Of a stretch of 64,000 nucleotides of DNA, positions 1 through 64,000 are shown one piece after another; positions within the stretch are counted from its first letter, which is position 1, and each line of letters opens with the position of its first letter. A program made the translations under genes and the position numbers. The stretch lies in contig NZ_JAALJI010000027.1 in NCBI RefSeq assembly GCF_011064595.1, positions 1-64,000 on the forward strand. The letters run 5' to 3'. A model generated the notes under the pieces. It worked only from the letters and a program-made list of their open reading frames with translations. It did no database searches and had not been told where the DNA came from. Source of the stretch: Paludisphaera soli (GTDB lineage Bacteria; Planctomycetota; Planctomycetia; Isosphaerales; Isosphaeraceae).

Positions 1-1916
1 TCGGGGAGTTCGCGCGGGAAGTAGTTGTTCCAGTCCAGGACCTCGCCGCCCGATCGGGTGATCAGGAACCAGAGGAACTGATCGCGCCTGGGGCCCGGCG
101 GGAGGAACCGGACCGAGCCGTCGACCAGGCCGACGACGAGCCCTCGGGGGTCGCTCACCTCCAGCGCGGGCGCGTGGTCGTAGGCCGCGGCGAGTTCGCC
201 CGGCTTCGTCCATTCGACCGCCTCGGCGGCGATCGCCAGGAACGCGGTGTTGGAGGTCCCGTCGGTGATCTCGCCGATCCAGACGCCCTGGCTGGGCGAG
301 TCCGCCCCCCCTGACAGGGCCCCCGCAGGCCCGCCGGGCATCATGCCCATCATGCCGGCCCCCATGCCCCCCATCATGCCCGAGTCCATGCCCATCATGC
401 CCATCGATCCAGCCCCGTCCGGCAGGGAGGATCGAGGATCCGCTGCGAGCCGCTCCGGATTCGGGGCGACGGCCGGCGGATCTTCCTCCCGCTTTGGAAG
501 TGCCTCGCCCAGGCCCCCCGCACCACCCATCCCCATCGTCCCGCCGGAGCGAGTCGCTGCTCTGCCCACCCCTGGCATCCGTCCGCCGGTCCCCTTCGTC
601 GTGGGGCGAGGGCCGCGACTCATCCCCTTCATCACGCCGGGCCCCATGCTGCCCATCATCCCGGCGCCCATGCCCCCCATCATGCCAGATTCCATCGAAT
701 CGGAAATCGGGCCGAACATGGAGCCGGGGGAGGAGAAGCCGCGGAACCGCGTCCAGCCTTGCGGCGTCGGGTCGCCGGGGATCTGGAAGACGGCCGGCAT
801 GCGCGCGAGGAGCGTCTTGTTATGGGGGCTGTCCCAGGGCTCGTCGAGATGGAACTCGTTGTAGAGTTCCTCCTCGCCGAGGCTGGGCAGGAGGGCGACG
901 CGCCAGCTCAGATTCGGCCGGCCGTCGGGGCCGAGGATGGCGGCCGCCGGAAAGCGGCCCTCGAATCTGTCCGGATAGTCCTGCAGCGCGATCAGGATGC
1001 GTTGCAGGTTCGCCACCTTGACCCGGGCGTCGGCGTCCGGCGGGGGGGCGGCGGGGGCCTCGGGCGGCGGGTCGGCGGTCCAGGCGGGGGCGGAATGGCT
1101 GAGGAGGCCAAGAAGGCCGAGGCCCCCGGCGAGGGCCAGGGTCGCGAGGAGGGCTTTGGAGAACATGGTCGAGGAGACTCCCTGGGTCAGGACCGCGACG
1201 GCGGGCGGGACCGGGCCTTCGGCCGCGATCGTCGCCAGGGTCGCTCGGATCAAGGCCGACGACGCGGGGGACGCGAACGATTCGGCCGACGCCGCCGCCA
1301 GGGCTGCCGCCGGCGCGACGCCCCGCCGGACCAGCCGGCCCCGTAGGGCGTCTCTCGCACGCGAGAGGCGGCTCTTGACGGTGCCGACCGGGCAGTCGAG
1401 TCGCCGGGACGCCTCCTGTTCGGAGGCCCCGCCGAGCAGGCAGAGGATCAGAACGTCGCACTGGGCGGCCGGCAGCCGGGCCAGCTCGGCGTCGACCACG
1501 CGGCCCAGGTCGGACCACTCGGCGCGGGCGTCCTCGCGGGCGGGGACGTCGTGCGCGAGCGGTTCGGCACGGCGGCGGTCGGAGCGGGCTCGGGCGCGGG
1601 CCCGCAGGCAGACCCGCCGGGCGACGCCGTAGAGCCACGAGGCCAGGCGCTCGCGGTCGCGGAGCTTGCCGCCGTCGCGGGCCAGGACGAGGAACGTCGC
1701 CTGGAAGGCGTCGTCCGCGTCGTGAGGATCGCGCAGGAGCCGCCCGCAGACGCCCCGGACCATCGGCCCGTGCCGCGCCAGGATCGACTCGAACGCCCCC
1801 TCGTCGCCGGCGGCCAGGAACCTCGCCAGCAGCTCGCCGTCGGGGACGAAGGTCGCCCCCCGGCGAAAGAGCTGGTCCAGATCCCGGGCGAACGCCCCAT
1901 TCCCGCGCCTGTCCAT
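1..1916 (-). CDS. ECF-type sigma-70 factor fused to a DUF1559-like secreted domain (3' end beyond window)
   Basis: The frame is open from ATG 1916 to the window edge (about 638 codons). Residues about 35-105 match sigma-70 region 2 (DDAFQATFLVLAR, then LASWLYGVARRV) and about 143-195 match region 4 with its helix-turn-helix (EASRRLDCPVGTVKSRL). After a linker (TQGVSSTM) a hydrophobic segment at about 252-272 begins an exported part. That part resembles DUF1559 planctomycete proteins: an N-terminal NLQRI helix, SWRVALLPSLGEEELY, and a C-terminal VDGSVRFLP motif like the H-X9-DG signature. Two Met/Gly-rich stretches (MMGGMGAGMMG) interrupt this domain. The sigma part should direct RNA polymerase while the C-terminus lies across the membrane; that topology is inference. 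A GGAACC word at 1977-1982 on the reverse strand could be an ECF -35 element, unproven. A second sigma fusion of similar layout lies at 58117-59634. Confidence 0.85.
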   Translation of the reverse strand, partial: MDRRGNGAFARDLDQLFRRGATFVPDGELLARFLAAGDEGAFESILARHGPMVRGVCGRLLRDPHDADDAFQATFLVLARDGGKLRDRERLASWLYGVARRVCLRARARARSDRRRAEPLAHDVPAREDARAEWSDLGRVVDAELARLPAAQCDVLILCLLGGASEQEASRRLDCPVGTVKSRLSRARDALRGRLVRRGVAPAAALAAASAESFASPASSALIRATLATIAAEGPVPPAVAVLTQGVSSTMFSKALLATLALAGGLGLLGLLSHSAPAWTADPPPEAPAAPPPDADARVKVANLQRILIALQDYPDRFEGRFPAAAILGPDGRPNLSWRVALLPSLGEEELYNEFHLDEPWDSPHNKTLLARMPAVFQIPGDPTPQGWTRFRGFSSPGSMFGPISDSMESGMMGGMGAGMMGSMGPGVMKGMSRGPRPTTKGTGGRMPGVGRAATRSGGTMGMGGAGGLGEALPKREEDPPAVAPNPERLAADPRSSLPDGAGSMGMMGMDSGMMGGMGAGMMGMMPGGPAGALSGGADSPSQGVWIGEITDGTSNTAFLAIAAEAVEWTKPGELAAAYDHAPALEVSDPRGLVVGLVDGSVRFLPPGPRRDQFLWFLITRSGGEVLDWNNYFPRELP

Positions 1917-2158
1917 GCCGGCCCCCTTCGCTGGCTCGTCCGCTTCCGCAGAGGCAGTGCCCCGGCCGGCCGCCCGGGTTCCAGGAATCTCGGAAAAGTC
2001 CCGGATCCGAGCGTACCGCGCGCGGCCGGGGGAGGATCGGCGGATTACGACCGGCTTCCTTTGACACGCCCGCTCCGGCGTACTCTGAATCAAGCGTGGT
2101 GTCGCGCTCTGCGTGGTCGCGCGCCCCGACGAGGGGGCGGAACGAAAGAGGTGTCGTC

Positions 2159-4345
2159 GTGAGCCCGTTCGATGGGATCGCCGCCGTGTGTCGGAGCGTC
2201 GTGGGCGTCAAGGGGCGGGGCCGGTCCGCGAGGGGGGGCCGCCCGAGGTCGGCGGCGGCCTCGCTGGAGGCGCTCGAGGTCCGCACGCTGATGACCGCGT
2301 CGCACGGGATGAGGGGGATGGCGGCCGGCGGGGCGATGAACCCCGAGGTCATCGAGGCGCTCGCGGCGGAGGCCTACGTCTGGGGGCTCGCGCCCGAGTT
2401 CGCGCAGCGGTTCTCCACCTACAACACGATCCTCAGCGTCCCGTTCAACCAACTGGAGTACGGGACCACCCCGGCCGCCTGGAACAACGACGCCACCAAC
2501 GCCGGCGACGCGTCGGTCGTCTACATCAACGGGTTCACCGACTTCACCAAAGCCCCCGCGCTGGTGCTCACGGTGCCGCCGTCGAGCGACCAGTACTACG
2601 TCGTCAACTACCTGGACGACTACCTCAACACCATCGGCAGCATCGGCACGCGGACGACCCCCTCGGATGAGCCGACCTCGTACCTGCTCGTCGGCCCGAA
2701 CTCGCCCTACGCCCGCCGCCAGACGGTGACGATCCGGGGCTTCGAGTACCGGGTGATGGCCTCGGACACGAACGTGAACTGGATGCTGATCCGGATCGGC
2801 ACGAACACCCTGGCCGACGCCTCCGACCCCCAGTCGGTCCCGAACGTCCAGGCGAACGTCGTCCAGAAGTTCGCCCTCAACACGCTGGACGAGTTCGAGA
2901 AGAACGGCCACCAGCCCGCCTTCCCGACGAACTACGACGCCGGATCCTCGCCGACGCCGGAGCAGGTGGAGCGGGCCGCGCCGTATCAGAACACGCCGAC
3001 GAACGCCGTGGAGTTCCTGAACCAGCTCGGCCAGTCGGTGAGGAAGAACCCGATCCCCTCGCGGACCACGGCGCTCTCGGGCACGCCGCTGCGGCGGCTC
3101 CCCGCGTGGGTCGTCCCCCAGTACGGCGCGAAGGACCGCTACATGGTCCCGTCGTTCGGCCAGCAGGGGATCCTCAAGCTGCTGGGCCCGATCGGCCTCT
3201 CGAAGAACGGCTACCGCGTCCCCCGCAACTGGGGCCCGGCGCAGCTCGAAGCCCTCCAGGCCGGGTTTGAGGCCGGCCAGCAGCGGCTCGACGCGTTCAT
3301 CTCCTCGCAGGCGGCCACGTCGAGCACCAACTACTGGACGATCCTCAACACGATCATCGGCACCTATCCGAACAACGAGTTCGGCTACCTGTTGCGCTCG
3401 ACGATCGTCCTGAACGGCGGCTCGGCCAACGTCCCGGCGGACGCCGTGTATCCGGCCATGGCCAGCTATCAGGGGACGACGCCGCTCGACGGGAACGAGA
3501 CCTACACGATCACGTTCACGCCCCCCCAGGCCGGCCAGCCCTTGCCGGCGGTGGGGATCCTCCCCCCGCTCGTGACCGACGCCCAGGGCGACCCCGAGGG
3601 CTTCTGGTCGATCACGCTCTACCAGCCCGACCCGACGGAGGTCGCCGCGCCGTTCCTGAGCCAGGCGAGCGTGCTGAACACGGCTTATTCGACCGCGGAC
3701 ACGGCCGTCGTCTCGGTCGACGCCGCGACCGACGTGCTGACCGTCGCCGCGCCGAGCTGGGGGAACATCATCGCCAGCACGCCGATCCTGTTCGGGGCGA
3801 ACGCGGCCGAGTACGGCCTGTCGCCGAACACGGTCTACTACGTCGCCGCCGCGCCGACGTCGACGACCGACCCGACGACCGGGCAGACGACCTACTCGTT
3901 CCCGATCTCGACGCAATGGCTCCAGACGCTGTCGGCCGGGAACGTGCCGATCCAGGACTCGGGCGCGGCGGGAGCGATCGTGGACCTGGCGTCGCCGGCA
4001 GGGGCGTCGCCGCTGACTTACGGCATGGTGAAGCCGGTCTCGCAACTGGGGTCGATGCAGCTCACCGCCGGCCAGATGCAACGGAACGCCGACGGCTCGG
4101 TGACCATCGGGATCGGCCCCACGCTCCCGGCCGGCGTCGCCGCGACGAACTGGATCCCGACGCCGTCGACGGCCTACTTCAACGCGCTCTACCCGGGCGC
4201 CACGGTCAGCACGGCGCTCCAGCTCATCATGCGGATGTACTACCCGACGCCGGGGAACACGCCGCCGTCGATCCTGCCGTACGACTCGGGCTCGACCCGG
4301 CTGCCGGAGAGCTACATCCCGCCGGCCGTCGTGAAGGTGAGCTGA
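2159..4345 (+). CDS. LEPR-XLL-type secreted protein with DUF1254 and DUF1214 domains
   Basis: The N-terminus has an Arg-rich stretch followed by LEALEVRTLMTA, the LEPR-XLL-like signature seen on exported planctomycete proteins. Next comes a DUF1254 region (AYVWGLAPEFAQRFSTYN, then FTDFTKAPALVLTVPPSSDQ). The C-terminus has a DUF1214 region (GDPEGFWSITLYQPD near residue 480, then NWIPTPSTAYFNALYP and an LIMRMYYPTP end). DUF1254/DUF1214 proteins have no settled biochemical role. GTG 2159 was chosen because AAAGAGG sits just upstream; GTG 2096 is in frame and would add 21 residues. A TTGACA at 2061-2066 could be a -35 box, but no convincing -10 follows. The gene is divergent from the sigma-factor fusion and convergent with glutaminase. 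A roughly 100-residue segment between the DUF1214 parts (around residues 510-610) looks inserted and is unassigned. Confidence 0.88.
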   Translation: MSPFDGIAAVCRSVVGVKGRGRSARGGRPRSAAASLEALEVRTLMTASHGMRGMAAGGAMNPEVIEALAAEAYVWGLAPEFAQRFSTYNTILSVPFNQLEYGTTPAAWNNDATNAGDASVVYINGFTDFTKAPALVLTVPPSSDQYYVVNYLDDYLNTIGSIGTRTTPSDEPTSYLLVGPNSPYARRQTVTIRGFEYRVMASDTNVNWMLIRIGTNTLADASDPQSVPNVQANVVQKFALNTLDEFEKNGHQPAFPTNYDAGSSPTPEQVERAAPYQNTPTNAVEFLNQLGQSVRKNPIPSRTTALSGTPLRRLPAWVVPQYGAKDRYMVPSFGQQGILKLLGPIGLSKNGYRVPRNWGPAQLEALQAGFEAGQQRLDAFISSQAATSSTNYWTILNTIIGTYPNNEFGYLLRSTIVLNGGSANVPADAVYPAMASYQGTTPLDGNETYTITFTPPQAGQPLPAVGILPPLVTDAQGDPEGFWSITLYQPDPTEVAAPFLSQASVLNTAYSTADTAVVSVDAATDVLTVAAPSWGNIIASTPILFGANAAEYGLSPNTVYYVAAAPTSTTDPTTGQTTYSFPISTQWLQTLSAGNVPIQDSGAAGAIVDLASPAGASPLTYGMVKPVSQLGSMQLTAGQMQRNADGSVTIGIGPTLPAGVAATNWIPTPSTAYFNALYPGATVSTALQLIMRMYYPTPGNTPPSILPYDSGSTRLPESYIPPAVVKVS

Positions 4346-4383
4346 CCGGGCCGGGGCCGGCGGCGGATCGCTGCGTCGACCGC

Positions 4384-5418
4384 TCAGCCGCCGCGACGGC
4401 CGGGGCGGATCTCGTCGAGCAGCGCGGGGCCGGCGTGGCCCGCTTCCAGGATGTGCAGGCCAAAGCGCTCGGACAGCTCCTTGCAGACCAGCACCCCGCG
4501 CACGCTGTTGCCGCGCTCGTCGAGCGGCGGGGAGTAGACGCCGATGCCCGCCACGCCGGGGATCACGGCGACGATCCCGCCCCCCACGCCGCTCTTGGCG
4601 GGGATGCCGATGCGGAAGGCCCACTCGCCGGCGAAGTCGTAGATGCCGCACGAGAGCATGATGCTCAGGACGTCCTTGACGTAGCGGGCCTCGATCGCGC
4701 GCTCGCCGGTCAGCGGGTTGACGCCGCCGTTGGCGAGGGTCGCGCCCATCACCGCCAGGTCGCGGCAGTCGACCAGGGCCGAGCACTGCTGGAAGTACAG
4801 CTCCAGCGTCTCGTCCACGCGGTCCTCGATCATCCCGAAGTTGAGCATCAGGTGGGCGATCGCCCGGTTGCGGTGGCCGGTCGCGCGCTCGGAGAGGAAC
4901 GTCGCGCTGTCGACGAAGACCTCGCGGCCGACGTAGCGGCCGAGCATGGCCAGCAGCCGCTTGAAGCGGTCGGCGTGGTCCTCGCCCCGGATCAGGTCGG
5001 TCGTGGCGATGGCCCCGGCGTTGACCATCGGGTTGAACGGCCGGTTGGTCGCCTCGTCCAGGACGATCGCGTTGAAGGCCTCGCCGGTCGGCTCGACGCC
5101 GACCTTCGCGAGCACCCGCTCGCGGCCGTGGTCCTCCAGGGCCAGGCCGAAGACGAACGGCTTGGAGACCGACTGGATGCTGAAGAGGCGCTCCGCGTCG
5201 CCGACGTCGAACCGCAGGCCGTCGGCCGTGACCACGCTGATCCCGAACCCGGCGGGGTCCGCGGTGGCCAGCTCCGGGATGTAGGTGGCGACCCGGCCGT
5301 CGGCGACCGTGGCGTACTTGCGGTGCAGCTCCTGGAGCGTCGCGCGGAAGGGGGCGGCCGCCGACTTCATCTTGCTCATCAGGGCGTCGAGGTCGCCGCG
5401 GTTCGATTCTTCGGCCAC
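4384..5418 (-). CDS. glsA: Glutaminase (glutaminase A family, serine-dependent)
   Basis: The product should hydrolyse L-glutamine to glutamate and ammonia. The family is recognised from IQSVSKPF, which holds the catalytic Ser-x-x-Lys, and from [35 protein letters not shown] and the Gly-rich [14 protein letters not shown] near the C-terminus. At about 344 residues it is slightly longer than typical bacterial GlsA (about 310) because of a short N-terminal extension. GTG 5418 was chosen because GGAG lies upstream; GTG 5493 is in frame but would add a Pro/Arg/Ser-rich stretch that looks non-coding. No signal peptide is visible, so it is probably cytoplasmic. It lies 76 nt downstream of the ParA-like gene on the same strand and could be co-transcribed with it; no functional link is evident. 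Confidence 0.93.
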
Positions 5419-5494
5419 GTTGCGTCCGCTCCGGGTTCGCGAGGGGGGGGAGGGGGGTGCCGGGGCCGGTCGGGCCCGGCGCGACGGGTTCACG

Positions 5495-6265
5495 TCACGA
5501 GAGCAGTCGGGAAGCCACCTGGCGGAGGCCCTGGGTCAGCGGATGCCCGGGATATCGGGCGGCGAAGACCCCGGCGCTCCCCAGGCGGGCGATGTCGTGG
5601 TCGAGCGGCAGCATCCCGATCACCGGGGCCTTGAACCCGGCCTCGACCTGGCCCCGCAGCAGCTCGACGTCCATCCCCGGCGGCACCTTGTTCACCAGGA
5701 CCCGCAGGTCGTCGACCTCCAGCCGGCGGGCCAGCTCGACCGTCACGGCCGTCCCCTGGAAGTCCTGGCTGTCGGGCCGCATGATCAGCAGCAGGGTGTC
5801 GGACAGGGCGATCGAGAGCAGGGTCTCCTCGTTGACGCCGGGGTGGGTGTCGATGAACAGGTAGTCGAGCCCCAGCTCGCGGATCAGGGCGCGGAAGCCG
5901 TCGGTCAGCAGGCCGACGTCGTAGCCCTCGCTGAGGACGCGGGCGATCTCGCCCGCCCGGGCGCTGGAGGGGATCAGCAGCACGGCCCCCGGGGCCTCGG
6001 ACGGCCCCTCGCCGGGCCCCGCGGGCGGGGTCACGTCGTGCGCCGCCTGCTCGATCCGGCAGCGGCCCCAGAGGAAGTCGTTCAGGGTGAACTCCATCGC
6101 CTCCTCGCGGAGCCCGAAGACGACGTGGATGCCGGGCGAGTGGATGTCGGTGTCGATGACCCCGACGCGCTTGCCGGCGCGGGCGATGAGGGTCGCCAGG
6201 TTGGCGGTGGTGTTCGATTTCCCGGTCCCACCCCGGAACGAGTGGACGGAGACGATTTTGGCCAT
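5495..6265 (-). CDS. ParA/MinD-like P-loop ATPase
   Basis: The deviant Walker A motif is [13 protein letters not shown] at about residues 9-21, with RGGTGK in place of the usual KGGvGK. It is followed by a [12 protein letters not shown] switch (Walker A') and LFIDTHPG (Walker B/switch II). These define the SIMIBI-class ParA/MinD/CpaE ATPases, which dimerise on ATP and position cargo or regulate secretion machines. The length is about 256 residues. ATG 6265 was chosen because GAAGG is correctly spaced before it; ATG 6295 would add ten residues. It lies directly downstream of the FHA-domain gene (75 nt), a pairing also seen in tad/CpaE-like and secretion loci, but no pilus or secretion genes are visible here. 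No ParB or parS was seen, so plasmid or chromosome partition is not supported. Confidence 0.88.
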
Positions 6266-6340
6266 GGATGCCTTCGACGCTTGGGTGATCGGCATGCGGG
6301 GAGGTTGGTCGGGCTTCGGGGTCGCCGCGGCGCGGCGCGA

Positions 6341-6847
6341 TCAGGGCTCGGCGGGGTCCTCCGACCGCGAGGGCCGGAGCCGCCCGAGCGATTCCTTGAG
6401 GCTGCGGAAGTAGTCCCCCCGGCTGATCTCCTCGACCTCATCCCGGAGCCGATCGGCGTCCAGGACGAGGAGGGGGTGCTGGTCGCGGTCGTGGGCCAGG
6501 GTCGACTCGCCGCAGGCCGGCTCGGCCTGGGCGTCGAGCCGGAGGAACGGGCCCTTGGCGCCCAGGCGGAAGACGAAGCCCTCCAGCGCCCGGGGGTCGA
6601 GCCGGAGGCTGAGGAACTTGCGGGGCCCGCAGTAGATCCCCTGCGGGCTCACCACGGTCAGGAGCCAGCCGTCGCCGTCGGCGGTCAGGAAGACGTGATC
6701 GCGCGAGACGTGCTGGTCGGCCACCACGACGTCGTTGTCCGTGGACCGGCCGATCCGGATCACCGGGCGGGCGTCGAACGACCAGTGCTGGCGCGGGGCG
6801 CCGTCCGGCGAGTCCAGCAGGACGAGGCCCAGCCTGGGATTCTCCAC
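6341..6847 (-). CDS. FHA-domain protein
   Basis: An N-terminal forkhead-associated fold is indicated by VIRIGRSTDNDVVVADQHVS followed by RDHVFL at about residues 27-50. This matches the FHA core (GR-S-x-x-N/D and S-R-x-H), which binds phosphothreonine peptides. The remaining ~100 residues have no recognised domain and end in a charged tail. GTG 6847 was chosen because AGGAAGG lies about nine bases upstream; the in-frame start at 6913 would add a Pro/Gly/Arg-rich stretch. It is the first gene of a probable FHA-ParA-glutaminase run on the minus strand. A role as phospho-dependent partner of the adjacent ATPase is inference from gene order. Confidence 0.85.
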   Translation of the reverse strand: MENPRLGLVLLDSPDGAPRQHWSFDARPVIRIGRSTDNDVVVADQHVSRDHVFLTADGDGWLLTVVSPQGIYCGPRKFLSLRLDPRALEGFVFRLGAKGPFLRLDAQAEPACGESTLAHDRDQHPLLVLDADRLRDEVEEISRGDYFRSLKESLGRLRPSRSEDPAEP

Positions 6848-7052
6848 GAGCGAACCCTTCCTGTCGCGAACCGCCGCGCGGGAGCCGCCCCCGGGGGCCG
6901 CGCGGCATGGCACGGCGGCCCGGCCGGTCGGCCGGCCGTTCCGAATGGGGCGTCGAATCGATCGGTCGCCGCCGATCTCGTGGAGAGGACGTCGAGGATA
7001 GGAGAAAGATGTGCCGGTTTCAAGGGGGTCATCGCGGCGATCCCCGGCGTGG

Positions 7053-8504
7053 TCAGACCGCGCCCAGGCCGGGGCCGGTGAGCAGGCCGGTCTCCATCGT
7101 GCCGTCCTTGACGACGAAGAGGCCCGGCAGGCGCGACTCCCAGGCGCGGTTGGCCTCGGGCATGTACTGGCGGGCGTTGGCCTCGATCGCCTTCACGCTG
7201 GGGATGTGGGCGGAGAGGCCCGCGGAGTGGACCAGCGACGCCCCCGGGCAGGTCAGGTCCTGCACGCACAGGAACATCCCGTACTTCTGCGCCGCCGCCG
7301 CCAGCAGGAGCGCGTGGCTCTGCCCCTTGCACGCCTTCAAGGCCGCCCCGGTGTACCCCCGGTCGCGCGCCTTCAGCAGGCTCTCGTGGTCGGTCAGCGA
7401 CTCGTCGGCCACGACGGGGAGGAGCTTCGCCGCCTCGTCGAGCGCGTGCGGGGCCGAGGCGTCCAGGTCCCTCGCGGTCGGCTGCTCGATGTACTGGATG
7501 CGGGCGAAGCCGTCCGGGGCCTCGCCCTTGACCCGGCGGATGAACTCCAGCAGATACTCGACGTTCGGGGCCTTCTCATTGAAGTCCAGCGAATAGACCC
7601 ACCCCGAGACGCCCCGGCGCGCCTGGGCCTCGGCGGCCGTCCGGTCGACGTGGAGGACGCGGGCGACGTCCCAGTCCTGGTCCTCGCCGTTGAGCTTGAT
7701 CTTGATGTGCGTCAGGCCGTCGCGGGCGATCCACTCGGGGAGGGTCTCCGGCAGCCCGTCGCCGACCGGCTTCTTCACGTCGGCCGCGACGACCGGGTCG
7801 ACCGCCCCGACCAGGTGGTACATGGGCATCCGGGGCTTGGGGTCCGCGCTGACGTACCGGTCGAGAAACTCGCCCCGGAACTCGGGGCCGAGGTACGCGC
7901 CCAGGTCGTCGGCCAGGAAGTCCGGGCCGTAGGTCCGGTAGCAGCTCCGGCCGTGGGCCTTGCCGAAGGCGTCGTGGATCGCGGCGTCGAACGGGCTCGC
8001 GGCGGTCAGCGTGCAGAGCTTCGGGATCGGCTCGGGCAGGCCGAGCGAGGCCGCCACCTCGACGGCCGCCTTGAGGAATTCCGGGTCGAGATCCCGGTTG
8101 ATGTTGATCGGGTGATCCGTCCCGCCATGGCCGGCGGTGATCGCGGCGACCTTCTCGGCCAGGGCCTTCATGGCGCCCAGCGTGGCGTCGTAGGGGAGCT
8201 TCTTCGAGGGGAACGACCAGACGTTCCCCATCGGCATCGACCCGAACCCCTTCGCGACGCGGCCGTCGCGGGTCTCGACGACGCAATGGACGTTCAGGAT
8301 CGTCGCGCGGTCGACGACCGTCCCGCCGAACTTGATCGGCGTGCGGTAGAGGTAGTCCTCGTAGCCGAAGGAGACGTCCTTGACGCGGACGTCGGTCGGC
8401 CTCGGGACGATCACCGCCGCTGCGCGGCCGCTCGACCCGTTCAGTCCGGCCAGCGAGGCGAAGGCCGCCGCTCCCAGGAAATCGCGCCGAGTCGGATTCG
8501 TCAT
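7053..8504 (-). CDS. Tat-exported enolase-superfamily enzyme (mandelate racemase/muconate lactonizing family)
   Basis: The N-terminus carries a twin-arginine signal ([16 protein letters not shown]). The mature protein (483 residues in all) shows enolase-superfamily landmarks: the K-x-K base pair in THIKIKLNG, successive acidic metal ligands in [16 protein letters not shown] and VADESLTD, and a Lys in LKACKGQS. Members abstract a proton alpha to a carboxylate; the substrate cannot be told from sequence. Export of such an enzyme fits the periplasmic sugar-acid chemistry common in planctomycetes (inference). The neighbour on the other side of a 238-bp divergent region is a Gfo/Idh/MocA oxidoreductase, also with a Tat-like leader, so the two may act in one sugar pathway. 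ATG 8504 was chosen because it starts immediately before the Tat motif. Confidence 0.9.
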
Positions 8505-8577
8505 GGGTCGGTCCCGTCCGGTTCGAGTGGGGTCGATGCGCATCGCCGGCGGACGAGTCGCCACGCCGGCAACGCCC

Positions 8578-8606
8578 ACTCTGCCAGGCGGGGGAGGGGG
8601 GGGCAA
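8578..8606 (-). promoter_or_regulatory. Candidate sigma-70-like promoter for the enolase-superfamily gene
   Basis: Read on the minus strand, TTGCCC (8601-8606) and CAGAGT (8578-8583) are separated by 17 bases and lie about 70 bases before ATG 8504. The -10 match is weak. A facing candidate for the oxidoreductase gene is TTGCGT (8641) with GATGCT (8664), also 17 bases apart. Only pattern matching supports either. Confidence 0.28.
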
Positions 8607-8742
8607 GGGGCGAGAGCCGCGGCCGCCCGGCGACGGGCCCTTGCGTCGCCGGGCCGTCCGGGCGATGCTCGGGCGGGGACCTCCGGGGCCGGGCGGTCGT
8701 CGCCCGGGCGGGGCCTCGCCGATCGACTGCGGGGGAGATCCG

Positions 8743-10104
<1,362 letters not shown>

Positions 10105-10117
10105 CGGAGGAAGGGAG

Positions 10118-10501
10118 ATGAAAGCCGAACCGCCGGCCGATATCGACGCCTCCATCGCCGGGGCCGCGCCCGAGGTCCGTCCGATCCTGGAGCGGATCCG
10201 CCGGACGATCCGCGACGCGGCCCCCGAGGCGACCGAGACGATCAGCTACCGGATGCCGACCTTCATCCAAGGCGGCGTCCTGATCCATTTCGCCGCCTTC
10301 AAGAATCACATCGGCGTCTATCCGCCGGTCTCCGGCGACGCCGAGCTGCAAGCGGCCCTGGCGCCCTTCGCCAACGAGAAGGGCAACCTGCGATTTCCGC
10401 TCGACCGCCCGATCCCCTACGACCTCATCGCCCGAATCGTGAAGCATAAGCTGGAGCAGAACCTGGCGAAGGCGGCGAAGGGCCGATCGCGGCGGACGTG
10501 A
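10118..10501 (+). CDS. DUF1801 (YdhG-like) small protein
   Basis: A 127-residue protein with the DUF1801 pattern: DIDASIAGAAPEVRPILERI at the start, SYRMPTFIQGG in the middle, and NLRFPLDRPIPYDLIARIV near the end. Structures of this family resemble frataxin-like folds, and some members are annotated as iron chaperones; function is otherwise unproven. GGAGGAAGGGAG directly precedes the ATG. It sits 13 nt after the oxidoreductase gene and is probably in the same transcript. Confidence 0.88.
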   Translation: MKAEPPADIDASIAGAAPEVRPILERIRRTIRDAAPEATETISYRMPTFIQGGVLIHFAAFKNHIGVYPPVSGDAELQAALAPFANEKGNLRFPLDRPIPYDLIARIVKHKLEQNLAKAAKGRSRRT

Positions 10502-10535
10502 GGCGGCCCGCCTCGCGGATGAGACCGCAAGCCCT

Positions 10536-10548
10536 CCCCCGGTGGGGG
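10536..10548. terminator. Short GC hairpin between convergent genes
   Basis: CCCCC (10536-10540) pairs with GGGGG (10544-10548) around a GGT loop, in the 79-bp gap between two convergent stops (10501 and 10581). There is no T-tract, so factor-independent termination is uncertain. Its flanks (CCCTCCCCC...GGGGGAAG) resemble the first hairpin of the dispersed repeats near 26.4, 57.9 and 62.5 kb, so it may be a decayed copy. Confidence 0.35.
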
Positions 10549-10580
10549 AAGCGGAAACAGGCGCATCTCGAAGGCTCTCG

Positions 10581-11936
10581 TCACAGCCCCGCGAGGCGTT
10601 CGTCGGCGTCGCCGAAGCGGTCGAGCTTCACGCCCATGCGGTCCATGAGGCCGAGGTACAGGCTGCAAAGCTTGCGGTTCTCGTCCCCCTTGTCGGCGTA
10701 GTCGAGCACGCGGCCGGTCTGGAGCGTGCCGCCGAGGCCGCCGGCGAGGACCAGCGGGACCCTGGACGCGTCGTGCTTGGTGCCCGACCAGAGGCTGTTG
10801 GTGAACAGCAGGCACGTGTTGTCGAGCACCGTCCCATCGCCCTCGGGCATGGCGTCGAGGCGGGAGGCGAGGTAGGCGAGTTGGCTCACATAAAAGCGCG
10901 TCACCCGCTCGTAGGCCTCGGAGCGGTCGTCGTGCGAGGCCCCGTGGTGCGCGGCGCTGACGTCGAGGAACGGGTAGAACAGGCCCGAGATGTCGCGGCA
11001 GAGCAGGAGGGTGGCGACGCGGGTCTTGTCGGTCTGGAAGCCCAGGGCGATCAGGTCGCACATCAGCCGCATGTGCTCGCGGACGTCCTCGGGCAGGCCG
11101 TTCTCGGGCCTGGGCATGGTCAGCGGGGCGCGGCCGCGGTCGGCGGCGCGGGCGTCGCCGGCGTCCTTGTCCTTCCGCATCGGCACGACCCGGCGCTCGA
11201 CCTCGCGGACGCTGGTCAGGTACTCGTCCAGCTTGGCGCGGTCGCCCGCGCCGACCTTCTTGCTCAGGCCGGCGGCCTCCTCGCGCACGCGGTCGAGGAT
11301 GCTCTGGTTCCGCCGGCTCCCCCGGTTGTCGAACAGGGCGTCGAAGGCGAGCGACGGGTACACCTCCATCGGCACCGGCGACGTGGCGCTCCGCCAGGAG
11401 ATGTGCGAGCTGTAGGCCATCGAGAAGTTCGTCTCGTGGTACCCGGTGATCGGCTGCTCGCACCCCAGGACCAGGCTCGGCTGGTCGGTCGCGTCGCCCA
11501 GGCGCGCGGCCAGCACCTGATCGACGCTGACGCCCCCCTTCAGCTCGGCCCCCTTCCGGAGCGCCGCGCCCGAGAGGATGTTGCCGGTCTGCCCGGGGTG
11601 GATCCCCACGCCCAGCGCCTGCTTGTTGAACAGGCCGTCGATCACGTTGATCTTCGATCGCAGGGGCGCGAGCGGCTCCAGGCAACGGCCCAGCTCCATC
11701 GACTCGCCCGAGCCCTTCGCCCACCACTGGTCCGGGTTGACGCCGCATCCCATGAACAGCGCGGCGAACCGCTGCGGGGCCTGCGCCGTCGAGGCCCCCG
11801 CGACGGCGCGGGGCGCGAGCGACTCCAGCCAGGGGAGGGCCACCGTCACGCCCGCACCCCGGAGGAAGGCCCGTCGCGAGGCGCCCCGGCGGTCTCGGTC
11901 ACGTCCCGGCTCGGTTGCGTCGTGCATCGCGTTCAC
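10581..11936 (-). CDS. DUF1552 secreted planctomycete protein
   Basis: A 451-residue DUF1552 protein with a Tat-type leader (SRRAFLRGAGVTVALPW). Family landmarks include RFAALFMGCGVNPDQWW, INVIDGLFNKQALGVGIH, the SYSSHISW-like segment AYSSHISWRS, HMRLMCDLIALGFQTDKTRV and a C-terminal CLLFTNSLWSGTKHD. The family resembles DUF1501/alkaline-phosphatase-like secreted proteins and is abundant in Planctomycetes; its reaction is unknown. The gene starts inside the last codons of the upstream DUF1592-type gene (4-nt overlap, 11933-11936), so the pair is translationally coupled. These two families are usually encoded side by side and probably act together. Confidence 0.93.
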   Translation of the reverse strand: MNAMHDATEPGRDRDRRGASRRAFLRGAGVTVALPWLESLAPRAVAGASTAQAPQRFAALFMGCGVNPDQWWAKGSGESMELGRCLEPLAPLRSKINVIDGLFNKQALGVGIHPGQTGNILSGAALRKGAELKGGVSVDQVLAARLGDATDQPSLVLGCEQPITGYHETNFSMAYSSHISWRSATSPVPMEVYPSLAFDALFDNRGSRRNQSILDRVREEAAGLSKKVGAGDRAKLDEYLTSVREVERRVVPMRKDKDAGDARAADRGRAPLTMPRPENGLPEDVREHMRLMCDLIALGFQTDKTRVATLLLCRDISGLFYPFLDVSAAHHGASHDDRSEAYERVTRFYVSQLAYLASRLDAMPEGDGTVLDNTCLLFTNSLWSGTKHDASRVPLVLAGGLGGTLQTGRVLDYADKGDENRKLCSLYLGLMDRMGVKLDRFGDADERLAGL

Positions 11937-14890
11937 TCCGTGGGATCGGCTTCGAGCCGCTTGTTCCGAAACTGGGGGCTGACGACGATCGCGTCGACCA
12001 GCGCGCCGAAGCGGCCGCCCTCGGCGGCCAGGCGTTCGCGCATCGATTCGACCGTCGCGTCGTCCGACGGGATGAGGCTTCGGCCGAGGGCGTAGGCCAG
12101 CAGCTTGCGGGCGAGGTTCTCCTCGAACTCCTCGCGACGCTGCGACTTCAGGTAGGCGCGGAGCCCTTCGACTCCCTCGCCCTCGCCGCCGCGCGGGAAG
12201 CTCGCGCGGGCGTCGATCGGCCGGCCGCCGAGGTCCAGCTTTCGGGCCTCGCCGACGGGCCCGTAGCCCTCGAACGCCAGGCCGATCGCGTCGAAACGGT
12301 CGTGGCAGACGGCGCAGGCCTGGTCGGCGCGGTGGCGGGTCAGGGTCTCGCGCAGGGTCAGGTCGCCGAGCTTCGATTCATCGTCCGGCAGGTCGGGGAC
12401 GTTCGCGGGGGGCGCGGGGATGTGCTCGCCCAGGAGCCGCCGGACGACCCAGTAGCCGCGCTTGACGGGGCTCGTCCGCAGGCCCGGCGAGTTCCGCGTC
12501 AGGAAGACGGCCATCGGCAGGAGCCCGCCGCGGCCGTACGGGGCGGCGTCGTCCACTCGGGCCCAGCCGTCGGGGCCGGGGTCCTTCGGCGTGTGCATGC
12601 CGTAGTGGCGGGCGAGCGCCGCGTCGACGAACGTGTGCCTGCCTTCGAGGAGCGACGCGACCGGGCGGTCGTTCTGCACCACGTCCAGGAGGTACCGGAC
12701 CGGCTCCTCGAACATCGACCGCCGCAGGGCGTCGTCGAACGTCGGGAACCGGCCGCGGTCGACGCCGTTGTGGTCCTCGAACCGGCGGAAGTCCAGCCAG
12801 GCGCCGCCGAACTCCGTCGCCAGCCCGCGAACGCGGTCGTCCCGGAGCATCCGCCGGGCCTGGGCCGTGAGCACCTCGGGCTCGCGCAGGTCGCCGGCCT
12901 CGGCGTGCGAAAGCAGCTCCGCGTCGGGCATGCTCGCCCAGAGGAAATAGCTCAGGCGCGAGGCCAGGTCGTGGCCCGAGAGCGGGCGGACGGCCGCGCC
13001 TTCGCCTTCGCCCGGGAGGTCGACGCGGTAGCAGAAGCGTGGGGAGAGGAGGAGGCTGACCACCGTGTCGCGCACGGCGTCTTCGTGGCCCAGGCCGTCC
13101 TGCTCGCGGAGGGTCCGGTAGAAGTCGGCCACGCCCCGGCGGTCCTCGGCCGAGAGGGGGCGGCGGAAGGCGCGTTCGGCCAGGTCTTGCAGGGCCTCGA
13201 CGTGGCGGGGCTCGGCCTGTCGGCGGTCCTCCTCCACGCGACGGATCGACTCGGCGATGATCCGGAACTGGTCCTCGATGGCGCGAAGGGCCGTGTCGTG
13301 CGCGCCCAGGCGGCGGGCCTTCGCCAGGTAGGCGTCCACGAGCCGGCCGAACTTCGGCTCGGAGGCGGCGTCCTTGTCCTCGGCGCGGACGAAATCGAAC
13401 GCGGGGTCGCCGCGCATGAAGCCGGTCTCCGCGCGCTCGTACCAGAGGTAGCTGGAGAACTGCCGCATCGGCGCGCCGGTGACGAAGTCGAACTCGCGCC
13501 AGAGCCGGTCCAGCTCCGCGCGGCCCTCCTCGTCGAGCATCAGCTCGTACAGCGGACCGTCGTCGCGGAAGTAGCCGGTCATGCTGTGGAACCCGGCGCT
13601 CAGCAGCCGCCCGGTGTTCCCCTTGTCCTCGCCGTCGAGATAGACCCGCGACCGCTCGGACACGAAGAAGGCGTCGGGGAAGGCCCGGCAGAACCGCTCG
13701 AAGCCCGCCTCGTACCGGGCGAGGTCTTCCGGGGCGTCCGGGGACGTCAGCGCCTGGGCCGCGTCGCCTTCCAGGCCGAGGTCGGCGGGACGGACCTTCG
13801 CGCCGCCGCCGGCGTAGCGCATGCGGTTCTCGGCGAGCCGGCGGTTCTTCCAGAGCACGAACGGCTGCGTCCCCGCGCTGATGCCGCGGGCCTTGAGGCT
13901 CTCGACCTCGGGCGTGAGCCGGCGTCGGAGGTCGACCGCGAAGTCCCGCATCCGCTCGCAGCCGGCCCGCGCGGCGGCCTCGTCGTCGGGGAGCGCGAGC
14001 CAGAGCGCCCGGAGCGCGGCGATCGGTCCGGCGTGGGCCTCCCCGTCGTTCAGCAGGGACCAGACCGTCGCCAGGTACTTGCGGCTGAGGCCCGCCTCGT
14101 CGGCGAAGGCGTCCCGCGGGGCGTCGGCGCGGCCCAACTCGGCGCGTCGACGATAGCGGTGGGCGGCCAGGAAGTAGTCCGCGTAGTCGACCTTCTGGCG
14201 GTTGTAGAAGGCGATGACCTGATTGACGCAGTACTTGTCGCGGTCGGTGTCGGCGAGGCTCGGGTGGGGGGCGAAGGCCAGGCCGTCCGGCTTCAGGATC
14301 AGGTGGTCGGCCACGCGGCGGGCGGCGTCGAGGTACTTCCCCGCCAGGGCCGGCGACATGGCGAGCGACTCGGCCGAGTTGTCGAACCCGGCCTCGTTCG
14401 CCGGGTCGACGGGGAACTCCTTCGTCGGCCGCAGGTCGACGCCGGTCAGGTCGCGGATCGTGTTGTCGTACTCGGCGTTGCTCAGGCGGCGGGCGAGGAC
14501 CCGGCCGGGGTCGCCAGCGTTCCGCGAGGCCTCGGCCCTGCGGAGCGAGCCGACCCAGGCGACGACCGCCGCGCGGGCCTCGTCGGTCGGCCGGGCCTTG
14601 GAGCGGGCGGGGGGCATCGCGCCGGTTTCGAGCTGCTCCCGGACCAGCTCCCAGCGCGGGAGGTCCTTCGCGGCGGCCTCGGCGGTGAAGGAACTCAGGT
14701 CCAGGTCCCCCTCCGGCTCGTCCGCGCCGTGGCACTTCAGGCAGTAGGCCTCCAGGAACGGGTGGACCGTCTCGCGGAACGCGTCCCGCGCCGGCTCCGA
14801 TCCGCCCGGCCCGTCGTCGGCCGTCGCGAGGGCGGCGGCCAGGCCCAGCAGCAGGCCGGCGAGGATCGCCCGGGGTCGAGTCTTCCGCAT
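11933..14890 (-). CDS. DUF1587/1592/1588/1585-type secreted protein with planctomycete cytochrome c motif
   Basis: About 985 residues. After a signal peptide (ILAGLLLGLAAALATA), residues 50-54 form CLKCH, a CxxCH heme c site of the PSCyt1-like domain. DUF1587 follows (RRLSNAEYDNTIRDLTGVDL), then DUF1592 (LSYFLWASMPDAELL), DUF1588 (RGGLLPMAVFLTRNSPGLRTSPVKRGY cut here into its parts: RGGLLPMAVFLT and SPGLRTSPVKRGYWV) and DUF1585 (LARKLLAYALGRSLIPSDD). A second CxxCH (CAVCHDRFD) lies near residue 857. These multidomain proteins are a planctomycete hallmark with unknown catalysis, possibly redox. ATG 14890 was chosen because GGAAGGGAAGCGG precedes it. It overlaps the DUF1552 gene by four bases. 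Confidence 0.93.
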   Translation of the reverse strand: MRKTRPRAILAGLLLGLAAALATADDGPGGSEPARDAFRETVHPFLEAYCLKCHGADEPEGDLDLSSFTAEAAAKDLPRWELVREQLETGAMPPARSKARPTDEARAAVVAWVGSLRRAEASRNAGDPGRVLARRLSNAEYDNTIRDLTGVDLRPTKEFPVDPANEAGFDNSAESLAMSPALAGKYLDAARRVADHLILKPDGLAFAPHPSLADTDRDKYCVNQVIAFYNRQKVDYADYFLAAHRYRRRAELGRADAPRDAFADEAGLSRKYLATVWSLLNDGEAHAGPIAALRALWLALPDDEAAARAGCERMRDFAVDLRRRLTPEVESLKARGISAGTQPFVLWKNRRLAENRMRYAGGGAKVRPADLGLEGDAAQALTSPDAPEDLARYEAGFERFCRAFPDAFFVSERSRVYLDGEDKGNTGRLLSAGFHSMTGYFRDDGPLYELMLDEEGRAELDRLWREFDFVTGAPMRQFSSYLWYERAETGFMRGDPAFDFVRAEDKDAASEPKFGRLVDAYLAKARRLGAHDTALRAIEDQFRIIAESIRRVEEDRRQAEPRHVEALQDLAERAFRRPLSAEDRRGVADFYRTLREQDGLGHEDAVRDTVVSLLLSPRFCYRVDLPGEGEGAAVRPLSGHDLASRLSYFLWASMPDAELLSHAEAGDLREPEVLTAQARRMLRDDRVRGLATEFGGAWLDFRRFEDHNGVDRGRFPTFDDALRRSMFEEPVRYLLDVVQNDRPVASLLEGRHTFVDAALARHYGMHTPKDPGPDGWARVDDAAPYGRGGLLPMAVFLTRNSPGLRTSPVKRGYWVVRRLLGEHIPAPPANVPDLPDDESKLGDLTLRETLTRHRADQACAVCHDRFDAIGLAFEGYGPVGEARKLDLGGRPIDARASFPRGGEGEGVEGLRAYLKSQRREEFEENLARKLLAYALGRSLIPSDDATVESMRERLAAEGGRFGALVDAIVVSPQFRNKRLEADPTE

Positions 14891-15328
14891 GCCGCTTCCC
14901 TTCCCCCTCGGCCGAGGCCGGTTGAACAAGTCTCAAGCCTCCCCAGCATGACCCAGGACGCGGGAGGGAATCAAGGCATTCTCCTTCGTTGAATCGCCGC
15001 GATTTCGCTTCGGCGGCCGGCCTCGGATCGCCGATACCTACTTCTGATGGACTCTCCGACGCCCGGGACGAGCGACCCGGCGGGCGGGCGAGGTTGACAG
15101 GAATCGCGATTTGCGGGATGAAAGGCGGATGATCCGCCCCGGCCCTCGCGCGGGCGTCGGATCTCGGGACGCCCCCGCACGTCTTGAACCCGAAGGAGTC
15201 GGACCCCGGCCGGACGCCGAGGACGGCTCGCGGGACGGGGCGTCCCCGAGCCCGGAGGTCCTCGACCTCGCGCCAGGTCCCGCGACGCGCGGCCTGGTCG
15301 GCCCATTCGACGAGCAAGGAGGTTCGCC
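14891..15328. other. Divergent intergenic region, 438 bp
   Basis: This stretch separates the DUF1592-type gene (-) from the GT2 gene (+). No RNA gene or convincing ORF was seen. An exact TTGACA occurs at 15094-15099 on the plus strand, but the hexamer 17 bases downstream (GATGAA) is a poor -10. The strong AAGGAGG Shine-Dalgarno of the GT2 gene is at its right end. Confidence 0.5.
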
Positions 15329-16264
15329 GTGACGCCCAATCCCCCGGGACGGCCGCACTTCGCCGACGCCCCAGGCCGAGACCGCGAACGCGACCGCGAC
15401 GCCTCCCGATCCTGGCGGCTCGACGGCGCCCTCGCGGCCGCCGCGGCCCACGACGCCGCGCCGCCGTTCCTGTCGGTGGTGGTCCCCAGCAAGGACGAGG
15501 CGGCGGGGCTGCCGCGGCTGGTGGCCGAGATCGCAGCCGCCCTGCGCCCGCTCTGCCGCCGCGAGGAGCCCCGCGCGACCCGCCTGCGCGGCTTCGAGAT
15601 CCTGATCATCGACGACGGCTCGACCGACCACACCCCGCGCGTCCTCCGCGATCTGGAGTCGGACTACCCCGAGCTGCGGCCGATCCGCCTGCGGGCGAAC
15701 GTCGGCCAGTCGGGCGCCACGGCCGTCGGCTTCCGTGCGGCGCGGGGGGCCTGGATCGCCACCCTCGACGCCGACCTGCAGAACGACCCGGCCGACCTGG
15801 AGACCCTCTGGCGCCTCCTGCCGGGATACGACGCCGCCCTGGGCTGGCGCGCCGAACGCCGCGACAAGTGGAGCCGGCGCGTGGTGAGCCGGTGGGCGAA
15901 CCGGGTGCGCAACGCCGTGCTCGGCCAGTCGATCCGCGACACCGGCTGCTCGGTCCGGATCTTTCGTCGCGACATGGCGGTGCGGCTGCCGATGTTCCAG
16001 GGGGCGCATCGGTTCCTCGGCCCGCTGTTGATCCGCGAGGGGGCGCGGGTGGTCCAGGCGCCGGTCAACCACCGGGCCCGGCCCCACGGGGCCTCGCACT
16101 ACAACTTCCGCAACCGCTCGTTCCGCGTCGTGGTCGACCTGCTGGGCGTGGCCTGGCTGATGCGTCGGCCGCTCCGTTACGAGGCGTTCGAGCCCCGCCC
16201 CCTCGAACCGGCGGTCGCCGCCGACGAGGCGTTCGACCGCCGCCGCGTCGGCGAGGCGGCCTGA
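15329..16264 (+). CDS. GT2 glycosyltransferase (DPM1/ArnC-like)
   Basis: A GT-A fold family 2 enzyme of 311 residues. After a disordered Arg/Asp-rich N-terminus comes FLSVVVPSKDEA (about 48), the nucleotide-sugar motif IIDDGSTDHTP (about 94), the metal-binding LDADLQNDPADL (about 147), and RPHGASHYNFRN near residue 255, as in polyprenyl-phosphate sugar transferases. No C-terminal membrane domain is present; such enzymes then associate with the membrane through partners. GTG 15329 follows AAGGAGG with good spacing. The next gene encodes a LAB_N membrane protein, a partner often found beside ArnC/DPM1-like transferases, so this pair probably builds or modifies a lipid-linked sugar (inference). 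Confidence 0.92.
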   Translation: MTPNPPGRPHFADAPGRDRERDRDASRSWRLDGALAAAAAHDAAPPFLSVVVPSKDEAAGLPRLVAEIAAALRPLCRREEPRATRLRGFEILIIDDGSTDHTPRVLRDLESDYPELRPIRLRANVGQSGATAVGFRAARGAWIATLDADLQNDPADLETLWRLLPGYDAALGWRAERRDKWSRRVVSRWANRVRNAVLGQSIRDTGCSVRIFRRDMAVRLPMFQGAHRFLGPLLIREGARVVQAPVNHRARPHGASHYNFRNRSFRVVVDLLGVAWLMRRPLRYEAFEPRPLEPAVAADEAFDRRRVGEAA

Positions 16265-16317
16265 CCCCTCGGGCGCGCGCCCGAACTCACACGAGACCGA
16301 AGCCGAAACCGAATCCT

Positions 16318-16677
16318 ATGTCGAACGCCTGGAACTGGATGATCGTGGGTTTCGTGGGCCAGGCCCTGTTCACGGCGCGGTTCGTCGTGCAGTGGATGGC
16401 GTCGGAGCGGTCGGGGAGGGTGGTGGTCCCCTCGGCGTTCTGGTGGCTGAGCATCCTGGGGGCGTTCGCGCTGCTCTCCTACGCGATCTCCCGCAGCGAC
16501 CCGGTCTTCGCCGTCGGCCAATCGATGGGCGTGGTGATCTACGCCCGCAACCTGATGATCGGATCGCGCGAGGGGGCGAAGGCCGAGGCCGGCCCCGACG
16601 ACGTCGGGCGGGCCGCGACGCCCGCGCCCCACTTCCGCGCCGAGACCGCCGCCGGGCCGAACGCCCGGCGCGCCTGA
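16318..16677 (+). CDS. LAB_N (lipid A biosynthesis N-terminal) small membrane protein
   Basis: A 119-residue protein with about three hydrophobic helices. The LAB_N family pattern is clear: IVGFVGQALFTARFVVQWM, then SERSGRVVVPSAFWWLSILG and GQSMGVVIYARNLMIG. In other bacteria this domain occurs alone or fused to lipid A enzymes and is encoded beside GT2 glycosyltransferases. The ~40-residue C-terminal tail is charged and low complexity. It starts 53 nt after the GT2 stop, probably in one operon. No good Shine-Dalgarno is visible before ATG 16318, but the domain starts immediately. Confidence 0.9.
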   Translation: MSNAWNWMIVGFVGQALFTARFVVQWMASERSGRVVVPSAFWWLSILGAFALLSYAISRSDPVFAVGQSMGVVIYARNLMIGSREGAKAEAGPDDVGRAATPAPHFRAETAAGPNARRA

Positions 16678-16713
16678 GACCCGCGTCCGTCCGCCGCCGA
16701 GGGAGAGTGATCG

Positions 16714-18261
16714 ATGTTCCCGTTCGCCAACAGAGACGGCCGCCCGGGCCCCCGACGGCCCGTCGCCGCCCGCCTCGCGCCGCCCGAGGCGCTGGAGGAC
16801 CGGCTGGCGCTGAGCACCGCGGCCGCCGCCTCGCCGGTCGTGCTCGAATCGGCCACGACCGTCGATTCGAAGAGCGTCGTCGTCACGTATGGGGCCGACC
16901 CCACGGCCCGCGCCGGCGCCCCGCTCCGGTTCGGCGTCTACCGCTCCGCCGACGCCTCGTTCGACCCGTCCGACGTCCGGGTCGCCCTCTACGACGCCCC
17001 CTCGTCGGCGACGACGCCGGGCTCGCACGAGCTGACGATCCCCGTCGACGGCGGGCTCCCGATCGACGTCGCCCGGCCCTACGTCCTGGTCGTCGCCGAT
17101 CCCGACGCCCCCGGCGCGGCGGCCGACCCGGCTCGTTCGGCCTCGTTCCGCAAGTTCACGCTCGGCGTCGTCACCCACGGCGGCATCATCAACAAGAGCT
17201 GGACCTACGGATCGCCCTGGCAGCTCCAGATCGGCCGGCTGATGGAAGACGAGGGCTACGACGCCGTCATCCCCTTCAACTGGATCGACGAGAGCCACCA
17301 GCCCGGCCACGCCGCGCCCCAGGGCGCCAAGCTGGTCAACCAGATCCAGCGGGCCCTCGACCAGCTCCCGGACGACACGGTGGTGGACCTGCACATGATC
17401 GGCCACAGCCAGGGGGCGCTGGTGAACGCCGTCGCCCTGGCGCGGATCGAGGAGTCCACCCCCGTCGAGCTGCGCGGCGGCTGGATCCAGGCCACGCTGC
17501 TCGACCCGCACGCGGCCAACAACTACGTCCCGGGCCAGATGAGCACGTCCGTCAACCCGGTCGGCATCCTCGCCCGCGAGATCGTGTCCGACTACCAGGC
17601 GCGGGCCAAGGACCCGACGATCTCGATCCCGGCGAACGTGGATCAGGTCGAGGTCCTCTACCAGCACACCGACGTCCGCGACATCCACAAGATCTACACC
17701 AGCGGCTACAACCTCTGGGGCCAGGTCCCGGTCCCCAGCCTGGGCGACGCGCCGGTCTATTACTACAACCTGACCCGCACCAGCGCGACCCACAGCGGCG
17801 CGACCGGCGTGCAGTTCTGGTATCGCAACTTCATCGCCACGACGCTCGCCGAGCAGGCCCCGCTGCTGACGGACCTGCGCCTGGAAGGCCGCCTGATGAA
17901 CGCCTCGCCGTCGACGTGGACGCCGGCCACGACGACCGAGCAGAGGGCGTGGGAGAACTGGGGCCCGGATATGGTGGTGCCGGGAGACCGCCCGAGCTTC
18001 TCCGGCACCGCGGCCCCCGGCGCGACGGTCCGGGTCTACTACGGCCCGACCGTCGACCTGGGCGAAATCCGCGCGTTGGAGGTGACCACGGCCGACGCGA
18101 ACGGCGACTGGTCCGTCACCTCCGACCGCCCGCTCCGCGACGGCCGCTTCCGCGCCGTCGCCATGGCGTACTCCCCCGAGCACCACACCCGTCCCGCCTT
18201 CGCCGTCGTGAGCATGACCCCCATGGGCCGCTTCTGGATCGGCGGCGACCCGCGGGCGTGA
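16714..18261 (+). CDS. LEPR-XLL-type secreted alpha/beta hydrolase with C-terminal Ig-like domain
   Basis: The N-terminus has an Arg/Pro-rich run then PPEALEDRLALST, a degenerate LEPR-XLL export signature. Residues about 40-135 look like a beta-sandwich. A lipase-like alpha/beta hydrolase core follows, with the nucleophile elbow GHSQG at about 230-234 and FNWIDESHQPGHAA upstream. The last ~110 residues (from PSFSGTAAPGATVRVYYGP) resemble bacterial Ig-like modules. It probably acts outside the cytoplasm on an ester or acts as an adhesin; the substrate is unknown. GAGGGAGAG precedes ATG 16714. It starts 36 nt after the LAB_N gene, so it may belong to the GT2-LAB_N transcript. Confidence 0.85.
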   Translation: MFPFANRDGRPGPRRPVAARLAPPEALEDRLALSTAAAASPVVLESATTVDSKSVVVTYGADPTARAGAPLRFGVYRSADASFDPSDVRVALYDAPSSATTPGSHELTIPVDGGLPIDVARPYVLVVADPDAPGAAADPARSASFRKFTLGVVTHGGIINKSWTYGSPWQLQIGRLMEDEGYDAVIPFNWIDESHQPGHAAPQGAKLVNQIQRALDQLPDDTVVDLHMIGHSQGALVNAVALARIEESTPVELRGGWIQATLLDPHAANNYVPGQMSTSVNPVGILAREIVSDYQARAKDPTISIPANVDQVEVLYQHTDVRDIHKIYTSGYNLWGQVPVPSLGDAPVYYYNLTRTSATHSGATGVQFWYRNFIATTLAEQAPLLTDLRLEGRLMNASPSTWTPATTTEQRAWENWGPDMVVPGDRPSFSGTAAPGATVRVYYGPTVDLGEIRALEVTTADANGDWSVTSDRPLRDGRFRAVAMAYSPEHHTRPAFAVVSMTPMGRFWIGGDPRA

Positions 18262-18390
18262 TCCCCCATCCCCGGGTCCACGGTCGTCCATCACCGCCCG
18301 GATTCGAGGGGATGCCGCGAGGCGAGAGCGACGCACCGACAACTTCCGAGAGCGGCGTTCGGGCCGCGGTCCTCGCCGGCCCTCGCGCCG

Positions 18391-19296
18391 TCAGGAGGGC
18401 GGGGGGAGGGCCGCGGAGAGGTCGCCCCGGAGGAACGCGGCCTCGGGGATCCGGGTGTAGCAGTCGGACTCGAACGCCGAGACGACGCCGAGGGAGACGG
18501 CCGACCATTTCAGGAGCGGCTTGAGGCGGCGAGGGATCGGCAGGCGATGCTTGAGGCTGCGTCGACGCTTCGTGAAGCCGTGCGAGTCGAACCACTTGTC
18601 CGACTCCCACAGCACGGCGTAGTCGCTCTGCTGGGGAGGGGACGCGAAGGCCTCGACGTCGGCCGTCTTGCGGGCGATGGTGCAGATGTACGTCGGGACC
18701 TGGTTCCTCAGCTCGACCCGGCGGCCGATCCGGGCGGGGTCCTTGGAGGCGTACCAGGCGTCGTCGTAGGGGGCTTCCTTCAGCAGGACGATGGGCGGCT
18801 CGTAGCCGTTCTCGGGCGTGAAGCAGCGGAAGATCAGCTCCGGGCTGATCTGCCAGAAGCCGTGGCCCAGGAAGTTGTTGCCCGCCGTGACCTGGATGAA
18901 CCAGCCGCCGACGCGGACCATCTCCATCATGCTCTTCAGGGCCTGGGGGGCGTTGAAGACGTGCTCGATGGTCCCGCCGTCGAACACCACGCCGAACCGG
19001 TTGCGAAGCTCGGCCGGGATCGGCTTGTTGAGGTCGTGGACGACCTGCGCCCCCTCATAGTCCGAGTGGTCCATCGCCCGGGGGTTCACGGCCCCCAGCT
19101 CCTCGAAGAACGGCTCGGCGAAGCCGGGGGGGAACGCCGAGGCGTCCTTCCCGCTGCCGAGCGCCTTCAGGACGCGGTCGAGCGTCTCGCGCGCCGGGTA
19201 GAAGTTCTGCCTGCCGATGGTCAGCAGGTCGTGGAAATCCACCCCATGGCGCCTCGCCGCGCCCAGCAACTGCACCGCCGACGAATCCAACCCCAT
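18391..19296 (-). CDS. SAM-dependent methyltransferase-like protein
   Basis: A 301-residue protein. The segment GVVFDGGTIEHVFNAPQAL (about 99-117) matches the post-motif region of class I methyltransferases (FDxxxxxHVF), followed by MVRVGGWFIQVTAGNN, the usual conclusion of the core. A clear Gly-rich SAM loop upstream is missing; HSDYEGAQVVHDLN occupies that place, so the fold is inferred and activity is uncertain. The C-terminal third is basic and unassigned. Such proteins often occur in glycan or nodulation-factor-like clusters. ATG 19296 has GGGAGCAGAG upstream. Its neighbour across the convergent gap is the LEPR-type hydrolase. Confidence 0.7.
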   Translation of the reverse strand: MGLDSSAVQLLGAARRHGVDFHDLLTIGRQNFYPARETLDRVLKALGSGKDASAFPPGFAEPFFEELGAVNPRAMDHSDYEGAQVVHDLNKPIPAELRNRFGVVFDGGTIEHVFNAPQALKSMMEMVRVGGWFIQVTAGNNFLGHGFWQISPELIFRCFTPENGYEPPIVLLKEAPYDDAWYASKDPARIGRRVELRNQVPTYICTIARKTADVEAFASPPQQSDYAVLWESDKWFDSHGFTKRRRSLKHRLPIPRRLKPLLKWSAVSLGVVSAFESDCYTRIPEAAFLRGDLSAALPPPS

Positions 19297-19629
19297 GCTC
19301 TGCTCCCGGCGTCGGGCCCGCGGGGAGAACTCGCCGGGGCCCGAGCCTTGGCCCGGTCACCCCCGGCGCGGCACCGCGGACGTAAAATCAAGCGTTCAAC
19401 ATTTACCAGTTCTCGAATGCGGCCGCAAGCGCGTCGAACGCCCCGGTCCACCTTCGCGCGGCCCCGCACCGCGTCGGACGGGGAGCCGGACGGACGGGCG
19501 GCGCGGGTCGGCGAGGTAGAACTCCCTCGTTCCTTCGAAGAGCGGACGCGGACGGCGACGCCACGCGACCCTGAGCGTAACAGGCCGCGCCGCCCGTCAT
19601 CAATGCGAACCCGGGGGACCCGGGCCGGG
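19297..19629. other. Intergenic region, 333 bp, with a locally AT-rich patch
   Basis: This gap lies upstream of the methyltransferase-like gene and downstream of the aldo/keto reductase, both on the minus strand. A patch at about 19381-19420 is clearly richer in A/T than the surroundings, as expected of a promoter region for the methyltransferase-like gene. On the minus strand TTGCGG and TAAATG stand 17 bases apart there, but the match is weak. Nothing else was recognised. Confidence 0.4.
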
Positions 19630-20598
19630 TCAGGCGTCGCGGTGGTCGCGGAAGAAGTCGAGGACGGCGGCCTTGCGCTCGGCGGTGATGGAGTCGTTGA
19701 GCCGCCGGCGCTCGTCGGGCGGCATCGGCGCGAAGGCCCGCGCCAGCTCGACGTTGCGGTCGATGAACTCCAGCTTCGGCATGCCCAGGCTCGCCAGGCT
19801 GACCGGCAGCGACAGCGAGTAGGCCAGCAGCTTCTCCACCGGGGCCGCGTCCAGGATCTGCTCCTGGGCGAAAACCTTCATGGCGACGATCCCCAGGCCC
19901 TTGCGCACGGCGACCGGCAGGGCCAGCTCCTCGAAGCTCCCCTCGGCCATCGGCGTCGCCTTCATCCCCCCCTTGGCGTCGGCCATGCGGGCGCCCGCGG
20001 CGTTCAGGGCCATCTGGGTCGCGTCGAAGTCGTGACGCTCCAGCGCCGTCTTCAGGGCGGCCGGAGCGGCGTGGCACGAGATCCCCACGGCGCGGACGAC
20101 CTTCTGGTCGCGGGCCTCGTAGAGCGCCTCCAGCACGCCGCCCGGTGCCTCGGCCTTGGCCAGGTCCTCCGGGCCCGAGAGGGCGTGGATGTGGACGACG
20201 TCCAGGCGGTCGGTCCTCAGCCGCTTGAGGCTCAGCTCGATCTGCCGCTTCGCGTCGTCGCCCTTGCGCGCGCCGAGCTTCGTCGCCAAGGTCACCTTGT
20301 CGCGCCACTCGGGGAGGATCCGGCCGATCCGCTCCTCGCTCTTGCCGTCCCCGTAATTGTGGGCGGTGTCGATGTAGGTGATCCCCAGGTTCAACGCCCG
20401 GGTGAGCGCCTCGAGCGCCTGGTCTTCCTCGTACATGAGGAACCGGCTGCCGGAGCCGAAGCCGAGGATCGAGACCTGCATCCCCGTCTTGCCGAAGGGG
20501 CGGGTCGGCAGCTTGGGGGCTTCGCCCGCGCCGAGGGCCGGGGCGACCGCGGCCCCGACGGCGGCGGCCTGGATGAACTGGCGTCGGGAAAGGTCCAT
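19630..20598 (-). CDS. Tat-exported aldo/keto reductase
   Basis: A 322-residue AKR with a twin-arginine leader (LSRRQFIQAAAVGAAVAPAL). AKR features are RPFGKTGMQVSILGFGSG, NLGITYIDTAHNYGDGKSE with the catalytic Asp and Tyr, VTLATKLGARK with the Lys, and VVHIHALSG in the His position. It should reduce carbonyls or oxidise sugars with NAD(P)H; export makes a tightly bound cofactor or an unusual role likely. AKRs with Tat leaders are frequent in Planctomycetes. The gene is alone, flanked by intergenic gaps on both sides. Confidence 0.93.
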   Translation of the reverse strand: MDLSRRQFIQAAAVGAAVAPALGAGEAPKLPTRPFGKTGMQVSILGFGSGSRFLMYEEDQALEALTRALNLGITYIDTAHNYGDGKSEERIGRILPEWRDKVTLATKLGARKGDDAKRQIELSLKRLRTDRLDVVHIHALSGPEDLAKAEAPGGVLEALYEARDQKVVRAVGISCHAAPAALKTALERHDFDATQMALNAAGARMADAKGGMKATPMAEGSFEELALPVAVRKGLGIVAMKVFAQEQILDAAPVEKLLAYSLSLPVSLASLGMPKLEFIDRNVELARAFAPMPPDERRRLNDSITAERKAAVLDFFRDHRDA

Positions 20599-20823
20599 GG
20601 ACGGCTCCTCGCTCGCGGACGCGGAAGGCTCGGGATGGGTCGGGGGGACGGCGGACGCCCGCCTCGGCCCGCAATCCTAGCCGCTCCCGGCCCCCCGGGC
20701 CAGCGTCCTGAGGCGACGTCCCCGGCACGCCGATTGCGTCCCTTTCATGATCCAAGACCCCGACGACGATCCCGCCGCGCGGCGGGGTGTCCTCGAAATC
20801 GACGCAAACCCCAGGAGAACACC

Positions 20824-21114
20824 ATGAACCACGACCCCAATCATCCCGACAAGTCGGCCGCGTCGCTGGACGAGAGCACCGGCGCCGTCGGCTCGCCCGC
20901 CGACATCCGCGAGCACATGGAGGTCTACGCCTCCTGCGGCACCAAGGTCGGCGTCGTCGACCACGTCGAGGGGGACTCGATCAAGCTCACCAAGAAGGAC
21001 AGCGCCGACGGCCAGCACCACCGCATCCCGATGGCCTGGGTGGCCAAGGTCCACGACCACATCCACCTGAGCAAGGATCACAGAGAAGTCCAGAGCCAGT
21101 GGCAGTCGGCCTGA
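20824..21114 (+). CDS. DUF2171 small protein
   Basis: A 96-residue protein. After a disordered N-terminus it shows DIREHMEVYASCGTKVGVVD, then DSIKLTKKDSADGQHHRIPM and AWVAKVHDHIHL, the DUF2171 pattern, a small PRC-barrel-like beta domain of unknown role. AGGAGAACACC precedes ATG 20824. An Asp/His-rich composition may suggest metal or stress association, but this is not evidence of function. It is followed after 80 nt by a proline-rich peptide gene on the same strand. Confidence 0.85.
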   Translation: MNHDPNHPDKSAASLDESTGAVGSPADIREHMEVYASCGTKVGVVDHVEGDSIKLTKKDSADGQHHRIPMAWVAKVHDHIHLSKDHREVQSQWQSA

Positions 21115-21194
21115 TCAGGCTCGCTGGCGAGCGGACCGGGGACGCCCCGGCCCGCGTCGACCGGCCATCGCCCCCATCCGAGAAGGAGCCCCCG

Positions 21195-21392
21195 ATGCCC
21201 GACCAACCGGTCCCCGACGCGATCCCCAATCCCGACCCGCCCCGGCCCGCGCCGGCCCCGGGCCCGGACTTCCCGACGATGCCCAGGCCCGAGGAGCCCC
21301 GCTCGCCGTTCCCGGCCCACCCGGAACCCTCGCCCGGCTCCCAGCCCCAGCCTCCCACCACCCCGCCCGCGCCGACCGGCCCCACCTCCTGA
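21195..21392 (+). CDS. Short proline-rich peptide
   Basis: A 65-codon frame starting at ATG 21195, with AAGGAG seven bases upstream, in the same orientation as the DUF2171 gene. The product is more than a third proline and has no hydrophobic segment or known domain (MPDQPVPDAIPNPDPPRP at the start). The good ribosome binding site supports expression. The low complexity leaves room for it being a chance frame in GC-rich DNA. Confidence 0.5.
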   Translation: MPDQPVPDAIPNPDPPRPAPAPGPDFPTMPRPEEPRSPFPAHPEPSPGSQPQPPTTPPAPTGPTS

Positions 21393-21557
21393 GCCGACCG
21401 CCCCCTTCCGGCGACGCCGCCGCGAAGGACCCCGGCCCCCCCTTCGCCCTCGTCCCCCGGCGATCACCGCGGCTCCCGAGCCCGAGCGGGCGATACGTCG
21501 GTCGTCCGCGGCCGGCCTGCGGAATCCTGCGAAGCGTCTCGAAAAAGCGACGCCCTC

Positions 21558-21591
21558 ACGCCCCGCGTCGCTCCCGGCCGGCGCGGGGCGT
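21558..21591 (+). terminator. 10-bp perfect inverted repeat, terminator-like
   Basis: ACGCCCCGCG (21558-21567) pairs perfectly with CGCGGGGCGT (21582-21591) around a 14-base loop, followed by CTTCCATCATC rather than a T-run. It lies in the 350-bp gap between the proline-rich peptide gene and the PEP-CTERM gene. It could end the upstream transcript or be a processing site. The rest of the gap (21393-21742) holds nothing recognised. Confidence 0.38.
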
Positions 21592-21742
21592 CTTCCATCA
21601 TCAATCCATGGAATCCGCGTTACGGCGGGAAGATCGGACGTAGTGTCCATCGAACGGAGCTTCGGAACGGCTCCGACGACGCCGCCTCGTCCGGTCGGGG
21701 CCGACCGGGGGGCCGCTCCTCGCCCGCCACCAAGGAACCCGC

Positions 21743-22441
21743 ATGCGCAAGACCACCCCGCTCGCCGCCTTGCTCGCCATAGCCTTGACGGCCGCGACCG
21801 CCGGCCGCTGCCCCGCCGCGCTGATCATCGGCGACCCTTCCGCCAGCTCCAGCAAAACGGGGGCCACCTACTCGGTCGACCTCCAGGTCGCCGCCGTCGA
21901 CGCCAACAACGCCACGCTCACCTTCGTGGTGAGCAATCTGACGCCCGCGGGCGTCGGCGGCTACCTGACCGCCTTCGTCTTCAACAACCCGGGCACGATC
22001 ACCAGCGCCAGCCTGAGCAGCAGCTCGGTCGCCGGCATGAAGGACTTCTACTCCACCAACAACGGCGTCAACGGCCAGCCGTTCGGCAGCTTCGACTTCG
22101 CCGTGGGGCTGACGACGGCCAACCAGAACAACGTCTTCGAGGGGGGCGGAGCCCCCGCGAACGGCCTGGCGGCCGGGGGCGTCGGCACGTTCGTGATCGC
22201 GATCGGCGGCACGGGCGTCGGCTCGCTGACCGCGGACGACTTCGTGAACAGCCTGAGCACCGGCGGCGAGTTCTTCGTCGCCCGCTTCCGCGGCCTGACC
22301 GGCGGCGGCAGCGACAAGGTCCCCGGCCTCGTCAGCCGGCCGGTCGACCCCGCCGCCGTGCCCGAGCCGGCCTCGGTCGCGCTGATGGGCCTGGGCGTGG
22401 TCGGCCTCGCGGCCGTCGCCCGCCGCCGCCGCGTCGGCTGA
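21743..22441 (+). CDS. PEP-CTERM sorting-domain protein
   Basis: A 232-residue exported protein: signal peptide (LAALLAIALTAATAG), a Ser/Thr/Asn/Gly-rich beta-type body, and a C-terminal PEP-CTERM tail, VPEPASVALMGLGVVGLAAV followed by ARRRR. Such tails are cleaved by an exosortase, which links the protein to export with exopolysaccharide; no exosortase gene is in this window. The body resembles no named enzyme and is probably structural. A second PEP-CTERM-like protein is at 48341-49360. Confidence 0.88.
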   Translation: MRKTTPLAALLAIALTAATAGRCPAALIIGDPSASSSKTGATYSVDLQVAAVDANNATLTFVVSNLTPAGVGGYLTAFVFNNPGTITSASLSSSSVAGMKDFYSTNNGVNGQPFGSFDFAVGLTTANQNNVFEGGGAPANGLAAGGVGTFVIAIGGTGVGSLTADDFVNSLSTGGEFFVARFRGLTGGGSDKVPGLVSRPVDPAAVPEPASVALMGLGVVGLAAVARRRRVG

Positions 22442-22667
22442 ACCGACGACGAGCCCCGATCGCCCGATCGCCCGCCGTCCGGGACCTCCCCGGCCGACGG
22501 GCCGCTTCGGTTTCGAAGGAGCCCCGCCGGGGCCTCGTCGAATATCCCGGCGGCGGCGGGCGTCTCCTCATCCGCCGCGACCGAGGCGCCCGATCGGCCG
22601 CTCGCGGCGGCGGGGCGATGGGATCGCCTCGCGATCCGGCCAGGGCGCGAGGCCCCGGGAGACGCCC

Positions 22668-23519
22668 ATGATCCGACGACGACCGTCCCTGCTCGCGATC
22701 CTCCTGGCGGGCCTCGTTCCGCCCGCCTTCGCCGCCGACCCCGCGCCCGACCCGTCCCGGCGTCTGGTCCTCGTCGAGCTCTACACCTCGCAGGGCTGCG
22801 ACATGTGCCCGGCCGCCGAGGAGATCCTGGGCCGGCTGGCCGAGCAGGATTCGCGGGTCGTGCCCGTCGCCTTCCACGTCGACTACTTCGACAAGCCGTG
22901 GAAGGACGTCTTCTCGGACCCGATCTACAGCCAGCGTCAGATGGTCTACAACGACGTCTACACCAAGCCCAAGCCCGAGTCGTACGGGCTCTATTACACG
23001 CCCATGCTGATGATCGACGGCGTGCAGTCGGTGAACGGCCGCGACCCGGCCGCCGCCGCCGCCGCGATCCGGGCGGCCCGCCTCCGGGCCCCGGCCGTGA
23101 AGCTCGACGTGGACCTCGACCTCGCCGCCGACGGCCTCTCGGCCAGGAGCGCGATCCGCGTCACCAGGCGCTCGAACCGCCTCGGCAAGTCGCCGATCCT
23201 GCTCTGCGCGGTGCTCCGCGAGGACGGCGTGAAGACCGACGTGGAGTCGGGCGAGAACGGGGGCAAGACCCTCGTCGCGCGGTTCCCGGCGCGTCGCATC
23301 GAGCACGACGACGTCGAGCTGAAGGACGACCTCCCCGTCGCCCGGGAGTTCACCTTCGCGATCGACCCCTCGTGGGATCGCGACAAGCTGCGCCTGGCCG
23401 TCTTCGCCCAGGACAAGCGCACGGCCGCCGTCCACCAGGCCGTCGACCTCCCCTGGCGATCGACGACCGACTCCAGGGCCGCGGCCCCCGAAGCGAAGGC
23501 CGCGCGGCCTTCCCGCTGA
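22668..23519 (+). CDS. DUF1223 thioredoxin-fold secreted protein
   Basis: A 283-residue protein with a signal peptide (LAILLAGLVPPAFAA). DUF1223 features are LVLVELYTSQGCDMCPAAEE, with a CxxC redox pair at about residues 44-47, AFHVDYFDKPWKDVFSDP, and YYTPMLMIDGVQSVNGRD. The C-terminal half forms the usual beta domain. The family has a thioredoxin fold; a thiol-disulfide role outside the cytoplasm is likely. It is 33 nt upstream of a peroxiredoxin-like gene, so the two probably act in the same oxidative-stress or disulfide context. Confidence 0.9.
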   Translation: MIRRRPSLLAILLAGLVPPAFAADPAPDPSRRLVLVELYTSQGCDMCPAAEEILGRLAEQDSRVVPVAFHVDYFDKPWKDVFSDPIYSQRQMVYNDVYTKPKPESYGLYYTPMLMIDGVQSVNGRDPAAAAAAIRAARLRAPAVKLDVDLDLAADGLSARSAIRVTRRSNRLGKSPILLCAVLREDGVKTDVESGENGGKTLVARFPARRIEHDDVELKDDLPVAREFTFAIDPSWDRDKLRLAVFAQDKRTAAVHQAVDLPWRSTTDSRAAAPEAKAARPSR

Positions 23520-23552
23520 TCGCCCCGCCCCCTCTTTCCAGGAACCCGCACG

Positions 23553-24104
23553 ATGACCCTTCGCCTCGGCCTCTCGTCGATCGTCCTTTTGGCCCTCGCG
23601 CCCGCGTGCCTCGCCGCCGCTCCTCCGCGAAAAGGGGAGCCGGCGACGGACTTCGCCCTGAAGACCCTCGGGGGCGAAACGGTCGAGTCGAAGTCGCTGC
23701 GGGAGAAGGGCCCGGTGGTCCTGGTCGTCCTCCGGGGATGGCCCGGCTACCAGTGCCCGGCCTGCTCGGCGCAGGTGGCCGACCTGATCCGCAACGCCGG
23801 GAAGTTCGAGGCCCGCAAGGCCCGGGTGGTCCTGGTCTACCCCGGCCCGGCCGACGGCCTGAAGGCCCACGCGGCCGAGTTCGAAGGCGGCAAGGGCCTG
23901 CCGGCGGGCTTCCAACTGGTGATGGACCCCGACTATTCCTTCACCGAAGCCTACGGCCTGCGCTGGGACGAGGCGGGCGAGACCGCGTATCCTTCGACCT
24001 TCGTGATCCGGCCCGACGGCAAGGTCGCCTACGCCAAGGTCAGCCGCAGCCACGGCGGCCGGGCGAAGGCGGGCGAGGTCCTGGAAGCCCTGGGCGGCGA
24101 GTGA
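23553..24104 (+). CDS. Secreted AhpC/TSA-type peroxiredoxin-like protein
   Basis: A 183-residue protein with a signal peptide (SIVLLALAPACLAAA). The thioredoxin-like core has ATDFALKTLGGETVESKSL, VLRGWPGYQCPACSAQ with a CPAC motif, and YPSTFVIRPDGKVAYAKV. It should reduce peroxides or act as a thiol carrier. The PxxxT/C arrangement of typical AhpC is replaced by GYQCPAC, as in bacterioferritin-comigratory or TlpA-like relatives, so the exact subgroup is open. It follows the DUF1223 gene by 33 nt. Confidence 0.9.
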   Translation: MTLRLGLSSIVLLALAPACLAAAPPRKGEPATDFALKTLGGETVESKSLREKGPVVLVVLRGWPGYQCPACSAQVADLIRNAGKFEARKARVVLVYPGPADGLKAHAAEFEGGKGLPAGFQLVMDPDYSFTEAYGLRWDEAGETAYPSTFVIRPDGKVAYAKVSRSHGGRAKAGEVLEALGGE

Positions 24105-24181
24105 GGCGTCGGGCGTTCGGCCCGCCCTTTGCTCTCTCGGTCCGTCCACCGACCCCTTCGTGTCACCCGGACGGACCAACC

Positions 24182-24787
24182 ATGAGCGCCCCTTCGATCG
24201 ACCCGACCATCGGAGACGTCGTCCACGCGGCGGCCGGCTCCGGCCCCTTGCTCCAGCGCGACTACGTCGCGACCCTCGAATCCGGCCCCTGTTCGCCGGA
24301 GGACCTGGCCCGCCTGGTCCGCGAGCGATTCGTCGAGTTCGGCCCTCGCGAGACGGCCGCGTTCGAACGCCCGGGCGGCGGCGAAGGGCCGCTCCAGGTC
24401 GGCGACGAGATGGCGATCCGCATCGGCGGACTCATGCCGTGCCGCGTCCGGGTCGCGCAGGCGGACGACCTCTGCCTGACGCTGCGGACGATGTGCGGCC
24501 ATCCCGAGGCCGGCCGGATCAGCTTCAAGGCCGGCCGGGACGACGAGGGTCGGCTCACGTTCCACATTCGCAGCCGCGCCCGATCGGGGGGCCTGCTGCA
24601 TTACCTCGGCTTCCTGGTGCTGGGGCGGACGATGCAGGCCCGCTGCTGGATCCGGTTCCTCGGCCGGCTGGCCGAGGCCTGCGGGGGCGGGCTCGCCGGG
24701 CCCGTCCGCGTCGCCACGACGCGCGTCGAGCTGAGCCCGGACGACTGCCAGGGCCCTGACCGATCCACCTTCGAAGGCGGGGACTGA
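24182..24787 (+). CDS. DUF1990-like protein, copy 1
   Basis: A 201-residue protein. CRVRVAQADDLCLTLRTM, GHPEAGRISFKAGRDDEGR, FHIRSRARSGGLL and RTMQARCWIRFL fit the DUF1990 pattern (a GHPExG motif and a C-terminal MQ..cw..F helix). No membrane segment or catalytic motif is evident, and the function of the family is unknown. It ends four bases before the start of a second DUF1990 gene, so the two are almost certainly co-translated. Confidence 0.75.
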   Translation: MSAPSIDPTIGDVVHAAAGSGPLLQRDYVATLESGPCSPEDLARLVRERFVEFGPRETAAFERPGGGEGPLQVGDEMAIRIGGLMPCRVRVAQADDLCLTLRTMCGHPEAGRISFKAGRDDEGRLTFHIRSRARSGGLLHYLGFLVLGRTMQARCWIRFLGRLAEACGGGLAGPVRVATTRVELSPDDCQGPDRSTFEGGD

Positions 24788-24791
24788 GCGG

Positions 24792-25496
24792 ATGGCCCTG
24801 TTCCGATTCGGCCGCGGCTGGAGCGAGGCCGAGATGCGCGGGTATCTGGAGGCCCTCAGGGATCGGCCGGTCAACTTCGACGTGGCGATCGATCAGATGA
24901 CGGCCGAAAACGGCTGGACGATCGACGGCAGCGAGGATGAGATCGGCGTGGAGCCCCCCGGCCCGCCGCTCCCCGACGGGATCTTCGCCCACGCGCGCCA
25001 GGCGATCCTCAACTACGACTTCTCCGACCCGAGCATCGTCGTCGGCCACTTCGACCCCGAGGTCCCGCCCGTCGGCCGCGACATGCTGCTAGAGCTGAAG
25101 GTCCTGGGCTTCCGGTTCCTCTGCGGGGTCCGCGTCCACAGCCTCCGCGAGGAAGGGTGCGGCCGGTTCAGCCACTTCGGGTTCCGGTACGACACGCTCG
25201 AAGGCCACGTCGAGCGCGGGTTCGAGTGGTTCCTCATCACCAAGGACCACGAGACCGGCCGCATCCACTTCAAGATCGAGGCCCACTGGCGGATGGGCCA
25301 GTTCCCCAACCTCTGGAGCCGGGTGGGGTTCGAGCTGATCGGCGAGCGCTACCGCGAACGCTGGCGGCATCGCGCGCCCGAGCGGCTGCGGCGGATCGCC
25401 CACAAGGCCGCCTCCGGGCCCGTCGCCGAGCCCGGCCGCCTCGCCCATCGCGGCGACGAGGAAGCGTCCCGGACCGCCCCCGAGCCGGCCCGCTGA
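24792..25496 (+). CDS. DUF1990-like protein, copy 2
   Basis: A 234-residue protein with FGFRYDTLEGHVERGFEWFL, then GRIHFKIEAHWRMGQFPN and SRVGFELIGERYRERW, matching DUF1990. GHVERG replaces the common GHPERG. The C-terminal ~30 residues are low complexity. It is spaced four bases from copy 1 yet the two proteins differ widely, so this is an old paralogous pair or a two-subunit unit rather than a recent duplication. No known reaction. Confidence 0.82.
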   Translation: MALFRFGRGWSEAEMRGYLEALRDRPVNFDVAIDQMTAENGWTIDGSEDEIGVEPPGPPLPDGIFAHARQAILNYDFSDPSIVVGHFDPEVPPVGRDMLLELKVLGFRFLCGVRVHSLREEGCGRFSHFGFRYDTLEGHVERGFEWFLITKDHETGRIHFKIEAHWRMGQFPNLWSRVGFELIGERYRERWRHRAPERLRRIAHKAASGPVAEPGRLAHRGDEEASRTAPEPAR

Positions 25497-25533
25497 GGGG
25501 CCGGCTCGGGGAGAGGGGGAGGACCGGCCGGCG

Positions 25534-25794
25534 TCAGTCCGAGCCGTGCAGCTTCACGATCTTGTTGTAGAGCCCCATGATCATGAAGGGGGCGACCCAC
25601 TGGCCGACGAACTGGGCGTCGCGGTCGCGGCCGGACAGCTTCAGCGCCAGCGACGCGCCGACCGCGCCGAAGGCCATGCCTAGGTAGAACACCGACGGCA
25701 CCTGGCTCGTGTACTGCTCGATCATCTTGGTCGCCAGGCCTTCTTCATGCTCGCGGGGGCGGACGCCCACGCCTTCGAACACCGCTTCGGTCAT
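25534..25794 (-). CDS. Small membrane protein, unrecognised
   Basis: An 86-residue protein with two hydrophobic stretches, SVFYLGMAFGAVGASLALKL and FVGQWVAPFMIMGLYNKIV, separated by a charged loop (SGRDRDAQ). GAGAGG precedes ATG 25794 at good spacing. No family was recognised. It lies 58 nt downstream of the 145-residue exported protein gene, same strand, and is convergent with the DUF1990 pair. Confidence 0.7.
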   Translation of the reverse strand: MTEAVFEGVGVRPREHEEGLATKMIEQYTSQVPSVFYLGMAFGAVGASLALKLSGRDRDAQFVGQWVAPFMIMGLYNKIVKLHGSD

Positions 25795-25852
25795 CGTGAT
25801 GCCTCTCGATCGTTGGGGGATGCGGGATGGTGACGCGGTCCCGCGAGGACGC

Positions 25853-26290
25853 TCAGGCGAACGTCGGCGCGGGGGGGAGCGAGGCGAAGTCGATCGGCCG
25901 GCCCGGCGCGGCCGACGGCGGGCCGTCGGCGAGCGCCACGTCGACCGTGGCGACGTAGAGCTGGACACCCTGACGGATCGGGCCCGGCTCGAAGCCGGCG
26001 CGGACGATCCGCAGGCGGCCGGCGGCGAACCCGGCGAACGGCCGGTCGTTGCAGCAGCCCTGGAGGCCGGCCCGGACCTGCTCCGAACCGCCCACCTCGA
26101 CGCGACGGCAGGGAGCCGCGCCGGGGCCGGCGAAGGCCTCGCGCAGTGCGTCCTCGAAGGGCCGGAACCGCAAGGCCGGGGCCGGGCCCGCCGCGGCCGT
26201 CGGGGCGGCGACTGCAGACGCGCCGAGCCCGAGCCCGAAGGGGAGCGCCGCCCCGAGGGCGGAGAGGATCGATCGTCGACTGGTCGTCAT
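25853..26290 (-). CDS. Exported small protein, unrecognised
   Basis: A 145-residue protein with a Tat-like leader (TSRRSILSALGAALPFGLGL) followed by AVAAP, a plausible cleavage site. The mature part has a CCNDRPF element and several beta-like stretches but no recognised domain. Start ATG 26290 lies just before the leader. It is upstream of the 86-residue membrane protein gene. Its own upstream region is the repeat cluster at 26.33-26.72 kb. Confidence 0.68.
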   Translation of the reverse strand: MTTSRRSILSALGAALPFGLGLGASAVAAPTAAAGPAPALRFRPFEDALREAFAGPGAAPCRRVEVGGSEQVRAGLQGCCNDRPFAGFAAGRLRIVRAGFEPGPIRQGVQLYVATVDVALADGPPSAAPGRPIDFASLPPAPTFA

Positions 26291-26329
26291 CTGGGGTGCT
26301 TCCTCCGGAGGCGGACTATTATCCCAAGC

Positions 26330-26722
26330 CCTTCCCCCCTTGCGGGGGAAGGTGGCCCGAAGGGCCGGATGAGTGGGAAGACCGGCACGGAAACCGTTCG
26401 GAGGACTCAACGGCCCGAGCAGCCGTCGCCTCCTCGCACGTCCGCCTTGATGTTCCCCCTCATCCGGCCTCCGGCCACCTTCCCCCACCGGGGGGGAAGG
26501 GAAGAGATTCCGATCTCAACATCCTTCCCCCCTCGCGGGGGAAGGTGGCCCGAAGGGCCGGATGAGGGGGAAGACGAGCACGGGAACCCTTCGGAGGACC
26601 AGGCGGGCCGATGAAGGCGTCGCGGCCTCGCGGAATCCGCCTTGACGATCCCCCTCATCCGGCCCTCGCCCACCTTCCCCCACCGGAGGGGAAGGGAAGA
26701 CATGCGAATCTCAACATACTTC
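26330..26722. repeat. Cluster of dispersed double-hairpin elements, two tandem 193-bp units
   Basis: Four copies of a ~65-75-nt element alternate in orientation: forward at about 26330-26405 and 26523-26600, reverse at about 26441-26506 and 26635-26700, with a truncated start after 26720. The forward-reverse pair repeats with a 193-bp period (CTTCCCCCCT at 26331 and 26524). Each element has hairpin 1 (CCTTCCCCC / GGGGGAAGG), then hairpin 2 (GGCCC-GAA-GGGCC), then GGATGAGGGGGA and a tail like GAGCACG...AACCGTTCGGAGG. Further copies are at 57.8-58.1 and 62.4-62.6 kb. They fill the 493-bp gap between the catalase stop and the exported protein gene. No coding frame is shared between copies. Confidence 0.85.
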
Positions 26723-26783
26723 CCCCGGCGGGAGAAGGCCGTCTTTCATCACGAGCCTCGGGGCTCGGTCGACATCCCTCCGC

Positions 26784-28892
<2,109 letters not shown>

Positions 28893-29031
28893 GTGTCCAC
28901 CTCGGATCGTCTGGGAAAGGGAGATGCGCCGAAGGTTCGGTTTTGACGATTGAGAATGCAAAAACCGTACCGCCCCGATCGTCCCCCGTCCCCTCGCGCA
29001 TCGACCTCGTCGAGGCCGCCGAGGCCCGCCC

Positions 29032-31737
29032 TCAGGGGGTCGCCGGGGCCGCGCCACGGGCCTTGAGGACGTACCAGTGGGTGCCGCCGGCGGCGGGGAG
29101 CTTGATCCTCACGCGGCCGTCGACCGGCTCGGGGCGCGAGCGGGCGGCGACGCGGCCGTCGGCCGCCAGGGCCAGCAGCTCCAGGTCGGGGACATCGGTC
29201 TTCAGCTCGATCGTCCCGACGACCGGCTCGGAGAGGTATGCCACCTTCTTGTTCGGGTCGGCCATGGCGCGGGCGACGGCGGTGATCAGGACGAACCGCG
29301 ACTTCGCGAGCGGCTGGTCGTCGACGCTGGTGAGCGCGACGACGGCCTTCTTCGTCTCGATCGCGAACTTCGCGTCGGCCGTGGCGATCGCCTCGCCGCC
29401 GATCCACCCCGACGCCGCCTGGGACTTCGGCGCGTCGATCACCTGCAAGCCGCGCCGCCAGTCGCGGGTGATCTCGCCGGTGTCGGACCGGACGAACGTC
29501 TGGCCTTCGGGGATCAGGTCGCGGTCGGGGTCGTCCAGGACGGTCGCCCCCTCGGGAGTGGGCGTCGGCTTGAGCCAGGGGAGTTCGGTCGTCGCGGGCA
29601 GGCCGATCGTCAGCCGGCTCTGCTCGACGGCGGTGCGGATCGTCGCCGAGGTCGCCGGCGAGAGGTTCCGCCCGAAGAGCTGCTCCGGCGTGAGCGCCAG
29701 GTGGTACGCCCGGGCCGCCGGCGCGACGTGGCCCCGGCGGTAGAGCAGGGCGGCCGCCGGCATGACCCCGGACAGCGCGGGGTCGGCGAACGTCGACCAG
29801 GTCGAGGGGCCCCTCGGGCGCTTGAGGATCTCCTGCGAGTAGTTGTAGATCATGGGCGCGTCCCAGCCCTGGTGGGCCGCCGCGGCGGCCGTGGCGAGCG
29901 GGGCCGTGAAGCGGTCGTCGGCCGGGTAGGGGACGTTCCATTCGGTCACGCTCAGGGGCTTCCCCGCCACCTGCCCCGCGCCGATCCAGGGGATGAAGTT
30001 GGCCTCGTAGCGGGGGTCGGCGTCGAGGGCCTCGGCCTTGCCGTACGCGTGGACGTCGATCAGGTCGCCGTCGCTCAGCGAGGGGAGGATCCAGAGCGCC
30101 GAGTTCCCCCAGTAGTTGGTGGTGGCGGCCAGGCCCTGGAAGCCCAGCCGCCGCAGGTCGCCCAGGAAGGTCTGGTTGAACCGATGCTCCATGTCGCCGA
30201 GGAACATCTTGCTCGGGCCCGGCACCCACGTCTTGCCCACCTCGTCCGCCGACAGCCCGTGCTCGGCGGCGAACGCCTTGACCTCGCGAGTGAACAGGGC
30301 GTTGTGGAACGGCCGGTTCTGGTTCGCCAGGAACATGTAGCCGAAGTGGTGCGCCAGGTCGTTCTCGTTCGTGACCAGCACGGCGGCCACGGCCGGGTCG
30401 TCCTTGTAGGCCAGGCCGGTGTGCGGGTTGACGTGGGTCAGGTACGCCTCCTGAAACTCGCGCATCAGCCGCTGGACGTCGCCGTTGTAATACGAGTAGC
30501 CGACCGCCAGCCGCCGCGAGCCGTCGATCTCGGCCTTGCCCTCGACCAGGCCGTCGGCGTCCAGGAACGTGCGGCCGACTTGCAGGTCGAGCCAGACGTA
30601 GATCCCCTCGTCCTTCAGGCACTTGACCCACCAGTCAATCTTGTCCAGCTGCTCCGGGTCCAGCTTCCGCGTGGTCGGGGCCTTCACGCCGAAGATGTTC
30701 GGGGTCACCCACGACGAGTCGTGATGGTGGATCCGCATCAGGTTGTAGCCCAGCTGGGCCATCCGCTTCGCCTGCGTCGCGACCGACTCGCGGGGGGTCG
30801 TGAACAGGGCGTAGGCGGCCAGGTTCGCCCCCCAGAACCGCGCGGGGGATCCGTCGCCGCGGACCAGGCGGTCGCCGTCGGCCCGGACGCGGCCCCGGCT
30901 CCCGGCCGGGCGGTCGTCGGCGTTCAGGAACCGCAGGTCCAGCGGGCTGGCGTCCCATGCGAGCGCCTCGGGAAACCAGCCCTCGGGCCGCGCCGGGGCG
31001 TAGCGCTCCTCGGGCGTCAGGGCGCGGGTCGCCCCTTCAGGCAGGGTCAGCGTCAGCCGGAACGTCTTCACGCCCGCGTCCACCCGATCGGCCAGGAGGA
31101 ACATCCGGGCCCCGTTCTCGGGTTGGATCCGGGCCGCGCCCGGCGTCACCTTCAGGTCGATCCGACGCCCCGGGACCGGCTCCCACGACCACCCCGCCCC
31201 CTCGGGCAGGATCGACGGCGGCGGGGCCTCGCCCCCCAGGACGGCCGCATTCGGCTTGGTCGCCCATTGCAGCCCCCCGCCGACGGCCCCGGGGATGGAC
31301 TCGGCCGAGTCCAGCCGGAACTCCATCTCCACCACGTTCGGCGCGGGCGAGCGGTACTCGACCGCCACGTCGGTCTTCAGCTTCTCCACCTTCGCCGTCA
31401 GGCTCCCCCCGCCGCCGGGTTCGCGCCGGAACTCGACCTTCGACAGGCTCGACCACGACCACTTGGGGCCCCAGTAGGCCTGGCTCGACTCCAGGACCAC
31501 CGACCCTTTGCACAGCACCCGCACCGAGCCGTTCGGCAGGACCATCCACGTCCAGTCCCCGGCCGCGATCTCCGGGATCGGCCCCCGGGGCTTCGCCGCG
31601 GCCGTCGCCCGGCCCCCGGCCTGAGCCGCGGCCGTCGCCGACGCCCGCGCGCCGCCCGTCGCCGCGACGTGATGCAACGACCAGGCCAGCACCGCCGCCG
31701 CGATCGGCGACAGGGCGTAGAACAGGCGAGTCCTCAT
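29032..31737 (-). CDS. Secreted glycoside-hydrolase-like protein (clan GH-A TIM barrel)
   Basis: A 901-residue exported protein: signal anchor at residues 5-25 ([20 protein letters not shown]), a beta-rich N-terminal ~270 residues, then a TIM-barrel region ([39 protein letters not shown]). The two expected Glu are in [11 protein letters not shown] (near 457, acid/base position) and [11 protein letters not shown] (near 598, nucleophile position), as in clan GH-A. The last ~250 residues are beta-rich and end in a carbohydrate-binding-like module. The substrate is unknown; a cellulase- or mannanase-like action is one option. It is followed downstream by catalase and preceded by the di-heme dehydrogenase-like gene, with gaps that argue against one tight operon. 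Confidence 0.82.
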
Positions 31738-31848
31738 CGGATGCGTCTCCCCGGACGGTCCCCACGCGCGGCCGCCGCGACCCCCGACGGCCGCCCGACC
31801 CCTCGCGCATCCTACCCGATCCCCACCCCGCCCCGAAACCCGCCCCCC

Positions 31849-34065
31849 TCAGCGCGACGGGGCCTGGGCGTGCGGCGGCGGGCCGGGGTCGGGCAGCTCC
31901 GCGATCCAGGCGCGGAGCAGGGCGACGGCGTCGTCGTCGACCTGGTTGGTCGCCAGCGGGGGCATCTGGCCGGGGCCCCGGCTCGCGACGCGGGAGAGCA
32001 GGGTCGAGCCTTCGGGGTCGCCGGGGGCGAGGATCTTCGCGCCCGGGGCGGCCAGGGCGTCCTGCTGGGGCGTCAGGTGGACCCCCAGCCGATGCGGGGG
32101 CGCGCCGGCCGTGAGGTCGATCGCCGCGTTCCCCCCGCCGGCCTCGACGTGGCAGCTCGCGCAGTTGGCGTGCAGGTAGGCCCGCGCCCGCGCCTCCAGC
32201 GTCGCCGACGCGTCGCGCGGGTCCGCCAGCCGGGGACGCCCCTCGCGCCGGGGCGGCTCGTTCGCGAAGAAGCCCAGCCGATGCAGCCGGTCCACCTGAT
32301 TCTCGGGCCCGGCGCCGTGGTCGAAGTCCCGGTTCATCTGCGGGGTGCAAAGCCCCAGGACGAAATTCGACGCCCGCGAGTGGCAGACCATGCACTCGGC
32401 GCGGCTGGGGTAACGCCAGGCCTGGTCGCGGCCGCCGCCGTCTCGGGTCCTCACTCGGAAGGTGCGGTCGAGGCCCTCCTTGGCGACGAGGATCGCGTCG
32501 GTCCGCTCGTCGTTCCAGGCGTAGGTGTAGCCCGTCCACTCGCCCTGCTCCTTGACCATCAGCCGGGTCTCGATGGGCGCGGGGGCGTCGCGGTCGTCGT
32601 CGGCCAGGTCGTACAGGAAGGTCTTCACCAGGACCGTGCGGTCGGGAAAGGTCCAGCCGTTCGGCTCGGCGTACTCGATCGTCTCCAGCCCGGGGACGGC
32701 CAGGAACCGCTCCTTGAGGGCGCCGTCCGACCACAGGGGCGCGTTCACGTCGTAGGGCACGGCCCCCGGCGCGGGGGTGCGGTCGGGCGTGGAGGCGAAC
32801 AGGCCGGTCTCGCTGAGCCTGCGAGGGAACCGCGCGGACGCCTCGGCGTCCTCCGGCGGCGAGGGGACGAGCCGGTGGAAAGCGTTCCGGTGGTCGATCA
32901 GGATCAGCTCGCCGGCCGAGTCGAGCCCGAAGCCCGTGAGCTGCAGCGGGGTGTCGGCGATCTCGCGGTGGAAGACCTTGCGGCCCCCCTCGACCTTCAC
33001 CCCCCAGACCTTGCCCGTCGAGTAATCCCCGTAGACGTAAGCACCCTTCAATTCGGGATGCCTCGAACCGTGGTAGACCAGGCCGCCGGTGAGCGAACGG
33101 GCCTCGGAGTGGTGGTGCTCGACGGTCGGCGGGGTCAGCGGCGCGTGGGCGAGCTTGCGGCCGGGCAGGAACGGGCGGCTCCCCTCGGTGACGCTCCAGC
33201 CGTAGTTCGCGCCCCGCTCGACGAGGTTGACGGTCTCCCAGAGGTCCTGGCCGTTGACGCCGGTCCAGAGCTGGCCGGTGGCCCGGTCGTACGAGAGCCG
33301 CCAGGGGTTGCGCAAGCCCATCGCCCAGGTCTCGGGCCTCGCCCCGGGAATGTGCGCGAAGGGATTGTCCGGGGGCGAGGAATAGGCCGCGCCCGGGGCC
33401 GGGCGGTCCACGTCGATCCGCAGGATCTTGGCGGTCAGGTGGGCGAGGTCCTGGCCGCGATCGTTGAGATCGGAGTCGGCCGTGCCGTCGCCGGAGCTGA
33501 CGTAGAGCATCCCGTCGCCGCCGAAGGCCACGTCGCCGCCGTTGTGGCCGTTCGACTCCCATTCGATGATCGTCAGGGCGCTCGCGGTGTCGATCGCGAA
33601 CGGGGGCCTGCGGTCGACCATGTAGCGGACGACGCGGGTGACGTGCGTCTCGTCCGGAAGCTGGGCGTTCATGCCCACATACAAGAACCCATTCCGGACG
33701 TAGTCGGGGTGGAAGTCGAGGCCGTAGGCGATCGTCGTCGGGCCGAAGTCCAGCAGGACGTCGAAGCGGTCCACGCCGGGATCGTCGGCCGCGCGCAGCA
33801 GCCGCCCCGGCGGCGCCCAGCCCCCCAGGTGCTGGAGGATCAAATAGGCGCCCGCCCCCGGCTCCTGCTCGAACGTCAAGGGTTGCTCGACGATCAGGTT
33901 CGGGAACGCCTTCACGGCGCGGTAGGGGGCCGGGGGCTCGGGCGAGCCGACCACCCGCGAGGTCGTCATCGGCGACCGTGGGGCGTGGCGGCCCTCGTCC
34001 TCGCACGCGAACCCGGCCGCGCCGGCCCCCGCGACGATCCAGACGACCAGCAAGGCGGTTCGCAT
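31849..34065 (-). CDS. PQQ-type sorbosone/glucose dehydrogenase-like protein with two c-type heme motifs
   Basis: A 738-residue exported protein (signal TALLVVWIVAGAGAAGFAC with a Cys that could be a lipobox). Residues about 60-400 are a six-bladed propeller of the glucose/sorbosone dehydrogenase type (YGLDFHPDYVRNGFLYVGM, VAFGGDGMLYVSSGDG, WAMGLRNPWRLSYD, GANYGWSVTEG). The C-terminal half resembles the SO2930-like di-heme cytochrome family, with CMVCH near residue 557 and CASCH near 635. It probably oxidises a sugar and passes electrons to its own hemes; cofactor identity (PQQ) is inferred from family. It lies upstream of the glycosidase gene, consistent with sugar breakdown outside the cell. 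Confidence 0.88.
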   Translation of the reverse strand: MRTALLVVWIVAGAGAAGFACEDEGRHAPRSPMTTSRVVGSPEPPAPYRAVKAFPNLIVEQPLTFEQEPGAGAYLILQHLGGWAPPGRLLRAADDPGVDRFDVLLDFGPTTIAYGLDFHPDYVRNGFLYVGMNAQLPDETHVTRVVRYMVDRRPPFAIDTASALTIIEWESNGHNGGDVAFGGDGMLYVSSGDGTADSDLNDRGQDLAHLTAKILRIDVDRPAPGAAYSSPPDNPFAHIPGARPETWAMGLRNPWRLSYDRATGQLWTGVNGQDLWETVNLVERGANYGWSVTEGSRPFLPGRKLAHAPLTPPTVEHHHSEARSLTGGLVYHGSRHPELKGAYVYGDYSTGKVWGVKVEGGRKVFHREIADTPLQLTGFGLDSAGELILIDHRNAFHRLVPSPPEDAEASARFPRRLSETGLFASTPDRTPAPGAVPYDVNAPLWSDGALKERFLAVPGLETIEYAEPNGWTFPDRTVLVKTFLYDLADDDRDAPAPIETRLMVKEQGEWTGYTYAWNDERTDAILVAKEGLDRTFRVRTRDGGGRDQAWRYPSRAECMVCHSRASNFVLGLCTPQMNRDFDHGAGPENQVDRLHRLGFFANEPPRREGRPRLADPRDASATLEARARAYLHANCASCHVEAGGGNAAIDLTAGAPPHRLGVHLTPQQDALAAPGAKILAPGDPEGSTLLSRVASRGPGQMPPLATNQVDDDAVALLRAWIAELPDPGPPPHAQAPSR

Positions 34066-34343
34066 CGGCGATGGCTCCGCGCGGGGGCCGGCGGGGGGCG
34101 TCCCCCCCCGGTCTCGGCTCCCGTGCCGGCGATTGAGGAAGTCTTGCGAGCGATGGGATGGCTTCGAGGGAAGCGAGGGCCGGGACGAAGGGAGAGGAGC
34201 CCGCGGCCGAGCCCCTATCTATGCCGCCCCCGGCCGCGTTTGGCAAGGGGCACGCAAGAAGATTTGGATTTATGGAGGCTTGTGCAATCCTTGCCCCATC
34301 AGGGCCTGCATGCTCGCCGGCGGCGAGGCCGACCTCGGAACGA

Positions 34344-35990
34344 TCAGTGGTCCGTGCCGGCGGCCCTGGCCGGGAGCTTGAGCTGCCCGCCCCGGCCGGC
34401 GACGACCTGACGGAGCCACTCCGGCGAGTAGCCGGGGGCCTTGGGGACGCCGCGCGCGTCCTTTTGATAGGCGTCGACGTGGTCGGTCAGCACCGACTGG
34501 GCCAGGGCCTGCCAGCGCCGGAAGACGGCGTCGGCGGTGGAGACGGAGTAGTTGGTGAGGAACGTCCGGGCGAGCGCCGGGTCGGCCTCGGCGAGCTTGG
34601 CGGCGGTCTCCTCGATCACCGGCTGCATCTTCAGCAGCGCCGCCTCCTGCTCGACCTGGGCCTTGCGGACGTCCGGATAGACGCGCGACCAGCGGTCGTA
34701 CGCCAGGTTCGACACCAGGTTCGTCACCCACCAGGCCGATTCCCACGAGAACTTCCCGTAGTCGCCGTTCGTGTACGAGGCGGGCAGCGCGTCGATCGCG
34801 CAGTAGAACGGCGTGAAGCACGAGGTCGACGCCTCGTCGGGCGTGAACCACGAGACGCCGCCGACGGCGTCCGGCAGGCCCGCGCGCATCTGGTTCACGA
34901 CCACGAAGCCGGCCTGCTGGGTGGAGATCGGCCGCTCCCACATGAACTCCTCGCCGTCGACCTTGAAGGTGAGGTCGCGGGCTCGGAGGGGGCTGCCGAA
35001 CGGGCCGGCGTCGACCCCCTTGGTCATGTCGTAGGGGGTCCCCTCGTAATGGTCGCGCATCAGGCCCATCACGTCGGCGACCGACAGCTGGGCGTCGGGC
35101 TTGATGAACAGCGGGTAGTCCTCGGACCCTTCCTCGCCGCGGAACCAGGCGTCGGAAAAGTTCGCCGAGGGGGCCGACCTCCGGTAGACGCTCCAGACCC
35201 GCCCGGCGCAGGCGCGGCGGGCCGAGGCGCCCTTGTCCGGGTGGTAGGCGTCGCGGTAGCTGAAGGGCTTGCCGGAGTCGGTCTTGTAGTACCCCCGGTC
35301 GACGGCGAACGTCACGACGTCGGGCGAGTACAGCCAATTCTCGGGGTCGTCCATCGGGAACGTGGTGATCCGGCTCATGTTCGCGTGGGCGGAGATGCAG
35401 CCGTCGGGCACGCGGGCGGCGACCCAGACGATCCCCTTGCCGCCGGGCCCCTTGCCGATCAGCTCCATCATCCAGGCCTCGCGCTTGTCGGCGATCGAGA
35501 AGGTCTCGCCGGAGCTGGAGTAGCCGTACTCGCGGCAGAGCGAATCGACCAGGCCGATCGCCTCGCGGGCCGTCTTCGCGCGCTGGAGGACCAGCATCAT
35601 CAGGCCGTCGTAGTCGAGCTGGCCGTCCGGGTCGACCAGCTCCGGCCGGCCGCCGGTGGTCGTCTCGACGAGCGAGAGCTGATGCTCGTTCATCAGGCCG
35701 ACGACCGTGTGGGTCGTCTCGGCCTGGCGGACCTGGCCCCGGACCTCGTCGTCCTCCCAGGCGCGGACGTCGACCATCGTCCCCGGCGCGTGCGTCCCGC
35801 CCGCCACCCGCAGCAGCTTCGGCAGGAACGGCGCGTCGGCCGAGTACGTCACCATCACCGAGCCGTCGCGCGACGCGCCCCGGCTCACCAGGATGCTCGT
35901 GCAGGCCGGCGCCGAGGCGACGAACGCCGCCGTCATCGCCAGCGCGCACGCCGCCGCCCCGACCCCTCGAACCGATCGATCCCGGATCAT
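34344..35990 (-). CDS. Peptidase family C69 (dipeptidase-type) secreted protein
   Basis: A 548-residue N-terminal-nucleophile hydrolase. The signal peptide (AACALAMTAAFVASAPA) ends at Cys30, the likely catalytic nucleophile exposed by processing (ACTSILVSRGASRDGSV). Other C69 features are THTVVGLMNEHQLSLVETT, a GYSSSGETFSIADKREAWMM segment and NMSRITTFPMDDPENW. Such enzymes cleave dipeptides; here the location is probably periplasmic. GGAGGTCGAC precedes ATG 35990. It is divergent from the dehydrogenase/heme gene at 36166, with promoter-like sequences for both between them. A 278-bp gap upstream of the sorbosone-dehydrogenase-like gene separates it from that gene. Confidence 0.92.
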   Translation of the reverse strand: MIRDRSVRGVGAAACALAMTAAFVASAPACTSILVSRGASRDGSVMVTYSADAPFLPKLLRVAGGTHAPGTMVDVRAWEDDEVRGQVRQAETTHTVVGLMNEHQLSLVETTTGGRPELVDPDGQLDYDGLMMLVLQRAKTAREAIGLVDSLCREYGYSSSGETFSIADKREAWMMELIGKGPGGKGIVWVAARVPDGCISAHANMSRITTFPMDDPENWLYSPDVVTFAVDRGYYKTDSGKPFSYRDAYHPDKGASARRACAGRVWSVYRRSAPSANFSDAWFRGEEGSEDYPLFIKPDAQLSVADVMGLMRDHYEGTPYDMTKGVDAGPFGSPLRARDLTFKVDGEEFMWERPISTQQAGFVVVNQMRAGLPDAVGGVSWFTPDEASTSCFTPFYCAIDALPASYTNGDYGKFSWESAWWVTNLVSNLAYDRWSRVYPDVRKAQVEQEAALLKMQPVIEETAAKLAEADPALARTFLTNYSVSTADAVFRRWQALAQSVLTDHVDAYQKDARGVPKAPGYSPEWLRQVVAGRGGQLKLPARAAGTDH

Positions 35991-36046
35991 GTCGACCTCC
36001 GTTCCCTTCCGCGCGGCCCGTCTCCCCGGCCTGAAATGATCTTCCG

Positions 36047-36075
36047 AAGATAAGTTCCCCCGTCCGGGCGCACAA
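36047..36075 (-). promoter_or_regulatory. Candidate promoter for the C69 peptidase gene
   Basis: On the minus strand TTGTGC (36070-36075) and TATCTT (36047-36052) are 17 bases apart, about 57 bases before ATG 35990. The local A/T content is higher than the surroundings. It is back to back with the promoter candidate at 36097-36124. Confidence 0.42.
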
Positions 36076-36096
36076 TCCCCGGGCCCGCCGGGACGG

Positions 36097-36124
36097 TTGC
36101 AACGCGGCCAGGCCTCGCTACAGT
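36097..36124 (+). promoter_or_regulatory. Candidate promoter for the membrane dehydrogenase/heme gene
   Basis: TTGCAA (36097-36102) and TACAGT (36119-36124) are separated by 16 bases and lie 41 bases before ATG 36166, which has an AGGAGG site. The arrangement is close to the sigma-70 consensus. Confidence 0.45.
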
Positions 36125-36165
36125 GGTCACATCCCGCCCGCAGGACCCGCCAGGAGGAAGCCGCC

Positions 36166-39087
36166 ATGTCGCCGCGCCCGACCATCCTCGCCGCCGTGCT
36201 GCTCGCCGCCGCGACCTCCGGCACGACGACGGCCGACGAGCCCAGGCCGCCGCTCGCGCCCGAGGAGGCCCGGGCGCTGTTCCGCGTCGACCCCGGGCTG
36301 AAGGTCGAACTGGTCGCGGCCGAGCCCCTGGTGATCGACCCGGTGGAAGTCGCGTTCGACGAGCGCGGGCGGATGTGGGTGGTCGAGATGCGCGACTATC
36401 CCAACGGCCCCCCCGAGGGCGGCCAGCCGCTGGGACGCATCAAGGTCCTCGAAGACGTCGACCGCGACGGCGCGTACGACCGGGCGACGGTCTTCGCCGA
36501 GGGCCTCGCCTTCGCCAACGGCCTGATCCCCTGGCGCGACGGCGCGATCGCGACCATGGCCCCCTCGGTGACTTTCCTCCGCGACGCCGACGGCGACGGC
36601 AAGGCCGACGCCCGCGAGACGCTCTACGAAGGCTTCGCCACCGGCAACGTCCAGCTCCGCGTCAGCCACCCGACGCTCGGCCTCGACGGCTGGCTCTACG
36701 TCGGCAACGGCCTGCGCGGGGGCAAGGTCGTCGCCGCCGATGCGCAGAGGGAGCCGATCGACCTCTCGGGCAAGGACCTCCGGTTCGACCCCACGCGCGG
36801 GCTGGCCGAGGCCGTCTCCGGCCCCGCGCAGTTCGGCCTGACCTTCGACGCCTGGGGGAACCGTTTCGTCTGCGACAACCGCCACCACCTCCGCCACGTC
36901 GCCTTTCCCGATCGGGCCGCCCGCCGCAACCCCCGGCTCGCCGCGCCCGAGGTGTTGCAGGACGTGCCCGTCGACGGCGAGGGGGGACGGGTCTTCCCCA
37001 TCAGCCGCTACTGGGTGACCTCGACCCTGCACGCCGGCCAGTTCACCGCGTGCTGCGGCGTGTTGATCTACGGCGGCGACGCCTTGCCGGACGCCTACCG
37101 CGGCGCGGGCTTCACCTGCGAGCCGACCGGCAACCTCGTCCACGCCGAGGCGATCGAGCCGAACGGCGCCAGCTTCCGCTCGCGGCCGATGCGCGAGGGG
37201 GTCGAGTTCCTGGCCTCCACCGACCCCTGGTTCCGCCCCGTGAACCTGACCGTCGGGCCCGACGGCGCGCTCTACGTCGTCGACATGTACCGCGCCGTCA
37301 TCGAACATCCCGAATGGATGCCCGAGGAGTTGAAGAACCGCCCCGACCTGCGGCTCGGCGACGACCGCGGCCGGATCTGGCGGATCGTCTTGGACAGCTC
37401 GAAGCCCGTCGATCCGGGGCGCCGCACCATCGCCCCCGAGGCCGACAAGCTCGCCCTGCTGGGCCACCCCAACTCCTGGCACCGCGACACGGCCCGTCGG
37501 CTCCTGAAGCAAGACCCCGAGGCGCTGCCGGCCGACCGCCTGGCCGCGCTCGCCGCCGGCGACGGCGACGGCCTGGCGCGCGTGCAGGCCGCGTGGCTCC
37601 TGGAGGGGGCGGGCCGGCTGACCGACGCGATCGTCGTCGCCCTGCTCGACGCCGGCTCCCCGCGCGTCCGCGAGCAGGCCGCGCTGATGGCCGCGACCCG
37701 GCCGATGAACGACGCGATCCGCGAGCGGATCGCCCGGCTGGCCGACGACGCCGACCCGCGCGTGCGGTTCCAGGCGGCCCTCGCGATGGGGGCTCGCCAC
37801 GACGCCGGCAAGGTCGGGCCGCTGACGACCATCGCGCTCGTAGGGGCGGGGGACCGCTGGACCCGGCTGGCCGTGGCGAGCGCCTTGCCCGACCACGCGG
37901 CCGACGTCCTCGCGAAGGTCCTCGAACGGACCGGCGACCAACCCGCCGACGCCGACCGGCTCGCGCTGATGAAGGAGCTGGCGGCGCTCGTCGGCGCGGG
38001 GAAGGAGCCGGCGGAGCTGGCGACGGCCGTCGCCGCGCTGGAGACCCTCGCCGGCCCCGCCGCCGACGCCTGGCGGCTGGCGGCTCTCGACGGCCTCGCG
38101 GAAGGGGTGACCCGCAGCCGGGCCACGTTCGCCCAGCTCCTGGAGAAGGCCCCCGCGCCGACCGCCGAGGCGATCCACGGCCTGCTCGCCCGCGCCTCGG
38201 CCGTCGCGACCGACGCCTCGGCCGACGCCCCCGGCCGGCTCGCCGCCGTCCGCCTCCTGGCCTTCGCCCCCGAGGATCAGGCCGTGCCCGCGCTCCGGGG
38301 CCTGCTGCTGGACGACCCCGACCAGGACGTGCGCGTCGCCGCCGCGCGGTCGCTGGGGAACCTCCGCCGGCCCGAGATCGCCGAGGTCTTGATCGAGCCC
38401 TGGCGCACCTACCTCCCCGCCGTCCGCCGCGCGGCGGCCGACGCCTTGCTGCGCGACCCGGCGCGCATCGGCCGGCTTCTGGACGCGATCGAGCAGGGGA
38501 AGATCCTCCCCGGCGACCTCGACGCCTCCCAGTCGCAACGCCTCCTGGCGCACGCGGACCCGGTCGTCAAGGAGCGGGCGGGCCGGCTCCTGAGCCGCCC
38601 CGGCGACCGTCGGCGGGCGATCGAGGCGTACGCGCCCGCCGTGGCCGCCGCCGGCGACGCGACCCGCGGCCGCGCCGTGTTCGAGGCCAACTGCGCCACC
38701 TGCCACCGCGTGGCGGGGGTCGGCGTGGACGTCGGGCCCGATATCGCCGACACCCGCGCCCGGACCCGCGAGGCCCTCCTCGCCGACATCCTCGACCCCG
38801 ACCGGGCCATCGACGGCAACTACGTCGCCTACGCCGTCGCCACCGCCGACGGCGCGGTCTACGACGGCGTCATCGCCGCCCAGACCGCGTCGAGCCTCAC
38901 CCTCAAGCGCCCCGAGGGGAAGACCGAGGTCATCCTCCGCTCCGCCATCGACGAGATCCGCTCCACCGGCAAGTCGCTCATGCCCGAGGGCTTCGAAGCC
39001 AAGATCGACGTCGACCAGATGGCCGACCTGCTCACCTTCCTCAAGGACTGGCGCTATCAGGACGGCGCGGTCCCGCTGGGGCGCTGA
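36166..39087 (+). CDS. PVC-type membrane-bound dehydrogenase with HEAT repeats and C-terminal heme domain
   Basis: A 973-residue exported protein. After the signal peptide (ILAAVLLAAATSGTTTA) comes the membrane-bound dehydrogenase domain (VDPGLKVELVAAEPLVIDPV, GRMWVVEMRDYPNGPPEGG, GPDGALYVVDMYRAVIEHP). A HEAT-like repeat region spans roughly residues 430-800. The C-terminal PVC-type heme-binding domain has CATCH near residue 843 with GVDVGPDIAD. This architecture is characteristic of Planctomycetes and Verrucomicrobia; the substrate is unknown, probably a sugar or alcohol. AGGAGG is 8 bases before ATG 36166. It is divergent from the C69 peptidase and convergent with the DUF4240 gene, so it is probably monocistronic. 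Confidence 0.95.
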   Translation: MSPRPTILAAVLLAAATSGTTTADEPRPPLAPEEARALFRVDPGLKVELVAAEPLVIDPVEVAFDERGRMWVVEMRDYPNGPPEGGQPLGRIKVLEDVDRDGAYDRATVFAEGLAFANGLIPWRDGAIATMAPSVTFLRDADGDGKADARETLYEGFATGNVQLRVSHPTLGLDGWLYVGNGLRGGKVVAADAQREPIDLSGKDLRFDPTRGLAEAVSGPAQFGLTFDAWGNRFVCDNRHHLRHVAFPDRAARRNPRLAAPEVLQDVPVDGEGGRVFPISRYWVTSTLHAGQFTACCGVLIYGGDALPDAYRGAGFTCEPTGNLVHAEAIEPNGASFRSRPMREGVEFLASTDPWFRPVNLTVGPDGALYVVDMYRAVIEHPEWMPEELKNRPDLRLGDDRGRIWRIVLDSSKPVDPGRRTIAPEADKLALLGHPNSWHRDTARRLLKQDPEALPADRLAALAAGDGDGLARVQAAWLLEGAGRLTDAIVVALLDAGSPRVREQAALMAATRPMNDAIRERIARLADDADPRVRFQAALAMGARHDAGKVGPLTTIALVGAGDRWTRLAVASALPDHAADVLAKVLERTGDQPADADRLALMKELAALVGAGKEPAELATAVAALETLAGPAADAWRLAALDGLAEGVTRSRATFAQLLEKAPAPTAEAIHGLLARASAVATDASADAPGRLAAVRLLAFAPEDQAVPALRGLLLDDPDQDVRVAAARSLGNLRRPEIAEVLIEPWRTYLPAVRRAAADALLRDPARIGRLLDAIEQGKILPGDLDASQSQRLLAHADPVVKERAGRLLSRPGDRRRAIEAYAPAVAAAGDATRGRAVFEANCATCHRVAGVGVDVGPDIADTRARTREALLADILDPDRAIDGNYVAYAVATADGAVYDGVIAAQTASSLTLKRPEGKTEVILRSAIDEIRSTGKSLMPEGFEAKIDVDQMADLLTFLKDWRYQDGAVPLGR

Positions 39088-39119
39088 ACCGGGCCGACCG
39101 GCGACTCGCCCGCCTTACC

Positions 39120-39632
39120 TCATTCCTCCTCGATCAAGGCGAACAGGCGGGGAAGGCGGCGGCGGGCCTCCTCGTCGTCGTCGTAGTCCCAGTCCACGCC
39201 GGCCAGTTCGGACTCCCCGCCCTCGACGGGGTAAGGGTCGTCGTCGTCCGCCCCGGTGACGTCCAGCCAGGCCTGACGGGCGGCGTCGTAGGTTTCGGTC
39301 TCGTACTCGACCCCCGGCTCGACGACGTCGGCGAGGCTGTCCGGTTCAGCCAGAGCCTTCTCGTACACGTCGCGGCCCATGCCGATCAGCCAGCATCGGA
39401 AGTAGTAGAATCCGTCGTCGGACGCGCCGCCGTTGATGAGATACGCCGCCCCCCAGAGGTCGACGGTGTAGGCTCGGGCCAGGAGCCGGTGGAAGCGGCC
39501 GTCCCACTCGACGATCTCGTCGGCCGGCAGGTCGCGCAGGGCGTCGGTCAGGCGTTCGGGCCACGAATCCGGATCTTCGCGCGCCGCCCCGCAGGTCTCG
39601 TCGATGATCCGCCAGAATCGGGCCTCGTCCAT
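39120..39632 (-). CDS. DUF4240 protein
   Basis: A 170-residue protein with the DUF4240 pattern MDEARFWRIIDETCGAA, ADEIVEWDGRFHRLLARAY, LWGAAYLINGGASDDGFYYF and RCWLIGMGRDVYEKAL. The very acidic C-terminus is typical. The family appears in many bacteria, sometimes as an immunity-like or stress protein, with no established function. ATG 39632 was chosen because GGGGAG precedes it and the domain starts there; an in-frame start at 39647 would add five residues. Confidence 0.88.
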   Translation of the reverse strand: MDEARFWRIIDETCGAAREDPDSWPERLTDALRDLPADEIVEWDGRFHRLLARAYTVDLWGAAYLINGGASDDGFYYFRCWLIGMGRDVYEKALAEPDSLADVVEPGVEYETETYDAARQAWLDVTGADDDDPYPVEGGESELAGVDWDYDDDEEARRRLPRLFALIEEE

Positions 39633-39715
39633 CGGTCTCCCCCTCATCCGGGCCTCGTCGAGGATCGGTCGTCACGCCCGACATCCTCGACGAGGGGGAC
39701 GCCCCGTTCAACGGG

Positions 39716-41971
39716 TCACCGCGCAGGGCCTGCGCCGTCCAACGTTCGATAGTCGGGCGCGAACTCGACGACCTCGATCCTCCGCCCGGCGGGGACGTCG
39801 CGGAAGGTCTGCACGCAGCCGGAGGCCGGCCAGCGGACCTCGATCAGGGCGGCCGACTCGGCGTCGCCGAGGCCGACGGTCTGCTCCAGGGCGTTCGCCC
39901 CGAAGCTGCTCCCCGAGCCGACGGTCCGGTGGATCGTCCGAGGGTTCGGGCCGCCGGTCGTCACCTTGATCCGCGCGCCCAGGGCGGCGCGGTTGGACTT
40001 CTCGCCGACCAGCTTCATCGTCAGCGAGCGCCGGCCCTGGCCCGGGTTGCGGAAGAGGACGTTGTGGTAGCGATCGCCGTCGACCGCCCCGCCCACCTGG
40101 ACGAAGAGGTCGACGTCGCCGTCCCGGTCGTAGTCGCCGCAGGCGACGGCGTGGCCCTTCTGAAGGTGCCCCACGCCGGCCGACGCGGTGATCTCGGCGA
40201 ACCGCTTCCCGTCGACGTTCTTGAACATCCGGTTCGGGATCAGGGTCGCGAAGCTGGGCTCGCCGGTCCCCAGGTAGAAGTCCAGGAAGCCGTCGTTGTC
40301 GAAGTCGGCGAAGTTGCTCCCCATCGCGGCGTAGCAGCCGTCGAGCCCGGCCGCCTTCGTCTGGTCGACGAACCTCCCCCCGTCGTTCCGATACAGCCGG
40401 TTCGGATATCGCGAGTGGGGTCGGCCGATCAGCCCCTTGACCACGTCCCCCAGCGAACGGTCGTAGCAGGTGGCGAAGACGTCTTCCCAGCCGTCGTTGT
40501 CGTAATCGAACGCCCAGCACGAGAAGCCGGTCATCGGCCCCCGGACCCCCATGGCCTCGGTCGCCTCGACGAACGTCCCGCCGTCGTTGCGGTAGGCCGC
40601 CGAGAGGCCGTTCAGGTAGTTCACGAAGAGGTCCGGGTCGCCGTCGTTGTCGAAGTCGGCCCAGCAGGCGCCCTTGCAGAAGACCCGGCCCGAGCCCAAC
40701 AGGCCGACCGATCCGGCCACGTCCTCGAACGTCCCGTCGCCGTTGTTGCGGTAGAGCCGGTTCTCCAGCCGCTCCTCGCAGACGAACAGGTCCACGTCGC
40801 CGTCGTTGTCGTAGTCGACCCAGGAGGCCGAGTTGGAATTCATCGGCGCGGCCAGCCCGGCGCGGTCGGTCACGTCTTCGAAGACGCCGCCCCCCGTGTT
40901 CCGCATCAGCGAAGGCCGCATGGGATGCCGGAGCCAGGCGCCCCGGGGGATGAAGACGTCCATGAGGCCGTCATTGTCGTAGTCGGCCTGGACGCAGTAG
41001 AGGCCGCCGAACTGCGCCTGCAGGCCGGCCGCCCCGCTCCGGTCGTCGAACGTGCCGTCGCCGTTGTTGTGGTAGAAGCCGGCGGCCTGCTTCGGGTCGA
41101 ACGAGGTCACGAAGAGGTCGAGCAGCCCGTCGCCGTCGAAGTCCTCCATCACGGCCCCGCCGGCCTGGTCGAGGCGGTTGACCCCCGCGTCGGCCCCGAC
41201 GTCGCGGAACCGGCCGATGTCGAACTCGGACTTCATGTAGGGGGAGAGGTCCAGGACGAACCGGGGATCGACCTGGTCGGGGTACTGGCCCAGCGTCATG
41301 TGGGCCAGGTTCAGCAGCCAGGCGGCCTCCAGGTCGTCCGGGAACCGCTCCAGCAGGTCGGTGAAGTAACCGATCGCGGCCGTCGAGCCGGCGGGCTTCA
41401 CGTGCCTCGCCGACTCGGCGATCGGCAGGATGCACGAGCTGTCGCCGCGGCACATGATGCAGTTGTCGTTCTCGCCCTGACGGAGCGCCGTGACCCCCTG
41501 GAAGTAGGTCACGCTGGAGAGGTGGCGCACGGCCAAGGCGTCCTCCCGGTCGGTCAGCGCGCGGGCCTTCTCCAGGTCCCCGGCGGCGGCCTTCGGATCC
41601 CCTTCGGCGTGCCGGAGCATGGCCCGGGCGACGTAGTGGGGGATCAGCGAGCCGAGCGGGACCGCCCCCGACGCCTCGTGCCGCTCCATCGCCTTCACGG
41701 CCCGCTCGCCGACGCCGAGCCAGCGCTCGCGGATCTCCGCCGGCCCGGCCGCCGCGTCCCACGGCTCCACGGAGGAGACGATCATCGAGAAGCCGCTCGT
41801 GTCCAGCGGCGCCCTCCTCTGATAGGGGAGCGGGCGATCCACCAGCGGGCGGACCTCGGGGCCCGGCATGAAGAACCTCACCCCCGCCCCGATCGTCCCG
41901 GCCGCCGCCAGCCCCACGAACAACGTCGCGCCGACGCCCTTCCGCCGGCGACCCTTCTTCACGTCTTGCAT
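39716..41971 (-). CDS. CRTAC1-like FG-GAP/VCBS repeat protein with ASPIC/UnbV domain
   Basis: A 751-residue protein anchored by a hydrophobic segment (VGATLFVGLAAAGTIGAGV). Residues about 60-250 are helical TPR-like, with a Cys cluster (NCIMCRGDSSC) near residue 175. About six VCBS/FG-GAP units follow, each with a calcium-binding DxDNDGxxD loop (VDYDNDGDVDLFVCE, ADFDNDGDPDLFVNY and similar), forming a propeller. The end is an ASPIC/UnbV domain (SNRAALGARIKVTTGG). It is probably exported and cell-surface, perhaps in adhesion or polymer binding. GGAGGGCGAGGG precedes ATG 41971. It is convergent with nothing close and stands alone. Confidence 0.93.
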   Translation of the reverse strand: MQDVKKGRRRKGVGATLFVGLAAAGTIGAGVRFFMPGPEVRPLVDRPLPYQRRAPLDTSGFSMIVSSVEPWDAAAGPAEIRERWLGVGERAVKAMERHEASGAVPLGSLIPHYVARAMLRHAEGDPKAAAGDLEKARALTDREDALAVRHLSSVTYFQGVTALRQGENDNCIMCRGDSSCILPIAESARHVKPAGSTAAIGYFTDLLERFPDDLEAAWLLNLAHMTLGQYPDQVDPRFVLDLSPYMKSEFDIGRFRDVGADAGVNRLDQAGGAVMEDFDGDGLLDLFVTSFDPKQAAGFYHNNGDGTFDDRSGAAGLQAQFGGLYCVQADYDNDGLMDVFIPRGAWLRHPMRPSLMRNTGGGVFEDVTDRAGLAAPMNSNSASWVDYDNDGDVDLFVCEERLENRLYRNNGDGTFEDVAGSVGLLGSGRVFCKGACWADFDNDGDPDLFVNYLNGLSAAYRNDGGTFVEATEAMGVRGPMTGFSCWAFDYDNDGWEDVFATCYDRSLGDVVKGLIGRPHSRYPNRLYRNDGGRFVDQTKAAGLDGCYAAMGSNFADFDNDGFLDFYLGTGEPSFATLIPNRMFKNVDGKRFAEITASAGVGHLQKGHAVACGDYDRDGDVDLFVQVGGAVDGDRYHNVLFRNPGQGRRSLTMKLVGEKSNRAALGARIKVTTGGPNPRTIHRTVGSGSSFGANALEQTVGLGDAESAALIEVRWPASGCVQTFRDVPAGRRIEVVEFAPDYRTLDGAGPAR

Positions 41972-42275
41972 CCCTCGCCCTCCGGTTCGCGATCCAGTTA
42001 TTCTTGTTCGACCACACGCTTGAATCTCCGGTTTCCGCCGGCTCGGCGCGGACGGCGAACGTCCCGCGGCGGGGCGATCCCCGCGCGGTCGCGTCGAGTC
42101 GGTCTGACGTCGCATCGGATCGGTCGTCGATCGGCGCGGACCGGGGGCGTCGCCCCTGCGGAGGGGACGGGCCGGGGCCGCGCGCCGAGGCGGCGCGAAC
42201 TCGGGGACGTGCGGGCCCGGCGCGGCGGCGCGCGACCTCAGGGCGAGGGCGGCCGGGCGTCGGGACCGATCGGGA
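41972..42275. other. Intergenic region, about 300 bp
   Basis: The gap lies upstream of the CRTAC1-like gene (minus strand) and downstream of the small secreted protein gene (also minus). A short A/T-richer stretch at 41995-42030 could carry the CRTAC1-like promoter. The remainder is very GC-rich with no ORF, hairpin or RNA gene I can support. Confidence 0.4.
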
Positions 42276-42722
42276 TCAGGCGGCCGGGCGTCGCGGAGGG
42301 CGTTCGACGTCGGTCGCCCCGGACACGGGACGCGGCGACTCGCCCGGGATGCGGGCGAGGAAGCGTCCCCGCGGGTCGACGGGGAGGGGGGAGGTCAGGC
42401 GGCACCACAGCTCGCGCCAGGGGCCGGGGGCGGCGAGCGGAGCGGCCAGCGGGACGCCGGGCCCCTCCGAGCACGAGGGCCCGGAGCAGGGGGGGAGGCG
42501 TCTCGGCGGGGCCGCGTCCGATCCCGGGTCGACGGGCGTCTCGATGTCGCCCGAAAGCTCGCCGAGGGCTCCCAACCCGAGCGACCGAAACCGCTCGAAG
42601 GCGTGGCCGCGCGTCGCGCAGCCGGCCCGGGCCGACCCCGGCGCGAGCGCGACCAGGGCGGCGAGCGCGAGGAGCGCCGCCGGCCAGGGGGCCGTCGCGA
42701 GTGAGCGGCGAGTTCGGTTCAT
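42276..42722 (-). CDS. Small secreted Cys/Pro-rich protein, unrecognised
   Basis: A 148-residue protein with a good Sec signal peptide (AALLALAALVALAPGSARA). The mature part begins with a Cys and contains PPCSGPSCSEGPGVP, a CSGPSC element I recall from uncharacterised secreted planctomycete proteins, then a WRELWCRL segment. No domain is recognised. No clear Shine-Dalgarno is seen before ATG 42722. It is divergent from the DUF1501 gene. Confidence 0.65.
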   Translation of the reverse strand: MNRTRRSLATAPWPAALLALAALVALAPGSARAGCATRGHAFERFRSLGLGALGELSGDIETPVDPGSDAAPPRRLPPCSGPSCSEGPGVPLAAPLAAPGPWRELWCRLTSPLPVDPRGRFLARIPGESPRPVSGATDVERPPRRPAA

Positions 42723-42925
42723 ATCGGCTCGACGCCGGGTCCAAAAGCCCCGAGATCGGGGCCGCGCCTACGATTGGAGACGCCATGATGATACGATCCG
42801 ACCACCCACATTCAAGAAGGAAGGCCCCGCGATCGGACGTTTCGCACCAGGCCCCCCTCGCGCGACGCCGGCCGCCCCGGAAACCCTCCGCAATCGCGAG
42901 CGACGCCCCACGCCGGCGCTCCCCC

Positions 42926-42954
42926 TTGCCTCGCGTCGGGCGGCGGGCTACACT
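42926..42954 (+). promoter_or_regulatory. Candidate sigma-70-like promoter for the DUF1501 gene
   Basis: TTGCCT (42926-42931) and TACACT (42949-42954) have a 17-base spacer and lie 48 bases before ATG 43003. The spacing is canonical and the leader is short, making this among the better promoter matches in the window. Confidence 0.45.
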
Positions 42955-43002
42955 CTTGTTGAACATTTTTCCGACACGGGATCCCGCGCGAGGCGAACGG
43001 AC

Positions 43003-44367
43003 ATGCTGAAACTCTGGGGGCCGGGCGGCGGCGGGCGATATTGCGACGGGGTCTCGCGGCGGGCCTTCATGCAGGTCGGCGGCCTGGCGATGGGGGGGCT
43101 GTCGCTCCCGGGGCTGCTCCAGGCCCAGGCGCGCGGGGCCTCGCCCAGCCTGGGGTCGGCGTCCGGGTCGGCGGGGAACCCGAAGTCGGTCATCATGATC
43201 TACCTGAGCGGCGGCATCGCCCATCAGGACACGGTCGACCCCAAGCCCGACGCCCCCGACGGCGTGCGCGGCGAGTTCAAGCCGATCGCCACCAGCGTGC
43301 CGGGCGTCTTCCTGAGCGAGACCATGCCCCGCACCGCCGCGATCATGGACAAGATCGCGGTCATCCGTTCGCTCGTCGGCCAGCTCGACGAGCACTCCAG
43401 CTTCCACTGCATGACCGGCTTCCCCATGGGGGTCGCCCAGCGCGAGGGGAAGCCGCACTTCGGCTCGGTCATCTCCCGCGTCCACGGGCCGGTGAACTCG
43501 GTCGTGCCGCCGTTCGTGGACCTGGCCCCGGTGATGCAGCATCGTCCGTACAACACGCCCGGCGCCGGCATGCTCGGCCAGCCGTTCAAGGGCGCGCGGA
43601 TGGAAGGGGACGACCTGGCGCTCCTGAGCCCGCCGAAGGAAGTCGCCCCGGAGCGGTTCGCCGGCCGTCGCGACCTGCTCGGCCAGTTCGACGCCTTCCG
43701 CCGGTCGGTCGACGGCGCGGCGGTCGACGGCATGGGCTCCTGCTACAAGCAGGCGTTCGACGTGCTCACGTCCGACGCTTTGGCGAAGGCCCTGGACGTC
43801 GAGCGCGAGTCGCCGTCCCTGCGCGCCCGCTACGGGATGGGGACGTCCAAGCCCCTGGGCGACGCCGGCCCGATGTGGAACGACCAGTTCCTCGTCGCCC
43901 GCCGGCTGGTCGAGGCCGGGGCTCGCTGCGTCACCCTCTCATACGGCTTCTGGGACACCCACGGCGACAACTTCGGCCACATGCGCCGGGTCATGCCGCT
44001 GTTCGACCAGGGGGTCTCGGCCCTCGTCGAGGACCTCCACCAGCGCGGCATGGATCAGGACTGCACCGTGGTCGTCTGGGGCGAGTTCGGCCGCACGCCG
44101 AAGATCAACGCCACCGCCGGCCGCGACCACTGGGCGCCGGTGAACTCCGCCATCCTCGCCGGCGGCGGCATGAAGGTCGGCCAGGTGATCGGCTCCACCG
44201 ACAAGCTCGGCGGCCACGCCGCCAGCCGCCCCGTCCACTTCCGGGACGTCCTGGCCACCGTCTACCACAACATGGGCATCGACCCCCACGCCTTCCTCTA
44301 CGACAAGTCCGACCGCCCCAACCTCATCCTCCCCGCCGAGAACGAGCCGATCGCCGAGCTGATCTGA
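43003..44367 (+). CDS. DUF1501 secreted protein
   Basis: A 454-residue DUF1501 protein with a Tat-type leader (VSRRAFMQVGGLAMGGLSL). Typical elements are SVIMIYLSGGIAHQDTVDPK, IAVIRSLVGQLDEHSSFHC, GMGTSKPLGDAG, LSYGFWDTHGDNFGHM and VVVWGEFGRTPKINATAGRD. DUF1501 proteins are sulfatase/alkaline-phosphatase-fold-like and abundant in Planctomycetes, often encoded next to DUF1549/DUF1553 cytochrome proteins. No such partner is adjacent here. The substrate is unknown. Transcription probably starts from the promoter candidate at 42926-42954. Confidence 0.95.
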   Translation: MLKLWGPGGGGRYCDGVSRRAFMQVGGLAMGGLSLPGLLQAQARGASPSLGSASGSAGNPKSVIMIYLSGGIAHQDTVDPKPDAPDGVRGEFKPIATSVPGVFLSETMPRTAAIMDKIAVIRSLVGQLDEHSSFHCMTGFPMGVAQREGKPHFGSVISRVHGPVNSVVPPFVDLAPVMQHRPYNTPGAGMLGQPFKGARMEGDDLALLSPPKEVAPERFAGRRDLLGQFDAFRRSVDGAAVDGMGSCYKQAFDVLTSDALAKALDVERESPSLRARYGMGTSKPLGDAGPMWNDQFLVARRLVEAGARCVTLSYGFWDTHGDNFGHMRRVMPLFDQGVSALVEDLHQRGMDQDCTVVVWGEFGRTPKINATAGRDHWAPVNSAILAGGGMKVGQVIGSTDKLGGHAASRPVHFRDVLATVYHNMGIDPHAFLYDKSDRPNLILPAENEPIAELI

Positions 44368-44397
44368 CCCTGGGCGACCCCGAAGGCGCGCGAGGGC

Positions 44398-44877
44398 TCA
44401 GCCGGCCTCGCCGGCGCCGACGTCCGCAGCACGGCGGGCCTCGCGGTGCCTTCGCCGTTCGAATCGCCCCGACCCGAGGACGTGCCACGCCGTCACGAGC
44501 GTGACGACGAAGAACGGGATGACGAAGATGTTCCCGGCCGTCTCGGGGATCAGCCCCATCGCGACGATGCCGGCGAAGGGCCAGATCCCGCCCCCGCGGG
44601 CCAGCCTCAAGCGTCGGGCGTGGTCGGGGTCCGGGCCGAGGTTCCACAGGGCGCCGCACCAGCACAGGAAGGCCATCGCCGCCAGGGCGACGAGGGCGGC
44701 GCCCAGGAGCCTCCCCGGGGTCCCGACCTTGGAATTCGCCAAGGACGACCACGCCGAGGAGGCGAACAGGGCGACCAATCCGGCGGCCGTCAGCAGCGAC
44801 GACGGGAGGCCGAGCCGCCCCAGCCGGGCGAGCCATACCTCGTAGCGATCCTCCGCTCGCGCCGTCTCGTCGGACAT
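44398..44877 (-). CDS. Integral membrane protein, unrecognised
   Basis: A 159-residue protein with about four hydrophobic segments (LTAAGLVALFASSAW, LLGAALVALAAMAFLCWCGA, PFAGIVAMGLIP, NIFVIPFFVVTLVTAWHVLG) between charged ends. ATG 44877 has GGGGGCGAGG upstream; the open frame continues upstream but that part looks non-coding. No family was recognised. It is convergent with the DUF1501 gene and downstream of the unknown protein at 44988-45791. Confidence 0.7.
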   Translation of the reverse strand: MSDETARAEDRYEVWLARLGRLGLPSSLLTAAGLVALFASSAWSSLANSKVGTPGRLLGAALVALAAMAFLCWCGALWNLGPDPDHARRLRLARGGGIWPFAGIVAMGLIPETAGNIFVIPFFVVTLVTAWHVLGSGRFERRRHREARRAADVGAGEAG

Positions 44878-44987
44878 GCCTCGCCCCCGCATCCGGTCCA
44901 CCGGGCCGCATCCCGTCACGCCCATGGTATCCGAGCGGAGGCCCGCCTCGCTCCGAATTCTCAGTCGGACGAAAGACGGGCCCGGGC

Positions 44988-45791
44988 TCAATCGAGGAAC
45001 GCGACGTTCCGCATCGCCTTCGCCTGGGTCTCGGTGTTCATGAGGACCCGATGCCAGCCGTGGAGGACGATCGTCTTGTGGTCGGCGTGGCGGACGCTCC
45101 CCCGGACGTAGACGCCCGGGTTGCGCCTCATGACCTGCCATCCCCACTTCGAAGCCTTGGGGTTTCCGGCCAGGACCCGGCGGTATTCCGACGCCGTGAG
45201 GCCGTTGGGATGCCGGCGGCAGACGTGGACCGTCTCGCCCCCCGTCCGGTAGCAGTGCTCCATCCAGTGCGGCTTCCCGGCCCCTCGACGGAGGGGCTCG
45301 TTGCGGAGGACGAGCGACTCGTCCACGCGAAGCTCCGGCGCGGGGAGGAAGAACCACTCCCCCTGGCGGCGGTAGGCCGCGTTCTTGCGACGGTTGCGGG
45401 CCTCGGCCCGGAGCCCCCGCCGGCCCTGGGCGATCCGGACCTCGTCGGGCTTGAGCGCCTCCTTCGCCTGGCGGACGGTCCCCACCGGCGCGGCCTCGGG
45501 GATGGCGGCGACGAACCAGTGCCGCTCGTCGTGGCCGCAGAGGAACTTCTGCTTCTCGCCGCCGTCCCGCACCAGCAGGAGCAGGTGGCGGTCGGCGGGC
45601 TGGACGTCGAGCACGGCGACCTCGGGGTCGACCTCCGACCGGACCGTCGCCTCGAAATACTCCCCGTCCCGGTCCTCCCGGATGTCGAGCGACAGGACGC
45701 CCCCGCCGCCCCGGGTCCGTGCCGAAGGCCCGCCCACCTTCAACCGGGCGCCGATGCGCGCGAACTTGTCGAGCAGGTTCGATTCATTCAT
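44988..45791 (-). CDS. Conserved-looking protein of unknown function
   Basis: A 267-residue soluble protein starting at ATG 45791 with AAGGAGG at ideal distance. The N-terminal half has regular beta-type patterning (GGGVLSLDIREDRDGEYFEA, VLDVQPADRHLLLLVRDGG) and FLCGHDERHWFVAAIPEAAP. The middle is basic (RRGLRAEARNRRKNAAYRRQ). The C-terminal half includes GETVHVCRRHPNG and HADHKTIVLHGWHRVLMNTE, with His/Cys clusters suggesting metal or nucleic-acid contact (inference only). I do not recognise the family. It lies 80 nt downstream of the membrane spermidine-synthase-like gene on the same strand. Confidence 0.72.
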   Translation of the reverse strand: MNESNLLDKFARIGARLKVGGPSARTRGGGGVLSLDIREDRDGEYFEATVRSEVDPEVAVLDVQPADRHLLLLVRDGGEKQKFLCGHDERHWFVAAIPEAAPVGTVRQAKEALKPDEVRIAQGRRGLRAEARNRRKNAAYRRQGEWFFLPAPELRVDESLVLRNEPLRRGAGKPHWMEHCYRTGGETVHVCRRHPNGLTASEYRRVLAGNPKASKWGWQVMRRNPGVYVRGSVRHADHKTIVLHGWHRVLMNTETQAKAMRNVAFLD

Positions 45792-45871
45792 CTTGATGCC
45801 TCCTTGACGTGGGAGACATCCGGAGCCGGCGAATGGTTCGCGGTCGGATCGGGGCGATCGCCGAGGCGGCG

Positions 45872-48097
45872 TCAGGTCCTCGGCCGAAACGCGGCCGAGA
45901 GCAGGTAGTAGGCGACGGCCACCAGCAGGAGCCGGTCGAAGCCCAGGACCAGGGAGAGGTTCTCGCTGAGGCCGCCGAGGATCACGCCGGCGACGTTCGA
46001 TCCGAAGTCGATGTCGGGCCGCTGGCTGTCGCGGAAGGCCGTGGCGAAGATCACGCCGGCGAAGAAGACCGGCAGGAAGACCACCAGGCACGACGCGATC
46101 GTCCGGGTCGCGACCGGCAGGGCCAGGAACGTCGCCATCGGCACCATGGCGTTCACCAGGAGCGCCGCGACGAGCAGCGCGTAATACGGCGCGAGCCGCT
46201 TCGGCCGGACGGTCAGGACGTAGAGGTTGCTCGCCAGGATCATCACCAGGATCGCGGCGAAGACCACCGAGTTCACGACCCAGGTCGCGCCGAAGAGCAA
46301 CGCCATGTGGACGACGGCCTTGGTCTCCAGCAGCATGAACCCCGCGCCCAGGAAGAACATCAGGCCGTTGGGGCGGGCGCGTCGCACCGGGGCCATAACC
46401 GCCAGCAGGGCCAGCGAGAGCGTCCCCACCACCGCCGCCCCTCGCCACGTCAGCGCGGGGATCGTGGCCGTGCGCAGGTAGAGGAACGGCCAGTCGTCGC
46501 TGGGGGTCAGTTCCCCGGGCGTCGTCTCGACCCGCGCCGGGCCGATCCGGTGGAACGGCGGCGCGCCGGGGATGAGGGGCGGGGCGGCCGCGTAGCCGTC
46601 GAGGCCCGCGTTGATGCGGGGCTGGGGGCTGATCCAGAACGCGCGGTCCTTCGCCAGGCGGTCGCGGATCGCCTTGACCGTCGCCGAGTCGGGGTCGCCG
46701 GCGATCAGGAAGGTGATGTGGTCGCGCTGGTCGTCCTCGGGCGTGATCGTCTCCTGGAAGGGGAGCGAGAAGACCAGGGGAGGGGCCCCGAAGACCTTCT
46801 CGGCCAGGCCCGCGAGGCGGCTCACCACCCAACCTCGGCGGTAGTAGTTGTACATGACGAAGACGCCGCCGGGCTTGAGCTTGGACTTCACGTCGCGGAA
46901 CGCCTGCTCGGTGAACAGGAAGCTCTCCAGCCGGACGCTGGAGTAGCCCGAGTGCAGGGCCAGCGAGTCGACCACGGCGTAGGAGATCAGGTCGTACTTC
47001 CGCTCGGTCCGGCGGACGAAGCTGCGGCCGTCGTCCAGGTGGATCGTCACGCGCGGGTCCGAATACGGCCGATCCGGGTGATGCAGCCGACCCAGGCCGT
47101 TGATGACCGGGTCGATCTCCACCGCGTCGACGTGCGAGGCCCCCTGCGCCAGCGCCGCGGCGACGTCGTTGCCCGAGCCGGCGCCGACGATCAGGACGTC
47201 CTCGAACGGCTTGCCGCCGGCGTCGCGGTTCATCAGGTGGGGGAGCATGTAGGCCGGGCCCCCCAGGCCCATCGGCAGCATCCCCTGGAAGCCCAGGTTG
47301 TTCACGTCGATCGATTTATAGCGCGGCTTGTATTTCACCTGATAATACGGCGACCACGTCACCTCGGTCTCCACCCCCTGCATGTCGCGGGGCCAGTCGG
47401 CCAGCCAGACCGTCCCGAGCGCCGCCGCGGCCAGGACGAGCTGCGTCTTCCGCCATCGCTTCGTGAACGTCCAGGCGATCGCCATCGCCACGGCGAACCA
47501 GGCCACGGCCGGCGCCCTCAGATACGAGAGGAGCCCGAAGCTGACGATCCCGGCCAGGCTCCCCAGGATGTCGACCGTGTACGCGACCACGCGGTCGCCG
47601 ATCGCGTCCAGCCGACGGCCCAACTCCTGCCCCGGCCCGGTGAACATCAGGGCGATCAGCAGGAAGAAGAGCCCGGCCACGGCCTCCATGGGAACCACGA
47701 ACCGCGAGGGGTCCTTGATCCGCGCGTCGGTGCCGAAGTAGATGAGCTGCGGCGACTGCTGGTCCCCCACGTCGACCATCACCTGGCTGAAGTGGCCGTA
47801 GGCCCAGAGCGTCCCCACCGCCGCGGCCGTCGCCGCCAGGGTCAGCGGGATCAGGGCGTCCATCAGCCGGACCTTCCGGCTCGCCGCCAGGCAGCCGACC
47901 GAGATCCCCAGGAACGACGCCATCAGGACGATGTTCGTGAAGAACGTCAGGAAGACGACCGAGCTGCCGAACCAGCGGATGCAGGCCAGCTCCAGGAACA
48001 GGACGAGGAAGCTGATCGCGAAAAGCTCGGCGATCGCGCGCCGGGAGCGGCCCTCGCCCTCGACGGGGACGGGAGCCGAAGATGTGGGGCTGGACAC
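45872..48097 (-). CDS. Polytopic membrane protein with spermidine/spermine-synthase-like domain
   Basis: About 741 residues. An N-terminal membrane region (AELFAISFLVLFLELACIRW and several more helices) is followed by a Rossmann SAM-type core: VLIVGAGSGNDVAAALAQGA, VDAVEIDPVINGLG, VTIHLDDGRSFVRRTERKYD and LISYAVVDSLALHSG, as in aminopropyltransferases. A second membrane block ends the protein (FFLGAGFMLLETKAVVHMAL onward). The ELACIRWFGSSVVFLT and GFMLLETKA motifs are typical of membrane spermidine-synthase-like proteins widespread in bacteria, whose product is unproven. GTG 48097 was chosen because GGAGG precedes it; TTG 48199 would add a Ser/Pro/Gly-rich leader. Confidence 0.88.
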   Translation of the reverse strand: MSSPTSSAPVPVEGEGRSRRAIAELFAISFLVLFLELACIRWFGSSVVFLTFFTNIVLMASFLGISVGCLAASRKVRLMDALIPLTLAATAAAVGTLWAYGHFSQVMVDVGDQQSPQLIYFGTDARIKDPSRFVVPMEAVAGLFFLLIALMFTGPGQELGRRLDAIGDRVVAYTVDILGSLAGIVSFGLLSYLRAPAVAWFAVAMAIAWTFTKRWRKTQLVLAAAALGTVWLADWPRDMQGVETEVTWSPYYQVKYKPRYKSIDVNNLGFQGMLPMGLGGPAYMLPHLMNRDAGGKPFEDVLIVGAGSGNDVAAALAQGASHVDAVEIDPVINGLGRLHHPDRPYSDPRVTIHLDDGRSFVRRTERKYDLISYAVVDSLALHSGYSSVRLESFLFTEQAFRDVKSKLKPGGVFVMYNYYRRGWVVSRLAGLAEKVFGAPPLVFSLPFQETITPEDDQRDHITFLIAGDPDSATVKAIRDRLAKDRAFWISPQPRINAGLDGYAAAPPLIPGAPPFHRIGPARVETTPGELTPSDDWPFLYLRTATIPALTWRGAAVVGTLSLALLAVMAPVRRARPNGLMFFLGAGFMLLETKAVVHMALLFGATWVVNSVVFAAILVMILASNLYVLTVRPKRLAPYYALLVAALLVNAMVPMATFLALPVATRTIASCLVVFLPVFFAGVIFATAFRDSQRPDIDFGSNVAGVILGGLSENLSLVLGFDRLLLVAVAYYLLSAAFRPRT

Positions 48098-48340
48098 GGA
48101 TCCTCCGCCCGGCGTCCCCGGGCTCGTCGCGGCTGGAATCGCCGAGGCGCCCGCCCCGACCGAAGGTTGAATTCCAGCCGATCGACGCCCCCGGATCAAG
48201 CCCCCGGAGGGGGTGCCGGCCCCGATCGCCCGCTCGGCTTCCGCCGCGATCCGGCGTTCGCGGGACGCCTCGACCTCGGGGCGATCGGTTCGGCAAGCAC
48301 TCGGGCCCTGTGTGAGGGTCGGGGTGGGGCCCGTCGACGC

Positions 48341-49360
48341 TCAGGCGGCGAGGGAGCGACGCCGATCCCTTCGCCGAGAAAGGCCCGCCAACCCCGCCAG
48401 TCCCGCCAGGCCGAGGGCGGCCGACACCAGGCCGGCCGGCTCGGGCACGGCGGCAACGCGGAACCCGGACGCGAAGCTGACCTGATCGCTCACCGACCGG
48501 CCGTCCGCCAGGCGGACGTCGGTCAGACGGATGGTGCTGCCGAAGTCGGCGAGCCCGGAGCCGCCGGCGTAGCTGTAGGTCGAGGCGACGGCGAAGATGT
48601 TGAGCCGATGGGCCCCGAGCGACGCCATGTAAGGGACCTGCACGATGGTCTCCCATGAGACCGAGACGAAGTCCGGTCCGGACTCGTGGATCACGAAATC
48701 GTCGAGGCGCCAGGGGTCGAGGCGCGTGGTGCGGCCGAGCACCCATCCCCCATCCTCCTCGACGAGGTCGGTCGAGTCATACCTCGCGAGGGAGGCGACG
48801 GCGAAGCGCGTGATCGGGATGCTCGCCGAATTGCCGAAGGGATCGGTCTCATAGACGCCGGAATCCTCGTTTCCGTGGAGGCGGCCGATTTGCATGACGG
48901 AACGGGCCGACGAGCGCCACGGCTCGCCGGGGCTGGTTCGAATGACGCCGTCCACGCGGAGGACGAGGTAGAGGTCGTCTCGCGCGGTGCCCGCCGCCGG
49001 GTCCAGGGTGATGTCGTCGACCCACTGCCCGAAGGCCATGCTGCTCGCCTCGGGGGCTCCCGCCGTGGCCGTGGAGGTCGAGGTATTCAGGTGGATGCCA
49101 CCGCCCGACCCCAGGTTCACCGTCGCGGACGATCCGGCCCGGACCTTGAAGTCCACCGCTTCGCCGCCGATCTGGTCCGAGGCGGAGGCCCAGCCCGATC
49201 CCGTGTCGCCGACCACGAACTTCGGGTGCTGCCCGTTATCGTAAATGCCGTCCCCGTAGGCCCAGGCGCTGGCGTGGAGTTCGCCCGCATGGGCGGCGGA
49301 GGCGGCGACGAGGCCTAGTGTGACGGCGAACGAGCCTGCTCTGAGAACGGATCGGTGCAT
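48341..49360 (-). CDS. PEP-CTERM-like exported protein
   Basis: A 339-residue exported protein: signal peptide (FAVTLGLVAASAAHAG), a beta-rich body with a GWASASDQIGGEAVDFKV start and no known domain, and a C-terminal sorting tail VPEPAGLVSAALGLAGLAG followed by Arg-rich residues. The tail fits PEP-CTERM sorting by an exosortase. AGAGGTAGG precedes ATG 49360. It is divergent from a LuxR-type regulator with a 155-bp gap, so that regulator may control it (inference). Confidence 0.88.
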   Translation of the reverse strand: MHRSVLRAGSFAVTLGLVAASAAHAGELHASAWAYGDGIYDNGQHPKFVVGDTGSGWASASDQIGGEAVDFKVRAGSSATVNLGSGGGIHLNTSTSTATAGAPEASSMAFGQWVDDITLDPAAGTARDDLYLVLRVDGVIRTSPGEPWRSSARSVMQIGRLHGNEDSGVYETDPFGNSASIPITRFAVASLARYDSTDLVEEDGGWVLGRTTRLDPWRLDDFVIHESGPDFVSVSWETIVQVPYMASLGAHRLNIFAVASTYSYAGGSGLADFGSTIRLTDVRLADGRSVSDQVSFASGFRVAAVPEPAGLVSAALGLAGLAGLAGLSRRRDRRRSLAA

Positions 49361-49515
49361 AACCTACCTCTTGGTTTGGGTGCCTGCCCCTCTCGGTGCC
49401 GGATCTCGCGATCCACGGCCGAATCCGGGAGAACGGGATCCTAGTGTGTATGCAAGGATGGCCGCACTCCCTAGAGTTGGGGGGTCGATGAAGATTCCCC
49501 ATCTCGGAGCTCGCC

Positions 49516-50343
49516 ATGGCCGACTCGGCGCGATTGAGGGTCGAGGACACACGGGCGGTGGTCCGTCTGGTCGGGGAGTGCCGCGATCTCGGGGACGATC
49601 GGCTGGCCTGGAGGGGCCGGCTGACCGAAGGGATCGCGAAGATGATCGACGCCGACCTCGTCTTCTCGGGAGAGGTGGCGGGCTGCGTGGCCTTACGCCC
49701 CCGCGGCCTGGGGTCCGTGGAGTGGGGCTGGGAGAACGGATTCGACCGCGAGTTCTTCGGGCGGCAGACGGCGATCATGCTGGAGGACCCGGGCTACTAC
49801 CCGACGATGAACCTGTACTTCGCCCGCTTCGCGAGCGACGACGGAGTCTGCCTCTCGCGGAGGCAGTTGCTGAAGGACCGGGCCTGGTATGCGTCGGACG
49901 ATTATCAGCGGGTCCATCGGGGCCTGGGCATCGACCACATGCTCTGGTGCTTCAGCGAGCTGAAGAGGTCGGCGGCCTCCGATGTGAGCGCCGGGGTGGT
50001 CGTGAACCGGGCGAGGGGCCGCCGCGACTTCAAGGCGCGCGAGCGGCTGCTGGTGCGCGAGACGCACGCGGCGGTGGCCCGGCACATCGGCGGGGCGCTC
50101 GCGGGCCACGAGGACGTCTCGGCTCGCGCGTTGCCCCCGAGGGCTCGGCAGGTCCTGGCCTGCCTCCTCCAGGGGGACACCGACAAGCAGGTCGCGGCCA
50201 GGCTGCGGCTGAGCGTCCTGACGGTGAACAGCTACACGAAGGCCGTCTATCGCCACTTCGGCGTGAGGGGCCGGGCCGAGCTGATGGCCCGCTGGATCCG
50301 CCGCGGCTGGGGAGCCGGCTTCTCCTGGGACGAAGAACCCTAG
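49516..50343 (+). CDS. LuxR-type (GerE helix-turn-helix) transcriptional regulator
   Basis: A 275-residue DNA-binding protein. Residues about 205-265 form the LuxR C-terminal helix-turn-helix: LPPRARQVLACLLQGDTDKQ, VAARLRLSVLTVNSYTKAVY and RHFGVRGRAELMARW. The N-terminal ~190 residues are an unrecognised sensor-like domain (DRREFF-like FDREFFGRQTAIM, YYPTMNLYFARF, RVHRGLGIDHMLWCF), perhaps GAF-like. No receiver Asp pocket is visible, so it is not a classic response regulator. GGAG is 6 bases before ATG 49516. It is divergently placed next to the PEP-CTERM-like gene. Confidence 0.9.
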   Translation: MADSARLRVEDTRAVVRLVGECRDLGDDRLAWRGRLTEGIAKMIDADLVFSGEVAGCVALRPRGLGSVEWGWENGFDREFFGRQTAIMLEDPGYYPTMNLYFARFASDDGVCLSRRQLLKDRAWYASDDYQRVHRGLGIDHMLWCFSELKRSAASDVSAGVVVNRARGRRDFKARERLLVRETHAAVARHIGGALAGHEDVSARALPPRARQVLACLLQGDTDKQVAARLRLSVLTVNSYTKAVYRHFGVRGRAELMARWIRRGWGAGFSWDEEP

Positions 50344-50610
50344 GCGGCCGGGGGTCGACGCCCTGTAGCTCGACCAAGCGGTCGGCGATCGTCCGGACGG
50401 ATGGCCCGGCCTTTGGGAGCCGGGGGGCAAGCCTGGCCGTCCGGATCGGCATGCCGCCGCGTCGATCGGGATGATCTACTCCTCGTCGTCGTCGGCCCCG
50501 TGACGGCTCGTCGGTCAGTCCTCGGTCGTCACCCGCCGACGCCTCGCCATGTCACGCCTCCCGGCGAACCAGGACGGCGACCAGCCGCCGGGATTCGTCG
50601 CGTCCGCCCC

Positions 50611-51252
50611 CTAGGCTTCCAGGGACGCCGCGCCCCCGCCTCGGCGGGCTCGGTAGTTCTCGATCTCCCGGCGGTTGGCGGCGGCGGTCGCGCGGATCGC
50701 GAGGATCGTCAGGGCCGCCCCGCGGGTGCCGACCGGGACGGCGAAGGCCACGAAGACCGAGCGGAGCCCCTGGGACGACGCCTGGCCGGCCCAGGCCGTC
50801 ATGTTCATCAGGCCGAGCATGAGGATCATGAAGGCCGCGACCCCGACCCCGCGCGCGTTCCCGGCGAGGGTCAGGAGCCAAGTCAACGCCAGCACGAGCA
50901 TCAGGCCGTAAACGCAGGCGATCCCCAGGGCGAGGTCCAGCCGATGCGCGAACAAGGGCGCCAACTCTCGGCCCTGGAGCATCGCGATCAGGAAGATCGG
51001 CGCGACGAGCCGGCCCCCGGAGGCCCCCCCAGGTTCCGGATTGATCGCGAGCCACGCGAGCAACGGCCCCACGATCAGGTACGCCGACATCGCGACCGCG
51101 ACGATCGCCAGCACGAGGCCGTCGGGGATCCATGAGGCGAGGCATCCCTCGATCCAGGCGTCCAGGAGCCCGTGCGCCCCGATCCCGATCGTGGCGAAGA
51201 TCCCGAACAGCATGAAAGCCCGGCGTGGGATGGGGGCGGCCTTCTCGGACAT
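50611..51252 (-). CDS. Polytopic membrane protein, unrecognised
   Basis: A 213-residue protein with about six hydrophobic segments (AFMLFGIFATIGIGAHGL, GLVLAIVAVAMSAYLIVGPL, LALGIACVYGLMLVLALTWL, GVAAFMILMLGLMNMTAW and others) and a charged C-terminus. No family was recognised. GAGGTTCCCG lies before ATG 51252. It is convergent with the LuxR-type gene; the 267-bp gap between their stops holds nothing I can support. Its upstream region borders the direct-repeat module. Confidence 0.75.
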   Translation of the reverse strand: MSEKAAPIPRRAFMLFGIFATIGIGAHGLLDAWIEGCLASWIPDGLVLAIVAVAMSAYLIVGPLLAWLAINPEPGGASGGRLVAPIFLIAMLQGRELAPLFAHRLDLALGIACVYGLMLVLALTWLLTLAGNARGVGVAAFMILMLGLMNMTAWAGQASSQGLRSVFVAFAVPVGTRGAALTILAIRATAAANRREIENYRARRGGGAASLEA

Positions 51253-51370
51253 CGGGAACCTCCTCGTCGATCGCGTCCGGTTCAGCGGCCCGACGCGTCG
51301 GGGCTATTCGGGGCCTCCACGATATCGCGGATCCCCGCCTCGATCGAACGGAAAAGCCGAGTCGCAACAG

Positions 51371-51538
51371 GTCCCCTTGCCGGGCGGCGGGCGAACCTGA
51401 CAGGCTATTGGGACGTCGGAACGTCGGTGGCTTCGAGGACTCGTCCGCGGCAGGGATGCATGGATCGTCTTCAGAGGGGCCTGCTGCGGCAGGGGATGCG
51501 GCTGGAGCTGGGGCCGATGCTGCGGCTGGGGGGGCCGG
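51371..51538 (+). repeat. Direct repeat copy A: duplicated promoter region and 5' end of the MATE gene
   Basis: This segment aligns without gaps to 53191-53358 at a constant offset of 1820 bp. The coding part (51460-51538) differs at about two of 79 positions. The 5' flank is more diverged but keeps blocks such as TCCCCTTGCCGG, CGAACCTGACAGGCT and ACTCGTCCGCGG. Homology ends abruptly in the run of G's near 51538. Together with the copy at 53191 it brackets two unrecognised genes. Confidence 0.92.
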
Positions 51539-51540
51539 GC
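51460..51540 (+). pseudogene. Truncated 5' fragment of a MATE transporter gene
   Basis: ATG 51460 begins the same first ~23 codons as the complete MATE gene at 53280 (MDRLQRGLLRQGMRLELGP), then the similarity stops before the first membrane helix would form. The reading frame happens to remain open into the downstream unknown gene, so a fusion product starting here is possible. A remnant left by duplication or insertion is the simpler view. Confidence 0.75.
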
Positions 51541-51645
51541 CCTCCCGCCCCGCCGTCGTGTCGACCTATCATTGCAGCTGTGCTCCGGTCACAGTGGCAT
51601 ATCGGCCGCTCGGAGAGGGAGGAAGAGTCTTGGAGGAGGCTGGAT

Positions 51646-52692
51646 TTGCCTACTGACATCGTCCGGCGAAGCTCGTCCGTCCTGCGAACCACCAAGGCCA
51701 AGGACCTCTTCCGAGCGGTCGCCAAGGCTCTCGGCAAGGCCGAATACATGGGTGCGTACGGGGTCGAGACGATGGCCATGCACCGCATCCTGCGCGACGC
51801 GCCGCCGGGATACGGCGACCTCGGTCCTTACCGACGGGTCCGCCAGGTGCACACGACCCGCGACTTCGGGGGCGACCCGAAGGCGCGAGTTCCGTTCGTC
51901 GACGCCTGCATCCGGCTGGGGTCGGAGAGGACCCGCATGCTCGTCCGCACGCGGGGCGTCGAGCGGGGTACCGAAGGCGAGCCCGACCTGACGGTGACGG
52001 CCGGCTGGGCCACGCTCGACCACACGGCCGGCCCGCTGGGGGTGGCGACGGCCGCGCCCATGTGCGAGGTCGATATCGACGAGAGATCCCCCGGCTACCT
52101 CGACAGGGCCTATCGCCGCGACCTGTTCGCGGCGGCCGCCGAGGCGATGGGGCATCCCGACGCCCTGAGGCTGGAGCTGGCCGACGGGTCGCTGACGGTC
52201 TCAGCGGCGGAAGGCTGGCGCGTCCTGCTCGATCGGGCCGACCTCGGGGACCGCAACCCCTGCGGGGTCTGCCTCTTCGGCTTCGAGGACGTCCGCGCCG
52301 CCATGACGGCCGGCGATCGCGTCGTCGACCGACTGTTCAAGAAGGTGCGCCGGAGCAGCCTGACGGTCGTCACCTCGGAGGAGGAGGTCTACGAGTCGCT
52401 CCGCGGCGCGCTCGGCGAGCTGGCCGAGGGGTGGGAGGTCACCGTGGTCGGCAACCTGACGGAGGAGGCGGCCGCGGTGCTCGCCGGCCGCGACCCGGGC
52501 CAAGGTGCCTCGCCCTCCCGCCTGCCGGCCCTGGTCTGGGCCAAGGAAGGGGCCGGCGCGGGATTCGTCGTCGGCGAGTTGGTTGCGGTCGAGAGGGGAT
52601 ACGCCTTGGAGTTGGCGTCGCAGGATCTCCCGCCCGAGCGGCTGGACGCCGCCATCAAGGCCGTCGAGGCGACGCCCGCCAAGAAATCTTAA
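51646..52692 (+). CDS. Unrecognised soluble protein in the module flanked by direct repeats
   Basis: A 348-residue protein with start TTG 51646, chosen because GGAGGAGG sits six bases upstream. ATG 51460 is in frame and would append 62 residues made of the duplicated MATE start plus a stretch that looks non-coding. The protein is mixed alpha/beta with no signal or membrane segment. Notable pieces are KDLFRAVAKALGKAEYMGAY, SERTRMLVRTRGVERG, DLGDRNPCGVCLFGFEDVRA and LVWAKEGAGAGFVVGELVAV. I do not recognise a family. It is 23 nt upstream of the 147-residue gene, and both lie between the MATE duplicates, so they moved or arose together (inference). Confidence 0.7.
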   Translation: MPTDIVRRSSSVLRTTKAKDLFRAVAKALGKAEYMGAYGVETMAMHRILRDAPPGYGDLGPYRRVRQVHTTRDFGGDPKARVPFVDACIRLGSERTRMLVRTRGVERGTEGEPDLTVTAGWATLDHTAGPLGVATAAPMCEVDIDERSPGYLDRAYRRDLFAAAAEAMGHPDALRLELADGSLTVSAAEGWRVLLDRADLGDRNPCGVCLFGFEDVRAAMTAGDRVVDRLFKKVRRSSLTVVTSEEEVYESLRGALGELAEGWEVTVVGNLTEEAAAVLAGRDPGQGASPSRLPALVWAKEGAGAGFVVGELVAVERGYALELASQDLPPERLDAAIKAVEATPAKKS

Positions 52693-52715
52693 CGCGGATC
52701 AAGGACCTCCGGCCC

Positions 52716-53159
52716 ATGGCACGCGCGGCCGGTAGCGAAGAGGAGACGGTCACGAGCCTGGAAGTCGCCGACTCGATCGACATGATCACTAGAGGCCAGG
52801 ACGGGCGGCTCAATCTGGTCGTCGTCGATTCGGGGTTGACCGTCGACGAGGACGATCTTCGTTCGTCGCTATTGGAAAAACTTCGAGGCTACGCTCGATA
52901 CTGCCAGGACGATTCGTTTTCCGATCAATACCCGGGCGTATCGATCGCCGAGGTCCAGATTCTAGACTCGAACGAGATGTCGCCCTGGATCGAGAGGGGG
53001 CTCCTCGTGGACGAGTATCTCGAAGCGACGCCGATCGTCGATTGGGACGACGCGGAGGTGCTCGCCCTCGCGCGGGCGCTGGCAAGCGCCGGGTGGCACG
53101 GGTTATCAGAACCCGTTCCACACAAGGCACTTCCGTCCAGTCGCGGTGGCGTCGAATGA
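52716..53159 (+). CDS. Small acidic protein, distantly DUF6572-like
   Basis: A 147-residue acidic protein from ATG 52716. The segments ADSIDMITRGQDGRLNLVVV, LRSSLLEKLRGYARYC and SDQYPGVSIAEVQI follow the order seen in DUF6572 proteins (an IDxI start, a hydrophobic strand with Asp, an LLxEKLxxY helix, then a YP turn and strand), but the match is weak. Proteins of that kind are small, single-domain and of unknown role, sometimes near toxin-immunity genes. Codon use is visibly richer in A/T-ending codons than in neighbours, hinting at transfer. It ends about 30 bases before the second MATE repeat copy. Confidence 0.65.
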   Translation: MARAAGSEEETVTSLEVADSIDMITRGQDGRLNLVVVDSGLTVDEDDLRSSLLEKLRGYARYCQDDSFSDQYPGVSIAEVQILDSNEMSPWIERGLLVDEYLEATPIVDWDDAEVLALARALASAGWHGLSEPVPHKALPSSRGGVE

Positions 53160-53190
53160 GGAATCTCGGAAAAAACGCGGTTCCGCCAGC

Positions 53191-53358
53191 TCCCCTTGCC
53201 GGAAGGGCGGCGAACCTGACAGGCTGTTGCGGCGTCGAAGCGTCGGGATCGGCAGGGGACTCGTCCGCGGAAGGGATGCATGGATCGTCTTCAGAGGGGC
53301 CTGCTGCGGCAGGGGATGCGGCTGGAGCTGGGGCCGATGCTCCGGCTGGCGGGGCCGG
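53191..53358 (+). repeat. Direct repeat copy B: intact promoter region and start of the MATE gene
   Basis: This is the partner of 51371-51538. Here the coding part continues into the full transporter, so it is the parental or functional copy. The blocks kept in both copies (CGAACCTGACAGGCT in particular) may be promoter or leader elements held by selection, since bases around them differ. Confidence 0.92.
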
Positions 53359-54677
53359 TGGTGGCGGCGGAGCTGGGCTGGATGGCGATGGGCGTGGTCG
53401 ACACGATCGTCGTCGGCCGGCTCGGGGCCGAGGCCATCGGCGCGGTCAGCCTGGGGAACGCGCTCTACTTCGCCGTGGCGATCTTCGGCATGGGGCTGTT
53501 GCTGGGGCTCGACGCCCTGGTCTCGCAGGCCTACGGCGCGGGGGACCTGCACGAGTGCCACGACTGGCTGGTGCAGGGCCTGTACCTGGCGGCGATCGTC
53601 TGCCCGCCGGCCATGCTCGTGATGTGGGCCGTCGACCCGCTCTCGGACCACCTGGGGCTCAACCCCGAGGTCCTGGCGGGGGCCAAGCCCTATCTCCGGG
53701 CGGTGATCTGGGGGACGCCTCCCCTCTTCCTCTACGCGGCCTTCCGGCGGTACTTGCAGGGGATGGGGCTGGTGAAGCCGGTGATGGCCGCCCTGCTGTC
53801 GGCGAACCTCGTCAACGGGCTTATGAACTGGGTGCTGATCTACGGCAAGCTCGGCGCGCCGGCGATGGGGGTGGCGGGGTCGGGCTGGGCGACGACGCTC
53901 GCGCGGATCTACATGGCGGGGTTCCTGGTCGCGTACGCGCTCTGGAACGACGCGCGGAGCGGCTCGGGCCTGATCCGGACGAGCCTCGCGCCGAGGCTGG
54001 CGACGATCCGCCGGCTGGTCGGGATCGGCCTGCCGGCGGCGACGCACATCCTGCTGGAGGTCGGCGTCTTCGCCCTGGCGACGACCCTCGCGGGGAAGCT
54101 CGACGCGGCGTCGCTGGCGGCGCACCACATCGTCCTGGAGATGGCCAGCGTGACGTTCATGATCCCGCTGGGGCTGGCCTCGGCGGGGGCGATCCGCGTC
54201 GGCCAGGCCATCGGCCGGGGCGAGCCGGCGGCGGCCGGACGCGCGGGGTGGACGGCCCTGGCGCTCGGCGCCGCGTTCATGACGACGGCCGGGCTGACGC
54301 TGGTGACATTCCCCGGCCCGCTGATCGGCCTGTTCACGGACGACCCGAGGGTGGTCGCGACGGCCTCCGGCCTGGTGCTCGTCGCGGCGGCCTTCCAGCT
54401 CTTCGACGGCCTCCAGGGGGTCGCCACCGGCGCGCTCCGGGGGGCGGGGGACACCCGCACGGCGATGCTCTGGACCCTGGTCTGCTACTGGTTCGTCGGC
54501 CTGCCGCTGGGCTGGTCCCTGACCTTCCAGGCCGGCCGGGGGGTGATCGGCCTCTGGATCGGCCTGGCCGCCGGCCTGTTCGTCGCCGGCCTCGCCCTCC
54601 TCAACGCCTGGCGCCGCCGCGCCGACGCCCTCATGCGCGGCGAGTTCACCCTGGCCGGCGCGGGCGTGGGGCACTGA
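53280..54677 (+). CDS. MATE family multidrug/metabolite efflux transporter
   Basis: A 465-residue antiporter with 12 predicted helices in two related halves. Family motifs include the first-helix LRLAGPVVAAELGWMAMGVV, DTIVVGRLGAEAIGAVSLGN, GLLLGLDALVSQAYGAGD and, in the second half, GLASAGAIRVGQAIGRGEPA and GALRGAGDTRTAM. It should export drugs or metabolites with Na+ or H+. GGAAGGG precedes ATG 53280. Its upstream sequence and first ~26 codons exist a second time at 51371-51538. It is convergent with the TPR-like protein gene. Confidence 0.95.
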   Translation: MDRLQRGLLRQGMRLELGPMLRLAGPVVAAELGWMAMGVVDTIVVGRLGAEAIGAVSLGNALYFAVAIFGMGLLLGLDALVSQAYGAGDLHECHDWLVQGLYLAAIVCPPAMLVMWAVDPLSDHLGLNPEVLAGAKPYLRAVIWGTPPLFLYAAFRRYLQGMGLVKPVMAALLSANLVNGLMNWVLIYGKLGAPAMGVAGSGWATTLARIYMAGFLVAYALWNDARSGSGLIRTSLAPRLATIRRLVGIGLPAATHILLEVGVFALATTLAGKLDAASLAAHHIVLEMASVTFMIPLGLASAGAIRVGQAIGRGEPAAAGRAGWTALALGAAFMTTAGLTLVTFPGPLIGLFTDDPRVVATASGLVLVAAAFQLFDGLQGVATGALRGAGDTRTAMLWTLVCYWFVGLPLGWSLTFQAGRGVIGLWIGLAAGLFVAGLALLNAWRRRADALMRGEFTLAGAGVGH

Positions 54678-54710
54678 CGCGCCACGACGGGCCGGCCGCG
54701 CGCCCCTCTC

Positions 54711-56156
54711 TCACCGCCCGGCGCGGCCCTTCGCGACTTCGGCGCGCATCGCCTGGAGCCTCGGGAGCGGCGTGTGGGGGAATTCGGTCCAGCTGGTGAG
54801 GGCGTCGCCGAGCGTCTGGAACTGGGCGTGCGACTCGTCGTGGCGGCCGGCCCAGTACAGGAGCATCGCGTACTTGCTGCGCGCCCGGGCGTCCTTGGGG
54901 TAATGCTTCAGGTATTCCTCATAGATCGGGCCGACGTCGGCCCAGACCGCCGCCTGCGAGAGGTAGGCGGTCATCGCCGCGGGCGCCATCAGGGCGGCGC
55001 GGCGGTAGTGGGCGTCGCCGGCGAGCAGGGTGATGCCGGTCCGCCAGTTCCCGGTCGCGCCGCAGGCCCGCCCGAAGGCGATCAGCTCGTCCCACGAGCC
55101 GTGCCACTTGGGGTCCAGCCAGTCGAGCTTGGACCAGCAGGCCGCGCGGTGGTCGGGGTTGACCTCCATGGCCCGCTCGAACCACGTCTCCATCGCCTCG
55201 CGGTCGCCGCCGGTCGACTTGTCGATGTCGATCAGCAGGTTGGCGACCTCGGCGTCGGGCTGGAGCTTCCACGACGCTTCCAGGGCCTCGCGAGCCCTGG
55301 CGGCCCGCTCCTCCAACGTTTCGAAGCCCCCCTTCGGGACGTTCGGGGCGAACGCCTTCGTGCGGGCCTCCCAGCCGTAGGAGTACCAGAAGTTGCCGCG
55401 GACCTTCAGCCGGAGGGCCTCCAGCGAGGGGACCTCGGCCAGCGCGGCGTCGACCCGCTCGTAGGCGGGCGCCGCCTCCATCCCCAGCGCCCGATAGGCC
55501 GCGATCAGGCCGTTGAGCATGACGTACCACTGGCCCTCCCAGGCCCAGGAGCGGTCGTCGTGGGCGGCGGCGTCCGGCAGCAGCGCCAGGGCCGCGTCGT
55601 AGTGGGACTTCGCCCGCTCCTTCAAACTTTCTTCCTCCTTCGCGGCCCACATGAGGCCGTCGGCGGCGACGGAATGGGCCACGGCGCGACGCAGCCCAGC
55701 GTACTTGCTGGCCGCCATCGCGTCCGCCGCCTCCTCCATCCGGGCCGCGTACTCGGCGGGCTTCGCGTCCCTCGGCAGGTCCGCGACGCGCCGGATCAGG
55801 TAGCGGATCAACGGGTCGTCGCAGCCGGCGTCGACGGCCGCCCCGGCGGGCGCCAGGATCTCGGCGGGCTGGACGATCGGGTCCACCTGCAGGCTGAACA
55901 TCCGCGCGGCCTTCTCCAGGGCCTCCCTCGCCTTCGCGTCCCACCGGGGATCCCGCTCGCCGACCTTGTCATACGCCCCGGCGAGCGTCCGCCGGTTCCA
56001 ATCCAGCCACTCCCGCGCCCGCCCCTCGGACTTCGCCCGATCCTGCGGCACGACCATGACGACCGAGGTCGACCCGTCGGGCACCCGCGGCGTCCGCAGC
56101 CAGGTGGCCCAGACGAACACCAGCAACGCCATCAACCAGAAGGACTTTCGAAGCAT
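54711..56156 (-). CDS. Membrane-anchored helical-repeat (TPR-like) protein
   Basis: A 481-residue protein with an N-terminal anchor (KSFWLMALLVFVWATWL) and an otherwise helical body with TPR-like pairs (YDAALALLPDAAAHDDRSW, WFERAMEVNPDHRAACWSKL, YEEYLKHYPKDARARSKYAM). The role is probably protein-protein scaffolding on the periplasmic face; no enzyme motif is visible. ATG 56156 was chosen because the anchor starts there; ATG 56300 would add 48 low-complexity residues. It is convergent with the MATE gene. Confidence 0.78.
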   Translation of the reverse strand: MLRKSFWLMALLVFVWATWLRTPRVPDGSTSVVMVVPQDRAKSEGRAREWLDWNRRTLAGAYDKVGERDPRWDAKAREALEKAARMFSLQVDPIVQPAEILAPAGAAVDAGCDDPLIRYLIRRVADLPRDAKPAEYAARMEEAADAMAASKYAGLRRAVAHSVAADGLMWAAKEEESLKERAKSHYDAALALLPDAAAHDDRSWAWEGQWYVMLNGLIAAYRALGMEAAPAYERVDAALAEVPSLEALRLKVRGNFWYSYGWEARTKAFAPNVPKGGFETLEERAARAREALEASWKLQPDAEVANLLIDIDKSTGGDREAMETWFERAMEVNPDHRAACWSKLDWLDPKWHGSWDELIAFGRACGATGNWRTGITLLAGDAHYRRAALMAPAAMTAYLSQAAVWADVGPIYEEYLKHYPKDARARSKYAMLLYWAGRHDESHAQFQTLGDALTSWTEFPHTPLPRLQAMRAEVAKGRAGR

Positions 56157-56373
56157 TTGCGGGCGACTCCAGGCGGGTCTCGACCGGACGGGCGAAGCTC
56201 GACGAACGACCTGGACACCCCGGCCCCGGGACGCCCCCGGACTCGCGAAGTCCGAGAGATCCCCATCGCCACTCGGCGAATCGGGCCGAGGAGTCTCCAT
56301 GAAGCGAAGTTAAGATATTGCAGGAGTATCTTGCATGCAAGAATCTTCGCGAGATGGAAACACAGCCCCCGGC

Positions 56374-57702
56374 TCACGCTTTCGGGGCCGCGTGGTGCAG
56401 GCGTTTCAGCAGGTCGAAGCCGATCGCGTCCACGTCGCCGGTCGAGTTCGCCAGCACGACGACGCCCACGTTCGACCCTGCGACGAACCCCAGGAAGCTG
56501 CGGTAGCCCCCCGTGCCGCCGTTGTGCCAGAGGGCCGTCGCCCCGCCCCCGAGGTCCGACTCCTGCCAACCCAGCCGCGCCCGGGAGGCCGGGGGGACGT
56601 AGCCCGCGACCATCCCGGCCGCGACCAGCAGGGCCCCCATCACGACGCCCGCCGGGAGCCAGCCGAACCGCGAGCCCCAGAGCGCCAGGCAGCCGGCCCA
56701 GGTCGCGAGGGCCGCCCACGTCGCCGACCAGAAGCCCTTCCACGCCATCGCGAGCATCATCGGCAGGTGCACGAGGGCCAGGAACCAGCCGCTCCCCGGC
56801 GGCACGGGGACGCCCCGCTGCACCAGGATCGACGCGATCGCCAGCCCCAGTCCGTGCGCCAGCCCCACCCGGACCCGACGCCGCCAGGCGACCGGCCGGG
56901 GCTCGTGGCAGGCCCGCAGGGGGGCCTCAAGCGGCGAGCCGGCCGGGTCCAGGTTCGCCTCCAGGAACGTGAGCATCTCGGCCACCGTGGACCGCAGCGC
57001 CCCGGCCCCGGCCAGCGAGCCGAGGTCCCAGTTCGACGTCGGCCGGCCCCGCTCGTGGCCCTTCGCCAGCCGCGCCTCCTGGTCGTCGGACGGCTCGATC
57101 CCCGTGTCGCTCAGCCCCAGCGGCCGGAGCACCCGCTCGGCCAGCAATCCCTCGTACGAGACGCCGGCCCGCGAGGCGAGCGCGTACCCCAGCAGCCCCG
57201 CCCCGAGGTTCGAGTACTTCACCCCGCTGCCGGGCGGGAACGCGAGCCTCGTGCGATTCAAAGAGGCGTGAAGCTCACCCGCCCCATAATCGCGATACGG
57301 GTTCGTCCAGTCCTTGACCGTCCTGAGGAAGCCCGACGGCAGCCGGGGCAGCGACGACGCGTGCTGGGCCAGCTGCGCCAGGGTGATCGGCTCGCCGCGA
57401 TAGTCCGGCGCGCGGACGCCCGCCGGCAGCAGCTCGCCGACCGGCTGGTCCAGCCGGACTTCCCCGCGCCCGGCGGCCTCGGCCAGCAGCAGGGCCGTGA
57501 AGACCTTCGTGATCGACCCGATCTCGAACACCGTCGAGCCGTCCGGGACCACGCCCGAGCCCCGGGCCGTCTCGCCGCACCCGAGCACGACCCGCTCCCC
57601 CCCGGCCAGCAGCCCGATCGCCAGCCCGACGTTCCCCGACGCGCCGAGGAACCGCGAAGCCCTCGCCCCCGCCTCCGCCGCGACGGCCTCGATCGCCCCC
57701 AT
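56374..57702 (-). CDS. Serine hydrolase (class C beta-lactamase/esterase type) with inserted membrane segments
   Basis: A 442-residue penicillin-binding-protein-fold hydrolase. The nucleophile motif SITK is at residues 63-66 (FEIGSITKVFTALLLAEA), YSN at 163-165 (GSGVKYSNLGAGLLGY), and the third motif is HNGGTGG at 393-399. Between motifs two and three, residues about 281-370 contain three hydrophobic stretches (LAHGLGLAIASILV, FLALVHLPMMLAMAW, GWLPAGVVMGALLVAAGMVA), not part of the usual fold. It could act as a membrane-tethered esterase, peptidase or lactamase. No signal peptide is seen at the N-terminus, so topology is unclear. Its upstream region holds a repeat cluster. Confidence 0.85.
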   Translation of the reverse strand: MGAIEAVAAEAGARASRFLGASGNVGLAIGLLAGGERVVLGCGETARGSGVVPDGSTVFEIGSITKVFTALLLAEAAGRGEVRLDQPVGELLPAGVRAPDYRGEPITLAQLAQHASSLPRLPSGFLRTVKDWTNPYRDYGAGELHASLNRTRLAFPPGSGVKYSNLGAGLLGYALASRAGVSYEGLLAERVLRPLGLSDTGIEPSDDQEARLAKGHERGRPTSNWDLGSLAGAGALRSTVAEMLTFLEANLDPAGSPLEAPLRACHEPRPVAWRRRVRVGLAHGLGLAIASILVQRGVPVPPGSGWFLALVHLPMMLAMAWKGFWSATWAALATWAGCLALWGSRFGWLPAGVVMGALLVAAGMVAGYVPPASRARLGWQESDLGGGATALWHNGGTGGYRSFLGFVAGSNVGVVVLANSTGDVDAIGFDLLKRLHHAAPKA

Positions 57703-57820
57703 CGTCCACCTCCCGGCCCCAGTATCGGCCCATCCCCGGCCGAACGCCAGCCGTCTCCATCAAGGCGGACGAACGAGGAGCCGACGCTTCTCGCCGACGA
57801 TCCAGCAGATCGTCCAAAGC

Positions 57821-58068
57821 CCTTCCCCCCTGGCGGGGGAAGGTGGCCCGAAAGGCCGGATGAGGGGGAGGACCAGCACGAGAACCGTTCGGAGAGAGGG
57901 GCGCGCCGGCTGCCGCGAATCGTCCTTCTCCCCTCGTGGGAGAAGGTGGCCCGAAGGGCCGGATGAGGGGGGCACCTCGAAAAGCCATCGGTCCCTCGCC
58001 TCGTCCGCCTGGATGGTCCCCCTCATCCGGCCTTCGGCCACCTTCCCCCACCGAGGGGGAAGGGGGGA
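57821..58068. repeat. Double-hairpin repeat cluster (two forward, one reverse copy)
   Basis: Copies of the element described at 26330-26722: forward at about 57821-57895, forward at about 57922-57975, reverse at about 58003-58068. In the second copy hairpin 1 reads CCTTCTCCC (57924-57932) / GGGAGAAGG (57938-57946), so a C-to-T change in one arm is matched by G-to-A in the other. In the first copy hairpin 2 has lost one pair (GGCCCGAAAGGCC). The cluster occupies most of the 414-bp gap between the sigma-factor fusion and the serine hydrolase; nothing else is recognised there. Confidence 0.85.
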
Positions 58069-58116
58069 CAGGTGGACCCGTCAGCCCCCCTGGGGTGAGA
58101 TCGGTCGGACCAAGCC

Positions 58117-59634
58117 TCAGCGCAGGTCGTCGATGGTCAGCTTGGCGTCGGGGAAATGCTCGCGGGTCCAGGCGATCAGCCTCTCGACCGCCGCCGAGTG
58201 GCCCTGCATCGGGAGGAGTTCCCGTTCCAGCCTCAACATGTCACGCCTCGCTTCATCACGCTGGTCGCGCGTCTCTTGCAGGGCCCGGGAAGCGGCGGCG
58301 ATCTTCTGATACTCCGTTGGGCCGGAGCCTTCGTCCGCGTTCAAAGCGTCAAGCTCGGCCATGCGTTCGCCAGCCGTGGCCCTCAGCCTCTGGAAGTCTT
58401 TGTACGCGACCTGAAAGAGTTTCAACGCGGATTCGCGTTCATCCTTCATGTCCAACAGTCGGGCGAAGAGGACGCGGACCGGCTGGACGACGGCCTCCAA
58501 CTCCTCGCGCGAGGCGAGGCCGCGCTCGACCAGCTTGAGCCGCGTCTCGTAGAGGCGATAGGCGTTCAACAGCTGGGCCTCGATCTCGCGCAGGCCCTTC
58601 GCGTCCACGGCCGACCGGATCGCCGCCGAGGGGTCGGCGGCCGGTGCGGACGCGGGCGCGGCGGGCGCGGCCAGCATGGCGGCGATCCGGTCGAGCTTGG
58701 CCTCCAGCGCGTCCAGGCGGTCGGCCTTCGCGGCGGGCGTTTGCGGCGGGGGGGGCTCGTCGCGGGGGGCGGGCCCGTTCAGGCCGCCGCCGGCGACGGC
58801 CAGGGCCCCGGCGGTGAGGCCGACGGAGGCGATCGAGAATCCGAGGAGCTTCCACGGGGATGGGGACATGGTCGCGAGGACTCCCTGGGCCAGGGCCGCG
58901 GCGGGCCAGGCGGTGGAGGATAGGGAGGAAGCCGGGCCGAGGAATCGGCCGGCGGCGGCGACCGTCGTCGCGACGAGCGACGGCGGGGCGGGGGGGAGCA
59001 GGTCGACCCGGGCGAGGGCCAGGCACGCGGGGGCGTCGATCCCAAGCCGGGTGAGGCGGCCGTGCAGCAGGGCCCGGGCCTTCGCCATCCGGCTCCGCAA
59101 GGTGCCCGACGGCCAGCCCAGCTCGGCCGCCGCCTGGTCGTAGGTCCGGCCCTTCAGGTGGAGCACCAGCGGGGCCCGATACTTCTCGGGCAGCCGGGCC
59201 AGCTCGCGGTCGAGCGTCTCCAGCGCGTCGTCCGCCGGCCGCTGGGGCGCGGCGACGGCCCGGTCGAGCCCGACGTCTTCCCCCTCGCGGGCCCGGCGCT
59301 TGAGCAGGTCGGAGCGGGCCCGGAGCGCCACCCGGCGGGCCACGCCGTAGAGCCAGCTCGAAAGGGCGTCGCCGTCGCGGAGGCTTCCCCCCTTGCGGAC
59401 GAGGACCAGGAACGTCGCCTGGAACGCGTCCTCCACGTCGGCCGGGTCGCGCAGGTAGCGCCGGCAGAGCGCCAGCACGAGCGGTCCGTGGCGGTCGACG
59501 AGCGTCTCGAACGCCGACTCGTCCCCCTCGGCCCGATACCGATGCAGGAGCCGCGCGTCGCCCCCCGGCGGGTCCACCCCGTCGCGGAGCAGCCGCTCGA
59601 CATCCCGCACCGCCCGCCGTCCCGACGTCCGCAT
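58117..59634 (-). CDS. ECF-type sigma-70 factor with membrane segment and coiled-coil C-terminal domain
   Basis: A 505-residue protein. Region 2 (VEDAFQATFLVLVRKGGSL, SSWLYGVARRVALRA) and region 4 (LARLPEKYRAPLVLHLKG, YDQAAAELGWPSGTLRSRM) occupy about residues 35-195. Then comes an ALAQGVLATM linker, a hydrophobic helix (LLGFSIASVGLTAGALAVAG) near 260-285, a Pro/Ala-rich hinge, and a long charged helical region (about 330-505). This is like the fusion at 1-1916 in its first ~280 residues but with a different tail. It should direct a regulon while sensing through its C-terminus (inference). ATG 59634 was chosen because GGGAGGGAG precedes it; TTG 59640 is in frame. Confidence 0.9.
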   Translation of the reverse strand: MRTSGRRAVRDVERLLRDGVDPPGGDARLLHRYRAEGDESAFETLVDRHGPLVLALCRRYLRDPADVEDAFQATFLVLVRKGGSLRDGDALSSWLYGVARRVALRARSDLLKRRAREGEDVGLDRAVAAPQRPADDALETLDRELARLPEKYRAPLVLHLKGRTYDQAAAELGWPSGTLRSRMAKARALLHGRLTRLGIDAPACLALARVDLLPPAPPSLVATTVAAAGRFLGPASSLSSTAWPAAALAQGVLATMSPSPWKLLGFSIASVGLTAGALAVAGGGLNGPAPRDEPPPPQTPAAKADRLDALEAKLDRIAAMLAAPAAPASAPAADPSAAIRSAVDAKGLREIEAQLLNAYRLYETRLKLVERGLASREELEAVVQPVRVLFARLLDMKDERESALKLFQVAYKDFQRLRATAGERMAELDALNADEGSGPTEYQKIAAASRALQETRDQRDEARRDMLRLERELLPMQGHSAAVERLIAWTREHFPDAKLTIDDLR

Positions 59635-59964
59635 GAGCAAGTCTCCCTCCCCACGAAGCTACTGCGGCGAGTCGCCCCGCAGGTCTCGATTTCCGGGACC
59701 GTCGTCGATTTTCTCCCGCCCGTCGGCTCCCCGATCTGCGATCCGGCGACATCATCCCTGTTGGAGGATTCCCGTTCCTTGACATCCCGACCGGCAGATC
59801 ATCGATCCCCGCGACCCGGGGAAGCGTCCCCGACCGCATCGCAGGTCATGCGAAGCGCGCCGAACGAACCCAATTTTCCAGGGCCTCCAAGGCCGCCTTG
59901 ACGCATACCCCACAAGGACTTGCGTCCGATGGGTTCGTTTCCGGGCCGGCGCGAACGAAGCCGA
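59635..59964. other. Upstream region of the sigma-factor fusion, with a spaced inverted repeat
   Basis: This 330-bp gap contains AACGAACCCA (59863-59872) and its exact complement TGGGTTCGTT (59930-59939), 57 bases apart, enclosing shorter pairs (GGGCCTCCAAGGCC near 59881). The AT-richer flank CAATTTTCC follows the left arm. I recall similar text around planctomycete intergenic repeats but cannot confirm copies; none other is in this window. No promoter could be assigned with confidence. Confidence 0.45.
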
Positions 59965-62256
59965 TCATCCGGCGGCGGGCGGGGCCTGGAGGTCGGCGAG
60001 GAGTTGCTTGAAGTCGTCGCGGGGACGGAGGGCGTCGAGGGCGGGGTCGCGGCGGTAGAAGTCGAGGCGGTCGTACCCCTGGGCGACGGCCTGGCGGAGG
60101 GCGGCGACGGCGCGTTGGGCGTAGACGTCGCGGCGGAGGCGGTCGGCGGGGGTGAGGGCCGGGTCGTCGGCGTCCTCGATCGGCTTGCCGCCGTCCTTCA
60201 CGCCGATGAGGGTGAGGCCCAGGGCGAGGTTGCAGGCCAGGGCGTAGGAGTCGGCGGCCTCGCGATCCTTCCGGCCTTCGAGCAGGTCGGCCGCGCCCTG
60301 GAAGGACTTGAGGGCCTCGGCCGCGCGGCCCTCCTGGGCGAGCATCCGGCCCCGGAGCTGCCGGGCGAAGGCCAGGGCGGCGGCATACCGGGCCTCGTCG
60401 GGCCGCTCGACGATCAGGCGTTCGAGTAGGTCCCGGGCCCGGTCCGCGCGGGCCATGGCCTCGGCCCGCTGGCCCCGGCCGCGGAGGATCTCGGCTTCGA
60501 GGTTGGCGACCGAGGCCAGTTCGGCCCGGTACGACGAGGCGGCGGGGAAGCGGGCGGCCAGGTCTTCGAGGATCGTCGAGGCGCGGGCCAGGGCTTCGGA
60601 CGCCGGCGGGATCGCGCCGGCCGCGAACTGGATGTCCGCCAGGTCGACCAGCCTCGCGGCCGTGTCGAAGGCGACGCGGGGGTCGTCCCGGGCCGTTCCC
60701 GGGGTCGCGTCGAGGGTCTGGATCGCGCGGTCCAGGGCGATGGCCGCGGCGGGGAGGCCCTCGTCCAGGTCGCTCATCGTCCGGGCCATCAGCCCGTAGG
60801 CCGAGGCCAGCGCCAGCCGCGTCTCCAGCCGGTCGGGCTCCGAGAGGTTCAGTTCCTCCAGCAGCCGGATCGCCGACCGGATCGGGGCGACGGCGGGCTC
60901 CACCTCGCCGCGACGGCGGCGGATCTCGGCCTGGTCGAGCAGGACGCCGGCCAGGCGGCGGCGGATCCGGGGCTCGTCGGGGAGGGCCTCGGCCGCCTTC
61001 CGGTAGCCCTCGCCGGCCGTCTCCAGCGCCGCCAGCGCGGCGGCGACCTCGCCCTCGGGGACCTTGGCCCCGGGGTCGAGCGCGCGGCCCAGGCCGGCGC
61101 GGGCCTCGGCCAGCCGCTCGTGGAACGTCGGCTCGCCCGGGCTCGATTCGGCCAGCCCCTTCCACAGCCTCTCGGCCTCGCGGAAGGAGGAGTCCGCCTC
61201 CGCCTTGCGGCCCAGCGCCAGCTGGATCGCGGCGACCCGGCTGACGGCGTCGGCGGCGTCGATCGTCGCGCCCGGGCCCCGGTCGGAGTCGGCTTCGACC
61301 ATCTCCCGTTCGTAGTAGCGCCAGGCCTCGGCCAGCAGGGCGCGGCGGAGCGAGGCGGCGTCGCCCTCGGCGGTCGAGTCGTCGGCCAGGCGGTCGAGGG
61401 CGGTCGCCAGGGCCTCCCGCGCCCGGTCGGACGAGGCGGCGGCGCGGTCGCGATCGCGGCGCAGGGCGCGGGCCTCGCGAGTCGTCCAGACGCCCCAGGC
61501 GGCCGCCGCCAGGATCGCCGCCGCGAGGGCCGCGACGGCCCCCTTGCGGCGTCGGGCGAAGCGGACGACCCGCCCCCATTCCGAGGTCCGCCCGGCGCGG
61601 ATCGGCAGGCCGGCGAGGTAGGCGTCCAGGTCGTCGGCCAGGGCCGCGGCCGAGGCGTAACGCCGCTCGGGCTCCTTGCGGAGGGCCTCCAGGACGATCG
61701 CGTCGAGGTCGCCGCCGATCGCCGCGCGACGCTCCCGGGGCGCGGCCCGGCGGGGGCGCTCGGGGGCCTGCTCGCTGATCGCGCGGGCCGCCGCCGAGGG
61801 GTCCGACGGGTCGACCGTTATCGGCGGATTCCCGGTCAGCAGCTCGTACAGGACCACGCCCAGGGCGTAGACGTCGGAGGCCGTCGTGGGGGGCTCGCCG
61901 AGGACCTGTTCCGGGCTGGTGGCGGCGTGCAACGCGTCGGAGTCACCCCCCTCGGCCGGGATCTCGGCCGCCTCACCCGCCTCGGTCGCCCCGAGCCGCG
62001 AGGCCGATAGGTCGCCGAAGACCCGGCCCCGGCGGTGGCCCTCGTGGACCATCCGGCAGGCCGCCTGGAACAGCCGGATTCGCGCGGGGACGTCCAGCCC
62101 CAGGCGCTCGCAGCGGGCCGCGATCGGCTCGACCGGCCCGTCGTCCGCCTCAGGCTCCGGCCGGGCGCCGGAAGTCGCCTCGGCGGCGATGGCTTCCATC
62201 AGGGCGTCGTCGATCGGGTCGGGACGTTCCGCGAGTTCCTCATCGGCCTGGCTCAT
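59965..62256 (-). CDS. Membrane pseudokinase with TPR-type domain
   Basis: A 763-residue protein resembling planctomycete serine/threonine kinases fused to TPRs. Only the C-lobe survives: MVHEGHRRGRVFGDLSASRL (69-88) stands where HRDLKPxN should be, ATSPEQVLGEPPTTASDVYA and LGVVLYELLTGNPP (112-145) match the APE/F-helix region, and LDAIVLEALRKEPERRYASA (184-203) the G-I helices. The ATP-binding Gly loop, the lysine and DFG are absent, so catalysis is not expected. A membrane helix follows at about 239-257 (AVAALAAAILAAAAWGVW), then about 500 residues of TPR-like helices. ATG 62256 starts the conserved part. It lies upstream of the sigma-factor fusion on the same strand, and may act as a docking or signalling partner (inference). 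Confidence 0.85.
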   Translation of the reverse strand: MSQADEELAERPDPIDDALMEAIAAEATSGARPEPEADDGPVEPIAARCERLGLDVPARIRLFQAACRMVHEGHRRGRVFGDLSASRLGATEAGEAAEIPAEGGDSDALHAATSPEQVLGEPPTTASDVYALGVVLYELLTGNPPITVDPSDPSAAARAISEQAPERPRRAAPRERRAAIGGDLDAIVLEALRKEPERRYASAAALADDLDAYLAGLPIRAGRTSEWGRVVRFARRRKGAVAALAAAILAAAAWGVWTTREARALRRDRDRAAASSDRAREALATALDRLADDSTAEGDAASLRRALLAEAWRYYEREMVEADSDRGPGATIDAADAVSRVAAIQLALGRKAEADSSFREAERLWKGLAESSPGEPTFHERLAEARAGLGRALDPGAKVPEGEVAAALAALETAGEGYRKAAEALPDEPRIRRRLAGVLLDQAEIRRRRGEVEPAVAPIRSAIRLLEELNLSEPDRLETRLALASAYGLMARTMSDLDEGLPAAAIALDRAIQTLDATPGTARDDPRVAFDTAARLVDLADIQFAAGAIPPASEALARASTILEDLAARFPAASSYRAELASVANLEAEILRGRGQRAEAMARADRARDLLERLIVERPDEARYAAALAFARQLRGRMLAQEGRAAEALKSFQGAADLLEGRKDREAADSYALACNLALGLTLIGVKDGGKPIEDADDPALTPADRLRRDVYAQRAVAALRQAVAQGYDRLDFYRRDPALDALRPRDDFKQLLADLQAPPAAG

Positions 62257-62431
62257 TGGGCGGACGCGCTCCCGAGACGATTCCATGCGACGAACCGGAC
62301 CGCCCCCGTTGGACGCGGGCGGTCGGCCGGTCCCCATCATAGCGTCTCGGATCCGCCGCGGGCGACCGAGCGGTCGGAGGTCGTCGCGAACCCAGGGCTC
62401 CGACGGCGATCCGGGGTGTGACGTCTCACGG

Positions 62432-62604
62432 CCTTCCCCCCTGGCGGGGGAAGGTGGCCCGAAGGGCCGGATGAGGGGGAGGACGAGCACGAGCGCCGTC
62501 CGGAGCCTCGACCGGGCGGGACGCGGGATCCGACGGCCCCCGTGCTCGTCCTCCCCCTCATCTGACCGCTTCGCGGTCTGTCTTCCCCCGCGAGGGGGGA
62601 AGAC
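62432..62604. repeat. Inverted pair of double-hairpin elements with 22-bp perfect arms
   Basis: A forward copy (from 62432) and a reverse copy (ending 62604) face each other. GATGAGGGGGAGGACGAGCA plus CG (62470-62491) is perfectly complementary to 62541-62562, so the pair can fold into one long hairpin. In the reverse copy hairpin 2 reads GACCGC (62564-62569) / GCGGTC (62573-62578), versus GGCCC/GGGCC (62457-62467) in the forward copy, with the same GAA/TTC loop. It occupies the gap between the pseudokinase and the cupredoxin-cytochrome gene. The rest (62257-62431 and 62605-62755) holds nothing recognised. Confidence 0.85.
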
Positions 62605-62755
62605 CGTTTCGCCGCCGCGTTCCGCGTGTTCGAGAGGGACGTCCTGATTTCGGGCCCCCGACGTCCCGGTCGCGGCGAAAGAGGCTCCGCGCGGAACGAC
62701 CCCGGGGCGGGGGCCCCCGGGGTCGTCGTAGGCGTCGAGATCGGGTCCGCCGCGA

Positions 62756-64000
62756 TCAGTGGCCGGAGCCGGCGTGGCCGTGGCCGGTCGCGGCGCCGTG
62801 GGCCGGGGCCTTGGCCTCGGCGTGGCCGGCGTGGTCGTGGCGGAAGAGGGGGTTCTTGGGGTCGCCGGCGGCGGCGACGTAGGCGAGGAGGTCGAGGATC
62901 TCCTCGCGGGTCATCTTGTCGAGCAGGCCCTTGGGCATGATCGAGACCGTGGATTTCGCCCGGTCGGCGACGTCGGCCTTGGCGATCCGCCGCGGCTGGA
63001 CGCTGGCCAGCGGGTTCTCGACGACCTGGATCGCGTCGTCGTCCTCGGCCACGATCAGGCCGGTGACCACCTGGCCGGACTCCAGGCCGATCGCATAGCC
63101 GGCGTACTTCTCGTTGATGGACGCCGAGGGCTCCAGGATGTTCTTCAGGAGGTCGGCCAGGCCCTGCTTCGGCTCCAGGTTCGCCAGGTCCGGCCCGAAG
63201 TTCGCCCCCACGCCGCCGAGCTGGTGGCAGGTGGCGCACGAGGCCAGCTGGAAGAGCTGGCGGCCGTTCTGGAACGACCGGCCGGCGTCGCCCGTCAGGG
63301 TGGCGAGCGACGGCTCCAGGTCGTCGAAGGTCCACTCGGTCCGGGGCCGGCTGGACTTGAGCAGCTCGTCGGCGACGGGGAGCGGGTGGGCGGCCAGGTA
63401 GCCTTCGGGCGAGGCCAGGTACTCGTCCAGGTCCTCCACGACGTAGAGGGCCCCGTACATCCGCCGCCAGTGGCCGGGATACGTGCAGACGTAGGGGAGC
63501 ACGCCCGGGGTCGTCGGCGCGGTGAAGGCGATCCGCTCGACCTCGCGGGACTGGAGCAGCTTGCTGGCCAGGACGATCTTGTCCGAGGGGGGGACGTACT
63601 GCCGCTTCATGGCGTCGGGCTGGAGGCCCGTGCGCTCGGCCAGCTCGCCGACCTCCTCCAGGGCGCCGGCCTGGGTGATGACGAAGTTGTGGGGCATCAC
63701 GTCGACGTTCTCGAAGACGAACTCGACGGGCTTGCCGGCCTGGACGACGATCCGGTCGACGTCGTACCGCATCTGTTCGAGGACGGTGCCGACCCGGATG
63801 GCGCGGACGCCCAGGTCGCCCAGGGCCTTGCGGACGGCCTTCGCCTGGTCGGCGGGCAGCCGGGCCGCGACGAGGTCGCCGAGTTGCAGCGCGTCGAGCG
63901 CGGCGGGGGTGCGGCGGTCGGCGACGGGGATGTCGGCGACCTGGGCCAGCAGGGCGTCGGCCAGGGGGCTCAGCTCGTCGGCGGGCCACTCGGCCGTCGG
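62756..64000 (-). CDS. C-terminal part of a cupredoxin plus PVC-type heme-binding protein (5' end beyond window)
   Basis: The frame is open from the window edge to the stop at 62756 (415 codons visible). An azurin/auracyanin-like type-1 copper domain is shown by VVQAGKPVEFVFENVDVMPH followed by NFVITQAG, and VCTYPGHWRRM, giving His, Cys, His and Met copper ligands in order. A PVC-type heme domain follows with CATCH (SCATCHQLGGVGANFGPDLA) and LLKNILEPSASINEKYAG. The C-terminus is a His-rich tail (HDHAGHAEAKAPAHGAATGH). Related proteins start with a membrane-bound dehydrogenase domain, so this is probably the electron-transfer end of such an enzyme. ATG 63772 is internal and not the true start. 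Confidence 0.9.
   Translation of the reverse strand, partial: PTAEWPADELSPLADALLAQVADIPVADRRTPAALDALQLGDLVAARLPADQAKAVRKALGDLGVRAIRVGTVLEQMRYDVDRIVVQAGKPVEFVFENVDVMPHNFVITQAGALEEVGELAERTGLQPDAMKRQYVPPSDKIVLASKLLQSREVERIAFTAPTTPGVLPYVCTYPGHWRRMYGALYVVEDLDEYLASPEGYLAAHPLPVADELLKSSRPRTEWTFDDLEPSLATLTGDAGRSFQNGRQLFQLASCATCHQLGGVGANFGPDLANLEPKQGLADLLKNILEPSASINEKYAGYAIGLESGQVVTGLIVAEDDDAIQVVENPLASVQPRRIAKADVADRAKSTVSIMPKGLLDKMTREEILDLLAYVAAAGDPKNPLFRHDHAGHAEAKAPAHGAATGHGHAGSGH

Follow-up and report, generated by a model that had tools for sequence, protein, structure and literature searches.

The window analysed here, 64,000 nucleotides of the Paludisphaera soli genome, comprises bases 1–64000 of contig C118, so that window base 1 is also base 1 of the contig. 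On the minus strand, one reading frame is open from before position 1916 down to window base 3; read from the ATG at 1916–1914, it spans positions 1–1916 and encodes an ECF sigma factor, a membrane helix, and a DUF1559-like domain. The 3′ end of this gene is missing because the window begins at the first base of the contig. All features of the gene lie on the minus strand. Sigma-70 region 2 (Sigma70_r2, residues 47–111 counted from the ATG at 1916; positions 1584–1778) and region 4 (Sigma70_r4_2, residues 141–191; positions 1344–1496) both match Pfam above cut-off, and each contains a conserved cysteine, Cys57 (1748–1746) and Cys159 (1442–1440), respectively. A hydrophobic segment with a hydropathy peak of 2.02, predicted to be a membrane helix or signal-peptide core, occupies residues 255–273 (1098–1154) and is followed by SAPAW (1080–1094), which by eye resembles an A-x-A site for signal peptidase I; A-x-A-W is present in several orthologs in the fusion alignment. 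The first part of the DUF1559-like domain (residues 303–393; 738–1010) was assigned by Pfam and a confident model, and the last part (residues about 545–630; 27–284) by conserved columns and the model. Two Met/Gly-rich inserts, at residues 409–432 (621–692) and 503–526 (339–410), are of low confidence and unstructured in the model. Ahead of the helix, a Shine-Dalgarno (SD)-like CAGGGAG (1178–1184), which encodes Gln-Gly and the first base of Val, precedes a proposed internal in-frame start, the ATG of Met251 (1164–1166), located 11 bases past GGAG. The proposed short product (1–1166) would be a DUF1559-like protein with a signal-peptide-like start, 388 residues long to the contig edge. According to the preliminary description of this DNA, regions 2 and 4 of a sigma factor share a single frame with a helix and a DUF1559-like domain, and the uninterrupted minus-strand frame with three Pfam domains above cut-off bears this out.

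The window protein scored 54.3 bits against PF07596 (DUF1559, SBP_bac_10; gathering score 23.3), and the short-product piece alone also matched this family in Pfam (E 2.6e-15). The match of the window protein covers only profile positions 15–103 of 268; positions 1–14, the pilin-like N-terminal stretch, are unmatched, and a separate helix and linker stand there instead. In the predicted structure of the window protein, the sigma and DUF1559-like parts are confident and the helix is of low confidence; solved structures of ECF sigma factors match the sigma part, and the DUF1559-like part of the copy on contig C116 gave a high-confidence model. Foldseek found no match of the DUF1559-like model to the PDB at E 0.001 or better, and when PDB sequences were searched with a profile, no hit fell below E 0.1 and most of the seven weak ones were coiled-coil constructs. 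The best VIA-align hit was a weak one to a pseudopilin (Z 4.9, 93 residues, rmsd 4.3), and six of the seven rows were pilins or pseudopilins. The predicted fold of the domain may therefore weakly resemble pseudopilin heads. The same type of domain was also seen in other settings. At L025 (G020 C113), a BlaR1-like membrane protein (M56-type by eye) runs on into a helix and then this DUF1559-like domain, so the domain is also placed behind another type of signaling protein. L024 (G039 C8) has a lipoprotein-like start (by eye) and two tandem DUF1559-like domains of the same subtype, an architecture that fits an outer location of the domain, and large proteins ending in DUF1559-like domains of the same non-pilin subtype occur at L017 (two) and L029 (one).

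Because the window gene sits at a contig end, we considered the explanation that an artefact of assembly or sequencing produced the fusion, or that it arose recently and only once. A whole-chain search (E 1e-55 or better, with at most the best 27 candidates per genome scored) returned 25 single matches that span both the sigma and the DUF1559 part; they come from 14 of the 45 family genomes, namely all six genomes of the genus and eight of the 39 elsewhere in the family. The P. soli genome itself holds three fusions, on contigs C118 (the window gene), C116, and C132, the latter two being full copies, and the nearest 17 fusions form a single clade with 100/100 support in a tree of the sigma part. 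For the joint, the artefact explanation is already refuted, and doubt remains solely about the absent 3′ end; as a whole it has hardly any probability left. Absence from all close relatives had been named beforehand as grounds for giving up the fusion, and the fusion is instead found, with the frame likewise unbroken, in those 14 genomes; the idea of a one-off is not supported, given the three copies in this genome and the wider class described below, whose members end in a variety of tails. Beyond the DUF1559-like domain, 16 of the 21 other aligned fusions carry a Pro-rich linker and a coiled-coil-like helix, and the window gene presumably lacks them because the contig ends there.

The tree of the sigma part labelled 26 rows as fusions. 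Three of these (L050, L164, and L192) were taken as false labels on account of tail or helix similarity, the Pfam count giving 23 fusions (PF07596 in 20 of 108 C-terminal extensions, plus L078, L080, and L091 outside those 108), and the printed count of eight changes on the tree is therefore too high. Apart from the clade of 17, three fusions fall in another clade (100/99) and three are placed elsewhere. A single origin for all DUF1559 fusions is not supported by this distribution; the six fusions outside the main clade indicate that sigma factors acquired a domain of this kind on more than one occasion, or that some lost it.

The Met/Gly-rich stretches vary among the fusions. With placement scored in a 20-residue window, they fall in a loop of the domain in five of the 22 aligned fusions and in the C-terminal tail in four; in 13 they fall in neither of these places. 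They lack structure and are predicted to be disordered in the model of the window protein, and comparable stretches occur in the unrelated extensions of L042, L094, and L096. On these three grounds (poor conservation, disorder, and occurrence in unrelated extensions), metal binding was set aside as the main reading. The preliminary description had offered either a metal-binding or a spacer role; the former is unsupported, the stretches being predicted disordered and in the domain loop of only 5 of 22 fusions, and the latter agrees with their variability and low complexity. We read them as variable low-complexity spacers.

Many planctomycete ECF sigma factors end in long tails that lack an explanation. 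Among the best 30 of 40 sequence matches examined in the P. soli genome, we found 16 more genes (L042–L057) that have the sigma part, the short tail, and the helix but end in other tails. The class set assembled from 180 gene readings at loci came to 147 distinct genes, of which 138 have the hydrophobic helix and nine lack a usable one. Of 198 genomes taken from the taxonomic class, 103 contained matches at E 1e-50 or better to a profile (A1) built from 12 diverse members. The cultured Isosphaeraceae strain Singulisphaera acidiphila DSM 18658 has five loci of the class. Cys57 is invariant in the 22 aligned fusions and in the 12 diverse members; Cys159 is invariant in the same fusions and conserved at 90% or more among the diverse members. 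As read from sequence, a single frame in the window gene joins an ECF57-like sigma factor, a short conserved tail, one hydrophobic helix, and a DUF1559-like domain.

Pfam was run on 108 extensions, that is, the window piece and 107 of 108 complete ones (the very short L145 was omitted). Among the first 25 of 93 families, it counted DUF1559 in 20, CarboxypepD_reg in 8, CusF in 5, WD40 (PF00400) in 3, and STN in 3; the tail of L048 (G000 C79), a sigma factor of the same class, has a polysaccharide-export (Poly_export) domain. WD40 apart, most of these families, such as CarboxypepD_reg, Poly_export, CusF, and STN, are usual in exported proteins, which fits a tail on the outer side of the membrane. 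CusF is a copper-binding domain, and its presence in five extensions means that metal sensing may hold for other members of the class.

A second class gene lies within the window at 58120–59634 (minus strand), with a sigma part, a helix, a different tail, and a CAGGGAG ahead of an internal in-frame ATG at 58869–58867; no DUF1559 was detected in the part scanned (Pfam, E 0.01). L052 and L053 were recorded as tandem class members at G000 C112 94780–97452, both with GAAGGAGCG ahead of the internal ATG, and are one gene counted twice (zero branch length on the tree). In L095 (G050 C107), also a class member, an in-frame TAG interrupts the stretch that separates sigma region 2 from region 4, and similarity continues beyond it; the TAG is either an error or decay of the sigma part.

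In nearly every class member, a motif like L-x-Q-G-V-x-x-x-M stands directly before the helix. Its DNA reads CAGGGAG, GAAGGAG, AAAGGAG, or similar, then ATG, and the Met is usually followed by Lys or Arg and a hydrophobic run, often with A-x-A after it. In this order, the elements resemble a ribosome-binding site, the start codon that it would serve, and a signal peptide. A pattern of the type [G/E]-[V/A-type]-xx(x)-Met ahead of the helix was found in 120 of the 138 helix-bearing genes and was absent from 18; in these 120 genes, the distance from the SD-like site to the ATG is 11 bases in 112 and 8 bases in 8. Since this search requires the Met, we judged conservation of the Met from other sets. 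Among 106 genes with L..[GE][VA], the Met is at the expected place in 100, and of the six misses only L083 and L084 are real (L084 keeps GGA, with no Met at the right place), the other four being cases in which the pattern was caught at the wrong place. In the aligned fusions, GGAG lies 8 or 11 bases ahead of the ATG in 20 of 22; of the other two, L092 places AGGAGG ahead of a second ATG, and L091 shows neither arrangement. In P. soli, 18 of the 19 class genes (the three fusions and L042–L057) have GGAG or a longer site ending 7–11 bases before the helix ATG, the exception being L045 with AAGG only, and the arrangement is absent from two shorter ECF genes of this genome, L058 and L059. The exact SD core of the window gene is GGAG only, which is short. 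Two genes from two genomes of another family, L263 and L264, have the motif LAQHALRGLFW, in which the Met is gone and GGAG is missing (L263 retains GAGGT); this Met-less motif is a natural contrast to the class.

The choice of codon at the motif Gly was strongly biased. Among the 120 genes, 107 have Gly, encoded by GGA in 87, GGG in 18, and GGC in 2, while GGA makes up 12.7% of Gly codons elsewhere in the same genes (binomial p 1.5e-58, with genes treated as independent). A first set of 36 genes had given GGA 33 and GGG 3 against 12.7% GGA elsewhere. The bias is free of search bias, because the search ran at the protein level. It persisted after thinning by identity, with GGA in 40 of 59 genes below 60% identity, 17 of 24 below 50%, and 8 of 9 below 45%; the other genes of the 59-gene set have GGG (12), GGC (1), or Glu (6). 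One alternative is that Gly-Val-xxx-Met is kept for protein reasons, such as binding by the sigma tail or placement of the helix, and GGA for an unrelated reason at the DNA or mRNA level, with no second product. The Gly and the Met are indeed invariant, or nearly so, as residues too, and the 13 genes with Glu at the motif use GAG in 10 and GAA in 3, so that GAG at 10 of 13 is barely above its usual 67%. Against this account, GGA accounts for only 3–17% of the codons at six other conserved Gly positions of the sigma part, a sharp difference from the motif Gly of these genes, and in three genes the site has moved jointly with an ATG. These are L044, L048, and L092, which lack the usual site and have AAGGAGG, GGAGG, and AGGAGG, respectively, before a second ATG, with GGAG ending 7–8 bases ahead of it. 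We regard this alternative as improbable, with something like one chance in eight.

We compared the region with synonymous codon shuffles that preserve each protein. SD cores of at least six bases before a Met in the region occurred in 47 of the 138 genes, compared with 7.5 ± 2.3 in the shuffles (maximum 14). Median duplex energy with the anti-SD was −7.2 at 43 picked Met codons and −3.8 at 521 other Met codons, even though the simple patterns chose the wrong Met in a few genes (e.g. L076, L079, and L092), which works against the result. The mRNA at the internal ATG was 2.65 kcal/mol less structured than in the shuffles, compared with −0.21 at 353 sampled other Met codons (p 4e-16), and the relaxation was still 1.56 when the SD codons were held fixed. 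A canonical anti-SD is present at the 16S rRNA in four of six genus genomes, with Rfam confirming 16S in three of these four loci; the anti-SD was taken from these relatives because a 16S 3′ end was not found in the P. soli draft genome. As for spacing, 11 bases is long: the 15 stand-alone DUF1559 starts found in 28 P. soli loci gave 14 sites (four or more bases) at 5–13 bases, 10 of them at 5–8. The signal was weaker in 30 genes from other families of the taxonomic class, with cores of at least five bases in 11 (versus 6.3 ± 1.8) and of at least six in 7 (versus 2.2 ± 1.3); nine of the 30 had no core of four. Taken over the class, the comparisons point to an SD-like site at a working distance from an in-frame ATG, conserved beyond what the protein would need.

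SD-like pausing ahead of membrane helices is a known idea, and the same bases could act in this way: only the full-length protein would be made, and the site would slow the ribosome and help hand over a helix far from the N terminus to the insertion machinery. The site does shortly precede the helix codons (by 24 bases in the window gene). Pausing, however, does not account for a Met kept almost without exception at one distance (in 100 of 106 genes), the relaxed mRNA structure at the ATG, and the new SD sites before second ATGs. It also drew nothing from a weak control made up of 28 P. soli kinases with an identified catalytic loop, in which none of the 12 with a later helix (5 of them with a regional Met) had an SD core of at least five bases (null 0.42). 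We consider pausing unlikely, at roughly one chance in six. SD-like stimulators also act in known frameshift sites, and a programmed frameshift at the site would produce a sigma factor that lacks the helix and is soluble. In the +1 frame, a stop follows closely, after a median of 3.0 codons, but the distance in synonymous shuffles is about equal (3.25); the tested slippery-type runs near the ATG were found in 0 of 120 genes, and the −1 frame is open for longer than in the shuffles (71 versus 54 codons). We rejected the frameshift on these three grounds and give it only a very slight chance.

The reading we favor, and consider probable at about two chances in three, is that the window gene encodes a membrane-tethered sigma factor with an outer domain, acting as a one-piece switch, and also yields the exported domain alone from an internal start. 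That the gene has two products we infer from conservation. In this view, a membrane tether would keep the sigma part on the cytoplasmic side, with the DUF1559-like part outside, so that the fused protein may serve as a one-piece switch from outside to inside. On binding something, the outer domain might free the sigma factor, perhaps once the chain has been cut; alternatively, the sigma factor would work while tethered. Release, if it occurs, could follow cutting by signal peptidase and an intramembrane protease, which is speculative; it is plausible that an anchored sigma domain must be released to act. The conserved internal ribosome-binding site and ATG would, with good support from the comparisons above, yield a separate exported domain that carries a signal peptide of its own, and, more speculatively, free copies of the domain could pair or compete with tethered ones and so time the hold and release of the sigma factor.

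Whether the same holds for the whole planctomycete class of anchored ECF sigma factors is, in our estimate, an even bet: its members would be two-in-one genes, each giving a tethered sigma-sensor and a free exported sensor that tunes the switch. One message would then supply tethered and free sensor at a set ratio, and the outer domain would be swapped between genes while the internal start was retained. If the internal start is true, each such gene is annotated as a single protein although cells make two from it, and exported domains read as parts of regulators also exist free outside; it would also explain why Gly-Val-xxx-Met recurs before otherwise unlike tails. A single synonymous codon offers a directly testable handle on the control of these sigma factors. 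No earlier description of such a start was found for these genes in the literature covered, subscription papers being mostly outside that coverage, and to that extent a probable internal start common to the class is the new part of the finding.

The DUF1559 (PF07596) proteins of planctomycetes resemble the window protein in its profile match above cut-off and in the conserved core motifs; unlike them, the window protein has no pilin-type N terminus, sits behind a sigma factor, and bears Met/Gly inserts. According to the available part of a published account of ECF sigma factors (PMC8999054), group ECF57 has sigma regions 2 and 4, a long C-terminal extension, and two conserved cysteines, one per sigma domain, and WD40-like tails are described as prevalent, in some members. 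The window protein shares regions 2 and 4, the long extension, and the one conserved Cys per sigma domain; its tail, however, is a membrane helix and a DUF1559-like domain where that of ECF57 is WD40-like, and Pfam found no WD40 in it. Section 3.5.2 of that account, on ECF57, names no internal start. By this published description, rather than by a group model, the window gene fits an ECF57-like sigma factor with an unusual tail.

The same account, within the part available, describes ECF52, ECF53, and IutY as sigma factors with a membrane-spanning C-terminal extension, release by cutting having been shown for IutY and proposed for ECF52 and ECF53. They are like the window protein in that a single chain holds a sigma factor, a membrane helix, and one more domain, and because they are known, anchoring of a sigma factor is as such not new. 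They differ, as described there, in bearing an anti-sigma or zinc-finger part, none of which is recognisable in the window protein: Pfam gave no anti-sigma or zinc-finger match at E 1 or better, and neither Cys nor His occurs between residues 192 and 273. The closest likeness for the proposed translation is the short form of ClpB, made from an in-frame internal start (PMC6168691, as far as its available text goes), in which one frame has two starts and two products. Unlike the short form of ClpB, the short product proposed here would be exported from the cytoplasm by way of a signal peptide, the long one would be a transcription factor, and the internal site recurs across a large paralogous class.
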